A DNA stretch of 64,000 nucleotides from Pseudomonadota bacterium (GTDB lineage: Bacteria > Pseudomonadota > Alphaproteobacteria > SHVP01): positions 1-64,000 of the forward strand of contig JAQBYN010000016.1 in NCBI GenBank assembly GCA_027622715.1. Reading direction: 5' to 3'. Position 1 is the first letter of the stretch; each line of letters opens with the position of its first letter. The notes under the pieces were generated by a model. The model saw only the letters and a program-made list of their open reading frames with translations. It did no database searches and was not told the origin of the DNA. This document shows positions 1 to 64,000 of the stretch, piece after piece. The position numbers and the translations under genes are program-made.

Positions 1-242
1 ACAACGAAAGCTTCAACGGGTCGCTTCGCGATGAACTGCTCAATGGTGAGATCTTCTACAGCCTCGCCGAGGCAAAAGTGCTGATCGAAGCCTGGCGGCG
101 ACACTACAACACGATCCGACCCCACAGCAGCCTCGGCTACCGACCGCCGGCCCCGGAAACCGCCTCTCCGACATTGCCGCCTTCCGGTTCCGCTTCGCTC
201 CACCTTCAGGCCGCAATGGCAACGGAGACGACAATGCACTAA
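1..242 (+). CDS. IS3-family transposase (orfB, integrase core), C-terminal fragment
   Basis: Only the last 79 residues are present, open at the left edge, with the stop TAA at 240-242. The fragment begins NESFNGSLRDELL, which contains the third catalytic acidic residue (Glu) of the DDE integrase core, and continues with the W-R-x-x-Y-N-x-x-R-P-H-S-S-L-G-Y signature that ends OrfB of IS3 elements. In that family OrfB is normally made as an OrfAB fusion by -1 frameshifting; that part lies outside the window. The family call is firm; the subgroup is not determined. Confidence 0.85.
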   Translation, partial: NESFNGSLRDELLNGEIFYSLAEAKVLIEAWRRHYNTIRPHSSLGYRPPAPETASPTLPPSGSASLHLQAAMATETTMH

Positions 243-276
243 CAATCAACACGGACCACTCAGTGGGGGCCGGTCA
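1..276 (+). mobile_element. Right end of an IS3-family insertion sequence (cut by window edge)
   Basis: The window opens inside an insertion sequence. A transposase tail is followed by a terminal sequence at about 253-276 which, read inwards from its outer end, begins TGACCGGCCCCCACTGAGTG; this is a TG-starting terminal inverted repeat of the IS3 type. The left end and the target duplication lie outside the window, so completeness cannot be judged. It is the only mobile DNA I can support here. The exact outer boundary (276) is inferred from the terminal TG/CA rule. Confidence 0.7.
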
Positions 277-316
277 GCGCCGGAACGCTTTTATACGGGG
301 CCGGGAGGAGAAATTC

Positions 317-347
317 GCGGAATCCGGCGCGTCTGGCCGGATTCCGC
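317..347 (-). terminator. Hairpin downstream of ahcY
   Basis: A perfect 12-bp inverted repeat (GCGGAATCCGGC / GCCGGATTCCGC) with a 7-nt loop lies 25 bases past the ahcY stop. On the ahcY strand it is followed by GAATTTCTCC, a poor U-tract, so it may be a weak intrinsic terminator or a 3'-end stabilising hairpin. It also separates ahcY from the insertion sequence. Confidence 0.55.
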
Positions 348-372
348 ATGTCGTAGTGGTTAATGCCGCGCC

Positions 373-1773
373 CTAATAGCGGTAGTGCTCGGGTTTGAAC
401 GGTCCATTCTTACCAATGCTGAGGTATTCGGATTGCCGATCGTTGAGCACTGACAGTTGGACACCAAGCTTTTTGAGGTGCAGCGCCGCGACTTTCTCGT
501 CCAACGCCTTCGACAAGACATAGACCTTATTCTTATAGCTGCCGGTGTTGTTCCACAGCTCGTTCTGCGCCAAGACTTGATTGGTGAACGAGGCACTCAT
601 TACGAAACTGGGGTGGCCCATAGCGTTGCCCAGGTTCACCAAACGACCCTTGGACAGCACAATAAGCTTCTTCCCGTCGGGGAATTCTACCTCGTCGACC
701 TGGGGTTTGATCTCGTCCCATTTGTAATTGTTGAGCGCACTGATTTGTATTTCTGAATCGAAGTGACCGATGTTGCAGACAATGGCGCGGTCCTTCATTA
801 CCCGCATGTGATCGATGGTGATCACGTCCAAATTGCCGGTTGCGGTGACGAAGATGTCGCCCCGCGGTGCGGCATCTTCCATGGTGACGACTTCAAAGCC
901 TTCCATCGCCGCCTGGAGTGCGCAGATCGGATCGATCTCGGTCACCAACACGCGGCAACCGGCATTGCGCAGCGATTGCGAAGACCCTTTGCCGACGTCG
1001 CCGTAACCCGCAACAACAGCAATTTTGCCGGCCATCATGACGTCCGTGCCGCGGCGAATGCCGTCGACCAGACTCTCGCGGCAGCCGTAGAGGTTGTCGA
1101 ATTTCGACTTGGTGACCGAATCGTTGACGTTGATCGCGGGGAACAACAGCGTCCCATTTTTTTCCATGTCGTACAGGCGGTGGACGCCGGTTGTGGTCTC
1201 CTCGGTGACGCCGCGAATAGCATCGCCGAGTGTCGTGTACCAGCCGGGCTTTTCTTTCAAACGGCGTTTGATCGAGGCAAAAAGGACTTCCTCTTCCTCG
1301 TTGCCGGGATTTTTAAGAACCGAGGCGTCCTTCTCAGCTTCGCGACCAAGGTGGACTAGCACGGTGGCGTCGCCGCCGTCGTCGAGGATCATGTTGGGCG
1401 CGCCGCCGTCCGACCATTCGAAGATCTTGTGGACGTAGTCCCAGTACTCCTCAAGGGTCTCGCCCTTTTCAGCAAAGACCGGAATACCGCTTGCCGCGAT
1501 TGCCGCTGCCGCATGATCCTGGGTCGAATAAATGTTGCAAGAAGCCCACCGCACATCCGCGCCAAGCGCCACGAGCGTTTCGATCAACACCCCCGTCTGC
1601 ACGGTCATGTGGATACAACCGGCGACTCGGGCACCCTTGAGCGGCTTGCTCGCGCCATATTCTTCGCGCAGCGCCATGAGTCCGGGCATCTCGATCTCGG
1701 CGATGGTCAATTCCTTGCGCCCCCAGGCGGCGAGGGACATGTCTTTGACGATGTAATCTGTGAATTTGGTCAT
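373..1773 (-). CDS. ahcY: S-adenosylhomocysteine hydrolase
   Basis: AhcY reversibly splits S-adenosylhomocysteine into adenosine and homocysteine. It clears the product inhibitor of methyltransferases and feeds the methyl cycle; it is a cytosolic NAD+-dependent tetramer. The 466-residue protein has the NAD-binding loop [11 protein letters not shown] near residue 250, the conserved DDGGDAT segment, the [11 protein letters not shown] stretch and the C-terminal KPEHYRY end typical of the family. The ATG at 1771-1773 ([11 protein letters not shown]) is preferred over an upstream ATG because the protein then starts where homologues do and has GGAG 6 bases before it. About 125 nt of leader separates it from ptsH and contains a 16-bp palindrome at 1875-1890. 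Transcription may be partly independent of the PTS genes upstream. Confidence 0.97.
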
Positions 1774-1874
1774 ATTGGCTCCGGCGCAAAGGGCCCGGCC
1801 GCGGGTAGAATCCACGGGTTCAGGGCAGTTCTCGGGGAAATCGCTGCCGCTACATAGCAAGAACGCCAACAGAA

Positions 1875-1890
1875 ATAAAGATATCTTTAT
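1875..1890. promoter_or_regulatory. Perfect 16-bp palindrome upstream of ahcY (candidate operator)
   Basis: ATAAAGATATCTTTAT is its own reverse complement and lies 9 bases after the ptsH stop and 102 bases before the ahcY start. On the ahcY strand a TATATA overlaps its upstream edge and could be a -10 element. Palindromes of this AT-rich form suit ArsR-type repressors, and methyl-cycle genes of Proteobacteria are known targets of the SAH-responsive ArsR-family regulator SahR. The regulator assignment is inference, since no regulator gene is adjacent. Confidence 0.5.
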
Positions 1891-1898
1891 ATAGTGAT

Positions 1899-2186
1899 CT
1901 ATTTGGCTTCGTTGAAACGCTTCTCGGCCAAATCGGCTAATGCGGCCAGCGCTTGGGCCGCATCGACGCCACGGGCGGCCACGGTGATGCTCGATCCAAG
2001 GCCTGCGACCAGCAGGAGCAATCCCATGATCGAGCGGCCGGGTACCGTGTGATCGTCCTTGGAGACCGTGATTTCCGCGTCGAAATGACCGGCCACTTCC
2101 ACGAAGCGCGCGGCGGCACGGGCATGGAGACCGCGCTCGTTGATGATCAATAATTCTCGGATCGACCAGCCGTCAGGATCAGTCAT
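1899..2186 (-). CDS. ptsH: HPr-like phosphocarrier protein (PTS)
   Basis: HPr relays phosphoryl groups from enzyme I to EIIA proteins. The 95-residue product has the His21 phosphorylation site in [10 protein letters not shown] and the regulatory Ser52 in GRSIMG, the site used by HprK. The ATG at 2184-2186 was chosen because it overlaps the end of the EIIA gene by 8 bases and gives a normal HPr length. It lies in the run hprK-rapZ-EIIA-ptsH. No sugar permease (EIIB/C) is nearby, which fits the regulatory PTS of alphaproteobacteria. Enzyme I is not in the window. Confidence 0.93.
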
Positions 2187-2580
2187 TGCCAGGTGACGCG
2201 CTCGCACGACGTATATGCTTGCGGCCGGTTTCTTCCACCGCCGCAGCAACTGCTGCCACATCGCGGTTGTCCCGGCTCGTCAGCAGTTTTAACAGCATTG
2301 GCAAATTGAGCCCGGCGATGACTTCTATGTCGGGTCCATGCATTTCTGCAATCGCGAGGTTGCACGGCGTGCCGCCCATCATATCGGCCACGATAATGAC
2401 ACCGTCGCCGCCATCGACATCGGCGACGGCTTGGTGGATACGGTCGCCGCAATCACTGATTTCACTGTTCCAATCCAGGCAGACCGCAGACACACGCTGT
2501 TGCGGGCCAACGACGTGCTCGGCAGCGGTGAGGAACTCACGTCCGAGTCCTCCTTGGGAAACAATAACGACCCCAATCAT
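2179..2580 (-). CDS. Mannose-type PTS EIIA protein with the active His replaced by Gln
   Basis: The 133-residue protein has the EIIA-Man fold signature: MIGVVIVS start, EHVVGPQ, the MMGGTPCNLA loop and LNLPMLLKLL. In the family a histidine at about position 9/10 (consensus V-T/S-H-G) accepts phosphate from HPr. Here that position reads V-S-Q-G, with Gln9 encoded by CAA (minus strand of 2554-2556). One base (CAC or CAT to CAA) would explain it. The rest of the protein looks intact, so it may be a non-phosphorylatable signalling form, or the base may be an error. It overlaps rapZ upstream and ptsH downstream by a few bases, so it is translationally coupled. Family call firm, activity in doubt. 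Confidence 0.9.
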   Translation of the reverse strand: MIGVVIVSQGGLGREFLTAAEHVVGPQQRVSAVCLDWNSEISDCGDRIHQAVADVDGGDGVIIVADMMGGTPCNLAIAEMHGPDIEVIAGLNLPMLLKLLTSRDNRDVAAVAAAVEETGRKHIRRASASPGND

Positions 2581-3500
2581 GATGTCGCGCCGCTCAACGT
2601 GACGTCGCGGTGGCGGCGATTGACCGCATGACCAGCGGCCTCAAGCGTGGTTGCCAGACGCTCGGCAACGTAAACCGAACGGTGCTGCCCGCCGGTGCAG
2701 CCGATCGCAATGGTGAGGTAGGTCTTGCCTTCGCTCGCATAGCGCGGCATCAGGTCGAGCAACAGATCGCCGACGCTCGTCAAGAAGCCGCCAAGCGCGG
2801 GGTCTTCATCAATGTAGTCGGCAACCTCGCGGTCCATCCCGGACTTGGCCGTTAATGCGGGGAGGTAATGCGGATTGCGCAAAAATCTCACATCGAAGAC
2901 GAGATCGGCCTCGCGCGGTAAGCCTTTGCGAAACGAAAATGACGTGAGCGTTGCCGTTAGTGCCGGTCCTTCTTCGAGGCTGTAGTGCCCGGCCAGCAGA
3001 TGCCGCAAGCCGGCACCGGTCATTGCAGACGTATCGATTACGAGATCAGCGTGGTCGCGAAGCCCGCCAATAATCTCGCGCTCCATGCGAATCCCGTCCA
3101 AGACCGGCTGATCTTCGGCCAGCGGATGTCGTCTTCGCGTCTCGGTATAGCGGCGTGACAAAAATTCATCGTCACAATCCAGAAACAACAACGACAGGTC
3201 GATATCGGGCCGCGAAGACAGCGGCGCGATTCGCTCCAAGAAGTGCTCGACATCGAAGTCACGAGTACGGATGTCTATCCCGGCTGCGATGGCGCCATGG
3301 GGCGTGAGAAGCGTTGATGACCCGGAGGTCAAGAAGCCCAGCAATAAGTTCAACGGAATGTTGTCCATTGCCTCATAGCCTAAATCCTCAAGCATTTTGA
3401 GCGTTGTCGAGCGCCCGGCGCCGGAAATGCCGGTCACAAGGAGAACGCGCAATACCGGCGATCCGGACGCGGCGTCGGATTTCGGGTCTTGTTCAGGCAT
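2577..3500 (-). CDS. rapZ: RNase adapter / nucleotide-binding protein RapZ (YvcJ family)
   Basis: RapZ proteins bind nucleotides and, in Escherichia coli, guide RNase E to GlmZ/GlmY small RNAs that control GlmS. The 307-residue protein has a P-loop-type motif GISGAGRST at residues 24-32 (the usual Lys is Arg), the DNIPLNLL segment and the C-terminal GCTGGQHRSV signature that defines the family. It overlaps hprK by 8 bases upstream and the EIIA gene by 4 downstream, so it sits in one operon with the PTS proteins, as is usual in alphaproteobacteria. Whether it acts in RNA decay here or mainly in PTS signalling is not shown by the sequence. Confidence 0.93.
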   Translation of the reverse strand: MPEQDPKSDAASGSPVLRVLLVTGISGAGRSTTLKMLEDLGYEAMDNIPLNLLLGFLTSGSSTLLTPHGAIAAGIDIRTRDFDVEHFLERIAPLSSRPDIDLSLLFLDCDDEFLSRRYTETRRRHPLAEDQPVLDGIRMEREIIGGLRDHADLVIDTSAMTGAGLRHLLAGHYSLEEGPALTATLTSFSFRKGLPREADLVFDVRFLRNPHYLPALTAKSGMDREVADYIDEDPALGGFLTSVGDLLLDLMPRYASEGKTYLTIAIGCTGGQHRSVYVAERLATTLEAAGHAVNRRHRDVTLSGATS

Positions 3501-3951
3501 CGTTGAGGGCCTTCGCCTGGCGGCCGTTGGCGCTCCACGACTTCAGGGCCAATCGGATTTTCGCCGCTGAAGACGCCTCAAAGGGCGCGAGCGCGATGAG
3601 CGGAATGTCGATCGCGTCAAGTCGGCATGTCGTTCGATGGGGTAGCCGCGACACGTCGCCGCTGGGCCCAAGGTCTGCAACCAACGCGACGCGCGACCGC
3701 GGTGAAAGTCGTGCCTCATCAAGTTCGAAAATGCCGAGCCCGCGCACTTCTATCTTGCCCGACAGCTGTGCCGGCGCCGACGCGATGAGTTCGCCCCGCA
3801 CAGCTGCCAACTGAACTTGGTCATCGGCGACAAGCTTCGCGCCGTCGTCAATGAGGCGCAAAGCCAAGTCTGACTTTCCGGTGGCTGACGGTCCACGTAG
3901 CAGGACGGCAACGCCGTCAAAATCGACGCAGGTTGCATGGACAACAAGCAT
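3493..3951 (-). CDS. hprK: Short HPr kinase/phosphorylase
   Basis: HprK phosphorylates, and in some bacteria dephosphorylates, the regulatory Ser of HPr. The 152-residue protein is the short alphaproteobacterial form, lacking the N-terminal domain of the Firmicutes enzyme. It keeps the P-loop GPSATGKS at residues 20-27 and the family segment E-V-R-G-L-G-I-F-E. It starts 24 bases after the chvG stop and overlaps rapZ by 8 bases. This chvI-chvG-hprK grouping is a known alphaproteobacterial arrangement, suggesting that envelope/acid sensing and PTS state are linked. Confidence 0.93.
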   Translation of the reverse strand: MLVVHATCVDFDGVAVLLRGPSATGKSDLALRLIDDGAKLVADDQVQLAAVRGELIASAPAQLSGKIEVRGLGIFELDEARLSPRSRVALVADLGPSGDVSRLPHRTTCRLDAIDIPLIALAPFEASSAAKIRLALKSWSANGRQAKALNDA

Positions 3952-3975
3952 TGCCGGCGGAGCCTGCGCCCGGCG

Positions 3976-5676
3976 TCAAGAGCTGTCAACGGGCGTATTG
4001 AGTGCCGGCAGTTCGATTGTCACCCGCGCGCCCCGCTCGGTCCCGTCCTCACCAGATCGGTTCGTCGCCGAAATCTTACCGTGGTGCGCCTCGATAATTT
4101 GCCTGGAGATGCTCAAACCAAGCCCAGAGTGCTTTCCAAACGCCTCGCCATCGGGTCGTCTGGTGTAGAAGCGCTCAAAGACGCGATCCATCTGTTGAGA
4201 GGGAAACCCTGGTCCCTCATCGTCGCAGGCAATCCGTAACGCGTTCCCGACGCGTGCAAGCGACAATGATATTGCCGAGTGCGGCGGGCTGAATGACCGA
4301 GCGTTATCGACGACGTTGCGCATCACTTGGCCCAACCGGTCTTCAATACCAAGGACAAAGAATGGCCCGTCGTTCGGTATGTCGAGCACCACACTGACGC
4401 CGCCCGGCTCGCCGGTCGCCTCGTGCACTTCGACGATCGTTTCAAGCAAGCGCCGTAGATTGACCGGCGCCATTTGGGTACGAGACAGCTCGGCATCGAG
4501 TCGCGAGGCATCCGAAATGTCGCTCAAGAGCCGATCGATTCGGCCCACATCGTCTCGAATGATTTCGAGCAACTGAAGTCTTTGCGATTCGTCGCGCGCC
4601 TTGTCCAAGGCCTCAACGGCACTGCGCAAGCTCGTCAATGGATTCTTGATCTCGTGCGCGACGTCGGCGGCGAAGGTTTCGATTGCGTCGAGGCGTTTGT
4701 AAAGCGTCGATGTCATGTCGCGGAGCGCACCGGACAACTCACCAATTTCGTCCGCGCGGTCGGTGAAGTCAGGAATCTCGACGACGCGCCCCTGCATGCC
4801 GCGCACGCGCTCGGCGGCCGCTGCGAGTCGTTTCACCGGTGTTGCAATTGTCCTAGCGAGGTAGAGCGATAGCAGCACCGTAATGGCGAGTGCGACACCT
4901 GAGACCTGGAGAATTGCTAATCGGAAATCGCGGACGCGCGCGTCGATATCACGCGTGTCCGCGGTCAGCATCAGTGCGCCGAGCACCCGTTTGAAAGATT
5001 GAATGGGGATCGCGACGGACAAGACAACGTCGCCGTTGTTTCTCGCTCGCTGATCAGAACCAAATTCGCCAGCCAACGCGCGGGTTACTTCTTGGTAGTC
5101 GTGGGCGGCCTGGTCGCCGCGCTCCACATAGGGAGGCAGGCGAGGGCCGCCGGTGACGCCGCGCCAAAGATCGTTCGCAGCCTCGTATGTTTCCTCGATC
5201 AGAGACAAGTCTGCGGCCGGCGGTAGAATCTCGAACTGAACCTCCCGGCCAGCCTCAAGAAGACTGCGACTGTCAGCGATCAGTGCCCCTGCTGGGTCGA
5301 AAACCCGGGCGCGCTCCTGCGTTGGTTCGATCAGGCGGCGAAGAAGTTGCCGGGTCGTTGCTGGGTCAAGTACTGGCCCCGGCGGCTCTTGATTCAAGGC
5401 TGACTCACCAAGTGCGCCAGCAATTATTTCACCTTCGGTCTTCAGGCTTTGGATCTTTGCCTCAACGAGTCCGTCGCCGAACTCGTCGACGTAGAACAGA
5501 CCAAATACGAGGAGCATGAACGCGAGAAGATTGAGCGTCAGGATTCTTGCGGTGATCGAACCGAGCCGTCGCGATCGGACCGTGGCGTGCCGACTGGTCT
5601 GCGGTCGCTCACCCGGAACGACAGCCGCGCCGTTTTCTTGGAGGCGAGAACCCGACTGGCGGCGAAACGAGGTCAT
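3976..5676 (-). CDS. chvG: Sensor histidine kinase, ChvG type
   Basis: This is the inner-membrane kinase of the ChvG-ChvI system, which in rhizobia and Agrobacterium responds to acidity and envelope state. Features of the 566 residues: cytoplasmic N-tail; membrane helix about 44-62; periplasmic sensor about 63-255; second helix about 256-274; HAMP about 275-325; dimerisation/phosphoacceptor segment FAADVAHEIKNPL with His341; and a C-terminal HATPase with DDEGPGFP and GLGLSISRQI. It starts 6 bases after the chvI stop. The ATG lacks a strong ribosome site, consistent with coupling to chvI. The ligand cannot be told from sequence. Confidence 0.92.
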   Translation of the reverse strand: MTSFRRQSGSRLQENGAAVVPGERPQTSRHATVRSRRLGSITARILTLNLLAFMLLVFGLFYVDEFGDGLVEAKIQSLKTEGEIIAGALGESALNQEPPGPVLDPATTRQLLRRLIEPTQERARVFDPAGALIADSRSLLEAGREVQFEILPPAADLSLIEETYEAANDLWRGVTGGPRLPPYVERGDQAAHDYQEVTRALAGEFGSDQRARNNGDVVLSVAIPIQSFKRVLGALMLTADTRDIDARVRDFRLAILQVSGVALAITVLLSLYLARTIATPVKRLAAAAERVRGMQGRVVEIPDFTDRADEIGELSGALRDMTSTLYKRLDAIETFAADVAHEIKNPLTSLRSAVEALDKARDESQRLQLLEIIRDDVGRIDRLLSDISDASRLDAELSRTQMAPVNLRRLLETIVEVHEATGEPGGVSVVLDIPNDGPFFVLGIEDRLGQVMRNVVDNARSFSPPHSAISLSLARVGNALRIACDDEGPGFPSQQMDRVFERFYTRRPDGEAFGKHSGLGLSISRQIIEAHHGKISATNRSGEDGTERGARVTIELPALNTPVDSS

Positions 5677-5682
5677 CTCAAG

Positions 5683-6387
5683 TTATTTCTCGCGGAACCG
5701 GTAGCCTAGTCCGTAGAGCGTTTCGATCGAGTCGAACTCGTCATCCACCTCGCGGAATTTCTTGCGCAGCCTCTTGATGTGGCTATCGATGGTGCGATCG
5801 TCGACGTAGATCTGGTCGTCATACGCGGCATCCATCAGTTGGTCGCGGCTTTTTACGTGCCCGGGCCGGTTTGCCAACGCCTGGAGAATAAGAAACTCAG
5901 TCACGGTAAGACGAACCGATCGACCGTGCCACGTGCAGGCATGGCGCGCCGTATCCATGATGAGGGGCCCCCGCACAATCGGGGTGCCGGCGCCCGGCTC
6001 CGTCGCATCCTTTGGTGTGCTGGTATCGGCACGTCGCAGCACTGCCCGAACGCGCTCCAACAGCAATCGTTGCGAGAAAGGTTTCCGAATGTAATCGTCC
6101 GCGCCCATTTTCAGGCCCAACACCTCGTCGATCTCGTCATCCTTCGATGTCAGGAATATCGCCGGAGTCGTGCTGGTCCGCCGAAGCCGGCTGAGCAGCT
6201 CGTGACCGTCCATCCGCGGCATCTTAATGTCGAGAATGACGAGATCTGCCGGTTTCTTGGTCAGGCCGTCGAGCGCCTCTTGGCCATCGGCGTAGGTGTC
6301 CACCGCGAAGCCTTCGGCCTCGAGCGCAATGGAGACAGAGGTAAGGATGTTTCGGTCGTCGTCGACGAGTGCAATTGTGGCGGCCAC
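5683..6387 (-). CDS. chvI: Response regulator, OmpR family, ChvI type
   Basis: ChvI is the DNA-binding partner of ChvG. The 234 residues comprise a receiver domain with acidic pocket DDD at 9-11, phosphoacceptor Asp53 in LVILDIKMP and a conserved KPF, then a winged-helix output domain ending GLGYRFREK. The start is GTG at 6385-6387 ([11 protein letters not shown]), with GAGGA 6 bases upstream. It is the first gene of a minus-strand run chvI-chvG-hprK-rapZ-EIIA-ptsH and is divergent from the HugZ-like gene across about 250 bases that hold both promoters. In relatives ChvI controls exopolysaccharide and envelope genes, and pckA often lies beside it, as here. Confidence 0.94.
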
Positions 6388-6638
6388 CGGTGTCCTCGAC
6401 CCTATGGGAAACTGGGCTCTCTATGTGACCGAATCTAGGCATTAGTAGGGCGGAATACCATGAAGGCTTGCCGGAACTTGGATTGAGGGCGTTTGCCGAA
6501 TGGCCGCGGCTGATACCTTGAACGGCCGATTTTACGGTGGGCGGACGCTCAAGTTACAGTTTATCGGTTGTAGCGAGCCTCCTTTGGCCAGAAGACGACC
6601 CACATCCCAGTCCGCGGGTCTACAGGTTGGAGCAAAAG

Positions 6639-7361
6639 ATGACCATGCCGAGCGAGCCGGTCGCCATCGCCCGCCGAATCATTCGTGGCGCGCTGACGGG
6701 CGCTTTGGCGACAATTGCTCAAGATACAGACTCCGGCATGCCTTACGCCTCCCTGGTGCTGGTCGCCACGCGGAGCGACGGGCGGCCGGTGTTGCTGCTC
6801 TCAGCACTTGCCGAACATACGAAGAATCTCTTGGCGGACAGTCGCGCCAGTCTGATGGTCGACGCGATTGACGGTCTGGCCAGCCCGCTGACCGGCCCAC
6901 GGGTTACATTGCAGGGCGACCTGGTGAAGGCAGCAAACGACCTGGCCCGGGCCCGTTATTTGGCGCGCCACCCCGATGCTGAGGCATACGTTGGGTTTGC
7001 CGACTTTTCTTTCTTTCAGTTTGAGCCGAAACGCGTGCATCTCGTCGCCGGGTTTGGCGCAATTCACTGGCTCGATTGGGCGGATGTCGCGACGCCGGTC
7101 GCCCTTGCCGCAGACTTAATGAGGGACGAAGCGTCGATCCTTGACCATGTGAACGCCGATCACGGTGCGGCTGTCGCGGGAATAGCTGCGGCGGCCGGTG
7201 GCAGGTCCGGAGAGTGGCGAATGACCGGCTGCGACCCGGACGGGTGCGATCTGCGCCTGGGCGGCGAGTCCCTCCGCGTGGATTTCGCCGAGCCGGTGCA
7301 CGCCGGGAGCGATGTACGGAAGCAACTGGTCCGCCTTGCTGATACGGCGCGAAAGTCTTGA
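6639..7361 (+). CDS. HugZ/PNPOx-like split-barrel protein with C-terminal DUF2470 domain
   Basis: The 240-residue protein has an N-terminal pyridoxamine-phosphate-oxidase-like split barrel (about 10-145; TLQGDL and the S-A-L-A-E-H-T-K-N-L stretch) and a C-terminal domain of the DUF2470 type (about 165-240; the I-L-D-H-V-N-A-D-H segment). This architecture occurs in heme-degrading HugZ and in flavin/heme-binding relatives. Start ATG at 6639 is chosen because GGAG lies 6 bases upstream and longer versions have no homologous N-terminus. No heme transport genes are nearby, so the substrate is open. Confidence 0.82.
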   Translation: MTMPSEPVAIARRIIRGALTGALATIAQDTDSGMPYASLVLVATRSDGRPVLLLSALAEHTKNLLADSRASLMVDAIDGLASPLTGPRVTLQGDLVKAANDLARARYLARHPDAEAYVGFADFSFFQFEPKRVHLVAGFGAIHWLDWADVATPVALAADLMRDEASILDHVNADHGAAVAGIAAAAGGRSGEWRMTGCDPDGCDLRLGGESLRVDFAEPVHAGSDVRKQLVRLADTARKS

Positions 7362-7428
7362 TTTATCCCCAACAATTGGGCCACGGACGGGCCTAAGCGG
7401 TTGCGCGCGAATCGGCGGCTAACTACGG

Positions 7429-9048
7429 TTGGCGACCGCAGGAGAGGCGTTGGAGGACTGGGTGCACGGCAGCCTTGAGGATATCGGAATTCGCAACACC
7501 GGCACGGTTCATTGGAACCTTGCCGCGCCCCGGCTCTATGAAGAAGCGATCCTGCGCCGCGAGGGCAGACTTGCAGACGGCGGCGCCCTGGTCGTGCTAA
7601 CTGGGGTCCATACCGGCCGCTCTGCGAGCGACAAGTTTATTGTCCGCGAGCCCGCGAACGAGGCCAACATTTGGTGGGGCGCGGTCAATAAGGACATCGA
7701 TCTAGCGCATTACGAAACACTGCGAAATCGGATGATGGCGTACCTGCAGGGGCGTGATCTCTTTGTCCAGGATTGCTGGGCTGGTGCTGACGCTCGTTAC
7801 CGCCTTGGGATACGCGTCGTCACCGAAGCCGCCTGGCACAGCCTGTTTGCGCAAAACATGTTCATCGCGCCGACGGCTGCCGAGCTTGCGGCTTTTCAGC
7901 CGGATTTCACAATCATCCAGGCGCCGGGTTTTGAAGCCGATCCCGCGATCGACGGCACGCGTAGCGGCACATTTATTGTCGTCAATTTTGCCGACAAGAC
8001 GGTGTTGATTGGTGGCACGTCGTACGCGGGCGAGATCAAGAAGTCTGTGTTCTCAATCCTCAACTACCTGCTGCCTGAAAGCAGCGTGCTGCCGATGCAT
8101 AGTTCGGTGAACGTTGGGGCGCAAGGCGATTCGGCGATCTTCTTTGGTCTGTCGGGGACTGGAAAGACGACGCTTTCTGCCGATCCGAACCGCCGGTTGG
8201 TTGGGGACGACGAGCACGGATGGAGCGACAACGGCCTGTTCAACTTTGAAGGCGGGTGCTACGCCAAAGTCATCCGCCTCAATGCCGATGCCGAGCCGGA
8301 AATTTTTGCAACGACCGGTCGGTTTGGAACTGTCTTGGAGAATGTCGTCGTCGACGATGCGGCGCGCACGCTTAATCTCGAGAGCGCGCACCACACCGAG
8401 AATACCCGTGCGTCCTATCCGATCGATTTTATTCCCAACACGATTGAGTCGGGGGTCGCGGGCCATCCGCGCCACGTGATTATGTTGACGGCGGATGCCT
8501 TCGGTGTTTTGCCGCCGATCTCGCGGCTCACCCCGGAGCAGGCGATGTACCATTTCCTTTCCGGCTATACCGCAAAGGTGGCGGGTACGGAAAAGGGCCT
8601 CGGTAACGAACCAGAGGCAACGTTCTCAACGTGTTTTGGCGCGCCATTCATGCCACGGCATCCGTCGGTATACGCGAAACTTCTGGGCGAAAAGATTGTC
8701 TCGCAGAATGTCACCTGCTGGCTGGTGAATACCGGTTGGACTGGCGGGGCCTACGGTGTCGGCGAGCGTATGTCGATCAAGTACACCCGGGCGCTCCTCA
8801 ACGCAGCGCTCCACGGCGGGCTGGATTCGGTCAAGTTTGGCGTGGATCCGCACTTCGGTCTGAGCGTTCCTCAGACTTGCGATGGCGTGCCGTCAAATGT
8901 TCTAAACCCACGCGACACGTGGTCCGACAAAAGCGCCTATGAGAAAACCGCCGCCAATCTTGTCGGCCGATTCGAGCAGAACTTTGTTCAGTTCGAACCG
9001 TATGTCGAGACCGGCATCCGCGCGGCGGCACCGCGGGCAGCCGCGTAG
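7429..9048 (+). CDS. pckA: Phosphoenolpyruvate carboxykinase (ATP)
   Basis: PckA makes phosphoenolpyruvate from oxaloacetate and ATP, the entry step of gluconeogenesis. Signatures: the [10 protein letters not shown]-loop at residues 240-248, the substrate/metal loop L-V-G-D-D-E-H-G-W, and [12 protein letters not shown]. No ATG precedes the conserved VHWNL region, so the start is uncertain. TTG at 7429 is the longest; TTG at 7450 has AGGAG 5 bases upstream; GTG at 7462 has GGAGG 5 bases upstream and gives a normal N-terminus. I report the longest form, but a start at 7450 or 7462 is more likely. Proximity to chvI-chvG repeats the order seen in rhizobia. Confidence 0.96.
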
Positions 9049-9117
9049 TCGGCGAAACGACCGTCTGACCGCTCTGATCGGCGCGCGCCGCTGCCGCCGA
9101 AACCCGGGGGACGTGAT

Positions 9118-9576
9118 ATTCAGGTTCGCCTCGCCGATCTAGTTGCGACCGATGCCTTCGCGGCGAGGCTCAGCCGCTCTTTGCGCAAAGGCGATTTTGT
9201 CGCGTTGCGGGGCGAACTTGGCGTCGGCAAGACGGTGGTTGCCCGGCAGATTATTCGAACCATCGGCGGCGTTCCCGCCGAAGAGGTGGCAAGCCCGACT
9301 TTCAACCTGGTGCTGATCTATGGCTACCCGCACATGATCATCTGGCACTTCGATCTCTATCGGATCAATGCGCCCGAGGAGACATGGGAATTGGGTTTGG
9401 AGGATGCACTGGCCGAAGGTATCGCACTCGTCGAATGGCCGGAACGACTTGGTCAATATCTTCCTGAGGATCGGATAGACGTTGTCTTGAGCTATGAGGG
9501 CTCCGGCCGGGTTGCCAAAATTACCGGGCGCGGCGCCCACAAAGATCGCATTGAAGCCGAGGACTGGAGCGCGTGA
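9118..9576 (+). CDS. tsaE: tRNA threonylcarbamoyladenosine biosynthesis ATPase TsaE
   Basis: TsaE is the ATPase that drives the TsaB-TsaD complex making the t6A modification at tRNA position 37. The P-loop is GELGVGKT, followed by S-P-T-F-N-L and the W-H-F-D-L-Y-R segment diagnostic for TsaE. The first conventional start codon (TTG 9181) lies only nine codons before the P-loop and would remove the family's N-terminal helix. The reading frame continues upstream with residues fitting that helix (L-A-D-L-V-A-T-D-A-F-A-A-R-L). The only possible initiators there are ATT 9118, preceded by GGGGA about 6 bases upstream, and CTG 9091. I take ATT 9118 as the best guess. It is coupled to amgK (GTGA overlap). 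Confidence 0.88.
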   Translation: MQVRLADLVATDAFAARLSRSLRKGDFVALRGELGVGKTVVARQIIRTIGGVPAEEVASPTFNLVLIYGYPHMIIWHFDLYRINAPEETWELGLEDALAEGIALVEWPERLGQYLPEDRIDVVLSYEGSGRVAKITGRGAHKDRIEAEDWSA

Positions 9577-10595
9577 GCGACCGCCTGCCATTGGCGCGGC
9601 AGTTTCTGGCGGACGCGGGCTGGGCCGGTGCGCGTCTCGAGCCCTTGAGCGGCGATGCATCGTTCCGCCGATATTTCAGAGTTCTCAGCGGCCTGCGCCC
9701 CGCGATATTGATGGATGCACCACCGGGGCGCGAAGACGTGCGGCCGTTTATGCGGGTCGGACGCGCGCTCCGCGGCTTCGGATATAGCGCGCCCGAGATT
9801 TTTGCGGCTGACCCCGAGAACGGGTTTTTATTACTCGAGGATCTGGGCGACGATCTCTACAACGCGGTCATTGCCCGCGGTGAATCCGAGCCAACCCTCT
9901 ATATGGCCGCGATCGAATTGCTCCGAGATCTGCACAAGCGTCACGTGCCGCTGGGCACGCCATCCTTCGACAATACGCGGGCCTTCCGCGAGGTTCGGCT
10001 GTTCGTCGAATGGACACTACCCGCGCTTCTGGGCGGACCGGTTCCGGCGGCGGCGATCGATGCGTTCGAGACCCACTGGGGTGAGATTCTTCCGCCCCTG
10101 CTTCAAGAACGGCCAGTCCTCACGTTGTTTGATTTTCACGCGGAGAATCTGATCTGGCTGCCGCAACGAACCCGCTTGCGCCGGATCGGTCTGCTGGATT
10201 ACCAAGATGCGGTGGCCGGCGCGGCGTCGTATGACGTGGTCTCGTTGCTGGAAGACGCGCGGCGCGATGTTTCGCCCAGCGTCGTTCAGGTGGCGCTAGA
10301 CCACTATTTGAACGGGGCAACGCCAGCGGCGCGTGAGGCGTTCTTGCTGTCCTATGCTTTGGCGGGGGCGCAGCGAAACACCAGAATACTCGGCGTGTTT
10401 GCGCGCCTGTTTTTACGCGACGGAAAGAGTGGCTATCTCAAACTTATGCCACGGGTTTGGGGCCACCTGGAGACCGATCTGGCCTCGCCTCCGTTGGCGC
10501 CGCTGCGCGCTTGGTTTGACCGTTACGTGCCTGCACCGTTGCGGCGTGCCGCGCCGATACCGGAGGCGTTTGCCATCGCAGCTACCGCATCATGA
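9573..10595 (+). CDS. amgK: N-acetylmuramate/N-acetylglucosamine kinase AmgK (aminoglycoside-phosphotransferase fold)
   Basis: AmgK phosphorylates the anomeric carbon of recovered MurNAc/GlcNAc in a cell-wall recycling route that bypasses fosfomycin-sensitive de novo synthesis. The 340-residue protein has the APH-like fold: GDASFRRYFRV near residue 29, the catalytic loop F-D-F-H-A-E-N-L-I and the metal-binding G-L-L-D-Y-Q-D. GTG start at 9573 overlaps the tsaE stop. The next gene, overlapping by 4 bases, is the MurU-type nucleotidyltransferase, the pathway's next enzyme; this pairing supports the specific call over a generic phosphotransferase. Confidence 0.88.
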   Translation: MSDRLPLARQFLADAGWAGARLEPLSGDASFRRYFRVLSGLRPAILMDAPPGREDVRPFMRVGRALRGFGYSAPEIFAADPENGFLLLEDLGDDLYNAVIARGESEPTLYMAAIELLRDLHKRHVPLGTPSFDNTRAFREVRLFVEWTLPALLGGPVPAAAIDAFETHWGEILPPLLQERPVLTLFDFHAENLIWLPQRTRLRRIGLLDYQDAVAGAASYDVVSLLEDARRDVSPSVVQVALDHYLNGATPAAREAFLLSYALAGAQRNTRILGVFARLFLRDGKSGYLKLMPRVWGHLETDLASPPLAPLRAWFDRYVPAPLRRAAPIPEAFAIAATAS

Positions 10596-11305
10596 CGACA
10601 GAGCCGCGCGCGGCGATTGTGCTCGCTGCCGGGTTGGGCCGACGGCTTGGGCCGATCGGGCAACGCACGCCGAAACCGCTGGTCCGTGTCGGCGATAAAG
10701 CGCTGATCGATCATGTGCTCGACGAGTTGGCGGTTGCGGGGATCTCGGCAGCGGTGGTCAATGTCCACCACCTAGCGGCTCAACTGCAGGCGCATTTGGC
10801 GGCGCGCGATCCTCACCAGCTGCCGCGCGTCACGATTTCTGACGAAACCGATGGCCTGCTTGATACCGGTGGTGGTGTCGCGCAGGCGCTTTCATTGTTC
10901 GAGTCAGCGACGTTTGTCCTTGCGGCGAGCGATGTGGTGCGCAGGGGTGCTGGACTAGAGCGACTCATCGATGCATGGGACGATCAAGTCATGGACGTTC
11001 TGATGCTGCTTCAACCCCGAGAATCGGCCACGGGTTTCGACGGCGCCGGCGACTTCTTTCAAGATGACGAGGCCCGTCTCGTTCGACGCGGGGAGGAAGC
11101 ACAGGCGCCGTACGTTTATGCCGGCCTCCTAATCTGTCATCGGCGCGTCTACGACAATGTTCCTGCGGGGCCGTTTTCCAACAACCTGGTCTGGGATCGG
11201 GCGATCGCGGCAGGACGGCTTTTTGGAGTCGTGCATGGCGGCGATTGGTTTCATGTTGGCACCCCAGCGGCGATTGCGCTCGCAGAACGCGCGCTCGAGG
11301 ATTGA
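10592..11305 (+). CDS. murU: N-acetylmuramate-1-phosphate uridylyltransferase MurU (sugar nucleotidyltransferase)
   Basis: The 237-residue protein begins with the nucleotidyltransferase motif A-A-G-L-G-R-R-L-G-P and T-P-K-P-L-V, and has N-V-H-H-L and the H-V-G-T-P end region of the family. Close relatives are often annotated mannose-1-phosphate guanylyltransferase; the translational overlap with amgK (ATGA) points instead to MurU, which makes UDP-MurNAc from MurNAc-1-phosphate. With AmgK it forms a two-step cytosolic recycling shunt. Enzymes that release MurNAc from its phosphate or anhydro forms are not in the window. Confidence 0.85.
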   Translation: MTTEPRAAIVLAAGLGRRLGPIGQRTPKPLVRVGDKALIDHVLDELAVAGISAAVVNVHHLAAQLQAHLAARDPHQLPRVTISDETDGLLDTGGGVAQALSLFESATFVLAASDVVRRGAGLERLIDAWDDQVMDVLMLLQPRESATGFDGAGDFFQDDEARLVRRGEEAQAPYVYAGLLICHRRVYDNVPAGPFSNNLVWDRAIAAGRLFGVVHGGDWFHVGTPAAIALAERALED

Positions 11306-14300
11306 ATGATCAGCGACCGACAAGGCGATCTATTTGATGGGGCGGGCGACGAAGCGACGAGCGTCGTCGCGAACGTCTGCACGATCCCCGCCGGAACGCC
11401 GTTTGTCGACGCCCTTGCTGCCGGATTGATTGAACGCTACGGGCGAGAACCGGGCCTCAGTCGCGTTCGCGTACTGTTGCCGACACGGCGCTCGGTGCGC
11501 GCCTTACAGGAAGCGTTTCTGCGCCAAAGCGGCGGCCGACCTATGTTGTTGCCGCACATCCGGCCGATTGGCGATATCGACGTCGACGAACTGGCACTCG
11601 ATTCACTCATCGCCGAAGCGATGGGCAGCGAGGGCGGCGGGCTCGCGGACATTCCGCCAGCGACCCCCGCGGTTCTGCGACAACTGCTGCTGACCTCGAT
11701 CATTATCAAGTGGAGTCGCCGGTACGACGCGGCCCCTAGCGAGCCCGGTCATGCCGCAAGTCTCGCGCGCGAACTCGCGGGCCTGATCGATCAAGTGCAG
11801 ACCGAAGAATTGTCATTCGACGGCTTGAAGCATCTGGTGCCAGACGGCCTCGCGCACCATTGGCAGAAGACGCTCGAGTTCCTGCAGATTGTCACGCACG
11901 AGTGGCCGAATGTGTTGGCAACCATGGGCTTTATCGATCCCGCTGCTTACCGAAACCGGCTGTTGGCCACGATGGCCAATCAATGGCGCCGGGCGCCGCC
12001 GGGCGATCCCATTGTCGCGGCGGGCTCGACGGGCAGCATCCCGGCAACAGCGAATTTGCTCGGCGCCATTGCGGCGCTGCCGCAGGGGACCGTTGTCCTG
12101 CCGGGTTTGGACCAACGACTCGATGACGCCGCCTGGGAAATGATCGGGCAGACTCATCCTCAATTCGGCATGAAACAACTGCTTGGAAGAATTGGCGTCG
12201 CGCGCGCCCAGGTGACCCATTGGGATCGTACCCAGCGTGAACAATATCGTTCTCACTTGTTTTCAGAGGTGATGCGTCCGGCCGAGTCGACTGACCAGTG
12301 GCACCGCACGCGCGATCTGCCCGAAGGGGTTCTTGACGGTATCACGCGGATCGAATGTCCTGGTCCGCGCGAGGAGGCTGGCGTCGTCGCACTGCTCTTG
12401 CGTGAGGCGCTTGAAGTACCGGGCAAGACCGCGGCCTTGGTCACGGCTGATCGCGCCTTGGCGCGCCGGGTTGCCGCGGAACTTCAGCGCTGGCGGCTCG
12501 ATGTTGACGATTCAGGCGGCGTGCCGCTGAGCCAGACAGCCGCCGGCGCCTTTGTGCGCCTCATCTTGCGCATGCTTGCCGACGACGTTGCGCCGGTGGC
12601 GCTGCTGGCGGCGCTCAAGCATCCACTCGCGGCTGGTGGCGATGCGCCCGGTCGATTTCGGGCGCGCGTTCGGCAACTTGAACTTGCTGTTTTGCACGGT
12701 CCACGGCCCGGCGCCGGATTCAAGGGCCTGCGGGTCGCCTTGGCGCGCCGTAAGGCGCCCGACGACTTGCGGACATGGCTGCGGCAATTGGAAAGATCTG
12801 CGAAACCGTTGATGGCCGCTTTGCGCCGCCCTAATGCGCCGTTGGAGGCGCTGGTTAGCGCCCACCTCGGTTTCGCAGAGGAACTTGCCGCCAGCGATGA
12901 CGCAGCGGGATCGGAACGTCTGTGGCAGGGCGACGCCGGTGAATCGCTGTCAGACCTGTTTCGCGAGATCATCGAAGGGGTCGCCGGGCTTCCCAACGTC
13001 CGAGGTGCCGATTATCCGGCGCTAATCGAGGAACTGATGGCCGATCGCGTCGTGCGACCGCGATTTGGCGGTCATCCCCGTCTCGCCATCTGGGGCCCGC
13101 TGGAGGCTCGGTTGCAGCAAGCTGACCTCTTGATCCTCGGCGGTTTGAACGAAGGTAAATGGCCACCGGAAACCGAATCCGATCCGTGGCTTAGCAGACC
13201 GATGCGACATCGGTTCGGCTTGCCGCTGCCGGAACGTCGCATCGGGCTCTCGGCCCACGATTTCGTTCAAAGTGCGTGCGCCCCCGAGGTCGTGCTTACG
13301 CGGGCGCTGAAAGTTGAAGGCACGCCTACGGTCGCGTCGCGCTGGTTGCTTCGCCTAGAAACGTTGGTTGGCGCGCCGCAAGAGGTCGAGGCCGCTCGGG
13401 CTGCGCGCTACCTCGGTTGGATGCAGCGGCTCGATTGGGATGGCGTCGCGCACCCGGTTGCGCCGCCGTCGTTTTCGCCGCCGGTCGCGGCGCGGCCACG
13501 CGAGCTTTCGGCGACCGATGTCGAATTGCTGGTGCGCAATCCATATGGGGTGTACGCGAAGAAAGTATTGGGCTTGCGGCCGCTTGATCCAATCGACTCC
13601 GAGCCGGGCGCGGCCGACCGGGGATCGTTCATCCACCAGGCGCTCGACGATTTTGTTTCTGCCTATACCGATATCTTGCCCGACAACGCCGTGGAAGAGC
13701 TTCACCGGTTCGGCAAGAAGGCCTTCGGTGACACGTTGAACGAACCAATTGTGGCGGCGTTTTGGTGGCCGTGGTTCGAACAGATCGCGGACTGGTTCAT
13801 TGGGTTCGAACGGACGCGGCGACAAACCACCAAGACGATTGTCAGTGAGGCAAAGGGCCGTTGGACCTTCGACGGCCCGCACGGGCCGCTCACGGTCACC
13901 GCCAAAGCCGACCGAATTGATCGGCTGCCGGATGGATCGTTGTCCGTCATCGACTACAAGACCGGCGCGGTGCCACGACAGGAAGATGTCAAACTCGGGC
14001 TCAGTCCCCAATTGTCGGTTGAGGCCGTTATTGCTGAGGAGGGCGGCTTTGAGGGCATTCCGCCGACGCCGGTTTCTGAGCTGGCGTATTGGAAACTCGG
14101 CGGTGCGGCCGCGGGAAAGCTACATCCGGTTCGTGTCAATGAGGATGAAGGCGGCATTGCGGCGCTGATTGCCGAAGCGCGGAACGGCATCGAGGCGATC
14201 ATCTACAAATTCGATAACCCTGACACACCCTATCTGTGTCGCCCTCGCCCGTTCGCCGAGCCGCGGTTCGACGACTACGAGCACCTTGCCCGTTTCAAGG

Positions 14301-14332
14301 AATGGGCGGCGGAAGGCGAGGTGGAAGGATGA
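11306..14332 (+). CDS. addB: Double-strand break repair protein AddB
   Basis: AddB is the partner of the AddA helicase-nuclease that resects DNA ends and loads RecA. The 1008-residue protein has an inactivated helicase-like N-terminal half (no intact P-loop seen) and a C-terminal PD-(D/E)XK nuclease with F-I-H-Q-A-L-D-D-F and the catalytic core S-V-I-D-Y-K-T-G. The ATG directly follows the murU stop (TGA-ATG), and the gene overlaps addA by an ATGA. The alphaproteobacterial AddAB form is used here in place of RecBCD. Confidence 0.93.
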   Translation: MISDRQGDLFDGAGDEATSVVANVCTIPAGTPFVDALAAGLIERYGREPGLSRVRVLLPTRRSVRALQEAFLRQSGGRPMLLPHIRPIGDIDVDELALDSLIAEAMGSEGGGLADIPPATPAVLRQLLLTSIIIKWSRRYDAAPSEPGHAASLARELAGLIDQVQTEELSFDGLKHLVPDGLAHHWQKTLEFLQIVTHEWPNVLATMGFIDPAAYRNRLLATMANQWRRAPPGDPIVAAGSTGSIPATANLLGAIAALPQGTVVLPGLDQRLDDAAWEMIGQTHPQFGMKQLLGRIGVARAQVTHWDRTQREQYRSHLFSEVMRPAESTDQWHRTRDLPEGVLDGITRIECPGPREEAGVVALLLREALEVPGKTAALVTADRALARRVAAELQRWRLDVDDSGGVPLSQTAAGAFVRLILRMLADDVAPVALLAALKHPLAAGGDAPGRFRARVRQLELAVLHGPRPGAGFKGLRVALARRKAPDDLRTWLRQLERSAKPLMAALRRPNAPLEALVSAHLGFAEELAASDDAAGSERLWQGDAGESLSDLFREIIEGVAGLPNVRGADYPALIEELMADRVVRPRFGGHPRLAIWGPLEARLQQADLLILGGLNEGKWPPETESDPWLSRPMRHRFGLPLPERRIGLSAHDFVQSACAPEVVLTRALKVEGTPTVASRWLLRLETLVGAPQEVEAARAARYLGWMQRLDWDGVAHPVAPPSFSPPVAARPRELSATDVELLVRNPYGVYAKKVLGLRPLDPIDSEPGAADRGSFIHQALDDFVSAYTDILPDNAVEELHRFGKKAFGDTLNEPIVAAFWWPWFEQIADWFIGFERTRRQTTKTIVSEAKGRWTFDGPHGPLTVTAKADRIDRLPDGSLSVIDYKTGAVPRQEDVKLGLSPQLSVEAVIAEEGGFEGIPPTPVSELAYWKLGGAAAGKLHPVRVNEDEGGIAALIAEARNGIEAIIYKFDNPDTPYLCRPRPFAEPRFDDYEHLARFKEWAAEGEVEG

Positions 14333-17300
14333 ACCTGCCGCTCGCGAACAGCGCACGGGTCAAGAGTGCCGAGCAGTATAGCGGCGGCGACCCCACCCAG
14401 AACGTTTGGGTCGCCGCGTCAGCCGGCTCGGGCAAGACCAGCGTACTGGTCGATAGATTGTTGCGGCTATTGCTTCAGGGCGTCGAGCCGCACCGCCTGC
14501 TGTGTCTGACTTTTACCAAGGCGGCCGCTGCCGAAATGTCCGATCGACTGTTTCGCGAACTGAGCCGGTGGGTCGTGCAAACCGATCTCGAATTGATGGC
14601 GACATTACGCGAGACGACTGGCGCCGATGTCGATCCGGCGACGCTAATCTTCGCTCGTCGGTTGTTTGCACGCGTTCTCGAAACACCTGGCGGGTTGCGC
14701 ATCCAAACCATTCACGGGTTTTGCGAATCGCTTCTGGCACGCTTTCCGTTGGAGGCAGGTCAACCGCCCAATTTCGAAGTTTTCGACGATCGTCGTGCGC
14801 TCGACCTCTTGGCGAATGCGCGCGACGGCGTCTTGCTCGATGCCGCGGAAGACGACGGGTTGAGTCATGCGCTGACCACGATCAGCGGTCGAATTGGGGA
14901 ACTCCGATTTCTCGATGTGATCAACAGGTTGGTGGGCGAACGAGGCCGCATCGATCGACTCATCACCCGGTGTGGCGGCATCGCGAAGCTCGTCGAGGCG
15001 ACCTTCAGAAAGCTCGACGTCGCACCGGGCGAAACCGAAGCAACTGTGGTCGGGGCAGCGTGTGCGGGCGACTTCAACGAACCCGGGCTGCGCGCCGCGG
15101 CGGACGTGCTCTTGCGTGGATCGAAAACAGATGTGGCGCGGGGCGAAGTTTTGGCGGCATGGCTTCGGCGTGATGCCCATGATCGTGCGACTTCGTTTGA
15201 CGATTACGTGGCCGCTTATCTGACCAACGATGGAACGATCCGTAAGACCCTACTGACGAAAGCCTCGCGAGAACGCATGCCCGAGGCCGACGACATTCTC
15301 GAGAAGGAAGCGGAACGTATCCTGGCTGTTTCTGAGCGTCGTCGGGCGGTCAATGTGGCAATTGGGACTGCGGCCTTGCTCGAACTCGGTGACGCTATTT
15401 TGACGCGCTATCAAGAGGCCAAGCGGGCGCGCAACGCCCTTGATTACGACGATTTGATATTGCGCGCCCGGTCGCTGCTCACGCAGAGCGATATTACGGC
15501 TTGGATTTTGTTCAAGCTCGACGGTGGCATCGACCACATTCTGGTGGACGAGGCGCAGGACACCAGCCCCGAGCAATGGGAGGTGATATTCGCGTTGGCC
15601 GAGGAGTTCTTCGCGGGCGTGGGCGCACGCGATACCTTGCGCACCGTGTTCGTGGTCGGTGACGAAAAGCAATCGATCTACAGCTTTCAGGGTGCAGACC
15701 CGAAGGCGTTCGAAGAAATGCGTCACCTTTTTCGCGATCGAGCCAAAGGCGCTGGCACCGGGTGGCAGCAGGTTCCCCTGCTGACGTCCTACCGCTCGGT
15801 GCCGGTCGTTTTGGAGTTCGTCGACCGCGTGTTCCGCGATGCCAGCGCGCGTGAAGGTGTAACCTTCGACGCCGAATGGAGTCCTCATAGCGCTTTTCGA
15901 CAAGGCTTCGGCGGCCTTGTCGAAGTTTGGCCGACCATTACCGCGACCGACCCTGAGAAGATTCCATGGGATGCGCCGATACGACAGGTCTTGGCATCGA
16001 GCGCTGAAGCGAAGCTGGCCATTCGTATTGCTCGAACCATTGGGAAGTGGATCGACCAGGACGAAATGCTGATCGCGCGGAACCGACCGGTCCGTCCCGA
16101 AGACATCATGATTCTTGTGCGCCGCCGCGGCCTCTTCTTCGAAGAAATGGTGTTGGCACTCAAGAAAGAAGGCGTTCCCGTCGCCGGTGCCGACCGGATG
16201 ATTTTGACCAAACAGCTCGTCGTTGAGGATCTCATTGCGCTCGGCCGCTTTGTCCTGCTGCCCGATGACGACTTGACGCTGGCGGAAGTGTTGAAGGGGC
16301 CGTTTTGCGGATTCGACGACGCGGCGTTGTTCGATCTGGCCGCCGGTCGCGGCAAGAATCATTTGTGGGCAGTCCTGCAAGATCGTCGGAATGAGAGTGC
16401 CGACTTCGGTGCCGCACACCAGTTTCTCGTCGAGGTCATGAATCTGGCGGATCATGTCACGCCCTATGATTTCTATGCCGCCGTGCTGGGCGGGGGTGGG
16501 CGTGCCAAGCTTTTGGGGCGGCTCGGTCGTGAGGCCGAAGATCCGATGGACGAGTTCATGTCTCGGGCTCTGGCGTTCGAGCGCGATCACGCGCCGTCGC
16601 TAGAGGGCTTCTTGCGCTGGATCGAAGTCGACGAGGCAGAGGTCAAACGCGATTTGGAGCAGGCCCGTAATCAGGTCCGCGTCATGACTGTCCACGGCGC
16701 AAAAGGTTTGCAGGCGCCGGTGGTGATTCTGCCGGACACATGCACGCTACCGCTCGAAGACAGTCCGTTCTTTTGGACCGACGACACTGATGCAGCACTG
16801 CTGCTATGGCCGGCGCGCAAAGACGGCGACGACGCCTTGTCGCGCGACGCCCGTGAGCGCACCCGAGAGGATCGTGATCGGGAGTATCGCCGCCTGCTTT
16901 ACGTCGCCATGACTCGGGCCGAGGACCGGCTCTATGTCTGTGGATGGGAAACCCGAAATCGCCGGGCCAAGGGCTGCTGGTACGATCTGATGGCGGTCGC
17001 CGTTGAAGAACTTGGCGAGGAAGTCGAGGTCGATTTCGGCGAGGAGGCCGGCCCGCAAAAGGCGTGGCGGTGTATCGGCACGCAGGTGGCGACTGTTGCG
17101 GCGACACCTGAGCAACAAGACCTGCCATTCGCGACGCAACCTCTGCCGGCGTGGATTGGCCAGGCGCCGCCGCGCGAGCCGTTTCCGCCGCGCCCGCTGT
17201 CGCCGTCCCGTCCGAGCGGCGATGAGCAGACGGTTCGATCACCCCGCGACGACGATCGCGACCGCTTCCGGCGGGGCAACATTATCCACCGCCTCTTACA

Positions 17301-17754
17301 GTTTTTGCCGGAGGTGCCGGGCGATCGCAGAGGCGATGTTGCGGCGCGGTTTGTCGGGCAATCCGGATTTGGGTTTGATCGTGGACAGCAGCACAATATT
17401 GTCGCCGAGACGATTGCCGTGCTGAGCCATCCAGACTTTGCCCGCGTATTTGCACCGGGATCGTTGGCCGAAGCGCCGATCGCTGGGGTCATTGGCGACA
17501 CAGTGGTGTCGGGTCAGGTTGACCGTCTAGCGATTTCCGACAGCGAGATATTGATTGTCGACTTCAAGACCAATCGTGACGCGCCCGAGACTGTGGCGGG
17601 CATTCCAGCCGGCTACATCCGTCAGATGGCGCTGTATAGCGCGGTGCTGTCGCGTGTTTTCCCCGATCACACGATACGCGCCGCATTGCTATGGACAGAT
17701 ACGGCGCTGTTGATGACTATTCCCGATTCGCTTCTTCGAACCGCGACGCCTTGA
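14329..17754 (+). CDS. addA: Double-strand break repair helicase AddA
   Basis: AddA is a UvrD-type superfamily-1 helicase with a C-terminal nuclease. The 1141-residue protein has the P-loop A-S-A-G-S-G-K-T-S near residue 30, the L-C-L-T-F-T-K-A-A-A-A-E-M motif, the Walker B VDEAQDTSPEQW, the E-K-Q-S-I-Y-S-F-Q-G motif III, motifs V/VI (V-M-T-V-H-G-A-K-G-L and Y-V-A-M-T-R-A) and a nuclease core L-I-V-D-F-K-T-N. The start ATG overlaps the addB stop. A longer upstream ATG is rejected because it reads inside addB. Confidence 0.95.
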   Translation: MNLPLANSARVKSAEQYSGGDPTQNVWVAASAGSGKTSVLVDRLLRLLLQGVEPHRLLCLTFTKAAAAEMSDRLFRELSRWVVQTDLELMATLRETTGADVDPATLIFARRLFARVLETPGGLRIQTIHGFCESLLARFPLEAGQPPNFEVFDDRRALDLLANARDGVLLDAAEDDGLSHALTTISGRIGELRFLDVINRLVGERGRIDRLITRCGGIAKLVEATFRKLDVAPGETEATVVGAACAGDFNEPGLRAAADVLLRGSKTDVARGEVLAAWLRRDAHDRATSFDDYVAAYLTNDGTIRKTLLTKASRERMPEADDILEKEAERILAVSERRRAVNVAIGTAALLELGDAILTRYQEAKRARNALDYDDLILRARSLLTQSDITAWILFKLDGGIDHILVDEAQDTSPEQWEVIFALAEEFFAGVGARDTLRTVFVVGDEKQSIYSFQGADPKAFEEMRHLFRDRAKGAGTGWQQVPLLTSYRSVPVVLEFVDRVFRDASAREGVTFDAEWSPHSAFRQGFGGLVEVWPTITATDPEKIPWDAPIRQVLASSAEAKLAIRIARTIGKWIDQDEMLIARNRPVRPEDIMILVRRRGLFFEEMVLALKKEGVPVAGADRMILTKQLVVEDLIALGRFVLLPDDDLTLAEVLKGPFCGFDDAALFDLAAGRGKNHLWAVLQDRRNESADFGAAHQFLVEVMNLADHVTPYDFYAAVLGGGGRAKLLGRLGREAEDPMDEFMSRALAFERDHAPSLEGFLRWIEVDEAEVKRDLEQARNQVRVMTVHGAKGLQAPVVILPDTCTLPLEDSPFFWTDDTDAALLLWPARKDGDDALSRDARERTREDRDREYRRLLYVAMTRAEDRLYVCGWETRNRRAKGCWYDLMAVAVEELGEEVEVDFGEEAGPQKAWRCIGTQVATVAATPEQQDLPFATQPLPAWIGQAPPREPFPPRPLSPSRPSGDEQTVRSPRDDDRDRFRRGNIIHRLLQFLPEVPGDRRGDVAARFVGQSGFGFDRGQQHNIVAETIAVLSHPDFARVFAPGSLAEAPIAGVIGDTVVSGQVDRLAISDSEILIVDFKTNRDAPETVAGIPAGYIRQMALYSAVLSRVFPDHTIRAALLWTDTALLMTIPDSLLRTATP

Positions 17755-17828
17755 CCCTCTGCCGAGCCCTACCTACAGTTTGAAATAAGCCCCTGTGGCA
17801 TTCCGTTCCTCAATCCAAGGATTTTCCC

Positions 17829-18149
17829 ATGCCGACAACCAAGGTCACTGATTCGTCGTTCGAGAACGACGTGCTGAAAGCGAGCGGGCCGGTCGTCGTC
17901 GACTATTGGGCCGAATGGTGTGGGCCGTGCAAGCAAATCGGTCCGGCGCTGGAGGAGATCTCCAATGAGTTGGACGGCAAAGTCACCGTTGCCAAGTTGA
18001 ATATTGATGAGAATCCGCAAGTGCCGGGAAAATACGGCATCCGCGGTATTCCCACTTTGATGTTGTTCAAAGATGGCAAGGTCGCCTCGACGAAAGTCGG
18101 CCCTCTACCGAAGAGCAAACTGCTGGAATGGATTCAATCCGAGATCTGA
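17829..18149 (+). CDS. trxA: Thioredoxin
   Basis: The 106-residue cytosolic thioredoxin has the active site W-C-G-P-C at about residues 34-38, the cis-proline loop R-G-I-P-T-L and no signal peptide. It lies 74 bases after addA and is closed by a strong intrinsic terminator, so it ends the plus-strand run. It is convergent with folC. Its likely partners, thioredoxin reductase and ribonucleotide reductase, are not in the window. Confidence 0.97.
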
Positions 18150-18171
18150 GCGGGCCAACATAAGAGAACCC

Positions 18172-18197
18172 GGGCGGCGCAGGTGCCGCCCTTTTTT
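18172..18197 (+). terminator. Intrinsic terminator after trxA
   Basis: GGGCGGC and GCCGCCC form a 7-bp GC stem with a 6-nt loop, followed at once by TTTTTT (18192-18197). It ends 3 bases before the folC stop on the other strand, so it separates the convergent runs. There is no T-run in the opposite direction. Confidence 0.92.
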
Positions 18198-18200
18198 CTG

Positions 18201-19493
18201 TCAGACGATGGTGTTCCCATTGGACCGAAGGACGGACCCGGCGAGATAGAGCGATCCGCAAATGAGGACGCGCGGCCGCGGGTCACGGTCTGCGATAAGC
18301 GCCAAACCGGCTTCGATGGAGTCGCTTGGCTCGGCGGCGAACCCGGCGGCTTTCGCCACTTCGGCGAGCTCGTCGGCCGGTAACGCATTGGGCTCGCCGG
18401 GGATAGGGACGCACAGGATGCTCGCCGGTCCGCCTCGCAGGTTGGAAAAGAACCTAGACGCATCTTTTGTCTGCATCATGCCGATAATGGCGTGGGTCGT
18501 GCGGTGGTCCTCGGCGCGGTCGATGATCCACCTGGCAAGGACAGTCGCGGCCCCCTCGTTGTGGCCGCCGTCGAGCCATAGTTCGGAATCCGCCGGCAAC
18601 AAATCCGAAAGGGGCCCGGCGTCCAATCGCTGCAATCGCGCCGGCCATGATGCCGTCGCCAAGCCATGAGAAATCGCGCTTTGGTCGATGGCCGGATCGT
18701 TCAACAACATCGCCGCCGCCGCTGCCAACCCGGCGTTTTCATGCTGGTGCGGTCCGACCAACGACAATGCGCCGAGTGTCAGGTGTCGATCACCAAGGCG
18801 GACGGCAAACGGCGGGCCGTTGTCGAACGACCAATCTCTTTCGTGTAGGAACAATGGCGATCCGGTAATTTTCGCGGCGGTTGCAATTGTCACGGACGCT
18901 TCATTCGGTTGCGGTCCGACGATAATTGGGACCCCAGCGCGCATGATCCCTGCTTTCTCGTGGGCGATCTCGCCCAGCGTATCGCCGAGGAAGCGCTGGT
19001 GATCGTAGGAAATCGGGGTGATGACAGAAAGTGCGGTCGTCTCGCAAACGTTCGTGGTGTCTAGTCGCCCGCCTAGACCGACCTCCAGTAGGACATAATC
19101 CGCGGGGTGACGAGAGAACGCGAGCAAGGCGGCAACGGTCGTGATCTCGAAGAAGGTGATTGGATCTTCCCCGTTTGCTTGATCGCACTCGTCGAACAAC
19201 GCCTCGAGCTCTTGGTCGCTAATCAATCCTGAGGGAAGTCTGATGCGTTCGTTGAAACGAAGCAGGTGCGGCGAGGTATAGCAATGCACGCGGCGCCCAC
19301 TGCGCTCAATGATGGAGCGTAAATCGGCCACCACCGATCCCTTGCCGTTGGTGCCGGCAACGTGCACCGCCGGCGGCAGCGACTTCTGCGGATTGCCCAG
19401 GCGATGCAGCAAACGCGTAATTCGCTCGAGGGAAAGATCGATTGACTTGGGGTGCAGCTGCGTGAAGCGCTGCAAATAGAGGTCGATTTTCAC
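18201..19493 (-). CDS. folC: Bifunctional folylpolyglutamate synthase / dihydrofolate synthase
   Basis: FolC joins glutamate to dihydropteroate and extends folate polyglutamate tails. The 430-residue protein has the ATP-binding loop V-A-G-T-N-G-K-G-S-V at residues 45-54, the metal-binding L-E-V-G-L-G-G-R-L-D-T-T-N segment and a C-terminal Mur-ligase domain with L-D-G-G-H-N. It is the last gene of the minus-strand trp-accD run and starts 8 bases after the accD stop; the accD-folC pairing is common in Proteobacteria. Confidence 0.96.
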   Translation of the reverse strand: MKIDLYLQRFTQLHPKSIDLSLERITRLLHRLGNPQKSLPPAVHVAGTNGKGSVVADLRSIIERSGRRVHCYTSPHLLRFNERIRLPSGLISDQELEALFDECDQANGEDPITFFEITTVAALLAFSRHPADYVLLEVGLGGRLDTTNVCETTALSVITPISYDHQRFLGDTLGEIAHEKAGIMRAGVPIIVGPQPNEASVTIATAAKITGSPLFLHERDWSFDNGPPFAVRLGDRHLTLGALSLVGPHQHENAGLAAAAAMLLNDPAIDQSAISHGLATASWPARLQRLDAGPLSDLLPADSELWLDGGHNEGAATVLARWIIDRAEDHRTTHAIIGMMQTKDASRFFSNLRGGPASILCVPIPGEPNALPADELAEVAKAAGFAAEPSDSIEAGLALIADRDPRPRVLICGSLYLAGSVLRSNGNTIV

Positions 19494-19501
19494 TTTTCGA
19501 C

Positions 19502-20407
19502 CTAAGAGGCGGTGGCGTCTTCGACAGGTTCCTTGCGTGGCGTGGCCACCGCGGGCCGGTGCGTATTCATGAGGAGGTCGAGTATCTGAGATAGTTTGGC
19601 GCGCAGCTCGTGCCGATGAACGACCATATCGATCATGCCGTGTGCGAGAAGAAACTCTGCCCGCTGAAACCCGTCGGGAAGCTGCTCGCGAATGGTTTCC
19701 TCGATAACCCGGGGGCCGGCAAATCCGACGAGCGCCCCTGGCTCGGCAATCGAAACGTCGCCTAACATGGCGTATGACGCGGTGACACCACCGGTTGTGG
19801 GGTCGGTCAAGACGACGATGTAAGGCAAGCGCGCTTCTCGGACCAGTTCAACGGCAATAGTGGTGCGCGGCATTTGCATCAGGGACAGGATTCCCTCTTG
19901 CATTCGGGCGCCGCCAGCTGCGGCAAACACGATGAGCGCCGCTTCTTGCAGGACCGCTAGCCGGGCTGCGGCGATCAATGCCTCGCCCGCGGCTAGTCCC
20001 ATTGAGCCACCCATGAATGCAAAATTTTGGACCGCGATGACGGCACTCTGGCCATCGACGGTCCCGTGGGCGACCACGACGGCCTCGTCCTCGCCGGTTT
20101 TGGCGCGGCTATCGCGAAGGCGATCGGTGTAGCGTTTCTGGTCGCGGAACTTCAAAGGGTCGACAAGGACGTCGGGCAATTCGATTCGGGTGTGACGGCC
20201 CTCGTCGAACAGCGCAGCAAATCGTTGGTTCGGACCGATTCTAAGATGATGATCGCATGACGGACAGATGTGCTGATTTTCCTCTAAGTCGCGGTGAAAC
20301 AGCATTTGTCCGCAACTCGGGCACTTCGACCAAAGGTTCTCGGGAACGTCGCGTTGGCGCGAAAAAGCGCGCATTTTCGGACGGACAAAGTTGGTAAGCC
20401 AGTTCAT
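19502..20407 (-). CDS. accD: Acetyl-CoA carboxylase carboxyltransferase subunit beta
   Basis: AccD with AccA transfers carboxyl from biotin to acetyl-CoA to make malonyl-CoA for fatty acids. The 301-residue protein has the N-terminal four-Cys zinc ribbon (C29, C32, C48, C51), then the crotonase-like carboxyltransferase domain with [10 protein letters not shown] and G-G-A-R-M-Q-E-G. accA is not in the window. It lies 34 bases after trpA, the normal trpB-trpA-accD-folC order of Proteobacteria. Confidence 0.97.
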
Positions 20408-20441
20408 TGGACGTTCAATCTATCATTCTGTGACCCGCCGG

Positions 20442-21272
20442 TCACGAGTCGCGCGCGCCGTGAACGCCGCGCGCGATGTCGCGTACCAGGGCAAGGGTGC
20501 GCTCGACCGTGTGCGCTGTCGCGCGGCCGTCGTCGTCGAGGCTCTCTTGAATTGTGGTGACAATCGCCGAGCCGACGACTGCCGCGTCTGCCGTTCTGGC
20601 AATTTCGGCGGCTTGCGCGGCGTTGCGAATGCCGAATCCCACCGCAATTGGCAGGGCTGTGTGGCGGCGCAATCGGACCACCGCGCTTGCGACTTCGGCG
20701 CTATCGGCGCTCTTGGTACCGGTGATACCGGCGATCGACACGTAGTAGACGAACCCGGAGGTGTTAGTGAGGACAGTGGGCAACCGTTCGTCGTCAGTGG
20801 TCGGTGAGACTAGCCGGATAATACTCAATCCGCGCGACAGTGCCGGGACGCATAGTTCGTCGTCGTGCTCGGCTGGCAAGTCCACGACAATCAGTCCGTC
20901 GACGCCGGCCTTATCGGCATCCGACAAGAAGCGATCGACGCCGTAGCTGTAGATCGGATTGTAGTAGCCCATCAGAATGATCGGGGTCTCGGGGTCGTGC
21001 TGGCGGTGGTCGGCGACCAACGCCAAGACATCGGCAAGCTTTGTGCCGGCGCGCAGCGCCCGCAAGCTGGATGCCTGGACCGCCGGCCCGTCGGCCATCG
21101 GATCGGAGAACGGCATGCCCACTTCGATGATGTCCGCACCGGCTTCGGGTAGGCCGCGCAATAAGGTGGCACAGGTCGCGCGATCTGGATCACCGCCGGT
21201 GATGAAGGGCACGAATGCGGCGCGATTGTCAGCGCGTAACCGGGCAAAGCAACGGGCGAGGCGGTCGCTCAT
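20442..21272 (-). CDS. trpA: Tryptophan synthase alpha subunit
   Basis: TrpA cleaves indole-3-glycerol phosphate to indole, which is channelled to TrpB. The 276-residue TIM barrel shows F-I-T-G-G-D-P-D at residues 23-30, the catalytic Glu in [11 protein letters not shown], and the phosphate-binding G-F-G-I-R-N. It overlaps trpB by an ATGA, so the two subunits are translationally coupled. The other trp genes (trpE, G, D, C) are not in the window, so the pathway is split. Confidence 0.97.
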
Positions 21273-22483
21273 TCCAGGCTCACGCCAATCGCGGCTGCCA
21301 CCGTGAAAACGTCTTTGTCACCGCGCCCGCACATGTTCATCAAAATAATGTGGTCCGCCGGGAGCGATGGCGCCATCCGCATGACGTGCGCCAAGGCGTG
21401 ACTGGGCTCAAGCGCCGGGATGATGCCCTCAAGTTTGCAGCACAGCTGAAAAGCCTCAAGCGCTTCGGCGTCGGTCGCCGAGACATAGCTGACCCGCCCC
21501 TGATCCTTGAGCCAAGAATGTTCCGGCCCAATCCCTGGGTAGTCGAGTCCGGCCGATATCGAATGGGCCTCGGTAATCTGCCCGTCGTCGTCTTGCAGCA
21601 AATAGGTCCGATTGCCGTGGAGCACGCCCGGGCGGCCCCGGGTGAGAGACGCTGCGTGCGCGTCGGTGTCTATCCCCTTGCCGGCCGCCTCGACGCCGAC
21701 GATCGCGACATCTTTGTCGTCAAGAAAAGGATGGAACAACCCCATCGCGTTGCTACCGCCGCCAACGCAAGCGACCAACGTGTCGGGCAGGCGGCCTTCC
21801 CGCTCGGTCATTTGCTCGCGGGCCTCACGACCGATGACCGATTGGAACTCGCGCACCATTTCCGGGTAGGGATGCGGACCCGCCACGGTGCCGATGATGT
21901 AAAACGTGTCGTGAACGTTTGCGACCCAGTCGCGCAACGCCTCGTTCATCGCGTCTTTCAACGTCCGCGACCCGGACGTCACGGGCCTGACTTCGGCGCC
22001 GAGCAGCTTCATACGAAAAACGTTGGGCTGCTGACGGGCGATATCGGTCTCGCCCATGTAGACGATGCAAGGCATCCCGAATAACGCGGCGACGGTCGCC
22101 GTTGCGACGCCGTGCTGTCCGGCGCCGGTTTCGGCGATGATTCGAGTCTTACCCATGCGCCGTGCTAGCAGGATCTGACCCATGCAGTTATTGATCTTGT
22201 GAGATCCGGTGTGATTGAGCTCGTCGCGTTTGAAATAGACCTTCGCGCCGCCAAGGTGTTCCGTCAGCCGCTTCGCGAAATAGAGCGGGCTGGGCCGGCC
22301 AACGTAGTCGCGCAAATATTCGTCCAACTCGGCGCGAAAGGCCGCGTCACTGCGCGCAATATTCCATGCCTTTTCCACCGAAAGAATGAGAGGCATTAGT
22401 GTTTCGGCGACAAACCGTCCGCCAAAAATACCGTAATTGCCGTTCTCGTCGGGCCCGGTCCGGAATGAGTTCGCGGTCGTCAT
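21269..22483 (-). CDS. trpB: Tryptophan synthase beta subunit
   Basis: TrpB is the pyridoxal-phosphate subunit that joins indole and serine to tryptophan. The 404-residue protein has the PLP lysine in H-T-G-S-H-K-I-N-N, the phosphate-binding G-G-G-S-N-A-M-G and the [11 protein letters not shown] segment. It lies 3 bases after trpF and overlaps trpA, so trpF-trpB-trpA form one translational block. Confidence 0.98.
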
Positions 22484-22486
22484 CAG

Positions 22487-23128
22487 CTAAAGGCCGCCGG
22501 CCGCTGAGAGGAAAGCCGCAATCTTCTGCGGATCTTTGATCCCGCGGACAGTCTCAACACCTGAGGATACGTCGACATGACGTGCCCCAGAGGCAGACAC
22601 CGCTTCGGCCAAATTGCCGGCGTTTAGCCCGCCTGCCAGGAACCACGGCAGCGCCGGGTTAATGTCCGCCAAAAGCGTCCAGTCGAAGGCGTAGGCGTTT
22701 CCGCCCGGCAACGCGTCATCTGCCTGGGCCTTGGCGTCGTATAGCAACATATCCGCGACGCCTTCGTATTGTTTGGCCGCTGAGACGTCTTCGGTCGACG
22801 ACACCGAGATGGTCTTGATGATGGCACAACCCGACTGCCGCCGGATGTCCGCGACGCGATCCGGCGATTCATTGCCGTGGAGTTGCAGCATATCGGCGTT
22901 CAGGGAATCAAGAATCACGGCGATCTCTTCGTCCGATGGATTAACCACTACCGCAACCTTCTTGACCGACTTCGGTACGTGAAGCCCTAGATCGCTGGCT
23001 AATTCGGGGTGGACGTTGCGCGGGCTGGGCGGGAAAAACATGAACCCGACGAATTGCGCGCCACCATGGACGGCGGCATCGACGTCGTTGCGGGTCGAAA
23101 GGCCGCAAATCTTGACACCGATATTCAC
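22487..23128 (-). CDS. trpF: Phosphoribosylanthranilate isomerase
   Basis: TrpF performs the Amadori rearrangement of phosphoribosylanthranilate in tryptophan synthesis. The 213-residue barrel has the catalytic Cys in V-K-I-C-G-L-S and Asp in L-L-Y-D-A-K, plus F-L-A-G-G-L-N and V-D-V-S-S-G-V-E at the phosphate site. It begins right after pyrF with a 1-base gap and precedes trpB by 3 bases. Confidence 0.97.
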   Translation of the reverse strand: MNIGVKICGLSTRNDVDAAVHGGAQFVGFMFFPPSPRNVHPELASDLGLHVPKSVKKVAVVVNPSDEEIAVILDSLNADMLQLHGNESPDRVADIRRQSGCAIIKTISVSSTEDVSAAKQYEGVADMLLYDAKAQADDALPGGNAYAFDWTLLADINPALPWFLAGGLNAGNLAEAVSASGARHVDVSSGVETVRGIKDPQKIAAFLSAAGGL

Positions 23129-23129
23129 G

Positions 23130-23831
23130 TCAGGCTGCCCGGCTGCCTAAGCTTAACCGAATCGCTTGCGCCGCTGCTGCAGGGTCGTTGGCCGCCGTGA
23201 TCGGCCGCCCTATAACCAGAACATCTGCACCGCGTTCCAACGCCTCCGCTGGCGTCATGGTTCTCTTTTGATCGCCCACCGCGCTGCCCTCGGGGCGGAT
23301 ACCCGGCACGACCAATTTGAAATCGGGTCCGCACGCGACCCGTAGCGCGGAGATCTCACGCGCCGAACAGACCACACCGGCGAGGCCTGCGTGTTGCGCA
23401 AGTGCCGCGAGGCGCAGAACGTGATCCTGGGGCGAGCCCGTGATCCCGATGCTCTCAAGATCGCGGGCATCCAGGCTTGTCAGCACCGTGACGCCGAGAA
23501 CCCACGGTGGTGAATCCGATTCCTGGGCTGCGGCCAAAGCTGATTCCATCATTGCGGTGCCGCCGGAAGCATGAACGTTGATCATGGCCGGATGAAGCAC
23601 ACAGGCCGCACGGACGGCGCCGGCCACGGTATTGGGGATGTCATGGAATTTGAGGTCGAGGAAGAGCGGGACGCCAGATGGCACGATCTGGCGGACCCCG
23701 TCAGGTCCGTGCGCTGTAAAGAATTCTTTCCCGACTTTCAGACCGCCGACGTGATCACTGACGGCTATACCGAGTTTGCGCGCACGGTCGAGGTCGTTTG
23801 TGTCGAGGGCGCAGAAGATCGGATTGGACAT
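23130..23831 (-). CDS. pyrF: Orotidine 5'-phosphate decarboxylase
   Basis: PyrF decarboxylates OMP to UMP, the last step of pyrimidine synthesis. The 233-residue barrel has the catalytic D-L-K-F-H-D-I-P-N-T-V motif near residue 60 and the G-I-R-P-E-G phosphate loop. It heads the block pyrF-trpF-trpB-trpA-accD-folC, with a 72-base gap from the ornithine-cyclodeaminase-like gene. That gap may hold a promoter, but I see no clear -35/-10 pair. Confidence 0.97.
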   Translation of the reverse strand: MSNPIFCALDTNDLDRARKLGIAVSDHVGGLKVGKEFFTAHGPDGVRQIVPSGVPLFLDLKFHDIPNTVAGAVRAACVLHPAMINVHASGGTAMMESALAAAQESDSPPWVLGVTVLTSLDARDLESIGITGSPQDHVLRLAALAQHAGLAGVVCSAREISALRVACGPDFKLVVPGIRPEGSAVGDQKRTMTPAEALERGADVLVIGRPITAANDPAAAAQAIRLSLGSRAA

Positions 23832-23903
23832 AAATATAGGCCCCCAAAGGGCTCGATTCGCTGCGGCTGTTTAGCATCGCGGTCGGGCGCTGGCAAACCC
23901 CGG

Positions 23904-24854
23904 CTAGGAGGGGCTCGCGCCCCAGGCTTCGTAAGCCATTACCGCGGCGGCCCAATCTTCGACCGCGGTGCCGACGGATTTGAACATGGTGATCTCGGCC
24001 GCCCCGGTCCGTCCAGTCGCCGGGCCGCGGCACAAGGTTGTTAGATCACCCAGAATATGTTGTTCGGTTATGACGCCCCGATCGATAGGCAACAAGACGT
24101 CGCCGGCTTCGGCGAGTGCGCCCTCGCGGGTGTCAACGAAAATGCGGGCGCGCCGCACGGTGTTGTCATCGGTCTCGCGCATGTCGCGGCGATAGGCCCC
24201 GACGACATCGACGTGCGCCCCTGGTTTGAGCAACGCGCCGTGGACGAGCGGCTCTGGCGACATGGTGGCGCAGGTCACGATATCGGCGTTTCGCATCGAT
24301 TCTTCGGGATGGGTAACGGCGGACGCGTCGAAGCCCTCGTCCCGAAGTGCCGCGGCCAACCTCGCCGCGCGCTCTGGTGTGCGGTTCCAGACATCGATCT
24401 TGCGAATCGGGCGTACCGCGGCGTGGGCGCGGGCTAGGTGGGCCCCTAAGGTTCCAGCGCCCATCACGAGAAGGCGTTGCGCGTCTTCCCGTGCGAGATA
24501 TTGCGCGGCCAATGCTGAGGCCGCAGCCGTCCGACGACCGGTGATTTCAGGGCCATCAAGCGTGGCAAGCGGCTGACCGGTGGTGGCATCGATCAGAACA
24601 ACGATGCCTTGGACCGAATCCAGGCCGCGTTTGGCATTGTCGGGAAAAATCGAGACCATTTTGACCACCACGTAGCGGCCAGCCTTCCAGGCGGGCATGA
24701 CCAGCATTGCACCGTCGGTTCCCTGAGGTAGCTCGATGGCGTGATGGCTACGCAATGGCGTGGTCACGCCGTCCCGGAATGCGGCTTCGAGGGCCTTGGC
24801 GAGTGCGCCATAGGGCAGAGCGTTCGCCACGGCGGCACCGTCCAAATGTCGCAC
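23904..24854 (-). CDS. Ornithine cyclodeaminase / mu-crystallin family protein
   Basis: The 316-residue protein has the Rossmann motif G-A-G-T-L-G-A-H and the family segments P-L-R-S-H-H, K-M-V-S-I-F-P-D-N and D-V-V-G-A-Y. The family includes ornithine cyclodeaminase, alanine dehydrogenase and ketimine reductases; the sequence alone does not pick the substrate. Start is GTG (minus strand), sharing one base with the stop of the LapA-like gene (TAGTG), so the two are coupled. No proline or lysine catabolic genes are nearby. Confidence 0.85.
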   Translation of the reverse strand: MRHLDGAAVANALPYGALAKALEAAFRDGVTTPLRSHHAIELPQGTDGAMLVMPAWKAGRYVVVKMVSIFPDNAKRGLDSVQGIVVLIDATTGQPLATLDGPEITGRRTAAASALAAQYLAREDAQRLLVMGAGTLGAHLARAHAAVRPIRKIDVWNRTPERAARLAAALRDEGFDASAVTHPEESMRNADIVTCATMSPEPLVHGALLKPGAHVDVVGAYRRDMRETDDNTVRRARIFVDTREGALAEAGDVLLPIDRGVITEQHILGDLTTLCRGPATGRTGAAEITMFKSVGTAVEDWAAAVMAYEAWGASPS

Positions 24855-25177
24855 TAGTCCGCGCGCTCTAGGGTCTTTGGGGGAGGCCCCGTGCGGGTGC
24901 CGTCGTTAGGCGGACCGTTGAGGTTTTTCTGAAGTTCGTCGCGTTGCCGCTCTGCCAGACGCAGTCTGGACCGCCGCCCGCTAGCGGCGCGCCAGGAGAT
25001 TAGCCCACCCGCGATCAAACCAAATAGTACGGCGATCAGGACCGGGAGGTAGAAGGGCACCGAAAGGGATAGCGGAATGGGGTCGAACGTTAACTCGACC
25101 GCGTGGCGATTGGCGATCGCGAACCAGACCACGATGACCGCCAAAGCAATCGTCAGTAGGCTTGAAATCGCGCGCAT
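24854..25177 (-). CDS. Small membrane protein with LapA (DUF1049) domain
   Basis: The 107-residue protein has two hydrophobic helices at about residues 5-21 and 41-63, separated by the short N-R-H-A-V-E-L-T-F segment typical of LapA-domain (YciS-like) proteins, then a charged soluble tail. In Escherichia coli the LapA/LapB pair tunes LpxC turnover and LPS amount; no lapB-like TPR gene is adjacent here. It follows ihfB, as is usual in Proteobacteria (rpsA-ihfB-lapA order). Confidence 0.82.
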   Translation of the reverse strand: MRAISSLLTIALAVIVVWFAIANRHAVELTFDPIPLSLSVPFYLPVLIAVLFGLIAGGLISWRAASGRRSRLRLAERQRDELQKNLNGPPNDGTRTGPPPKTLERAD

Positions 25178-25205
25178 GGTGCCGATTCGGGCGCCCTATT
25201 AAGCC

Positions 25206-25526
25206 CTATGCCTTAGCCGCTGCTTCGTTCTGGGGGCTGCCTGACGGCCCCTCGTTTAGGCTTTGCCGGAGTTCCTTGCCGGTCTTGAAGAACGGCACAT
25301 GTTTCTCGGTAACCCGGACGGCCTCGCCGGTACGCGGATTCCGGGCCACGCGCGCCGCCCTTTGTTTGACCGAAAAAGCGCCAAATCCGCGCAATTCAAC
25401 GCGGTCGCCGCGGGCCAGCGCGGTGGAGATTTCCTCAAATATGGTGGAGACGATCCGTTCGATATCGCGTTGGTAGAGGTGCGGGTTCATTTCCGCCAGA
25501 CGCATGATGAGTTCAGATTTGACCAC
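25206..25526 (-). CDS. ihfB: Integration host factor beta subunit
   Basis: IHF-beta pairs with IHF-alpha to bend DNA at regulatory and recombination sites. The 106-residue protein has the HU/IHF fold with R-G-F-G-A-F, R-N-P-R-T-G-E and [11 protein letters not shown]. The alpha subunit gene is not in the window. Its place after rpsA and sppA fits the beta call rather than HU. Confidence 0.95.
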
Positions 25527-25571
25527 CGCGTCATCCTCCCCGGAATTCGCATAGTGCGCTGATATTGCTCG

Positions 25572-26495
25572 CTAATTCTGCGCAGGGTGCCAAACCGACA
25601 TCAGGCCGTCAAGCCTAAGTCGTTCTGAAAGAAGCGTTTTTTTGGTTAGGCCGGTAATAAGGTCAAAAAATGTCGCCGGGGTGTCTTCGCGTTCAAGGTC
25701 TTTTACCGGTACATCCGCTGGAATTCCGCGCATTTCGACCAGCCACTCGAGCGCTTCTCGCTCCCCGCCAATCGAATCGATCAGGCCAAGAGAAAGCGCC
25801 TGACGCCCGGTATAAGCGCGACCGTCTGCGAGGTCTCTGGCGGTGTCCATCGGAAGCCCGCGACGCTCGGCGAAAATCTCAAGGAACCACGCATAGACGT
25901 CGTCGATGAGCGATTGCGTAGCGACCCGGGTTTGGTCGTTCAGTGGCTGAAAGAGTGAAGGTTGGCCCTTAAGCGGCGCACTGCGAAATGTCTCGGCCGT
26001 CACGCCGAGGCGTTCGAGTAGACCGCTGACCTCGGCGGTCTCGAGTAGAACGCCAATCGATCCAGTGATCGACGTTTCAAGTGCATAGATTCGACCTGCA
26101 GCCAGCGCCACCATGTACCCGGCGGACGCCCCGACGGTCCGGATGACGGCGACCACCGGCACGCCGCGGTTGCCGATTCGACGAAGTTCTCGGTAGATCG
26201 ATTCGCCACCGGTCGTAGTGCCACCGGGCGTGTCGATCACGACCAACACCGCGAGTGTTGAATCATTGTCGGCCGCATCTGCGAGGCCAAGAAGAATTTC
26301 GGGATCGTCGAATACGATGCCGCTGACTGTGACCCTTAGGATGTGGGGCCTGCTGCCGATCGGGTCGAAACCGGTCGTCACGGCGACGGTTCCAAGGATC
26401 AACGCAGCGCCGGTTACAACGGCAAGCACGCGCCAGAATGAGAGCCATCGACGCAGCCGTCGCCGGGCGACGATGCCGTCTGCGTCGATGGTCAC
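25572..26495 (-). CDS. sppA: Signal peptide peptidase SppA (S49 family)
   Basis: SppA is a membrane-anchored serine protease that degrades cleaved signal peptides. The 307-residue short form has an N-terminal anchor at about residues 21-41 and a single protease domain. Motifs are I-D-T-P-G-G, the nucleophile Ser in V-G-A-S-A-G-Y-M-V-A and the conserved Lys in A-P-L-K-G-Q-P-S. It lies 9 bases after the rpsA stop. Confidence 0.93.
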   Translation of the reverse strand: MTIDADGIVARRRLRRWLSFWRVLAVVTGAALILGTVAVTTGFDPIGSRPHILRVTVSGIVFDDPEILLGLADAADNDSTLAVLVVIDTPGGTTTGGESIYRELRRIGNRGVPVVAVIRTVGASAGYMVALAAGRIYALETSITGSIGVLLETAEVSGLLERLGVTAETFRSAPLKGQPSLFQPLNDQTRVATQSLIDDVYAWFLEIFAERRGLPMDTARDLADGRAYTGRQALSLGLIDSIGGEREALEWLVEMRGIPADVPVKDLEREDTPATFFDLITGLTKKTLLSERLRLDGLMSVWHPAQN

Positions 26496-26504
26496 AGCTC
26501 TTCC

Positions 26505-28220
26505 CTATTCGTCGTCAGCCTGCTTCTTGTCGCGCATCGCGGCGCCCAAGATATCGCCCAGGCTTGCGCCGCTATCGGACGATCCGAATTGCGCCATTGC
26601 TTCTTTTTCGTCTGAGACTTCAAGCGCTTTGATCGAGACGCTGACCTTGCGGTTATCGGTGTCAACCGACATCACTTTTGCATCGACTTTGTCGCCGGGT
26701 GCAAATCGGTCGGGGCGCTGGTCGGATCGGTCGCGCGATAGATCCGAGCGGCGGATGAATGTCGACCAGCCCGTTGGCAAGGTGACTTCGATCCCGCCCT
26801 CTTTTACCTCGGATACCGTGCAGGTGACGGTGCTGCCTTTGGTAACCCCATCCGATACGGAATCGAACGGATCGTCGGTCAGCTGCTTGATCCCAAGGCT
26901 GATGCGCTCTTTCTCGATGCTGACATCGAGAACCTTGGCTTTGACGATTTGGCCTTTCTGGTGTTGCGCCGCGGCGTCCTCGCCTGACCCCGTCCAGGTG
27001 ATATCCGAGAGATGGACTAGGCCGTCAACACCGCCGTCGAGCCCAACAAAAAGGCCAAACTCGGTGATCCCCTTGATTTCGCCCTCAACCAGGGTGCCAA
27101 CGGGATGTGTGGCCTCAAAGGCCTCCCACGGGTTATCCATCGTTTGCTTCAGGCCAAGGCTGATCCGCCGTTTGGCGGCATCAACATCGAGAATAACCAC
27201 CTCGACTTCTTGGCTGGTGGACACAATCTTGCCCGGGTGGACGTTCTTTTTGGTCCAACTCATCTCGGAGACATGCACCAGTCCTTCGACGCCCGGCTCT
27301 AGTTCGACGAATGCGCCGTAGTCAGTGATGTTGGTGACGCGCCCGGTGAATTTCGAACTAACAGGAAACTTCGTTTCCACGCCATCCCAGGGATCAGATT
27401 CGAGCTGCTTCATGCCCAGCGAAATACGCTGGCTCTCGGGGTTCACTTTGATCACCTGGACCTTGACGGTCTCGCCGATGTTCAAAACCTCGGAGGGGTG
27501 GCCGATTCGGCGCCACGCCATGTCGGTCACGTGCAGCAAACCGTCAATACCACCGAGATCCACAAACGCGCCGTAGTCGGTGATGTTCTTGACCACACCC
27601 TCAAGAACTTGTCCTTCGGACAGGGTGTTGAGGAGTTCGGAGCGCGCCTCGGCGCGGGTCTCTTCCAATACGGCGCGCCGTGATACGACAATGTTTCCGC
27701 GCCGGCGATCCATTTTTAGGATCTGAAATGGTTGTGGCGAGTTCATCAGCGGGCCGACGTCGCGCACTGGCCGAATATCGACTTGGCTACCGGGTAGGAA
27801 AGCAACGGCGCCTGACAAATCCACTGTAAAGCCGCCTTTGACCCTGCCGAAGATATGCCCAGTGACGCGCTCGGTTTTCTCGAATGCTTCTTCGAGTTTT
27901 TCCCATGATTCCTCGCGGCGCGCTTTTTCGCGGCTGAGAACGGCTTCGCCGTTCCGGTTTTCCATGCGCTCGAGATAAACTTCGACGGTATCGCCGACTT
28001 TGATTTCGGCGGGCTGCCCAGGCAGCGCAAATTCCTTGAGGGCGACGCGCCCTTCCGATTTTAGGCCAACGTCGATTACGGCATCATCGTTTTCGATCGC
28101 AACGACAAGGCCTTTGAGGACCGAGCCTTCTAGGTCTCCACTTGCACCGATAGATTCTTCGAGAAGGGCAGCGAAGTCTGCGCCGGTAGCGGGCATTGCC
28201 TCGTGTGTCGTCTCCGACAT
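26505..28220 (-). CDS. rpsA: 30S ribosomal protein S1
   Basis: S1 binds mRNA on the small subunit and helps initiation. The 571-residue protein has six S1 OB-fold repeats; four are clear from recurring Y-G-A-F-V-D-L / G-L-V-H-V-S-E-M / R-I-S-L-G-M-K-Q segments. Start ATG at 28218-28220 (MSETTHE) is chosen because AAGGA lies 8 bases upstream; the earlier ATG only 9 bases before it has no proper spacing. It lies in the conserved aroA-cmk-rpsA-sppA/ihfB order, 140 bases after cmk. Confidence 0.97.
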   Translation of the reverse strand: MSETTHEAMPATGADFAALLEESIGASGDLEGSVLKGLVVAIENDDAVIDVGLKSEGRVALKEFALPGQPAEIKVGDTVEVYLERMENRNGEAVLSREKARREESWEKLEEAFEKTERVTGHIFGRVKGGFTVDLSGAVAFLPGSQVDIRPVRDVGPLMNSPQPFQILKMDRRRGNIVVSRRAVLEETRAEARSELLNTLSEGQVLEGVVKNITDYGAFVDLGGIDGLLHVTDMAWRRIGHPSEVLNIGETVKVQVIKVNPESQRISLGMKQLESDPWDGVETKFPVSSKFTGRVTNITDYGAFVELEPGVEGLVHVSEMSWTKKNVHPGKIVSTSQEVEVVILDVDAAKRRISLGLKQTMDNPWEAFEATHPVGTLVEGEIKGITEFGLFVGLDGGVDGLVHLSDITWTGSGEDAAAQHQKGQIVKAKVLDVSIEKERISLGIKQLTDDPFDSVSDGVTKGSTVTCTVSEVKEGGIEVTLPTGWSTFIRRSDLSRDRSDQRPDRFAPGDKVDAKVMSVDTDNRKVSVSIKALEVSDEKEAMAQFGSSDSGASLGDILGAAMRDKKQADDE

Positions 28221-28360
28221 TTGTTCCATCCTTTTCTGCCTGGCCAACCGTTCTCAATGAACGGGCTAGATGCCTCGAGCCGCACAATGCGGACTTCCAG
28301 CACACGGGATTGAGACCAAACTTTCCGCTGGTAGTGCAGCCGAGCGGCTCACCGCTTCGG

Positions 28361-28996
28361 CTACTTTGCGACGCCGCCAATAGCTTTCATGGCCGCCGCG
28401 AAAACCCCGTCTATATCCAAATCCGTGGTATCGAGCAAGTGTGCATCGGGCGCCGGGCGCAACGGCGAATCCGCGCGATTTCGATCCCGATCATCGCGAG
28501 CGGCCATCTCGGCCCGTACTTCTGCCAATTCCACCGAAATGCCGTTCGAGCGCAGTTCCTCGTGGCGGCGCCGGGCTCTGATCGATAAATCGGCATCAAT
28601 GAACAGTTTGATGTCGGCATTCGGGCAGACCACCGTGCCGATGTCGCGGCCCTCAATCACTGCACCGGGCACCCCACCAGGCGGATTCTCGGCAAAATTT
28701 CGCTGGAAATCGAGCAATGCAGCGCGGACAGCTGAATGGGCGGATACAACCGAGGCGGCCGTTGCCGTGCGTTCCTCGCGCAGCGCCGGATCGGACAAGT
28801 CGGCCGGATTGAGCGCCAGCGCCGCGCGGTGCGCTGCCGCCGCATCGCTGGGGTCCATCCCGTTTCGTAAGACCCGCAGGCCTACCGCACGGTACAACGC
28901 GCCGGTATCTAGATGGACAAAACCGAGGGCCAATGCGATCCGTCGAGCGAGCGTTCCCTTGCCGGCTGCCGCAGGTCCGTCAATTGCAACGATCAT
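28361..28996 (-). CDS. cmk: Cytidylate kinase
   Basis: Cmk phosphorylates CMP and dCMP. The 211-residue protein starts with the P-loop G-P-A-A-A-G-K-G-T at residues 7-15, has [10 protein letters not shown] and the G-R-D-I-G-T-V segment. Start ATG (28994-28996) overlaps the aroA stop; longer readings run into aroA and are rejected. Confidence 0.96.
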
Positions 28997-30321
28997 TGGC
29001 TGAGCGGGACTAGCGTTGCACCCAGTCGCTGGGCGAGCGGCATGAAGTCCGGAAAGCTCGTGCCGATCATGGTGTCGTCGTCGATCGTTACCGGGCTGCG
29101 CGCTGCCATCCCAAGAACGGCAAATGCCATGGCAATGCGGTGGTCGTGGTGGGTGACGATGCGTCCGCCGCCCGGGATCGCGCCGCCGCATCCGTGAACA
29201 ATCAGGCCATCAGGGGATTCGTCGACACGCACCCCGCATGCCGCAAGGCCCTGGGCGATCGCGCTGAGCCGGTCGCTCTCCTTGACCCTGAGCTCGTCTA
29301 ATCCGCGCATGACGGTCTTGCCCTGCGCGGCGGCCGCAGCCACAGCGAGAATCGGGTATTCATCGATCATGCTTGGCGCTCGTTCTGGCGCAACGTCGAC
29401 GCCGTGCAGCGCCGCCGCCCGGACCCGTAAGTCGGCCACTGGCTCGCCGTTTATTTCTGCCAAGCGGGTGACGGTTATGTCCGCGCCCATGTCCCGAAGC
29501 ACATCGAACAATCCGGCGCGCCGCGGATTCATGCTGACACCCTCGATTTCGATGTCCGACCCTTCGATCAGTGTCGCGGCGACCACGAAGAACGCGGCCG
29601 AAGAGGGGTCGGCCGGCACCGTCACCGTGCAGGCAACGAGCTCGGGCTCACCCGACAGGGTTATCCGGGTATAGTCGGTTTCTTGGACAACGCTGACCTG
29701 TGCGCCGAAGGCGCGCAACATGCGCTCGGTATGGTCGCGCGTGGCTGCGCGTTCGACGACGGTGGTCTCCCCTGGGGCATTCAAACCGGCCAGGAGGATG
29801 GCCGATTTCACCTGGGCGCTCGCCACTGTCATCTCGTGTTCGATCGGTAGCGGTTGTGCGGCCCCAACGATGGCGCATGGTAATTGGCCGTCCCGACTGA
29901 CGAACGACGCGCCGAATTTCTCGAGCGGCGTCATGACGCGACCCATCGGACGGCGACTTAGCGAAGCGTCGCCGCTGAGAAAAGTGACAAAGGGATGGGT
30001 TGCCGCAACCCCCATCAGGAGGCGAGCGCCGGTCCCAGAATTGCCTAGATCGAGCACGGCGGATGGCGCGCGCAGCCCACCGACGCCGCAACCCTGAATT
30101 GTCCAAACGCCATTCCCGTGCCGCTCAATTGCTGCCCCCATCTCCCGCAGCGCTGCGGCGGTGCGCAGAACGTCATCGCTGGCCAGCAGATTGGTGACGG
30201 TTGTTTCACCGACACTCAAAGCGCCAAGAATCAAGGCGCGATGGGAGATAGATTTGTCCCCTGGAATGGCGACAGGTCCAAGCAACGCGGCGTGGATGGG
30301 GTGTGATTGAAATGCCGTCAT
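28993..30321 (-). CDS. aroA: 3-phosphoshikimate 1-carboxyvinyltransferase (EPSP synthase)
   Basis: AroA makes EPSP in the shikimate pathway. The 442-residue protein has [10 protein letters not shown] near the N-terminus, the [10 protein letters not shown] loop and the C-terminal L-R-V-K-E-S-D-R segment. The L-G-N-S-G-T-G-A-R form (Ala after Gly) is that of class II, glyphosate-tolerant enzymes; that is known for the family, not shown here. Start ATG 30319-30321 is placed by homology, as no good ribosome site is visible. It opens the long minus-strand run and is divergent from the TIGR02300-like gene across 191 bases in which I find no clear promoter. Confidence 0.96.
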
Positions 30322-30512
30322 TTTCGACAATGCGCTGGGGCGGCGGGGTACCGTCAACGGATGTCTAACACAGGGTAAACCATGGCCAAAGGACATCGGT
30401 TTCGGTTGCCGGGAATGGTGCGCAAAAGTTTTTGACAGCGCCGGGCGTTCATGGCATTGCAGGCCACAATTCGGCGTGTCTAACCTGTGTTTTTTGAGAG
30501 CGGAGGGTGGCT

Positions 30513-30854
30513 GTGGCAAAACCGGAATGGGGCAGCAAACGCCTTTGTCAGAGTTGTGGACTTAAGTTCTACGACCTCGGGAAATTGCCCGCCATCTGTC
30601 CCGATTGCGATACTGAGTTCAAAGAGGTCGTTGCCAAACGGCCTGCCCCACCCGCGGCACCCAAAGAAGCAAAAAAACCCCCGCCAAAGCACGATCGCCG
30701 CAAGCGGGCGTCCACTGAGGATGGGGAATCCGAGGAACTGGAAGACGAAATAGAAGACGATGACGTCGACGACGATGTAGACGACGAGGTCGATCTAGAC
30801 GACGAGGACGATGACGATCTCAAAGAGGTTATCGAGGCCAGTTCGGGCGGTTAG
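30513..30854 (+). CDS. TIGR02300-like protein with FYDLN acid domain
   Basis: The 113-residue protein has an N-terminal four-Cys ribbon (C-Q-S-C then F-Y-D-L-G-K, then C-P-D-C), a Lys/Pro-rich linker and a C-terminal half made mostly of Asp and Glu. This matches the FYDLN-acid family found in alphaproteobacteria; function unknown. GTG at 30513 is chosen over GTG 30507 because GGAGG lies 6 bases upstream and the protein then begins [12 protein letters not shown] as in homologues. The acidic tail may bind basic partners or metal; that is inference. Confidence 0.88.
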
Positions 30855-30891
30855 CGCGGTCTACCCGGTCGACTGCGCCGAGAAATGTGAA

Positions 30892-32046
30892 CTACGCCTT
30901 GGTGCCCGTCGCGACATACCAGCGCCCGGGACGAGAATCCGGAACCGTTGTAAACCCTTCGCCATCACGTCGCGGGTCCAGGGTTTGTTTTTGATAGCCT
31001 TCGTAGACTTTGGCAAAGCCCGCTTGGGCTAGCGCCGCCACCATGTCGGTCTCGCACACTCGGCCCCAGAAGGGTTCGTCATTGTAATAGGTCTGCCAGT
31101 CGCGCAGGACTTGCTCCATTAGGTTGGGCATGTCGGCGTAGCGAACCGGCACCTCGAGGTGGGCGACGACCCCACCGGGGCGCAGGACCCGATAGCACTC
31201 GGACATGATTTTGGGGAGCGCTTTTGTGCTGGTCTCGTGCAGCACAACCAGCGAGACGACCAAGTCTAAGCTCTCGTCTTCGAAATTGAGGTTTTCGCCA
31301 TTTTGCTGTGCATAGCGGACACGGACGCCGAGCGCCTCGGCCCGGCCGTGCGCGTAGCGCAACAACGGTGCGGCGGTATCGATCGCGTGGACCTCGGCGT
31401 CCGGAAAATACCGCGCGAGTGGTAAGGTGCTCGCCCCTACCGAGCAACCGATATCGAGGATCGCGGAGGGGCTGAGATCGGGATACTTCTCCCACAGAAA
31501 CTGGACCAACGTCCGGCCCCGGCCTTCCATACCGGCGCCTCCGGCGGCGCCAAAATGGTAGATCGAGGCGCCGCGGTCGAGGACGGCGCCGGCCCGGACA
31601 TCATCTCGACAGGTGTCCGTATAGTAACTACCGGGTTGGCCATGCTGATCGACCGCCGCGAGATAGCGGGGCTGGTGTAGCGTGGGGTCAAGGTCCAGCG
31701 AACCGAGGCGGTGCTTCGGCGTTGCGCGCGCAATGAGATCTTCTAATTGGCGGTCGACGCTCTCGATGACAGTATCCCACATCAATTCCTGTCCGAGGCG
31801 CATCAGCGAGCCCCACATTTGATGATAGGGCTGTTGTTCCATGAGGCGGCGCACTTCATGGCGAGTATTCGGCGGCCGACCGTGTTTCTTCTCAAATGCC
31901 TGTCGGGCGGTGTGCTCGTAGACTTTATGGTTACCAACCGTGATTTTTGAGGAGACGTGCATCTTCATGGCCTGAACGAACTGCTGTCCAGCGAGTTCAT
32001 CGTGATTGGCCCGAGGCAGCATTTGGTGGGGCAGATTTTCGGCCAT
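30892..32046 (-). CDS. SAM-dependent methyltransferase with unassigned N-terminal domain
   Basis: The 384-residue protein has a class I methyltransferase core in its second half: motif I I-L-D-I-G-C-S-V-G-A-S at about residue 203, an acidic post-I residue in V-H-A-I-D, a D-L-V-V-S-L-V-V-L-H-E motif IV and L-R-P-G-G-V-V-A-H. The first 170 residues (about 30-110 charged and helical, with H-G-R-P-P-N-T-R-H-E-V) match no domain I can name. Start ATG at 32044-32046 has AAGGAG 6 bases upstream. It stands alone, convergent with the TIGR02300-like gene. Substrate unknown. Confidence 0.78.
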   Translation of the reverse strand: MAENLPHQMLPRANHDELAGQQFVQAMKMHVSSKITVGNHKVYEHTARQAFEKKHGRPPNTRHEVRRLMEQQPYHQMWGSLMRLGQELMWDTVIESVDRQLEDLIARATPKHRLGSLDLDPTLHQPRYLAAVDQHGQPGSYYTDTCRDDVRAGAVLDRGASIYHFGAAGGAGMEGRGRTLVQFLWEKYPDLSPSAILDIGCSVGASTLPLARYFPDAEVHAIDTAAPLLRYAHGRAEALGVRVRYAQQNGENLNFEDESLDLVVSLVVLHETSTKALPKIMSECYRVLRPGGVVAHLEVPVRYADMPNLMEQVLRDWQTYYNDEPFWGRVCETDMVAALAQAGFAKVYEGYQKQTLDPRRDGEGFTTVPDSRPGRWYVATGTKA

Positions 32047-32186
32047 GACGGTCTCCTTTTCGCCATGATGAACCCAAGGTTCGGGGCGCACAATCGTCTG
32101 CGCGATCTGCGTCGTCCAGCGGACTTGATTCGCCGCCGGAGCGGCCCTAGGTTCACCTCCCGCGGGTCAATTTCCCACCGCGCCAA

Positions 32187-32262
<76 letters not shown>

Positions 32263-32319
32263 AATTCACATGCCACCTGCCGGCTTGGCCACACCCAAGG
32301 GGTGTCGCGGTCGGGTCAC

Positions 32320-32739
32320 TCAGGAAGACGGCGGCGCGCCGCTCGACTGGCCGTCCCACTGGCTATCGCCTTTTTTCTTCATGAACTCGTCCGTCATGCT
32401 GCGGACGCGACCGACCATGATCTGAAGCATCCGCTTCATGACCGGGTTCATTTCGTTTAGGCGTTTGAGAAATTCGTCACGGGCGACGACGATGACCTCT
32501 GTATCCTCAAGAGTGATGGCCTCTGCCATGCGTGGCCGTTCGTCGAACAACGCCATCTCGCCCACGACATCGCCTGGCCCCAAGACGGCGATAACGTAGG
32601 AATTCTCCGACATCGCGCCCTTTCGGATTTCCACCCGACCGCTCACAATCAGGTAAGCATTGTCGCCCGGTTGGCCTTCGCCGAAAATCGTGGTGCGCGA
32701 TCCGATCGATCGCCTTTCGAAACTCTTGCTCGATTCCAT
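32320..32739 (-). CDS. Cyclic-nucleotide-binding domain protein
   Basis: A single-domain 139-residue protein. The cNMP-binding fold shows I-F-G-E-G-Q-P-G-D-N-A-Y-L-I-V-S-G, then the phosphate-binding cassette G-E-M-A-L-F-D-E-R-P-R-M-A at about residues 60-72, where Glu and Arg contact cAMP/cGMP in the family. There is no helix-turn-helix or enzymatic domain, so it is probably a sensor subunit acting on a partner. The C-terminus is hydrophilic and ends in Ser/Pro. It faces the gamma-CA gene divergently. Confidence 0.85.
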   Translation of the reverse strand: MESSKSFERRSIGSRTTIFGEGQPGDNAYLIVSGRVEIRKGAMSENSYVIAVLGPGDVVGEMALFDERPRMAEAITLEDTEVIVVARDEFLKRLNEMNPVMKRMLQIMVGRVRSMTDEFMKKKGDSQWDGQSSGAPPSS

Positions 32740-32868
32740 TGATGTCTGCTCTCAAGTGCGCGGTTTGCCCATGCTAACATTATCGCCCCTGATGGGCAGC
32801 TTCGTGTGATCATCGCCACAATGGTTGTGTTTTTGGGGTGCGGTTGCCGCTCGTTCTACGGAGGGAAA

Positions 32869-33462
32869 ATGTCCAAATACGGTCCGCTAGTGCGCGCCGA
32901 ATCCGCGACGTTCATTCACCCCACTGCGCAGATATATGGTGATGTCACCTTTGGCTCGGGATCTTCCGTGTGGATCTACGCGGCGATGCGGGCTGAGGCG
33001 TTTTCGATCGAGATCGGCGCCCACACCAACGTTCAGGATTTTGCGATGATTCACGTGGGGGCGGCGACACCTACGATTGTGGGGGATTACTGCACAATTA
33101 CGCACCATTGCACGATCCATGGCTGCACGATCGGAGACAATTGTTTGATCGGCATTAACGCCACGATCATGGACGGCGCAATCGTTGGCGAGAACACGAT
33201 CGTCGCCGGCGGCGCCTTCATACGCGAAGGATCGGTGATCCCGCCCAATTCGATTGTGATGGGGATGCCGGCGCGGGTAACCAAGACGCGAAACAACTGG
33301 ATTTCAAATCGGCTTAGCGCATTTCTTTATGAGCAAAACGCCGAGGCTTATGCCCGGGGCGAACACCGGATCTGGTCAGATGCGACCGGTCAGGCCGCCG
33401 TCAATCGCCGGATGGATCAGCTCCGCGAAGAATACCGCGCGCGATACGGTGATTTGAGCTAG
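32869..33462 (+). CDS. Gamma-carbonic-anhydrase-like hexapeptide-repeat protein
   Basis: The 197-residue left-handed beta-helix protein has hexapeptide repeats (I-Y-G-D-V-T, I-G-D-N-C-L-I-G-I-N, I-V-G-E-N-T-I-V-A) and the His residues of the gamma-CA metal site (I-H-V-G, I-T-H-H-C-T-I-H-G-C). Start ATG 32869 has GGAGGG upstream; earlier starts add a Cys-rich stretch not seen in the family. Proteins of this YrdA/CaiE-like group bind zinc; carbonic anhydrase activity is not assured. Confidence 0.85.
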   Translation: MSKYGPLVRAESATFIHPTAQIYGDVTFGSGSSVWIYAAMRAEAFSIEIGAHTNVQDFAMIHVGAATPTIVGDYCTITHHCTIHGCTIGDNCLIGINATIMDGAIVGENTIVAGGAFIREGSVIPPNSIVMGMPARVTKTRNNWISNRLSAFLYEQNAEAYARGEHRIWSDATGQAAVNRRMDQLREEYRARYGDLS

Positions 33463-33527
33463 TTGGGCGCCGCGCACTCACACTTCAGCTAGAACAGCTG
33501 ACCCGATTCCCGAAAGAGGACTATCCA

Positions 33528-34397
33528 ATGACCGATTGGTTCCGCGAGAATCTTCACGCGACGGTGACGCAATCCTTCGCTCGCACGAACACCGTGTATG
33601 CGGGTGACACGGATTTCCAGCGTGTTGAGATTTTCGACAATGAGGTGCTTGGCCGGGTGATGGCGCTCGACGGCATCGTCCAGACCACGGAGAAAGACGA
33701 GTTCATCTATCACGAGATGCTGGTGCATGTGCCGGCGTTTGCTCACGGCGACATGCGGAACGTTCTGATTGTTGGCGGGGGCGACGGCGGTGCTTTGCGG
33801 GAAGTCCTGCGGCACCCGGTGGATCGCGTCACTGTGGTCGACATTGATGGCCAAGTGATCGACCTGAGTAAGAAATTCATGCCGGGTCTTAGTGCCGGTG
33901 GTTTTGAGGATGCGCGAGCCAACGTGATTGTTGGTGACGGGGTGAAGTTTGTTAATGAGACTGATGAACGATTTGATGTCGTGATTATCGATTCCACGGA
34001 TCCGGTGGGCCCGGGAGAAGGTCTATTTACCCGGGCGTTTTATCAGCGTTGTGCCGCAATACTTGCAGCCCGCGGTGTTGTGATTACTCAGAACGGCGTT
34101 CCGTTTCTCCAGTCCGACGAGCTTCGGAGAACGTCGCAACGCTTTGTCGGCGTGTTCCAGCACTTTGGATTCTACGTGATCGCCGTGCCGACCTATTACG
34201 GCGGGTTCATGGCGCTCGGTTGGGGGAGCAACGGTTTGGATATCTCCCGCCCGTTAACGCCGGAGGTCTCCCGGCGCATCGACGCCGCGGGGCTGCAAAC
34301 CCGTTACTACAACAGCGCTATTCACCATGGCGCGTTTGCCCTGCCTCAGTACATCCGGGCGCTCATTGACGCCGAGAGTGCGACCTTGACGTTGTAG
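33528..34397 (+). CDS. speE: Spermidine synthase (polyamine aminopropyltransferase)
   Basis: SpeE transfers aminopropyl from decarboxylated SAM to putrescine. The 289-residue protein has the SAM-binding loop V-G-G-G-D-G-G-A-L-R-E, the D-S-T-D-P-V-G-P-G gate-keeping motif and Y-Y-N-S-A-I-H-H at the end. No speD is in the window. The ATG at 33528 gives the usual N-terminus with W-F-R-E-N-L-H-A. Confidence 0.96.
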   Translation: MTDWFRENLHATVTQSFARTNTVYAGDTDFQRVEIFDNEVLGRVMALDGIVQTTEKDEFIYHEMLVHVPAFAHGDMRNVLIVGGGDGGALREVLRHPVDRVTVVDIDGQVIDLSKKFMPGLSAGGFEDARANVIVGDGVKFVNETDERFDVVIIDSTDPVGPGEGLFTRAFYQRCAAILAARGVVITQNGVPFLQSDELRRTSQRFVGVFQHFGFYVIAVPTYYGGFMALGWGSNGLDISRPLTPEVSRRIDAAGLQTRYYNSAIHHGAFALPQYIRALIDAESATLTL

Positions 34398-34401
34398 ACG
34401 A

Positions 34402-34433
34402 GGCACCCCACATCTGATGTCCAATGAGGTGCC
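34402..34433 (+). other. Inverted repeat between speE and hsp20
   Basis: GGCACC (34402-34407) and GGTGCC (34428-34433) flank an inner palindrome ACATCTGATGT (34410-34420). It lies 5 bases after the speE stop and 46 bases before the hsp20 start. It could be a speE 3'-end hairpin or part of a structured hsp20 leader. There is no T-run directly after it. Confidence 0.4.
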
Positions 34434-34479
34434 GACGTGGACCTTATTTTGCACTCGCTCGTGAGGAGGAGGCAGCGCC

Positions 34480-34938
34480 GTGGGTCGATTATCCATTTTC
34501 GACAACCCCCTCTTGCTTGGCTTCGAAGAAGTCGAACGCACCGTCGACCGGTTGACAAGGTCCACGAGCGATGGGTATCCGCCGTACAACATCGAGCAGA
34601 CCGGTCCTGGCGGTATGCGGATTACGCTCGCGGTTGCCGGATTTTTTGACGATCAGCTCAGCGTGACTGTAGAAGCAAACCAGTTGGTCGTTCGAGGACG
34701 GCAGATCGCTGACGATGGTGCGCGCGTTTTCCTCCATCGAGGAATTGCGGCCCGACAGTTTCAACGGTCGTTTGTGCTCGCCGACGGTATCGACGTCACC
34801 GGTGCACACTTTGAGAATGGCCTTCTTCATATCGACCTCACTCGTCCGCCAGTCGCGTCTCTCGTGAGGTCGGTGGAGATCAAATCTGCGGTCGGTAAGC
34901 GGCGCGTGGCGCTCGATGTTGGTCATGGCGACAGCTAG
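34480..34938 (+). CDS. Small heat shock protein, Hsp20/alpha-crystallin family
   Basis: A 152-residue holdase that keeps unfolding proteins soluble. The alpha-crystallin domain runs from about residue 35 (Y-N-I-E) to 125, with I-T-L-A-V-A-G-F near the start and the conserved end N-G-L-L-H-I-D-L. The start is GTG at 34480 with GAGGAGGAGG 7 bases upstream, an unusually long ribosome site. It is followed by, and overlaps, the DUF1150 gene, a common alphaproteobacterial pair. Confidence 0.93.
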   Translation: MGRLSIFDNPLLLGFEEVERTVDRLTRSTSDGYPPYNIEQTGPGGMRITLAVAGFFDDQLSVTVEANQLVVRGRQIADDGARVFLHRGIAARQFQRSFVLADGIDVTGAHFENGLLHIDLTRPPVASLVRSVEIKSAVGKRRVALDVGHGDS

Positions 34939-35179
34939 ACAGGGCAACGGCAGGTTGAAATTGGTTTCCGCCGAGCAACAGCTCCGTGAGCTGTCGCCGT
35001 CGGCGTTCGCCGCGCTCGGCGCCGAAGGGGTCGCCTACATAAAACCTGTCGAGGTTGACGGCGAGTGGTTGTGTGCGGTGTTTCTTGCGGATGGGCGGCA
35101 GGTCGCAGTGGTCTCGAGGCGTGATCTTGCCGAGGTCATTGTGCGGCAGAACGATCTCGAACCGGTCAGCGTCCACTAA
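34916..35179 (+). CDS. DUF1150 family protein
   Basis: The 87-residue protein has the DUF1150 core A-L-G-A-E-G-V-A-Y-I-K-P-V, then a stretch ending V-S-R-R-D-L-A-E-V-I. The start is uncertain: ATG 34916 and ATG 34925 both lie inside the end of hsp20. The overlap (up to 23 bases) indicates coupled translation with Hsp20, so it may serve the same stress response. Function unknown in the family. Confidence 0.85.
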   Translation: MLVMATARQGNGRLKLVSAEQQLRELSPSAFAALGAEGVAYIKPVEVDGEWLCAVFLADGRQVAVVSRRDLAEVIVRQNDLEPVSVH

Positions 35180-35191
35180 CCGGGTCGCGGT

Positions 35192-36589
35192 TTAGCGCCG
35201 CGTGATGTAGGCGACGCCCGCCATAGACAGGATCACTCCAAGTAACGCGGCGGCGATCACCCACGGTTGCGGTCCTTTTTGACCAGCTGAGCGTCGCAGG
35301 GCGCCCGGTACGGAAACTGGTAGAAAATCCTCGGCCCGCTGGATGAAATCGCGCGACCCTTCAGGTGCAGGGGGTGTGGCCGCGGCGGCGACTTGCGGGT
35401 TTGGTTCGGCGACCGTGGCGGTCTCGGACGCTTGGGTGGTCGTCGGTGACGCGGTGGCTGATTCTCCTTCGGCTGGTGGAGGAGATGGCCTGACGTCTGC
35501 GGCGGGCGGTGGGGTCGCTGCCGGAGCCAAACTTTGCGGGCTACCAAGTTGCACCGAGCGTTCGAGCCGATAGGCGATTTTTGTTTCGCCGACTTCCTCT
35601 CGAAGAAGTTCGAATACGCCCTTGTATTCGCCCGGTGCCCATCCGGCAGGAGGTTGGCGGCGACCAGTGAAAGCCAAATGACGCGCGCTATGCTCCTGGA
35701 GCGCCGGACGCGTTTGCGTCACTAGGACCGAACCATCTGGTGCAAAAATCGTAAATCTGTCCCGATCTCCTGGCTGGGTGCCGAACAATTCGACCCAATA
35801 GATCAGGGCGGGGGCGTCCACCGGCAACGCTGTCTCCGCATGTTCTCCATTGAGGACCTCGGAACCCTTGGGTGGTCGGCTGGCGAATCCGGCGTTTAGA
35901 AGACCGGTTTCCACGTAAGGCGATTTCTCGACAAACGCTGTGTCGAACAGAGGTTTGCCGACGCTGCCGCATTTGCCCGTAGCCTCAAAACCGACAAACG
36001 GGTCGACCCGCTTTTTTCCGTTCCGCACTTCGAAATGGACATGGGGAAACTGGGTTAGGCCCGAAAGGCCAATGTCGCCCAGCCGATCGCCCCTTTTTAT
36101 TTCTTGGCCTTTGGCGACTCCGATGCTGCCTTTGCGCATGTGACAGTACTGCGTGGTCCAACCATTGGGATGCCTTAGGACGACGCCGTTCCCGCACTCC
36201 CGCCCGCGCACGCTGCTTGCGTCCGCTTCCAGAATGCCGGTGTCTTCCATGCCGTCGCGAATTCCGGCCACGATTCCATCTACCGCGGCAATGACCGCTA
36301 CGCCTCGCCGCATCACGGTCAGATTCGCAACGCGAATGTCTATACCGAAATGGCGGTCATAGGCGCGTCGCCCGCAGGTATGGTCCTCTGCGCCGGGGCC
36401 CGGGTCATGATCAAAGTAGTTCTGTACCCAACAGATTTCCGGAACAGCACACGCGACCGGTGACCCAAGTACGATGGTCGGGGGCGTGGCCTGCTGCGCG
36501 TGCGGGGCCGCGTCGGGAAGACTGGCCACAACCGCCGTGAGCGCGGCAATGAACACCCAGTTTTTAGATATCCGAGTTCTAATCCGCAT
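35192..36589 (-). CDS. M23 (LytM-type) peptidase with C-terminal membrane anchor
   Basis: The 465-residue protein has an N-terminal signal segment (about 1-32), a peptidase domain with HxxxD (H80, D84) and HxH (H183, H185), plus H150 in Y-C-H-M, all residues needed for a zinc-active LytM enzyme. A beta-rich region follows at about 215-345, then a Pro/Ala/Thr-rich linker (about 350-415) and a C-terminal hydrophobic helix (about 445-461). It should act on peptidoglycan or a periplasmic protein while tethered in the inner membrane by its C-terminus. Substrate unknown. Confidence 0.85.
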   Translation of the reverse strand: MRIRTRISKNWVFIAALTAVVASLPDAAPHAQQATPPTIVLGSPVACAVPEICWVQNYFDHDPGPGAEDHTCGRRAYDRHFGIDIRVANLTVMRRGVAVIAAVDGIVAGIRDGMEDTGILEADASSVRGRECGNGVVLRHPNGWTTQYCHMRKGSIGVAKGQEIKRGDRLGDIGLSGLTQFPHVHFEVRNGKKRVDPFVGFEATGKCGSVGKPLFDTAFVEKSPYVETGLLNAGFASRPPKGSEVLNGEHAETALPVDAPALIYWVELFGTQPGDRDRFTIFAPDGSVLVTQTRPALQEHSARHLAFTGRRQPPAGWAPGEYKGVFELLREEVGETKIAYRLERSVQLGSPQSLAPAATPPPAADVRPSPPPAEGESATASPTTTQASETATVAEPNPQVAAAATPPAPEGSRDFIQRAEDFLPVSVPGALRRSAGQKGPQPWVIAAALLGVILSMAGVAYITRR

Positions 36590-36644
36590 GCCTAGAACGA
36601 TAGCATTTTCGACCCGGCGAGGGGCAATCGGTCAGCCGAGCAGC

Positions 36645-37112
36645 TTAGGCCGCGTGTGAGGTTGCCGCCTGTTCGGTGAGGATCGCAAATACCGCATCAC
36701 GCCCGTCCGACCCGCGGATCTTTTCGCATAAGGCGCGGTCCCTGAGGAGGCGGGAAATGCGGGCCAACGCTTTCAAGTGGTCGGCGCCGGCCGTCTCCGG
36801 CGCAAGCAAGACAAATACTAAATCGACTGGTTCGTCGTCGATCGCATCAAAATCGATCGGACGCTCCAATCGAGCAAATATGCCGTGGAGACGATCCAAG
36901 CCCTTGAGTTTTCCATGCGGTATGGCAATGCCGTGGCCTACGCCGGTGGTCCCGAGCCGCTCGCGTTCGAGAAGGATGTCGAAAATCTCGCGCTCATCCC
37001 GTCCGGTAATTCTCGCCGCCACGATCGCGACTTCCTGCAAGGCTTGTTTCTTGCCCGTAACCTTTAGATTCGAGACCACCGCCTCGGAACTGAGTAAGTC
37101 AGATATTTCCAT
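36645..37112 (-). CDS. ptsN: Nitrogen-PTS protein EIIA-Ntr
   Basis: The 155-residue EIIA-Ntr has the phosphorylatable His66 in A-I-P-H-G-K, so this branch of the regulatory PTS is intact, unlike the EIIA at 2179-2580. The family controls potassium uptake, sigma-54 functions and other targets by direct binding. It lies downstream of rpoN on the same strand, but a promoter at 37276-37305 could serve it independently. ATG 37110-37112 directly follows the stop of a 33-codon ORF. Confidence 0.95.
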   Translation of the reverse strand: MEISDLLSSEAVVSNLKVTGKKQALQEVAIVAARITGRDEREIFDILLERERLGTTGVGHGIAIPHGKLKGLDRLHGIFARLERPIDFDAIDDEPVDLVFVLLAPETAGADHLKALARISRLLRDRALCEKIRGSDGRDAVFAILTEQAATSHAA

Positions 37113-37214
37113 TTATGGGTGCTCGCTGGCGTCGACCAAGATCCGCTCGGGTCGATGGCGCGGATGCTGAATGCGATGCGCGCAGGGTTGTTTGAGTTTG
37201 TTTTGATTCGACAT
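37113..37214 (-). CDS. Possible 33-codon leader ORF ahead of ptsN
   Basis: An ATG at 37212-37214 opens a 33-residue frame, rich in His, Arg and Pro, whose TAA stop directly abuts the ptsN ATG. No ribosome site stands out and I know no homologue. The abutting stop and start would allow translational coupling. It could be a leader peptide, the remains of a lost gene (hpf usually stands here), or chance. Confidence 0.25.
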   Translation of the reverse strand: MSNQNKLKQPCAHRIQHPRHRPERILVDASEHP

Positions 37215-37275
37215 TATCGCTTTGATCGCGGTGATCGCCTGGGCGGTATTGGCCCGGCCTGATCCGAGGCCGCGG

Positions 37276-37305
37276 AACATAGGCCCGCCATTACGCCATT
37301 GTCAA
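37276..37305 (-). promoter_or_regulatory. Sigma-70-type promoter for ptsN
   Basis: On the minus strand a perfect -35 TTGACA (37300-37305) is followed after 18 bases by TATGTT (37276-37281). The predicted start of transcription is near 37268, about 155 bases before ptsN and 54 before the small ORF. It overlaps a palindromic stretch, CCATTGTCAACAATTGG (37297-37313). Confidence 0.6.
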
Positions 37306-37330
37306 CAATTGGGCCGGTCGCAAAAACCGG

Positions 37331-38863
37331 CTAAAATCTGCGCGATCTTGTCGATAATGCGGCGGATTGCTTGATCCGCCGACGCATCACCGAAGACGGT
37401 ATTCTCATTGCCTCGCGGTATTTGGCAACCGTCCGTCGGGCGATATCAATTTGCTCGGTTCTCAAAATGTCGACGATCTTGTCATCCGAAAGAACAGCCT
37501 CGATGCGCTCTTTGTGGATCAGGTCGCGAATCCTATGCCGCACAGACTCTGCTGAAAGGGAATCTCCGCCGGTTGTCGACGTAATTGCCGACGTGAAAAA
37601 GTACTTCAATTGGTATGTGCCGCGCGGTGTCGAGATGTACTTGTTTGTTGTCACACGGCTGACCGTGCTCTCGTGCATTTCGATTGCTTGTGCAATGTCC
37701 CGCAGGGTCAGCGGCCGCAAATGCTGCACACCGTGGGCGAAAAAAGCATCCTGTTGGCGAACGAGTTCAGCTGAGACCTTCAAGATGGTTTGAGCGCGCT
37801 GTTCGAGCGACTTAACCAGCCAGTTGGCTGAGTGCAATTGTTCCGTGATGTAGGCCTTGTCCTTGCGCGAGCAGGTCTGCGAATTCACCTCGGTAAAGTA
37901 CTGCTGATTGACGAGCACTTTCGGCAAGGTGTCGCTGTTGAGCTCAACCGCCCAACCGCCGTTAGCGATGGGGCGCACAAATACATCGGGCACCAGCGTT
38001 TGAGCGATTTCGTTGCTGAACGCCAAGCCTGGTTTCGGGTTAAGGCGACGCAATTCCTGAATCATGTCGGCGAGGTCGTCGGCCTCCACCCCACACCGTT
38101 CAACCAGCGCGGCATGATTGTGCGCGGCCAGCAAATCGAGGTTGTCCAATAGCGCTGCGATGGCTGGGTCGTACCGGTTCTTTTCGCGGAGCTGCAATGC
38201 AAGGCATTCGCCGAGGTTGCGTGCGAACACGCCAACTGGGTCAAAGTCTTGCAGCCGTTTAAGGACAGCCTCAACACGTTCGACCGATGCGCCGACTTGT
38301 TCTGCGATGGCCTCGATATTTCCCGACAAGTAGCCGGCGTCATCGAGCATATGAATTAGGTGGAAGCCGATCATTCTTTCGGCGGGTTCGACCACATCCA
38401 TATTCAGCTGTGCCAGAAGGTGATCGGTTAGACTAATTTCTTCGCCGATGGTTTGCTCGAGCATGTCGCCCGAGGCGTCAAACGAAGAATTGTTTGTAGC
38501 ATATGGCCCGCGCAGCCCGGCGTCAGAGGCGTAACCCTCCCCGGCAGCGTTGTCGGTGTAAACATCGTCGTAGTTCATATCGAGCGGCTGATCGTTTTCA
38601 TTTGGTAGGTCGGCCGCAGTCGATAATGAGGCAGTGTCCACATCGTCGGTCCCACGTTCTTTTTCGTCGGTTACCGCACCTTCTCCGCGCACTGGGGCAT
38701 CGCCCTCGACAAGTTCAAGCAGCGGATTTCGTTCAATTTCCTGTTCGACGAACTCGGACAACTCCATATTGGTCAACTGGAGCAGCTTGATCGCCTGCTG
38801 CAATTGCGGCGTCATCACCAGCGATTGGGATTGCCGAAGCTCCTGCCGTTGACCGAGCGCCAC
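37331..38863 (-). CDS. rpoN: RNA polymerase sigma-54 factor
   Basis: The 510-residue protein has the Gln/Leu-rich activator-interaction region at the N-terminus (LRQSQSLVMTPQLQQAIKLL), an acidic linker (about 55-110), the core-binding domain, a helix-turn-helix (L-R-D-I-A-Q-A-I-E-M-H-E-S-T-V-S-R) and the RpoN box A-R-R-T-V-A-K-Y-R-E. The tail after the box is about 20 residues longer than usual. A GCCGGT/ACCGGC hairpin (37313-37331) overlaps the stop codon. It lies 9 bases after lptB, the standard order lptA-lptB-rpoN. Confidence 0.97.
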   Translation of the reverse strand: MALGQRQELRQSQSLVMTPQLQQAIKLLQLTNMELSEFVEQEIERNPLLELVEGDAPVRGEGAVTDEKERGTDDVDTASLSTAADLPNENDQPLDMNYDDVYTDNAAGEGYASDAGLRGPYATNNSSFDASGDMLEQTIGEEISLTDHLLAQLNMDVVEPAERMIGFHLIHMLDDAGYLSGNIEAIAEQVGASVERVEAVLKRLQDFDPVGVFARNLGECLALQLREKNRYDPAIAALLDNLDLLAAHNHAALVERCGVEADDLADMIQELRRLNPKPGLAFSNEIAQTLVPDVFVRPIANGGWAVELNSDTLPKVLVNQQYFTEVNSQTCSRKDKAYITEQLHSANWLVKSLEQRAQTILKVSAELVRQQDAFFAHGVQHLRPLTLRDIAQAIEMHESTVSRVTTNKYISTPRGTYQLKYFFTSAITSTTGGDSLSAESVRHRIRDLIHKERIEAVLSDDKIVDILRTEQIDIARRTVAKYREAMRIPSSVMRRRIKQSAALSTRSRRF

Positions 38864-38872
38864 CCAACCCTC

Positions 38873-39643
38873 CTAAAGCGTAAAGCGTTCGCCGAGATAG
38901 ACTCGACGGACGGCTTCGTGGGCGACGATTTCGGATGGCGGACCCTCCATGAGGATGCCGCCATCGTGCAAGATATACGCCCGGTCTACGATTTCGAGCG
39001 TCTCGCGGACATTGTGGTCGGTTATCAGTACGCCGATACCACGATCTTTGAGGTGAGCGACGAGGTCTCGAATGTCACCCAATGCGATTGGGTCAATACC
39101 GGCGAGAGGCTCGTCAAGTAAAATGAAGCTGGGTCTCGACGCCAGGGCACGCGCAATTTCAACGCGGCGACGCTCGCCACCTGACAGAGTCATCGCCGAG
39201 GCGTGGCGCAAATGCTCAATGGAAAATTCGGCCAGAAGCTCTTCGAGATACTCCTCGCGGCGATGGTGAAGCGGTTCGGTAACCTCTAGCGCGGCTCGAA
39301 TATTGTTTTCTACCGAGAGGCCGCGAAAGACCGATGCTTCCTGCGGTAGGTATCCGATTCCTAAGCGCGCGCGCCGGTACATCGGCAAACTCGTGATGTC
39401 ATGGCCGTCCATCGAAATGGATCCGTAGTCGGGCGCAACGAGTCCGGTCAGGCAATAGAAGCAGGTTGTCTTGCCGGCGCCATTCGGACCCAGAAGCGCG
39501 ACAGCCTCACCGCGCTGAACAGACAAGGTGACGTTGCGCAAGACCGGCCGTTTTCGAAACGACTTTCCAAGGCTGCGCGCAACGAGACCCGCATTGCTCG
39601 CGACGAGCCTGGGTCCTTCTTCGTTTGTGTCCACGTCAGCCAT
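38873..39643 (-). CDS. lptB: LPS export ABC transporter ATP-binding protein
   Basis: LptB powers LPS extraction from the inner membrane with LptF, G and C. The 256-residue ATPase has Walker [10 protein letters not shown], signature [10 protein letters not shown] and Walker B F-I-L-L-D-E-P. The ATG at 39641-39643 (MADVDTNEE) is preferred; a GTG five codons upstream is possible. lptF and lptG are not in the window. Confidence 0.96.
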
Positions 39644-39702
39644 TAATCTAATAACCACCCTATACCGTTTTCGACTCTCACCCCGATTTGGTTAACAGAT
39701 CG

Positions 39703-40224
39703 TCAAGGCGCGGCGCTGCGCCGGGGCACGAATAGGCCGCGAACGCGGCCGTCGCCTTTGGCCTCGCCCCCGTCCATGGTGCTTTTACCGGTGTTGAGGT
39801 CTAGGACGACCCGATTTCCCTTGATCACGCTGCCGCCCTGGGTGAGCACAACGCGTCCGGTCAAAACGATAACGCCATTGTCCACATCGTAGGTACCCTG
39901 ATCTCCTTCGGCGGTCTCGTCGCCGGACGAGAAGAATACCTTCCCCTGGGCGTCAATTTTTGAGATGGCCTGTGCGGTATCGCCGCCCGTATCGCCTTGA
40001 TAGTGCACCCAGAGTTTTTCTGCCCGGAGCTTCATATTGCCTTGCTGGGCATCGACATTGCCGCTGAACACGGCGATTTGCTGTTCCTGTTGGACCACCA
40101 ACGCGTCCGCCGCAATTTCGATCGGCAACGCGGTATCGTGGGCGTTGCTGAATTGACCAAAGGCAGGCGCCGCGACAAGCAAGGTGCTTGCGAGTGCGAG
40201 TACCGCTGCTGTGCTGAACTTCAC
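39703..40224 (-). CDS. lptA: LPS transport periplasmic protein LptA
   Basis: LptA forms the periplasmic bridge for LPS. The 173-residue protein has a signal peptide (about 1-23, A-P-A-F-G) and the OstA-like beta-jellyroll (P-I-E-I-A-A-D, V-F-S-G-N-V-D-A-Q-Q-G, G-K-V-F-F-S, L-T-G-R-V-V-L). Its start overlaps the lptC stop (ATGA). Confidence 0.94.
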   Translation of the reverse strand: MKFSTAAVLALASTLLVAAPAFGQFSNAHDTALPIEIAADALVVQQEQQIAVFSGNVDAQQGNMKLRAEKLWVHYQGDTGGDTAQAISKIDAQGKVFFSSGDETAEGDQGTYDVDNGVIVLTGRVVLTQGGSVIKGNRVVLDLNTGKSTMDGGEAKGDGRVRGLFVPRRSAAP

Positions 40225-40883
40225 GGCGCCGCAGCGGGTTGAAGAATCATCCGAACGTGTCCTTCAAAGTGGAGACGCTGGCCTTCGCGCTCCATGCGAA
40301 ATGAATCCGCATCAAGCGTGCCCATTGGGCCGTGCGCCTGCACCGCTTGTCGACCCCAGGCTGAGCCACTCGCGAGATCGATTTCAGCAGTCGCAGTTTG
40401 CAAGGCGAATCCGTCGTCTGCAAAGACTTCAACGCCGTCGAGGAGCGATAAGCTCTGCGCCGTGCGGTCGTACAATCCCGCACCCGACATCATCGATATC
40501 CATGAACCGTTCTCAAGCGTCAGGTCCGCCTGCAAGGTCTTCAGGCTAATTTTTTCGGGGCGCAACGCGTCGGGGATGGCGGAGTCGGCGGTGATAACGA
40601 AAGGCTGGTCCTTCGCGTCGGTGCCGACAAAACGAGCCCGCGTCATGCCGGTGTCGCCGGCGTCGCCATCCGGGATCGCCGCGAGCGACACGCGGAAGCT
40701 TGGGCCCTCGTCCTGGGTCTGGGGCCACGCCGCCAAAACCATAATGAGGGCTGCCGCCGCGAGAGGCAGGCTCACTTTCATCAGGCTTACGAAGCGACTG
40801 TATTTGCGCCCGACCCGACGCGACTGCGGCGTCGAAAAGACGTCACCCCGTGTGGTTGCGCGACCGTCGAGCTCGGCGCTCAT
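40221..40883 (-). CDS. lptC: LPS export protein LptC
   Basis: LptC is the bitopic protein that hands LPS from LptBFG to LptA. The 220 residues include one membrane helix at about 36-52, followed by the LptC jellyroll (F-V-G-T-D-A-K-D-Q-P-F-V-I-T-A-D-S-A). ATG at 40881-40883 overlaps the kdsD stop (ATGA). Sequence conservation in this family is low; the call leans on the lptA and lptB neighbours. Confidence 0.92.
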   Translation of the reverse strand: MSAELDGRATTRGDVFSTPQSRRVGRKYSRFVSLMKVSLPLAAAALIMVLAAWPQTQDEGPSFRVSLAAIPDGDAGDTGMTRARFVGTDAKDQPFVITADSAIPDALRPEKISLKTLQADLTLENGSWISMMSGAGLYDRTAQSLSLLDGVEVFADDGFALQTATAEIDLASGSAWGRQAVQAHGPMGTLDADSFRMEREGQRLHFEGHVRMILQPAAAP

Positions 40884-41875
40884 ACAGCGCCGGCCCGCAA
40901 ACAATCATGTAGCCGGAGAATGCCAACGACACGGCCGTCATCGACTACGAAAAGGTTCGTGATCTTGCCGGCCATCAGCGCCAGCGCCTCTGCAATCAGG
41001 CTGTCTGAAGAGATGGTGAGGGGATCAGGGGTCATCACCGCGCTGGCCGTCAGTTCCAGAAGCCCCGGTGACATGTGTCGCCTAAGGTCCCCGTCGGTAA
41101 CAATGCCGGCAAGACGGTCGCCGTCTTCGACTATACCGGCGCATCCGAAATTTTTTGCCGACATAACGAGGAGAACTTCGGACATCGGCGTGACCGTCGG
41201 CGCAAGCGGTACCTCAGCGCCGGTGCGCATCAGATCGCGGACCTGCAGCAATGCCACACCCAACCGACCGCCCGGGTGTAGTACGCGAAAATGGTCGGCG
41301 GAAAACCCACTTCGCTCCATCAACGCAACCGCAAGGGCGTCGCCAAGCGCCATCATCATGGTGGTCGACGTCGTCGGGGCAAGTCCGGTCGGGCATGCTT
41401 CGGCAACAGCAGGCAACTCGAGGGCAACGTTTGCCGCACGACCCAGCGTTGACTCCGGATTGTCGGTGATCGCGATCAGTGGAATAGCGAAACGTTTCGC
41501 GTAGGCCAGAATATCCGCCAGTTCGTCGGTCTCTCCCGACTTAGAGAGCAGGAGCACGGCATCGTCTTCGGTGATCATGCCGAGGTCGCCGTGGCTTGCT
41601 TCGTTGGGGTGTAGGAACTGTGCTGGCGTGCCCGTACCGGTCAGGGTCGCAGCGATTTTTCCTGCGACGTGGCCGGACTTGCCGATGCCACCGACGATGA
41701 CCCGGCCCCTGACCTTCGCGAGAATTTCTAGCGCGGCGCTGAACCGGCCGTCTAGCTGCCGCGACAGTGCGGATAGGGCGGCCGATTCCTGGTCCAGGAC
41801 CCGGCGCGCAGCGATAAGGTCGCGCTCGTCGACGCTCTCTGAAACCACACGATGCGTACGAAGACCCGACGTCAT
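40880..41875 (-). CDS. kdsD: Arabinose-5-phosphate isomerase (SIS + CBS)
   Basis: KdsD interconverts ribulose-5-phosphate and arabinose-5-phosphate, the first step toward Kdo in LPS. The 331-residue protein has an N-terminal SIS sugar-isomerase domain (G-I-G-K-S-G-H-V, H-P-N-E-A-S-H-G-D-L-G-M) and two C-terminal CBS repeats. It heads the kdsD-lptC-lptA-lptB-rpoN set, linking LPS precursor supply to export. Confidence 0.95.
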   Translation of the reverse strand: MTSGLRTHRVVSESVDERDLIAARRVLDQESAALSALSRQLDGRFSAALEILAKVRGRVIVGGIGKSGHVAGKIAATLTGTGTPAQFLHPNEASHGDLGMITEDDAVLLLSKSGETDELADILAYAKRFAIPLIAITDNPESTLGRAANVALELPAVAEACPTGLAPTTSTTMMMALGDALAVALMERSGFSADHFRVLHPGGRLGVALLQVRDLMRTGAEVPLAPTVTPMSEVLLVMSAKNFGCAGIVEDGDRLAGIVTDGDLRRHMSPGLLELTASAVMTPDPLTISSDSLIAEALALMAGKITNLFVVDDGRVVGILRLHDCLRAGAV

Positions 41876-41970
41876 TGGAAATCTGCCTCAAGGTTGCCCC
41901 GGCAACCGGAACGTTATTCTAATCGTTTATGGGCCCGAGGGAGGCGAAATTCAACAATCGGCGCAATAAC

Positions 41971-42597
41971 TTAATGCGAAAAGATGTCCTCTGTCGCCCA
42001 GCCGCCGAGGTCAAGTTCCACCCGTTTGGGCAGGAAATCAAAGCACGACCGGGCAAGCGCGGCACGCCCTTCGCGCTCCAGCATTAGGTCGAGTTTCTCG
42101 CGAAGACGGTGAAGATAGAGCACGTCCTGCGCCGCGTAGGTCTGCTGGTCATCGGTTAGTTCGGCGGCGCCCCAGTCAGATGACTGCTGCTCTTTCGACA
42201 GATCGATGCCGAGTAGCTCGCGGCAGAGATCCTTCAAACCGTGGCGATCTGTATAGGTTCTCACCAGTTTTGAGGCGATTTTGGTGCAGTAGATGCCGCC
42301 AGCAACTTGCCCAATATGACGCGCCAGCATGGCGATATCGAACCGGCCGTAGTGGAACAGCTTAACGATGCTGGGGTCCTCAATAAGCGCCCGCAAATTT
42401 GGTGCGTCAAAGGACGCCGGATGGCGAAACTGCACAAGATGACAGTCTTGGCCGTTGCCCGAGAGTTGCACGAGACAAAGACGGTCACGACTCATCGACA
42501 GGCCTGTGGTTTCGGTGTCGATGGCGACGACGTCGCCCAGGGCTAGGCCCTGTGGCAGGTCGTCTTGATAGAGATGGATCGTTGGAGCGGACGCGAT
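41971..42597 (-). CDS. rnd: Ribonuclease D family 3'-5' exonuclease
   Basis: A DEDDy exonuclease of about 208 residues, the short alphaproteobacterial form without HRDC domains. Motif I is D27-T-E29 (D-T-E-T-T-G-L), motif II contains D87 (H-Y-G-R-F-D), and motif III is Y154-x3-D158 (T-Y-A-A-Q-D). The first ATG in frame (42493-42495) lies after motif I and would give a dead enzyme. Upstream the frame reads P-T-I-H-L-Y-Q-D-D-L and has no ATG, GTG or TTG before the tRNA-Leu gene. An AGGAGG lies 5 bases before an ATC at 42595-42597, which I take as the start. Either ATC is used or the base is an error for ATG. Confidence 0.88.
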   Translation of the reverse strand: MASAPTIHLYQDDLPQGLALGDVVAIDTETTGLSMSRDRLCLVQLSGNGQDCHLVQFRHPASFDAPNLRALIEDPSIVKLFHYGRFDIAMLARHIGQVAGGIYCTKIASKLVRTYTDRHGLKDLCRELLGIDLSKEQQSSDWGAAELTDDQQTYAAQDVLYLHRLREKLDLMLEREGRAALARSCFDFLPKRVELDLGGWATEDIFSH

Positions 42598-42638
42598 AGC
42601 GGCCTCCTCTGCGGCTGCCTCAGCGTCGACAGCAAGTT

Positions 42639-42725
42639 TGGTGCCCAGGAGAAGACTCGAACTTCCACGGCCCGAAGGCCACTAGCACCTGAAGCTAGCG
42701 CGTCTACCAGTTCCGCCACCAGGGC
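42639..42725 (-). tRNA. tRNA-Leu (CAG)
   Basis: An 87-nt class II tRNA with encoded CCA, long variable arm (TGGCCTTCGGGCCG) and anticodon CAG in the GCTAG-CTTCAGGTG-CTAGT arm. The acceptor stem GCCCTGG/CCTGGGC pairs except for a U-U mismatch at 5:68. It lies just upstream of rnd on the same strand, so the two may share a transcript. Confidence 0.95.
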
Positions 42726-42835
42726 CCATGGCGTGACTGGTAAAGAGAGTCGGATGGCTGTGTCAAGCGGCGCACGTCATTGACCGCAACGCCCGCGGGT
42801 CTAAGATCGACCGGTCCTTGTAGCGGAGAGGTTAG

Positions 42836-43789
42836 ATGCGCGACCGATTGATTACCGTATTGGGCGGTTCGGGGTTCATCGGTCGCCACCTTGTGCGCCG
42901 GTTAGCGGCTCAGGGGCACCGCATTCGCATTGGCGTCAGGCGCCCGGAAAAAGCCCGCTTTCTGCAGCCGCTGGGCGATGTCGGGCAAGTTGTCCCTGTT
43001 CAGGTGAATGTGCGCGATGATACGTCGGTTTTGGCGGCCATTAACGGTGCTTGGGGCGTGGTCAACCTTGTCGGCGTCTTGCATAGCGGCGGCCCCCAGA
43101 CATTTGCCGCGCTGCACGCCCAGGGCGCGAGGCGGGTCGCTCACCTTGCCCGGTTGGGCGGCGTTGCCCGCCTGATTCAGGTATCGGCGATCGGCGCCGC
43201 GCGGGACTCGGCGTCGCAGTACGCCTAGACCAAGGCAGAGGGCGAAGAAGCGGCGTTGGCCGAGTTTCCGGCAGCCACGGTTGTTCGGCCGAGCCTAGTT
43301 TTTGGACCTGAAGACCAGCTCTTCAACCGGTTCGCCGCTCTTGCCGCGCTGTCCCCGGTTCTACCGTTATTTGGTGAAACGATCGCGGAAGCGGGTTTGA
43401 CGCGGTTTCAGCCGGTGTACGTCGGCGATGTCGCCGCGGCCATTGTGCGGTGCCTTGCCGAGGACGGCGCTGCCGGGAAAATTTACGAACTCGGCGGACC
43501 TAAGATTTATACCTACCGTCAGTTGATGGCATTGGTTCTGGCGTACACTGGCAGGCGCCGGCTTCTAGTACCGGTTCCCTTCGGTTTCGCCCATGTCGGC
43601 GCTGCGATCCTTGAATTGCTGCCCGGTGCCCCGCTGACACGCGATCAGGTCAGATTGCTTCGGCAGGACAGCATCTGCGGTGCCTTGCCCGGACTCGCCC
43701 AACTAGGAGTCGAACCGACACCGGTGGAGGCCGTTGTTCCTGGGTTTCTTTCTCGATTTCGAAAAGGTGGTCGGGTGGTCGAGGTCTAA
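42836..43789 (+). pseudogene. Complex I NDUFA9-like NAD(P)-binding protein, interrupted by an in-frame TAG
   Basis: Over 317 codons the frame encodes an atypical SDR of the NDUFA9 type: nucleotide-binding G-G-S-G-F-I-G-R-H at the start, V-R-P-S-L-V-F-G-P-E-D near the middle and a conserved C-terminal half. A TAG at 43226-43228 falls in the catalytic segment Y-A-stop-T-K-A-E-G-E, where relatives have Gln, Arg or similar; CAG to TAG needs one change. The frame is otherwise open, with no other lesion. So it is a very young pseudogene, a sequencing error or, less likely, read through. It converges on uppP with a 4-base overlap. Confidence 0.85.
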
Positions 43790-44607
43790 GTCAACCCTGC
43801 GGCATCAAAGCGGTAGATCCATACTAGTAATGCCACCCCCAGTACGACGCGATAAAGAGCAAAGGGCGCGAATGTTGCGCGTTTGAGCCAGGCAAGCAGT
43901 GCGGCGATCGACAGCAGCGCAAATCCAAAAGCCAAAACCCCGGTGAAGAACGCCTCACTCAAGCCGCCGACGCTATCCAATCGGACGGCATCAACCGCAA
44001 CTAGAACGCCCGCTGCGAGAATCGTCGGTATCGACAAAAGCATGGAGAATCGCGCGGCGTCGGACCTCTCAAAGCCGAGCATCCGAGCTGCGGTCATTGT
44101 GATGCCAGAGCGGCTGGTGCCGGGCACCAGCGATAAAATCTGAGCGAGCCCGACGACCGCGGAATGGCCCAAAGTCATCTGCTCGATCTTTCGGACCGTG
44201 AGAAACAGCCGGTCTGCCCCGTAGAGAACCACCCCAAACCCGAGGGTGGCCCAGGCGATGATCTCGGGATTTCGCAATTGGTCCGTCAGGTCGAAAGCAA
44301 CAAGAATGCCGCCGGCAACGACAACAGGAATGGTGCCGACAACTAGCATCAAGACAAGCCGCGTTGACGGGTCGCGGCGACCTCGGGTCAGTCCGTAAAC
44401 GCCAGCAAAAAGCGCGGCGACATCACGCCAAAAATAGACGACCACCGCAACCAAAGTGCCCAGGTGAACCGCGATATCGACGAGCAATGTCTGGTCGGGC
44501 CAGCCGACGACGGCGGGCACAAAGATCAAATGACCCGATGAACTGACCGGAAGAAACTCGGTGATGCCCTGCACGGCGGCGAGGACGACCAGTTGGAGAA
44601 GCGTCAT
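43786..44607 (-). CDS. uppP: Undecaprenyl-diphosphatase
   Basis: UppP recycles the lipid carrier of peptidoglycan synthesis. The 273-residue multi-spanning protein has the two signature loops E-F-L-P-V-S-S-S-G-H at residues 17-26 and P-G-T-S-R-S-G near 165, and about eight hydrophobic helices. It overlaps the NDUFA9-like gene end to end and is divergent from gltD. Family members can give bacitracin resistance when abundant. Confidence 0.95.
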   Translation of the reverse strand: MTLLQLVVLAAVQGITEFLPVSSSGHLIFVPAVVGWPDQTLLVDIAVHLGTLVAVVVYFWRDVAALFAGVYGLTRGRRDPSTRLVLMLVVGTIPVVVAGGILVAFDLTDQLRNPEIIAWATLGFGVVLYGADRLFLTVRKIEQMTLGHSAVVGLAQILSLVPGTSRSGITMTAARMLGFERSDAARFSMLLSIPTILAAGVLVAVDAVRLDSVGGLSEAFFTGVLAFGFALLSIAALLAWLKRATFAPFALYRVVLGVALLVWIYRFDAAGLT

Positions 44608-44731
44608 GCGGACTTCCGGAAAGCGACGGGACTCTAGCTATCATACCGATGAGGGAGCGCCAATCCACGAACATAGTATCGATTCGGCCCTAACATCCGC
44701 TGCAATACCGGTACTTTGCCCCTAGAGGGAC

Positions 44732-44776
44732 TTGAAAGAGCGCAAAGGATAAAATATAGGACACTCTTTCTGTCCT
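44732..44776 (+). promoter_or_regulatory. Promoter and adjoining inverted repeat upstream of gltD
   Basis: TTGAAA (44732-44737), a 17-base spacer and TATAGG (44755-44760) form a plausible sigma-70 promoter. An inverted repeat AGGACA-N7-TGTCCT (44758-44776) overlaps the -10 and the expected start of transcription, where a repressor would block initiation, or it may form a leader hairpin. It lies about 70-110 bases before gltD in the 236-base gap after uppP. The rest of the gap shows nothing I can name. Confidence 0.5.
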
Positions 44777-44843
44777 AGTTATCGGTTTTGGCTCGCGGCG
44801 GATTTGAAAACGTCCTATCTAGGGGCCAAGGAGAAGAGGATCG

Positions 44844-46364
44844 ATGGCCGAGAGCCTGCTCAGATTTGTCGACGTCGCCCAGGAACACCCGTCGAAGCGT
44901 GCGGCAAAGGCGCGCACGACCGACTTCCAGGAGATCTACGAGGATTATCTGCGGCCCAAGGCAGCAGAACAGGCAGCGCGATGCTCTCAGTGTGGCGTGC
45001 CTTTTTGCCAAATTCATTGCCCACTCCATAACAATATTCCGGATTGGCTAAAAATGACCGCGGAGGGTCGCCTCGACGAGGCCTACGAAATCTCCTCGGC
45101 GACCAACAACATGCCGGAGATTTGCGGTCGAATTTGTCCGCAGGACCGCCTTTGCGAGGGCAACTGCGTCATCGAAAAAGGATTCGAATCGGTCACCATA
45201 GGGGCGATTGAGCGCTACATAACGGATACAGCATGGGACAAGGGCTGGGTCACCCCGCCAAGTCCGAAGAGGGAATTGAGCCAATCGATTGGGATCGTGG
45301 GTGCCGGTCCTGGCGGAATGGCAGCGGCCGAGGAATTGAGACGCCTGGGATACCAGGTTGTCGTCTACGATCGATACGACCGGGTCGGCGGTTTGCTGAT
45401 CTACGGAATCCCGAATTTCAAGCTTGAGAAGGAAATCGTGCGCCGTCGTGCGGACTTGCTGCGAGACGGTGGGGTTCGCTTTCAGATGGATTTCGAAGTC
45501 GGCCGCGATGCCTCGCTTCAAGAACTGCGCGAGAAACATTCGGCAATCCTCATCGCGACCGGCGTGTACAAAGCCCGTGACGCGGCCCTCCCAGGGGTCG
45601 GCTTGGGCAACATCATCCAATCGATGACCTTCCTTACCGCGTCGAACCGTAAGGGACTTGGCGATTCGGTTGCCCAGTTTGAGAGCGGCGAGTTAGACGC
45701 CAGCGGGAAGCGGGTCTTGGTTCTTGGCGGTGGCGACACCGCGATGGATTGTGTGCGAACTGCCGTTCGACAAGGGGCCAAGTCGGTCAAATGCCTATAT
45801 CGACGCGATCGTCCAAACATGCCGGGCTCGATGCGTGAGGTGGAACACGCCCAAGAGGAAGGCGTTGAATTCGTCTGGCTCACGGCCCCGGAGGCTTATC
45901 TTGGCGACGACGTTGTACGCGGCGTTCGGGCGGTACGTATCAGGCTTGGCGCACCCGACGCGACCGGTCGCCAGACGCCGGAAATCGTCGCCGGGTCGTC
46001 CCACGAAATCGAAGCCGATTTGGTCATCAAAGCGCTCGGTTTCGATCCCGAGGACTTGCCAACCCTCTTTGCCGAACCGGGCCTCAGCGTCACCGGTTGG
46101 GGCACCATTGGAATCGATTTTCGAACAAAGATGACGAATTTGGACGGTGTTTTTGCAGCTGGCGACATTGTGCGCGGTGCGTCGCTGGTCGTATGGGCCG
46201 TGCGCGACGGGCGCGACGCCGCCGCATCGATTCATTCGTTTCTACAAAAGAAATTGGCCGGTCAACCGAACGAGTCAAATGATCCAGAACGCGGAGGCAG
46301 CAATGACAAAGGCAAAAGTTCAAAAAGAGCAAGCCGGCGCCGCGTTCATCAAAGCGTGGACTGA
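44844..46364 (+). CDS. gltD: Glutamate synthase (NADPH) small subunit
   Basis: GltD oxidises NADPH and passes electrons to GltB. The 506-residue protein has an N-terminal Cys-rich region (C-S-Q-C-G-V-P-F-C-Q-I-H-C and C-G-R-I-C-P-Q-D-R-L-C-E-G-N-C) for 4Fe-4S clusters, then FAD (G-A-G-P-G-G-M-A-A-A-E) and NADPH (G-G-G-D-T-A-M-D-C) sites. The last 20 codons run into gltB: the genes overlap by 62 bases, and the C-terminal tail (K/R/S-rich) has no family counterpart. The order gltD-gltB is as in Azospirillum, reverse of enterobacteria. Confidence 0.95.
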   Translation: MAESLLRFVDVAQEHPSKRAAKARTTDFQEIYEDYLRPKAAEQAARCSQCGVPFCQIHCPLHNNIPDWLKMTAEGRLDEAYEISSATNNMPEICGRICPQDRLCEGNCVIEKGFESVTIGAIERYITDTAWDKGWVTPPSPKRELSQSIGIVGAGPGGMAAAEELRRLGYQVVVYDRYDRVGGLLIYGIPNFKLEKEIVRRRADLLRDGGVRFQMDFEVGRDASLQELREKHSAILIATGVYKARDAALPGVGLGNIIQSMTFLTASNRKGLGDSVAQFESGELDASGKRVLVLGGGDTAMDCVRTAVRQGAKSVKCLYRRDRPNMPGSMREVEHAQEEGVEFVWLTAPEAYLGDDVVRGVRAVRIRLGAPDATGRQTPEIVAGSSHEIEADLVIKALGFDPEDLPTLFAEPGLSVTGWGTIGIDFRTKMTNLDGVFAAGDIVRGASLVVWAVRDGRDAAASIHSFLQKKLAGQPNESNDPERGGSNDKGKSSKRASRRRVHQSVD

Positions 46365-49300
46365 AAACGCGCGGCATCTCGCCGCGAACGGACTGTACAA
46401 TCCGGCGGATGAACACGCGGCATGCGGTGTCGGGTTCATTGCCGCCGTCGACGGTCGTCCGCAGCGCGAAGTCGTCTTAGCCGGTATTGACGCCCTGCGC
46501 GCGGTTTGGCACCGCGGCGCGGTAGGGGCGGACGGCAAGACCGGGGATGGCGCGGGAATTCACGTCCAGATACCCCAAGACTTTTTCAAACGCCATGTCG
46601 CCCGCACTGGCCACGAGCCATCAAAAGGTTTGCTGGCGGTCGGCCAAGTCTTTCTTCCAAAGACCGACTTCAGCGGCCAAGAAGTTTGCCGGTCGATCGT
46701 CGAAACTGAGATTCTACGGTTCGGCCATAGCATCTACGGTTGGCGCCAAGTGCCGGTGGATGCGTCGATAGTTGGCGAAGTCGCCAACGCGACTCGTCCG
46801 GAAATCGAACAAATCATGATCGCCAACGGGCGCGGGGCATCGGAGGAGGAGTTCGAGCGCGACCTCTATGTCATTCGTCGTCGGATCGAACGGCGGGTCA
46901 TCGAGGCGCAAGTCCGCAACTTCTACATTTGCTCGCTGTCGTGCCGTTCGATCATTTACAAAGGCATGTTCCTTGCCGAGCAACTTACGAATTTCTATCC
47001 CGATCTCCTTGATGATCGATTTGTCTCGAGCTTCGCGATCTTCCACCAGCGCTACTCGACCAACACCTTCCCGACCTGGGAGCTCGCCCAGCCTTTTCGC
47101 ACGCTCGCCCATAACGGCGAGATCAACACGCTCAAGGGCAACGTCAATTGGATGAAGAGCCACGAGATCCGCATGATCTCGGAATACTTTGGATCTTATG
47201 GCGACGACATAAAGCGGGTAGTTCAAGCCGGAAGTTCCGACTCCGCTGCGCTTGACGCCGTATTCGAACTGTTCGTTCGGGCCGGTCGCGACGCACCATC
47301 GGTTAAGACGCTCTTGATTCCTGAAAGCTGGTCTAACAAATCGCATATGCCCCCAGCGCAGCGCGCAATGTATGCGTACTGCAATGCCGTAATGGAGCCT
47401 TGGGATGGTCCGGCGGCGATCGCCGCCACGGATGGCCGTTGGGTTGTCGGCGGCATGGATCGCAACGGGCTTCGGCCGCTGCGCTACACACTGACTGATC
47501 GCGGTTTACTGTTCGTCGGGTCGGAAACTGGCATGGTCCAGATCGACGAGCACTCGGTGATCGAGAAAGGCCGTATCGGGCCCGGGCAAATGATTGCGGT
47601 CGATCTTGCCGAAGGAAAATTCTATCACGACCGAGAGATCAAGGGGCGATTAGCCGCCGCTTTTCCGTATGAAGAATGGGCTCAGAACATTCGACGGTTG
47701 GACAAAAAGATCGCCGGCAAAGCAATTACGCCAAAGATGGACCGTGCCGAATTGCGCCGCCGGCAGGTTCTTGTGGGCCATACGCTTGAAGAGATTGAAC
47801 TGATCCTTCACCCGATGGTCGAGACCGGCAAAGAGCCGACCGGATCCATGGGTGACGACACGCCGCTGGCCGTGCTGTCGAGCGGTTATCGCGGTCTGCA
47901 CCATTTTTTCCGTCAGCAGTTTAGCCAGGTTACCAATCCGCCGATCGACTCGCTTCGCGAGCGGCGGGTGATGAGTTTGATCACGCGGCTCGGCAATCTT
48001 GGCAATGTGCTTGAAGTCGATGCGAATCAGACGAACATTTTGCAACTCGATTCACCGGTTCTTACCTATGCCGAAATGGAGCGCCTGCGCGACCATTTAG
48101 GCGAACAAGCGGTCGAGATCGATTGCACCCTCAGCGTCGGCTCAGAAACGTTGCGCGACGCAATCGATCGGATACGGGTCGCCAGCGAAGAGGCGGTCCG
48201 GCGCGGTCCGGTCCATTTGTTCCTGACCGACGAGAAGGTATCGGCGACGCGAGCGCCGGTGCCGATGATCCTCGCGGCGGGTCGCGTCCACACTCATCTT
48301 GTGGAGCAAGGCTTGCGGACGTTCTCGTCGATCAACGTGAGATCGTCGGAATGTTTGGATGTTCACTATTTTGCCGTTCTCGTCGGTGTAGGAGCGACAA
48401 CCGTGAACGCCTATCTCGCGGAAGCGGCGATCGCCGATCGCCAGAATCGAGGCCTGTTTGGCGACCTCGATATCGCGACGTGTTTAGAGCGGTACAAAGA
48501 AAGCGTCGATGCAGGTCTTCTGAAGGTGATGTCCAAGATGGGGATCGCCGTCATCTCTTCGTATCGTGGCGGGTATAACTTCGAAGCGGTCGGGCTATCG
48601 CGAACCGTCGTGGCTGAAATGTTCCCCGGTATGGTCTCGCGAATTTCCGGGATAGGGCTTCCCGGCATTGAGAAAAAAGTCCTGGACCAACATGACAAGG
48701 CGTACGCTCAGGACGTCGTCACCTTGCCGGTGGGTGGCCTTTATCGTTACCGCGACAAGGGTGAGACCCACGCATTCGATGGCAGGTTGATTCATCTTTT
48801 GCAGACGTCATTAGAAAAAGATTCCTACGAAACCTACAGTCGGTATGCGGAGGCTGTACACAAAGGTCCGCCGGTTCAGTTGCGGGACCTTCTGGATTTC
48901 CACTCGGACCGCGAGCCAATTGTCGACGATAACGTCGAGTCGATTACCAAGATCAGGCAACGCTTTGTCACGGGTGCCATGTCGCTTGGCGCCCTGAGTC
49001 CCGAGGCGCACGAAACTCTTGCGATCGCGATGAATCGAATTGGTGCCAAATCCGATTCCGGCGAGGGCGGCGAGGCGCGCGAGCGATTTTCGCCCAGGCC
49101 AAATGGCGACAACGCCAATTCCGAGATCAAACAGATCGCGTCGGGCCGGTTCGGTGTGACCGCGGAATATCTCAATAAGTGCGGCGAGATCGAAATCAAA
49201 ATCGCTCAGGGAGCGAAACCTGGCGAGGGCGGCCAGCTACCTGGATTCAAAGTCACTGAGTTGATTGCCAAATTGCGCCACTCGACACCCGGGGTAACGC

Positions 49301-50859
49301 TAATCTCGCCACCGCCGCATCACGACATTTACTCGATCGAAGATCTTGCCCAACTGATTTACGACCTGAAGCAGATCAATCCGGATGCGCTCGTCAACGT
49401 GAAGTTGGTCGCGGAAGCGGGGATCGGGACCATCGCGGCGGGCGTCGCGAAGGCCAAGGCCGACGTGATCATGATTTCCGGTCACTCAGGTGGCACGGGG
49501 GCCAGCCCGCAGTCGTCCATCAAATACGCCGGCGTGCCGTGGGAAATGGGACTGACGGAGGTCAACCAAGTCTTGACGCTTAATCGCCTACGTCATCGCG
49601 TCAAATTGCGGGTTGATGGCGGCTTCAAGACAGGTCGCGACGTGGTCATCGCGGCGATGATGGGCGCTGAGGAGTATGGAATTGGGACTGCCGGTCTGGT
49701 GGCGATGGGATGCATCATGGTGCGTCAGTGCCATTCGAACACTTGCCCGGTGGGCGTGTGCACCCAACGGGAAGACCTGCGATCTAAGTTCGAGGGGACG
49801 CCTGAAAAAGTTGTCAATCTCATGAGCTTTATTGCCCAGGAAGTGCGGGAAATTCTGGCCCGACTGGGGTACAGCCGCTTGGACGAGATTGTCGGTCGTG
49901 CCGACCTGCTGGCTCAAGTCAGCCGCGGTGCGGCGCATTTGGACGATCTAGATCTCAATCCCCTGCTTGTTCAGGCCGACCCAGGCGATAGCCCCCGGGT
50001 GTTCTCGATCGAGGGGCGCAACGAGGTTCCCGATACTCTGGATGCGCAGATGATCAAAGATGCGCATGAGGTATTTGATCGCGGCGAAAAAATGCAACTT
50101 GCCTATAGCATTCGGAACACGCATCGGGCGATCGGCACCCGGTTTTCGTCTCGGCTGGTGCGGCGGTTTGGGCCGGACGGCCTCAAGCCAGATCACATCA
50201 CGGTTCAGTTGCGCGGGTCTGCCGGCCAATCGCTGGGCGCGTTTGCGCTTCAAGGGCTGAAGCTGGTTGTCTCTGGCGATGCGAACGACTACGTCGGAAA
50301 AGGTCTCTCCGGCGGCACGATCGTGGTGCGTCCGGTCCCTTCCGCGCCGATCACAAGCAACGAAAACGCAATTATCGGTAACACGGTGCTTTACGGTGCA
50401 ACATCCGGCAAGCTGTTCGCTGCTGGCCAGGCTGGCGAGCGGTTTGCGGTTCGAAATTCAGGCGCGCAGGTCGTGGTTGAGGGCTGCGGTGCCAACGGAT
50501 GTGAATATATGACTGGTGGCACCGCGGTCATCCTAGGTCCGGTTGGCGACAACTTTGGTGCCGGGATGACCGGCGGCATGGCTTTTGTTTATGACAGCGA
50601 TGGCACGTTCGAGCGGCAGGTCAATCGAGAGCATGTGACGCCCCAACGGATTCAATCGGCGTACTGGGATCGTGTCTGCCGGGACCTTGTCGAGGAACAT
50701 GTTGCGGAAACTGGGTCGGCCTTCGCTGAGGATCTGTTGATCCATTGGGATTTGGAGATCGGAAATTTTTGGCAGGTCGTTCCCGAAGAGGTCGTCGCGA
50801 CGCTCGAGCAGCCGCTGGTAGACGGTACCGCGGCGATAGAGATGACCGGCGGCGACTGA
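46303..50859 (+). CDS. gltB: Glutamate synthase (NADPH) large subunit
   Basis: GltB makes two glutamates from glutamine and 2-oxoglutarate. The 1518-residue precursor has a 40-residue propeptide ending before Cys41 (H-A-A-C-G-V-G-F), the nucleophile of the class II amidotransferase domain. The central domain, the FMN-binding synthase domain (S-G-H-S-G-G-T-G-A-S-P) and the C-terminal beta-helix with G-G-T-I-V-V-R-P follow; the 3Fe-4S cysteines are in C-H-S-N-T-C-P-V-G-V-C. ATG 46303 has GGAGG 5 bases upstream; longer reading frames lie inside gltD. Confidence 0.97.
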   Translation: MTKAKVQKEQAGAAFIKAWTENARHLAANGLYNPADEHAACGVGFIAAVDGRPQREVVLAGIDALRAVWHRGAVGADGKTGDGAGIHVQIPQDFFKRHVARTGHEPSKGLLAVGQVFLPKTDFSGQEVCRSIVETEILRFGHSIYGWRQVPVDASIVGEVANATRPEIEQIMIANGRGASEEEFERDLYVIRRRIERRVIEAQVRNFYICSLSCRSIIYKGMFLAEQLTNFYPDLLDDRFVSSFAIFHQRYSTNTFPTWELAQPFRTLAHNGEINTLKGNVNWMKSHEIRMISEYFGSYGDDIKRVVQAGSSDSAALDAVFELFVRAGRDAPSVKTLLIPESWSNKSHMPPAQRAMYAYCNAVMEPWDGPAAIAATDGRWVVGGMDRNGLRPLRYTLTDRGLLFVGSETGMVQIDEHSVIEKGRIGPGQMIAVDLAEGKFYHDREIKGRLAAAFPYEEWAQNIRRLDKKIAGKAITPKMDRAELRRRQVLVGHTLEEIELILHPMVETGKEPTGSMGDDTPLAVLSSGYRGLHHFFRQQFSQVTNPPIDSLRERRVMSLITRLGNLGNVLEVDANQTNILQLDSPVLTYAEMERLRDHLGEQAVEIDCTLSVGSETLRDAIDRIRVASEEAVRRGPVHLFLTDEKVSATRAPVPMILAAGRVHTHLVEQGLRTFSSINVRSSECLDVHYFAVLVGVGATTVNAYLAEAAIADRQNRGLFGDLDIATCLERYKESVDAGLLKVMSKMGIAVISSYRGGYNFEAVGLSRTVVAEMFPGMVSRISGIGLPGIEKKVLDQHDKAYAQDVVTLPVGGLYRYRDKGETHAFDGRLIHLLQTSLEKDSYETYSRYAEAVHKGPPVQLRDLLDFHSDREPIVDDNVESITKIRQRFVTGAMSLGALSPEAHETLAIAMNRIGAKSDSGEGGEARERFSPRPNGDNANSEIKQIASGRFGVTAEYLNKCGEIEIKIAQGAKPGEGGQLPGFKVTELIAKLRHSTPGVTLISPPPHHDIYSIEDLAQLIYDLKQINPDALVNVKLVAEAGIGTIAAGVAKAKADVIMISGHSGGTGASPQSSIKYAGVPWEMGLTEVNQVLTLNRLRHRVKLRVDGGFKTGRDVVIAAMMGAEEYGIGTAGLVAMGCIMVRQCHSNTCPVGVCTQREDLRSKFEGTPEKVVNLMSFIAQEVREILARLGYSRLDEIVGRADLLAQVSRGAAHLDDLDLNPLLVQADPGDSPRVFSIEGRNEVPDTLDAQMIKDAHEVFDRGEKMQLAYSIRNTHRAIGTRFSSRLVRRFGPDGLKPDHITVQLRGSAGQSLGAFALQGLKLVVSGDANDYVGKGLSGGTIVVRPVPSAPITSNENAIIGNTVLYGATSGKLFAAGQAGERFAVRNSGAQVVVEGCGANGCEYMTGGTAVILGPVGDNFGAGMTGGMAFVYDSDGTFERQVNREHVTPQRIQSAYWDRVCRDLVEEHVAETGSAFAEDLLIHWDLEIGNFWQVVPEEVVATLEQPLVDGTAAIEMTGGD

Positions 50860-50904
50860 GCCGTCGCGACAACCGCAAGCGCCAACGTGGTAAGCTAAGC
50901 GACG

Positions 50905-51573
50905 ATGCCGGTCTTACACCATTTCTGGCTGTGTCCATTCAGCCGCAAGGTTCGCGTGGTCCTCGGTGAGAAGGACATCCGCTTCGAACTCGCCTTCGAG
51001 AAGTACTGGGAGCGGTCGGCCGAATTCCTTGCACTAAATCCTGCCGGCCAGGTGCCTGTTTTGGTCGAAGATGATGATGTGCCCCTCGCCGACAGCGCTG
51101 CAATTTGCGAGTACCTTGACGAGCGCAACCCGGATCGACCGTTGATCGGATTCGACGCGAGAGCGCGCGCGGAAACGAGACGGCTTGTCGCATGGTTTGA
51201 CGGGAAGTTCTTCGAGGAAGTCACGCGCAACGTTGTTGACGAGAAGGTCATGAAGCGGTTCATGCGCATGGGACATCCGGATTCGGCGGCCATTCGCGCC
51301 GGACAACAGAACCTCGCATACCATCTAGAGTACATCGGCTGGCTGACCGAGCGTCGGAATTGGCTTGCCGGTGATGACTTTAGTCTTGCCGATATCGCTG
51401 CGGCCGCTCATTTGTCCTGCGTGGACTATCTTGGCGATGTTTCCTGGTCCGACTATCAGGCGGCGAAAGACTGGTATGCGCGGGTCAAATCGCGACCAAG
51501 TTTTCGCAGCCTTCTCTCTGATCACATCCCAGGCCTGACGCCGCCAAAGCACTATGCGGACCTCGATTTCTAG
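50905..51573 (+). CDS. Glutathione S-transferase family protein
   Basis: The 222-residue protein has an N-terminal thioredoxin-like domain starting P-V-L-H-H-F-W-L-C-P-F-S-R-K-V, where Ser or Cys may be the glutathione-contacting residue. The G-Q-V-P-V-L-V and D-S-A-A-I-C-E-Y-L elements follow, then an all-helical C-terminal domain. It overlaps queG by 20 bases, so they are co-transcribed. Substrate unknown. Confidence 0.9.
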   Translation: MPVLHHFWLCPFSRKVRVVLGEKDIRFELAFEKYWERSAEFLALNPAGQVPVLVEDDDVPLADSAAICEYLDERNPDRPLIGFDARARAETRRLVAWFDGKFFEEVTRNVVDEKVMKRFMRMGHPDSAAIRAGQQNLAYHLEYIGWLTERRNWLAGDDFSLADIAAAAHLSCVDYLGDVSWSDYQAAKDWYARVKSRPSFRSLLSDHIPGLTPPKHYADLDF

Positions 51574-52708
51574 CGACGGCGGTGCCCCGGCTCTGCAGCG
51601 CGACGAGATTCGCCGGCATGCATTGAGTCTTGGATTTGACTCGGTCGGCTTTGCGGCTGCCGAACTTGGACCGAAGCCGGCGACGGCATTCGCTGCCTTC
51701 ATCGCGGCGGGCGCCCACGGCGACATGACCTGGCTGGCGGGCCGGGCACCCGAGCGTAGCAGCCCGCAAGGGCTCTGGAGTGCGGCAAAGACAGTCATTG
51801 CTGTAGGCATGAATTACGCCCCACAGAGCGACCCGATGGCGTCCCTCGGGTCCGCCGATCGTGGCACAATCTCGGTCTATGCCCGCGGGGACGACTACCA
51901 CGACGTTATGAAAAAGCGTCTCAAAGCGCTCGGACGGTGGGTCGGAGAATATCTCGATACCGAAATTAAGGTCTTTGTCGACACAGCGCCGGTGCTTGAG
52001 AAACCGCTCGCGATGGCGGCCGGTGTTGGTTGGCAGGGCAAACACACAAATGTGGTTTCGCGGTCGTTCGGGTCTTGGCTTTTTCTAGGTGAGATATTCG
52101 TCGCTGCGGCTCTTCCGTTCGATCCACCACATGTGGATCGGTGTGGCAGTTGCCACCGCTGCCTAACGATTTGCCCGACCGATGCGTTTCCTGAGCCCTA
52201 CCGGTTAGACGCTCGGCGCTGCATTTCCTATCTAACGATCGAGCATAAGGGGCACATTGATCGTGCTTTGCGTCCACTGATTGGAAATCGGATTTACGGC
52301 TGCGACGATTGCCTTGCCGTCTGTCCGTGGAATCGATTTGCGCAGGAATCGCACCACGCCCAGTTGTTGGCCCGCGAGGATCTCAATGCCCCGACGCTGG
52401 ACGGCCTTGTTTCGCTTGATGACACGGCTTTTCGTGCGCTCTTCCGCAAATCACCGATAAAGCGGATCGGCCGAGCGCGGTTTGTGCGTAACGTCTTGAT
52501 CGCGATTGGGAACAGCGGACTAGCCGAACTCACGCCAAGCGCGATCGGACGCCTACGTGACGATTCCCCGTTGGTGCGGGCGATGGCCGTTTGGGCGCTA
52601 GGTCGACTGGCCGATCGCGAAACGTTTGATCGCCTGACGCGAGATCACGCCGACCACGAGAGCGACGACCAAGTCCGCGACGAATGGAGAAAGGCCATGG
52701 CGCAATGA
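51554..52708 (+). CDS. queG: Epoxyqueuosine reductase
   Basis: QueG reduces epoxyqueuosine to queuosine at tRNA position 34, using cobalamin and two 4Fe-4S clusters. The 384-residue protein has the cobalamin-binding N-terminal half, the paired cluster motifs C-G-S-C-H-R-C-L-T-I-C-P and C-D-D-C-L-A-V-C-P-W-N, and C-terminal HEAT-like repeats. Start ATG 51554 lies inside the GST gene. Coupled to the next SDR gene by an ATGA overlap. Confidence 0.95.
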   Translation: MRTSISSDGGAPALQRDEIRRHALSLGFDSVGFAAAELGPKPATAFAAFIAAGAHGDMTWLAGRAPERSSPQGLWSAAKTVIAVGMNYAPQSDPMASLGSADRGTISVYARGDDYHDVMKKRLKALGRWVGEYLDTEIKVFVDTAPVLEKPLAMAAGVGWQGKHTNVVSRSFGSWLFLGEIFVAAALPFDPPHVDRCGSCHRCLTICPTDAFPEPYRLDARRCISYLTIEHKGHIDRALRPLIGNRIYGCDDCLAVCPWNRFAQESHHAQLLAREDLNAPTLDGLVSLDDTAFRALFRKSPIKRIGRARFVRNVLIAIGNSGLAELTPSAIGRLRDDSPLVRAMAVWALGRLADRETFDRLTRDHADHESDDQVRDEWRKAMAQ

Positions 52709-53589
52709 CGAAAAAAATCGTTTGTCTCGGCATGGGATACGTCGCCACAGCGCTGGCGGATCGATTGTCCACGCAGGGGTGGGCGGTGGCAGGGACCTGC
52801 ACGTCGGTGGCCAAAAGAGCAGCCCTCGCCGATGGAATTGTTTCGATCACTTTGTTTTCGCCGGAGCATTTGCTTTCGGCCGAGATCCTCAGCGGCGCGA
52901 CGCATTTGATTTCCTCTATACCGCCAGACGACCAAGGTGACGCGGCGGCGGCATGGTTGGCCCAGAATATTGGTAGTGCAGAGGGACTGGAGTGGGCGGC
53001 GCTGTTGTCGACGACAGGGGTCTACGGCGATCGGCACGGCGATTGGGCCGACGAGGAGTCCGATCTCCGGCCAACGGCGCCGCGCAGCCAGCGCCGAGCC
53101 CAGGCCGAACAGCAGTGGCTCGATCTTCATCGCGAGCACGGGGTCCCTGTCCATATTTTTCGTCTTGCCGGCATCTACGGGCCCGGGCGCAACCCGCTAG
53201 ACGGCATTCGGGCCGGTACCGCGCGACGCATCGTTAAACCAGGCCTCATGCTGGGACGTATCCATCTTGAGGACATCCTCGGTGTTTTGATGGCCTCAAT
53301 CGAAAGGCCTCACGCGGGCTCAATTTACAACGTCACGGACGACGAGGCGGCGCCACCCCAAGACGTCGTCGCCTACGGCTGTCGTGCTTTGGGAGTCGAA
53401 CCGCCACCCGAGGAGGATTTTGACACTGCCGAGATGTCGTCGCACGGCCGAAGTTTCTATCTCGATAGCAAAAGGGTGCGAAACGATCGAATCAAACGAG
53501 AGCTCGGTTATAGATTGCGTTATCCGACGTACCGCGAGGGGATTGCGGCGCTCATGTCGGAGCCGCCGCGGGCGCGGCGGCGTGACTAA
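52705..53589 (+). CDS. NAD(P)-binding SDR-family protein (YeeZ-like)
   Basis: The 294-residue protein has a Rossmann start K-I-V-C-L-G-M-G-Y-V-A-T-A-L-A and the segment S-T-T-G-V-Y-G-D-R, but a degenerate Y-x3-K catalytic site, as in YeeZ-type atypical SDRs. Start ATG overlaps the queG stop. It converges on the alpha/beta hydrolase by 4 bases. Catalytic role unknown; the Rossmann fold is clear. Confidence 0.85.
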   Translation: MTKKIVCLGMGYVATALADRLSTQGWAVAGTCTSVAKRAALADGIVSITLFSPEHLLSAEILSGATHLISSIPPDDQGDAAAAWLAQNIGSAEGLEWAALLSTTGVYGDRHGDWADEESDLRPTAPRSQRRAQAEQQWLDLHREHGVPVHIFRLAGIYGPGRNPLDGIRAGTARRIVKPGLMLGRIHLEDILGVLMASIERPHAGSIYNVTDDEAAPPQDVVAYGCRALGVEPPPEEDFDTAEMSSHGRSFYLDSKRVRNDRIKRELGYRLRYPTYREGIAALMSEPPRARRRD

Positions 53590-54365
53590 GAGCACAGATC
53601 GCAAGTTTCTTCGACCGTTCGGAGGATATGGGCGATTTGCTCGGGCTCAGAGAGGCGGTGGTCGCCACCCTTGATCAAGGAGACGACGACGTCGTGGCTT
53701 GTAAGGGCCTCAGCGGTTCGCAGCGCATGCTGCCACGGCACATCGGGGTCATTGGTCCCCTGGATCAACCGTACTGGCCCATCAAACGAGATAGGCCGGT
53801 GCAGAACGAGGTGCTTCCGGCCTTCCTCAATCAGGGCAAGCGTGATGGGTGTTGGCTCCGGGTCGTACGGCGACGGCTCAAGGTACACGCCGTCCGTTTC
53901 AAGAGTTCCTCGGATCGACGCATCGAAACCGGACCACATGAGGTCTTCTGTGAAATCGGGCGCCGCTGCAACGCCGATCAGACCGGCCACGCGGTCGGGT
54001 CGTTCAAGGGCGGCAAGCAACATGATCCAACCGCCCATACTTGAACCGACCAGGACTTGGGGCCCGACTGTCAGCTGGTCCAACACGGCGATCGCGTCCT
54101 CGCACCAACGGCCAATCGTGCCCGAAACGAAACTTCCGGACGACGCGCCGTGACCAAAATAATCGAAACGAACAAAGGCACGATTGTTCGCGATGCAGGC
54201 GCGTTCGAGCGCGGTGGCCTTAGTACCGGTCATATCAGATCGGAACCCGCCCAGAAAAATGACGCCGGGTGTTTTGCCTCGCGTAGAATGATATGCAATG
54301 TGCTGGCCGTCACCGCGCAACAGTGTTTTTTGGGGATATTCGGTGTGGTCATTGATTTCGTTCAT
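53586..54365 (-). CDS. Alpha/beta hydrolase
   Basis: The 259-residue protein has the fold's oxyanion region F-L-G-G-F, the F-D-Y-F-G-H-G-A-S-S-G segment, the nucleophile elbow G-S-S-M-G-G (Ser), acidic N-D-P-D-V-P-W and His in G-G-D-H-R-L-S. That completes a Ser-Asp-His triad, so it should be active. The set resembles palmitoyl-thioesterase-like (ABHD10-type) hydrolases. ATG 54363-54365 is chosen; an upstream ATG gives a Cys-rich extension without homology. Confidence 0.88.
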   Translation of the reverse strand: MNEINDHTEYPQKTLLRGDGQHIAYHSTRGKTPGVIFLGGFRSDMTGTKATALERACIANNRAFVRFDYFGHGASSGSFVSGTIGRWCEDAIAVLDQLTVGPQVLVGSSMGGWIMLLAALERPDRVAGLIGVAAAPDFTEDLMWSGFDASIRGTLETDGVYLEPSPYDPEPTPITLALIEEGRKHLVLHRPISFDGPVRLIQGTNDPDVPWQHALRTAEALTSHDVVVSLIKGGDHRLSEPEQIAHILRTVEETCDLCS

Positions 54366-54379
54366 GGACGACTGATTGC

Positions 54380-55582
54380 ATGATCTCTGGGGCGCCGACA
54401 AATCAAGCGCGCGGCATGCCGCGAACCGGCGCACGCGTGCCCGTGGTTCTGCAGGTACTGCCGGAGCTCGTGACTGGTGGTGTTGAGCGCGGGACGGTTG
54501 ACGTGGCGTCCGCGGTCGTCGCCAAGGGGTGGGTTAGCATTGTCGCTTCCGCCGGCGGCCCGATGGTTGGGGACCTTGAGCGCGCCGGGGTAGAGCACAT
54601 CACGTTGCCTCTCCAGTCTAAAAAGCCGTGGACCATGCATCGCAACGCGGGGGCGCTCACCGAGCTCATCTTTGACCGGAAAATTGACATTGTGCACGCC
54701 CGAAGTCGCGCGCCGGGGTGGAGCGCGCTGATTGCGGCGCGCCGGATCGGCACTCATTTTGTGACGACGTATCACGGCACGTACAACGCAACCAATCCGA
54801 TAAAGAACCTGTACAATTCCGTGATGGCTCGGGGCGAAAAGGTCATTGCCATCTCAGACTTTATCGCCGCCCACATCCAACAGCGACACCGTCTCGACCC
54901 AAGCAAGATCGTGACCATTCATCGCGGCATCGATACCGGGCTGTTTGATCCAAAAAGCGTCTCAGCTGAACGCATCATTCAACTCGCGACCGCGTGGCGA
55001 CTGCAGGACGGCATGCCGGTCGTCATGCTGCCCGGCCGACTGACCCGGTGGAAAGGTCAAAGTATCTTGATTGACGCGCTCCAGCATCTCGGTAGGGATG
55101 ACGTGCGGTGTCTTCTGGTTGGATCCGATCAGGGTCGAACTGGTTACCGCCATGAATTGGATAAATTGGTTCACGCCCGCAATCTCGATCATGTCGTCCA
55201 CGTCGTCGACCACTGCCGCGACATGCCGGCGGCCTATATGCTTGCAGATGTTGTGATTTCGGCGTCGACCGACCCGGAGGGGTTCGGGCGTGTGGTCGTC
55301 GAGGCGCAGGCAATGGGACGCCCAGTGGTTGCCAGCGATCACGGCGGCGCGCGAGAAACCGTACGCCCGGGTTTGACCGGGTGGCTTGTCCCGCCGGGCG
55401 ATCCAAAGGCCCTTGCTACCGCGATTTCTGAGGCAATTTCGATGGACGCAGGTGCGCGCGCTCGAATGGCGGTGGCGGCGCGCGCCCATGTTGCCGAACA
55501 GTTCACCGTTGAGCGGATGCGTTCGGCGACCATCGATCTCTATCAGGACATTCTTGGCGTCGCGAGCGCGGCTGATTCTTGA
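54380..55582 (+). CDS. Glycosyltransferase, GT4 family
   Basis: The 400-residue GT-B enzyme has an N-terminal acceptor domain starting V-V-L-Q-V-L-P-E-L-V-T-G-G-V-E-R-G and a C-terminal donor domain with R-L-T-R-W-K-G-Q and the E-G-F-G-R-V-V-V-E-A-Q-A-M-G nucleotide-sugar motif. It resembles LPS/exopolysaccharide transferases. It is a single gene here, 14 bases from the divergent hydrolase start and 72 before thrS, with no other polysaccharide genes nearby. Donor and acceptor unknown. Confidence 0.9.
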   Translation: MISGAPTNQARGMPRTGARVPVVLQVLPELVTGGVERGTVDVASAVVAKGWVSIVASAGGPMVGDLERAGVEHITLPLQSKKPWTMHRNAGALTELIFDRKIDIVHARSRAPGWSALIAARRIGTHFVTTYHGTYNATNPIKNLYNSVMARGEKVIAISDFIAAHIQQRHRLDPSKIVTIHRGIDTGLFDPKSVSAERIIQLATAWRLQDGMPVVMLPGRLTRWKGQSILIDALQHLGRDDVRCLLVGSDQGRTGYRHELDKLVHARNLDHVVHVVDHCRDMPAAYMLADVVISASTDPEGFGRVVVEAQAMGRPVVASDHGGARETVRPGLTGWLVPPGDPKALATAISEAISMDAGARARMAVAARAHVAEQFTVERMRSATIDLYQDILGVASAADS

Positions 55583-55654
55583 CTCAGGCGACGTTCACCC
55601 CAAGTATCCGGCGCGGGAAATTCTTCGCGCGCGAATATTGAAGATCAAATAACC

Positions 55655-57577
55655 ATGGTCGCTATCACGCTCCCCGACGGGCGCATCCTGAACTATGACC
55701 GGCCTGTCACTGGCGGTGAAATTGCGCGTGAGATTGGTCCTGGTCTCGCGAAGGCGGCTCTGTGCATCCGTGTCAACGGCGAGCTGTGGGATTTGTCCCG
55801 CGAGATCGACGGCGATGCGTCGATACAGATCATTACCGCCAACGATGAGGCCGAGGCGCTCGACATTCTTCGCCATGACGCGGCGCATGTTCTCGCTGAG
55901 GCAGTAAAGGAGCTTTTTCCGGGAACTCAGGTGACCATCGGCCCGAACATCGAGAACGGTTTTTACTATGACTTCGCGCGCGATGAGCCGTTCACGCCGG
56001 ATGACCTCGATAAGATTGAGGTCCGAATGCACGGGATTGTGGACCGCGACGAGGTGATTGCCCGCGAGGTCTGGGCGCGCGCCGAGGCGATCGCCTATTT
56101 CACGAAAATTGGCGAGGTCTACAAAGCCGAGATCGTAGAGGGGCTGCCGGACGGTGAGCCGATCGGTGTGTACCGTCAGGGAGACTTTTTGGACCTCTGC
56201 CGCGGCCCCCACCTACCGTCGACGGCGAAACTTGGCCATGCCTTCAAACTAATGTCGGTGGCCGGCGCCTATTGGCGGGGCGATTCGCGCAATGCGATGC
56301 TGCAACGAATCTACGGCACGGCCTGGCGGAACGATAAAGAGCTAAAGGCCTATCTCCATCGACTGGAAGAGGCCGAGAAACGGGATCACCGGCGGATCGG
56401 CCGCGAACTGTCGTTGTTCCATCTCCAAGAAGAGGCGGCAGGGAGCGTCTTTTGGCACCCGAATGGCTGGGTCATCTACCGCGAGATCGAGCAGTACATG
56501 CGCCGGCGTCTTGATGCCGAGCACTACCGGGAGATCAGAACCCCCCAGCTGATAGACCGCAAGTTGTGGGAGGCCTCGGGTCACTGGGAGAAGTTCCGCG
56601 ACAACATGTACACCGCCGCTGATGAAGGCGACCGCGTTCTGGCATTGAAGCCGATGAACTGCCCCGGGCACGTACAGATCTTTCGTCAGGGTCTGAAAAG
56701 CTATCGCGATCTGCCGCTACGCCTCGCGGAATTTGGCTCCTGCCATCGTAGCGAGCCCTCGGGTGCGTTGCATGGCTTGATGCGGGTCCGTCAATTCACC
56801 CAAGACGACGCCCACATATTTTGTACCGAGGATCAGATTAACGCCGAAACGGTTGAATTCTGTGCGTTGCTGCAATCGGTGTACCGCGATTTTGGATTTG
56901 AGGACGTGAAGGTTCTGTTTGCCGATCGCCCGCCCGTTCGGGCGGGGACCGATGCGACATGGGACCGGGCGGAAGCAGCGCTTCGCGAGGCGGTGGACAC
57001 GGCGGGCTTGAATTGGTCGCTCAACCCCGGTGAGGGGGCCTTCTATGGGCCAAAGCTCGAGTTTCATCTAACGGACGCGATTGGCCGGTCATGGCAATGT
57101 GGAACGCTCCAGGTAGATTTTGTTCTTCCTGAGCGATTGGATGCGTCTTATGTCGGTGAGGATGGGGCAAAGCATCGACCCGTGATGCTTCATCGCGCAA
57201 TTCTTGGCAGTTTTGAACGGTTCATTGCCATCCTGATCGAGCATCACGCTGGACGAATGCCGCTGTGGCTGGCCCCGGTTCAGGTGGTTGTCGCGACGAT
57301 TACGGAGGCGGCGGATGAGGCAGCCAGAGTTGTTTGCGAACGGCTAAACGCCGCCGGTCTTCGTGCGGACCTTGATCTCCGCAACGAAAAGATCAATTAC
57401 AAGGTGCGTGAGCATTCCCTGGCGAAAATCCCCTACATCTTCGTCTTAGGGGAGCGCGAGGCGGCCGAAACCACGGTATCGGTGCGCAAGTTGGGCGATA
57501 AGCAGCAAGAAGTCCTTGCGCTAGATAGGGCAGTCGATATCCTGCGCGAGGAAGCGACCCCGCCTGATCAAAAGTAG
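55655..57577 (+). CDS. thrS: Threonyl-tRNA synthetase
   Basis: The 640-residue class II synthetase has the N-terminal TGS domain (I-T-L-P-D-G), the editing domain with H-D-A-A-H-V-L, the catalytic core with M-N-C-P-G-H and [15 protein letters not shown] motif 2, and a C-terminal anticodon-binding domain. infC follows 89 bases later, as in the conserved thrS-infC-rpmI-rplT order. Confidence 0.98.
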
Positions 57578-57666
57578 GGGCAGTTTTCAAGGACAGTTGG
57601 GCGAAACACGGCATTCTGGCCGATCGGTGAGCTGTCTACGTCTGAAGCAACGGAAGGAGTCTACGC

Positions 57667-58209
57667 ATACCTAGGAGACCGCATCACGCGCCGCCGCCTA
57701 CCTCAAAGCAGGGGCCGCGCGTCAACGACGAGATCAATGTTACCTCCGTTAGGCTGGTTATGGCCGATGGCGAGGTAGTTGGCGTTGTTGGAATTGAAGA
57801 GGCCCTCGCCACGGCTCAAGAAGCTGGCCTGGACCTTGTCGAAGTCGCCCCCAATTCAAGTCCGCCCGTCTGCAAGTTACTTGACTACGGAAAGTTCAAG
57901 TATGAGGCGCAGAAGAAGGCAAATGCTGCGCGCAAAAAGCAGAAGGTCATCGAGGTCAAAGAGATCAAGATGCGCCCGGGGATCGACGCTCACGACTACG
58001 ATGTCAAAATGAGGTCGATCGTCCGATTTATCGACGACGGCGACAAAGTCAAGGTGACGCTCCGTTTCCGTGGGCGAGAGATGGCACACCCTGACATTGG
58101 TATGCGCGTCCTAGAGCGTGTCCGCGATGAGGTCGACGAGATGGCCAAAGTAGAGCAATTTCCAAAAATGGAAGGCCGACTGATGACAATGGTCATCGCC
58201 CCAAGATAG
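57667..58209 (+). CDS. infC: Translation initiation factor IF-3 (ATA start)
   Basis: IF-3 keeps subunits apart and checks the start codon. The first ATG in frame (57760) lies inside the N-terminal domain, after the conserved G-P-R-V-N-D-E-I. Reading back, the family's N-terminus R-R-P-H-H-A-P-P-P appears and begins at ATA 57667, with AAGGAG 7 bases upstream. No ATG, GTG or TTG is available. The 180-residue product has the usual length. infC genes often use AUU, AUC or AUA, and IF-3 rejects such starts, giving autoregulation. The C-terminal domain is complete. Confidence 0.94.
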
Positions 58210-58215
58210 TCCGGC

Positions 58216-58839
58216 CTATCCCAATTCGATTGGTTGCTTGTTGAGTTCTCGCCTCGCCTGAGAAATCACGAGATAGGCGCTATGCAGGGCTAAACAGCCC
58301 ATCGCTAGTGCAACAATGACGTCTGGCCAGCCGCTATTGGTCCCAAATACCGCCCCGCCCGCGACAATGACTGCGGCGTTGCCGATGGCATCGTTCCGGG
58401 TGCACAGCCAAACGGATCGCCTATTCGAATCGCCCGATCGGAAGCGAAATAGAATCATCGCGCTGGTGACATTCGCGGCGAGCGCAGCGACGCCGATTCC
58501 GCTCATCAGGGCTGCCGAGGGGATCTGACCGGTTAGGGCATGGTGGATGGAGGCGCCGATCACCCAAAGGCCAAAGGCGGCCATCGTGGCGCCTTTAAGC
58601 AGAGCTGCGGCGGCGCGCCAGCGTAGCGCCGAACCAAGGACCGCCAGACTCAGGGCATAGGTGGCCGCGTCGCCAAAGAAATCGAGCGCGTCGGCCTGAA
58701 GCGCAACCGAGCCGCCGACGAGCCCCCCGGTGATTTCAACGGCAAACATGGACGCGTTGATCGCGAGAACGACCACGAGCGCTTGGCGGTACCGCGTGTC
58801 GTCAACCGGTGCCTCGGGGTGATGGTGGCATCCCGACAT
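58216..58839 (-). CDS. Cation-efflux (CDF-type) transporter, short form
   Basis: The 207-residue membrane protein has a His-rich N-terminus (S-G-C-H-H-H-P-E), about six helices and the paired metal-site motifs A-D-A-L-D-F-F-G-D in helix 2 and N-D-A-I-G-N in helix 5, which match cation-diffusion facilitators; the C-terminal cytoplasmic domain is absent. The ATG directly abuts the arsR stop, so it is translated from the same message. Its metal is not set by sequence (zinc, cobalt or cadmium are usual). It ends 6 bases from infC, facing it. Confidence 0.85.
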   Translation of the reverse strand: MSGCHHHPEAPVDDTRYRQALVVVLAINASMFAVEITGGLVGGSVALQADALDFFGDAATYALSLAVLGSALRWRAAAALLKGATMAAFGLWVIGASIHHALTGQIPSAALMSGIGVAALAANVTSAMILFRFRSGDSNRRSVWLCTRNDAIGNAAVIVAGGAVFGTNSGWPDVIVALAMGCLALHSAYLVISQARRELNKQPIELG

Positions 58840-59142
58840 CTAGTCGCCCGAGTCTTCCATCGATTCAGGCTCGGCCAAATGGTCCATCATGTCGGTGAGA
58901 ACGCGGTCAATGTGATGGTCGGCCAGGGTATAGAGGACGTGCCTGCCGTCGCGCGCCGAGCGCACTATTCGCGTTGCCCGCAAGAGCCTGAGGTGGTGGC
59001 TAACGAGGGAGGGCGACAGCCCGGTGTTTATGGCGATTTCGCCCACTGGGATTGGCCCCTTTCGGCACTCGATGAGGACGCGCAGGCGGCTCGGATCGCC
59101 GAGCAACCGAAAGACTTCAGCGAGCTCATTCAATTGGTCCAT
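58840..59142 (-). CDS. ArsR/SmtB-type metal-responsive repressor
   Basis: The 100-residue winged-helix protein has the family's recognition helix (S-P-S-L-V-S-H-H-L-R-L-L-R) and a wing with R-S-A-R-D-G-R-H-V-L-Y, then D-H-H-I-D in the last helix, a possible alpha-5 metal site. ATG 59140-59142 is the fitting start; longer readings run across its own operator. It is the first gene of an arsR-CDF pair, whose promoter holds an operator-like repeat. Repressor of the pump is the natural inference. Confidence 0.92.
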   Translation of the reverse strand: MDQLNELAEVFRLLGDPSRLRVLIECRKGPIPVGEIAINTGLSPSLVSHHLRLLRATRIVRSARDGRHVLYTLADHHIDRVLTDMMDHLAEPESMEDSGD

Positions 59143-59148
59143 TGAACA

Positions 59149-59177
59149 AATATATAAATAGATATTCATATATTCAA
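59149..59177 (-). promoter_or_regulatory. arsR promoter overlapping an ArsR-type operator
   Basis: On the minus strand TTGAAT (59172-59177), a 17-base spacer and TATATT (59149-59154) form a promoter. The imperfect inverted repeat ATATATAAAT-agat-ATTCATATAT (59150-59173, one mismatch per arm pair) lies within it, as in SmtB/CzrA-type operators. The -10 ends 6 bases before the arsR ATG, so the transcript is nearly or fully leaderless. Confidence 0.7.
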
Positions 59178-59214
59178 TAAAAAGGGACGCCAGACCGAAG
59201 AGACTGTGTCGCCC

Positions 59215-59243
59215 TTGTTTTGCGCCCATCGGGCCGCTATAAC
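59215..59243 (+). promoter_or_regulatory. Sigma-70-type promoter for rpmI-rplT
   Basis: TTGTTT (59215-59220), a 17-base spacer and TATAAC (59238-59243) lie about 75 bases before rpmI, giving a start near 59250. A small hairpin CGCCC/GGGCG (59243-59258) follows at once. Because the arsR-CDF cassette cuts rpmI off from infC, such a promoter is needed. Confidence 0.6.
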
Positions 59244-59317
59244 GCCCGCCTCAGGGCGACCGGGCCATAAGGGCATGCCTATCCGCCGAGAAGCTTCAGT
59301 CCGACGAAAGGAAGCAA

Positions 59318-59515
59318 ATGCCCAAGCTAAAGACCAAGAGTAGTGCCAAGAAGCGCTTCAGCCTTACTGGCACAGGTAAGGTTCGCATGAATCAGGCTGG
59401 CAAACAGCACGGCATGATCAAGCGTACCAATAAGCAACTCCGCGATCAGCGCGGGACATCGATCTTGAGTGCACCGGACGCCAAGATCGTCAAAAAATTT
59501 CTTCCTTACGGCTAG
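59318..59515 (+). CDS. rpmI: 50S ribosomal protein L35
   Basis: The 65-residue basic protein starts [14 protein letters not shown] and ends K-K-F-L-P-Y-G, as all L35 proteins do. GAAAGGA lies just upstream. It starts the rpmI-rplT-pheS-pheT run. Confidence 0.97.
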
Positions 59516-59524
59516 GGCGAAGCA

Positions 59525-59905
59525 ATGGCACGCGTAAAACGGGGCGTTACTACCCACGCCCGTCACCGCAAGGTGATCAAGGCGGCGAAGGGATTTCGCG
59601 GCCGGGGCAAGAATGCATTTCGTGTCGCGATCGAGCGAGTCGAAAAGAGTCTTCAGTATGCGTACCGCGATCGGCGCGTGCGGAAGCGGAATTTTCGCGC
59701 GCTCTGGATCCAGAGAATCAATGCCGCGGCGCGGGAACACGGCCTGACCTACGGTCGATTTATCAACGGTCTCAAGCTCGCAGGCGTCGAGGTCGACCGC
59801 AAGATATTGGCTGACCTCGCCGTGAAGGAGCCTGGGGCTTTTGGCAAACTCGCAGAAGCTGCACAAACTGCCCTCGCTTCCGCTCCGGAAAAGGCTGCGG
59901 CCTAA
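59525..59905 (+). CDS. rplT: 50S ribosomal protein L20
   Basis: The 126-residue protein has the basic N-terminal arm ([14 protein letters not shown]) and the [13 protein letters not shown] motif of L20. It lies 9 bases after rpmI. A stem-loop of GGCCCT-C-TCGA and TCGAAGGGCC (59909-59939) lies between rplT and pheS and could control downstream expression; it has no T-run. Confidence 0.97.
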
Positions 59906-59959
59906 CCCGGCCCTCTCGAAAAGTCATTCTCGAAGGGCCCGACTGGGAACCCTCCAGTG

Positions 59960-61042
59960 ATGACGATGCAAGACCCGACTGAAACAGAAACTGAGTTGCT
60001 GGCTGCCGTGAATGGCGCCGACACGCTGGATGCTCTTGAGCAGGTGCGTATTGGTGCGCTTGGCCGAAAGGGTCGAATCACGGACCTCATGAAGTCACTT
60101 GGCGGCATGTCTCCGGACGAGCGTCGCGCGGCCGGGCCCGCTCTGAATGGCTTGAAGGACCGCATTTCCTCGGCCATCGACGCACGCCGAGAGGCCATGG
60201 AGACGAGCGGTCTTGAAGCTCGGCTCAGGCAGGAGGGCATCGACGTTACTTTGCCGGTGCGACCGGAGACGAACGGTTCGGTTCATCCGGTGAGCCAAGT
60301 AACCGAAGAGCTGGTCGCTATATTCGCCGACATGGGATTCGAACTCGCCGAGGGGCCCGATGTCGAAGATGATTTTCACAACTTCACCGCGCTTAACATG
60401 CCGCCAGAGCACCCGGCCCGGCAGATGCACGATACGTTCTATCTGACACCGGATGAGAGTGGCGCCCAACGGCTCTTGCGAACCCATACGTCGACCGTTC
60501 AAATCCGCACAATGATGTCGCGTCCGCCGCCGCATCGCATCATCGTTCCGGGGCGGACCTATCGCTCAGACTCTGACATGACGCATACACCGATGTTCCA
60601 TCAGGTCGAGGGGTTGGTGATCGACCGTGCAACGCACATGGGCCATCTCAAGGGTTGCTTGATCGAGTTTGCCCGCGCCTTCTTCGACATCGATGACCTC
60701 CCCTACCGTTTTCGACCGAGCTATTTTCCGTTTACCGAGCCCAGTGCCGAAATGGATATCGGTTGTTCGCGCGCCGACGGCGAATTACGGATTGGCGCCG
60801 GCGACGATTGGCTGGAGATTCTTGGCTGCGGCATGGTCAACCCCCGGGTCCTCGAGAATTGCGGCGTGGATTCCTCGGTCTATCAGGGATTTGCGTTTGG
60901 CGTTGGGATCGACCGCATCGCGATGCTCAAATACGGCATTCCCGATCTTCGATCGTTCTTCGAATCTGATCTTCGTTGGCTGCGGCATTATGGGTTCAGT
61001 GCGCTTGACGTACCGACGCTTGCCGGTGGTTTGGCGCGATGA
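59960..61042 (+). CDS. pheS: Phenylalanyl-tRNA synthetase alpha subunit
   Basis: The 360-residue class II subunit has the N-terminal helical arm, then [16 protein letters not shown], the F-H-Q-V-E-G-L motif 2 and G-I-D-R-I-A-M motif 3. The start is uncertain among GTG 59957, ATG 59960 and ATG 59966; none has a strong ribosome site. It overlaps pheT by an ATGA. Confidence 0.97.
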
Positions 61043-63457
61043 AGTTCACGCTGAACTGGCTGAAGGAGCATCTTGAGACGGATGCACCCCTCGCGGCGAT
61101 TGTCGAAAAACTAACGAGCATCGGTCTTGAAGTAGAAGCGGTCATCGATCCGACCAAACAACTTTCGGCGTTCGTCATTGGCGAAGTCGCTGACTGTTCG
61201 CCCCATCCCGATGCGGACAAGTTGAAGGTGTGCCAGGTCAACATTGGGGCACAGACGGTTCAGGTCGTTTGTGGCGCGCCCAACGCGAAGGCCGGGATGA
61301 AGGGCGTTTTCGCGCCCGCAGGTACCGTCGTGCCGGGCACAGGACTCCACCTCAAGAAGGCAAAAATCCGCGGGGTGGAGAGCAACGGTATGCTGTGTTC
61401 CGAACGCGAACTCGGCATCTCCGACGAGCATGACGGAATCATCGAGTTGCCGGCAGACGCAGAAGTGGGCACGACCTACGCGGCATTTGCCGGACTAGAC
61501 GATCCGGTTGTCGAGATTGGTATTACCCCAAATAGACAGGACTGCCTTGGCGTCGCGGGAATTGCACGCGACCTCTCGGCCGCGGGATTGGGGACGGCGA
61601 TCACGCCTCAAGTCGATGCCGCGGCGATATCGCACGCAAGTCCGATCAAGGTCGAATGTCGGTTGGGCGCGCACGGTGATGCCTGTCCTTTGTTCGTCGG
61701 GCGCCACATCCGCAACGTGAAGAACGGCCCGAGCCCGCGGTGGCTTCAAGATCGGTTGCGCGCAATAGGCCTTCGACCGATATCCGCGCTCGTCGATATA
61801 ACCAACTTCATTACGTTTGACCGCGGACGGCCGCTGCACGCTTTCGATGCGGATACGATTGCAGGCAGTATCCACGTGCGCCTGTCCAATGCCGGTGAAA
61901 ACATTCTGGCGCTCGACGGGCGCGCGTACGAACTTGACGATCAGGTTACCGTCATCGCCGATGACGACGGTCCCCTCGCGATGGGTGGGATCATCGGCGG
62001 CGAGTCGTCGGGGTGTACCTTAGAGACCAAGTCCGTCTTCCTTGAGGCCGCTCTATTCGATCCGATCCGCACGGCAATGAGCGGGCGAAAGCACGACATT
62101 ATCAGCGATGCGCGCTACCGCTTCGAGCGCGGGGTCGATCCGGCATTCGTCTCCGCCGGCCGTATACTCGGGCATGGAATTGGCGACCCAGATGGTCCTC
62201 GATCTATGTGGCGGCGAGGCGAGTGAACTCGTGATCGCTGGCGAGGTGCCCGAGTGGCGGCGAAGCATTGCGTTCCGTCCCGCGCGGGTCCACCAACTCG
62301 GCGGTCTTGATGTATCGGAGGACGAGAGTCTTCGCATTCTCCGAGCACTTGGGTTTGGTGCGGCGCCCGAAAGTGGGGGCGTCGCTGTCGCAATACCATC
62401 TTGGCGGCGTGACATCGACGGCGAAGCCGATCTGGTCGAAGAGGTTTTGCGTGTCGTGGGCTACGACAAAGTCCCCATTGTACCTTTGGAGAAGAAGCGG
62501 GCCGTCACGCGGCCGGCGCTGAACATCCAGCAGCGACACCGCCAATCCGCACGGCGCGTCCTGGCAGCGCGCGGGATGAACGAATGTGTGACTTGGTCTT
62601 TCATGCCTCGGCGATTCGCCGAGCGCTTCGGTGGCGGTAAACCCGAATTGACCCTTGTTAACCCCATTAGTGCCGATCTCGATGTTATGCGGCCGAGCAT
62701 CCTACCCAATCTGCTCGCCGCGGCTGGCCGGAACGTGGACCGCGGGTTTGCCGATCTCGGTCTCTTTGAGGTTGGTCCGCAGTACGGCGACAGCGAGCCG
62801 GAGGGCCAGCAGGTTGTCGTGGCCGGGGTGCGGCGCGGAAATGCCGTCCCGCGCAATTGGCACCATGCGGCGCGGGCAGTTGATGCGTTTGATGCGAAGG
62901 CAGACGTGCTGGCTGTCTTGGCGGAAATGAACGTTCCTGTCAGCAAGCTCCTGGTGTTCCCAGAAGCTGCCCCCTGGTACCATCCGGGGCGGTCAGGAAC
63001 ATTGAGACTGGGTCCCAAGACGGTCCTCGCGGCATTTGGCGAAGTTCATCCGAGTGTGCTTGATCTTCTGGATTGCGATGGGCCTTGTGTCGCATTCGAA
63101 ATCAATGTTGGCGCCGTTCCGAAGTCTCGTCGCGAGGGATCTACGAATAGAGGCGCGCTTGACGTGCATGCGTTGCAGACGGTCGAGCGTGATTTTGCGT
63201 TCGTCGTGGCCGAAGCGGTGCCGTCTGGAGAGGTCGTCGCCGCAGCCTTGGGTGCCGACAAGAAACTCGTCCTGGCGGCAACGGTATTTGACGTATTTTC
63301 CGGCGAGTCGCTTGGTCCGGGCGTGAAATCAATCGCCATTCGCGTAACCCTTCAACCGATCGATCATACGTTGACCGAAACCGAGATTGACGCTGTCGCC
63401 GCCCAAATCGTTGGTGCGGTCGAGAAATCGACCGGCGCCACGTTACGGGGTCAATGA
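61039..63457 (+). pseudogene. pheT: Phenylalanyl-tRNA synthetase beta subunit, frame broken by 13 extra bases
   Basis: The first frame (61039-62160) encodes the EMAP/tRNA-binding and B1-B5 domains through R-F-E-R-G-V-D-P-A-F-V-S-A-G. The homology then resumes at M-E-L-A-T-Q-M-V-L in the +1 frame from 62174 to 63457. The 13 bases 62161-62173 have no counterpart in the family alignment I know. Removing them joins 374 and 427 residues into an 801-residue PheT of normal length. pheT is essential and no second copy is in the window, so an assembly or sequencing error is most likely; a true lesion or recoding would need evidence. Sequence on both sides is otherwise intact. Confidence 0.85.
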
Positions 63458-63482
63458 CGAACTTGCCCGGTATAGCGTCGCG

Positions 63483-64000
63483 ATGACAGATCTCGCGCAC
63501 ATCAGAAATTTTGCCATCATCGCGCATATCGATCATGGGAAATCGACTCTGGCAGATCGTTTGATCGAACGATGTGGTGGTGTTGAAGCACGCGATATGA
63601 AAGCGCAGTTGCTCGATTCCATGGACATCGAACGCGAGCGCGGTATCACGATCAAGGCGCAGACCGTCCGACTCCAGTACACCGCGGCGAGCGGCGAAGT
63701 CTATGAGCTAAATCTCATGGACACGCCAGGTCACGTGGATTTTGCATACGAAGTAAGCCGCAGCCTGTCCGCTTGCGAAGGATCGCTTCTCCTGGTTGAT
63801 GCCAGCCAAGGCGTAGAGGCTCAAACGTTGGCAAATGTTTACAAGGCAATCGATGTCAATCACGAAATCATCGTTGTCCTAAACAAAATCGATTTACCCG
63901 CGGCCGAACCCGAGAAGGTTAGGCAACAGATTGAAGATGTCATCGGCCTCGATGCGAGCGAGGCAATCGAGGTGTCCGCGAAGACCGGCGTAGGCATCGA
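63483..64000 (+). CDS. lepA: Elongation factor 4 (LepA), N-terminal part
   Basis: LepA is a ribosome-associated GTPase, also called EF4. The partial protein starts [15 protein letters not shown] and has G1 A-H-I-D-H-G-K-S-T, switch region R-G-I-T-I-K-A, G3 D-T-P-G-H and G4 N-K-I-D. The window ends at about residue 172, so the rest is off the edge. It starts 26 bases after pheT. LepA rather than TypA or EF-G is indicated by the N[16 protein letters not shown] start and the I-K-A-Q-T-V segment. Confidence 0.95.

Follow-up and report, generated by a model that had tools for sequence, protein, structure and literature searches.

What becomes of an EIIA-Man protein whose phospho-acceptor histidine has been replaced? 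This question is raised by the manX gene (2179–2580, minus strand) in the 64,000-nucleotide stretch of alphaproteobacterial DNA analyzed here, which we refer to as the window. The gene encodes a 133-residue protein that begins MIGVVIVSQGG. Its ninth codon (2554–2556, minus strand) is CAA, placing a glutamine in the motif V-S-Q-G at the position that aligns with the phospho-acceptor His9 of the Brucella and Rhizobium ManX proteins. The original prediction, made from the window alone, proposed that the signaling chain would end at a protein that cannot be phosphorylated and that may act as a locked regulator.

The product matches the Pfam family EIIA-man (PF03610; E = 5.9e-24, above the cut-off), and its match to NCBIfam TIGR00824 falls below the cut-off of that model. 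AlphaFold2 models it confidently with the fold of EIIA-Man (mean pLDDT 91, pTM 0.86), for which the best structural matches are 3lfh, 3ipr, 2jzn, and 1pdo. We also compared the protein with the residues that solved structures of the family mark as strictly conserved or as functional, including active-site and HPr-contact residues (PMC7587183). The histidine alone has been lost; the counterparts of Gly11, Gly26, Asp67, Gly71, Ser72 (threonine here), Asn75, Gly94, and Asn96 are all kept. Codon 66 (2383–2385, minus strand; GAT) still encodes the aspartate whose counterpart partners the active-site histidine in canonical EIIA-Man proteins (PMC7587183). In sequence, in fold, and in the conserved neighborhood chvI-chvG-hprK-(rapZ)-manX-ptsH, the protein agrees with the ManX branch of the Alphaproteobacteria, and it lacks the phospho-acceptor of the family (His9/His10). 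These comparisons mark it as an EIIA-Man homologue by descent that lies outside the family in its phosphoryl-accepting sense. A second EIIA-Man gene had been suggested as something to look for; the window copy was the sole match in the 3.15-Mb assembly (86 contigs, estimated 100% complete with 0.2% contamination).

The gene lies in a compact minus-strand cluster. The start codon of ptsH (1899–2186), encoding HPr, overlaps the end of manX, and the stop codon of rapZ (2577–3500) overlaps the manX start codon. Further along are hprK (3493–3951), which is of the short alphaproteobacterial type, and genes for a ChvG-like sensor histidine kinase (3976–5676) and a ChvI-like response regulator (5683–6387). 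This order, chvI-chvG-hprK-rapZ-manX-ptsH, matches the arrangement known from Alphaproteobacteria (PMC2937029; PMC3665714). On the other side of the cluster, positions 376–1773 encode an S-adenosylhomocysteinase (ahcY), to which relatives in three genomes of the family (G007, G008, and G009) match piecewise from about residue 180, which suggests that members of the family differ here by an insertion or a deletion. Adjoining ahcY, positions 1–243 hold what by eye is the C-terminal end of an IS3-like transposase frame truncated by the contig start.

The remaining components of the nitrogen phosphotransferase system (PTS-Ntr) are present and carry their phosphorylation sites. As originally predicted, His21 and Ser52 of HPr, the P-loop of HprK (GPSATGKS), and His66 of EIIA-Ntr (ptsN, 36645–37112, minus strand; motif IPHG) are intact, and the same holds for the phospho-histidine motif SPTSH of EI-Ntr, a GAF-domain protein of 754 residues. 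All four proteins are encoded by single-copy genes, and their phosphorylation and P-loop motifs are intact across the genus. Apart from EIIA-Man, EIIA-Ntr was the one PTS acceptor that the genome yielded. With the upstream relay and EIIA-Ntr intact, the EIIA-Man branch ends at a residue that cannot be phosphorylated by the known route, which supports the original prediction at the sequence level. The active-site motif of EI-Ntr varies elsewhere in the family, reading SATEH in G003 and SPNAH in G007, with the histidine kept. Many other Alphaproteobacteria have a second enzyme I directly downstream of HPr whose match is confined to the portion that lacks the GAF domain (L038:6711, L048:6584, L056:6589, L060:6724, L061:6774, and other loci); none was seen in the family of the window.

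We surveyed position 9 in related genomes, since the prediction would have been refuted had close relatives all carried histidine. Glutamine was found in the whole genus (3/3 genomes; codons CAA, CAA, and CAG), the EIIA-Man proteins of the two other members being 80 and 74% identical to that of the window. It also occurs in G007, which represents another genus of the same family (codon CAA, 50% identity). Two other genera of this family (G008 and G009) have histidine, as do 168/168 alphaproteobacterial EIIA-Man proteins from outside it, which form 109 clusters at 85% identity. A pattern search for the motif with a glutamine codon across 385 genomes of the class, 265 of them with EIIA-Man, matched only the two genomes of the window genus included in that sample and one chance site, VCQ, in a genome for which no EIIA-Man is listed. 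A sequencing or assembly error has a negligible probability, because four separately assembled genomes agree on Gln9, with differing codons and proteins of 50–80% identity to that of the window. The alignments thus identify Gln9 as a real substitution. We found no earlier report of an EIIA-Man without its histidine in the literature searched, which is weak evidence of novelty.

A second change accompanies the first. Position 73 (codon 2362–2364, minus strand; TGC) is cysteine in all four Gln9 sequences. It is serine in every outside sequence (168/168) and in the two family members that keep histidine; Cys73 was seen only together with Gln9, in both glutamine lineages. The genus of the window also carries R45G, T65A, F68M, and S78A at positions that are each invariant outside the family, the last of these being present in the histidine-bearing G009 as well. 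In the same comparison, 161 of the outside sequences break none of the invariant positions, six break one, and one breaks three. Asp66 and Thr71 sit on the loop and at the start of the helix that T65, F68, and S73 border, and this pattern therefore indicates remodeling of the active site rather than of the whole protein. The four additional substitutions of the genus could also have altered the interface with a target, beyond the effect on phosphorylation.

We then asked whether the pair of changes arose once or twice. In a tree of seven genes (2017 columns, with manX positions 9 and 73 excluded), the window genus groups with G009 and G007 groups with G008, with 100% support. A topology in which the two glutamine-bearing genera are sisters, as expected for a single gain, was rejected by the AU test (p = 0.0003, and p = 0.005 when ptsP was omitted). 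An earlier concatenated tree with 31 outgroups recovered the same topology with weak support (68–70), and manX by itself, after masking of columns 9 and 73, was compatible with both topologies (AU 0.46 and 0.63). The glutamine lineages are therefore not sisters, and Ser73Cys is the single additional unique change that they have in common; the pair thus probably arose independently in the two genera. A single gain followed by reversal of both sites in two genera, or transfer of manX between the glutamine lineages, could formally produce the same distribution. Against either of these, the rare residues common to both glutamine lineages are limited to Gln9 and Cys73, and manX of the window genus shares V4, G13, and A78 with G009, its neighbor in the species tree. 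Genome G003 lacks hprK, rapZ, manX, and ptsH and counts neither way, because all four genes would be expected in one stretch of an assembly that is 90% complete.

The established chemistry of the EIIA-Man family is that glutamine cannot take the phosphoryl group. We consider it probable that His9Gln has uncoupled the window ManX from the PTS-Ntr phosphorelay, and that the protein is folded, selected, and kept as an unphosphorylated, constitutive regulator. Under this model, ManX without its acceptor would be held permanently in the unphosphorylated state and would act constitutively on central metabolism; the nitrogen/PEP signal passing through EI-Ntr and HPr would reach EIIA-Ntr only, which would make this protein the sole known sink for phosphate. 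We infer all three of the central elements, namely the lack of phosphorylation, the constitutive activity, and the target, and phosphate might still be carried on another residue of the protein.

Studies of related bacteria lend this model its rationale. In Brucella melitensis, experiments with purified proteins established a relay from EI-Ntr through NPr to both EIIA-Ntr and EIIA-Man; the latter was phosphorylated by P~NPr, with His9 as the site predicted from its sequence (PMC2937029). In the same study, unphosphorylated EIIA-Man was put forward as a binding partner and inhibitor of 2-oxoglutarate dehydrogenase, and EIIA-Man was seen to interact with SucA in a setting where the dephospho form is presumably the only one present (PMC2937029). 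SucA is the candidate target that Brucella offers for the window protein. In Rhizobium leguminosarum, a non-phosphorylatable ManX H9A variant complements the swimming defect of a manX mutant; in the authors' view, the active forms are unphosphorylated ManX and phosphorylated PtsN (PMC7617929). Because the unphosphorylated H9A protein is an active form in that work, it strengthens the originally suggested locked, non-phosphorylated regulator, which is the best reading of the sequence data. The two systems differ in the proposed sign of the effect, which is inhibition of the TCA cycle in Brucella (PMC2937029) and activation in Rhizobium (PMC7617929), so that a Gln9 ManX might act in either direction.

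The history of the relay in the family leaves room for another explanation, namely that PTS-Ntr is eroding and that the Gln9 protein has lost its signaling role, persisting only because its gene overlaps rapZ and ptsH or because some structural role is left to it. Three AT-rich genomes of genus g3, with completeness values of 64, 83, and 98%, gave no match to EI-Ntr, HPr, HprK, or EIIA-Man; two of them have a GC content of about 30% at rapZ (L232 in G005 and L233 in G006). All three keep EIIA-Ntr with its histidine (L223 in G005, L224 in G006, and L225 in G004), and this protein may work there without the relay. In addition, ptsP of G008 (L193, G008:C31, about 20108–22032) is interrupted by an in-frame stop and is missing some 100 residues, around 344–447, including the phospho-histidine; manX with its histidine is present nonetheless. 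If this is not an assembly fault, G008 has HPr, HprK, and both EIIAs and no working EI. Such losses indicate that the relay is unstable in the family. For the Gln9 protein itself, however, pairwise dN/dS within the genus is 0.08–0.10 for manX, no worse than 0.08–0.10 for rapZ or 0.10–0.22 for hpr (chvG, 0.07–0.11), all of these values being rough because dS is near saturation. Such ratios point to a manX gene maintained under constraint. Gln9 has moreover been preserved through a synonymous codon change (CAA/CAG), the identical Gln/Cys pair occurs in two lineages, and all other strictly conserved residues are retained. With these observations in mind, we regard decay as unlikely.

Two further explanations grant the protein an interaction with HPr and differ in where the phosphate goes. 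Cys73, at the start of the phosphoryl-binding helix, might take the phosphate of HPr in place of His9. Its exclusive occurrence with Gln9 in both lineages would fit such a shift, as would its location two residues away from Thr71, which corresponds to the Ser72 that holds the phosphoryl group in E. coli (PMC7587183), and the established use of cysteine by PTS EIIB domains of several families (PMC2937029). In the window genus, the neighboring changes T65A and F68M suggest relaxed chemistry instead. The phenylalanine at position 73 of E. coli EIIA-Man also counts against a cysteine acceptor, and to our knowledge no EIIA uses cysteine in this way. We consider this shift very unlikely. A broader version, in which the Gln9/Cys73 pair is a convergent conversion of ManX to a new mode, with either the phospho-acceptor switched to Cys73 or the protein made a thiol-sensing regulator that works independently of phosphorylation, seems quite improbable to us. 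Alternatively, the protein could dock on P~HPr, accept no phosphate, and slow the flow to EIIA-Ntr. The HPr contacts Asn75, Gly94, Asn96, and Pro96 of published structures appear to be kept as N74, G90, N92, and P94, though the same conservation is expected from mere inherited HPr binding, and we give such a decoy role little credence.

The constitutive, unphosphorylated regulator that we favor can be placed beside several known systems. It shares with the ManX proteins of Brucella (ptsM), Rhizobium, and Sinorhizobium the cluster chvI-chvG-hprK-manX-HPr/NPr, the fold, the active-site numbering (His9), and its status as single EIIA-Man; it differs in having Gln9 and Cys73 for His9 and Ser73, along with the other four changes of its genus. 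An engineered equivalent is the R. leguminosarum H9A protein, which is likewise non-phosphorylatable at the equivalent position and complements the swimming defect (PMC7617929). That allele was made in the laboratory, whereas the glutamine here arose naturally and has become fixed in a clade. E. coli EIIA-Man (1pdo and 2jzn) has a similar fold (TM 0.86–0.88) and the counterparts of Asp67, Asn75, and Gly71, but it carries His10 and works for a sugar permease. The closest precedent is Crh of Bacillus and Parageobacillus, a PTS protein in which glutamine replaces the phospho-histidine and which is purely regulatory (PMC9631020). The window protein resembles it in combining a His-to-Gln change at the phosphorylation site with an otherwise conserved protein; the likeness is one of working principle only and we claim no homology. 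Crh is an HPr paralogue (Gln for His15) found alongside a functional HPr, and it retains its phosphorylation on Ser46 (PMC9631020). In the present case, the sole EIIA-Man of the genome is altered, and no other phosphorylation sites are known for it.

Phosphorylation of ManX in Alphaproteobacteria has so far been studied through engineered H9A and phosphomimic alleles. The Gln9 ManX would be a natural, EIIA-side counterpart of Crh. Beyond the substitution first noticed, the comparison adds a co-occurring change, Ser73Cys, which provides a concrete linked residue for testing, and two probable origins. Evolution appears to have made and kept a non-phosphorylatable manX allele, probably on two occasions, and this argues for a function that belongs to unphosphorylated ManX itself and would be separable from nitrogen signaling through EIIA-Ntr.
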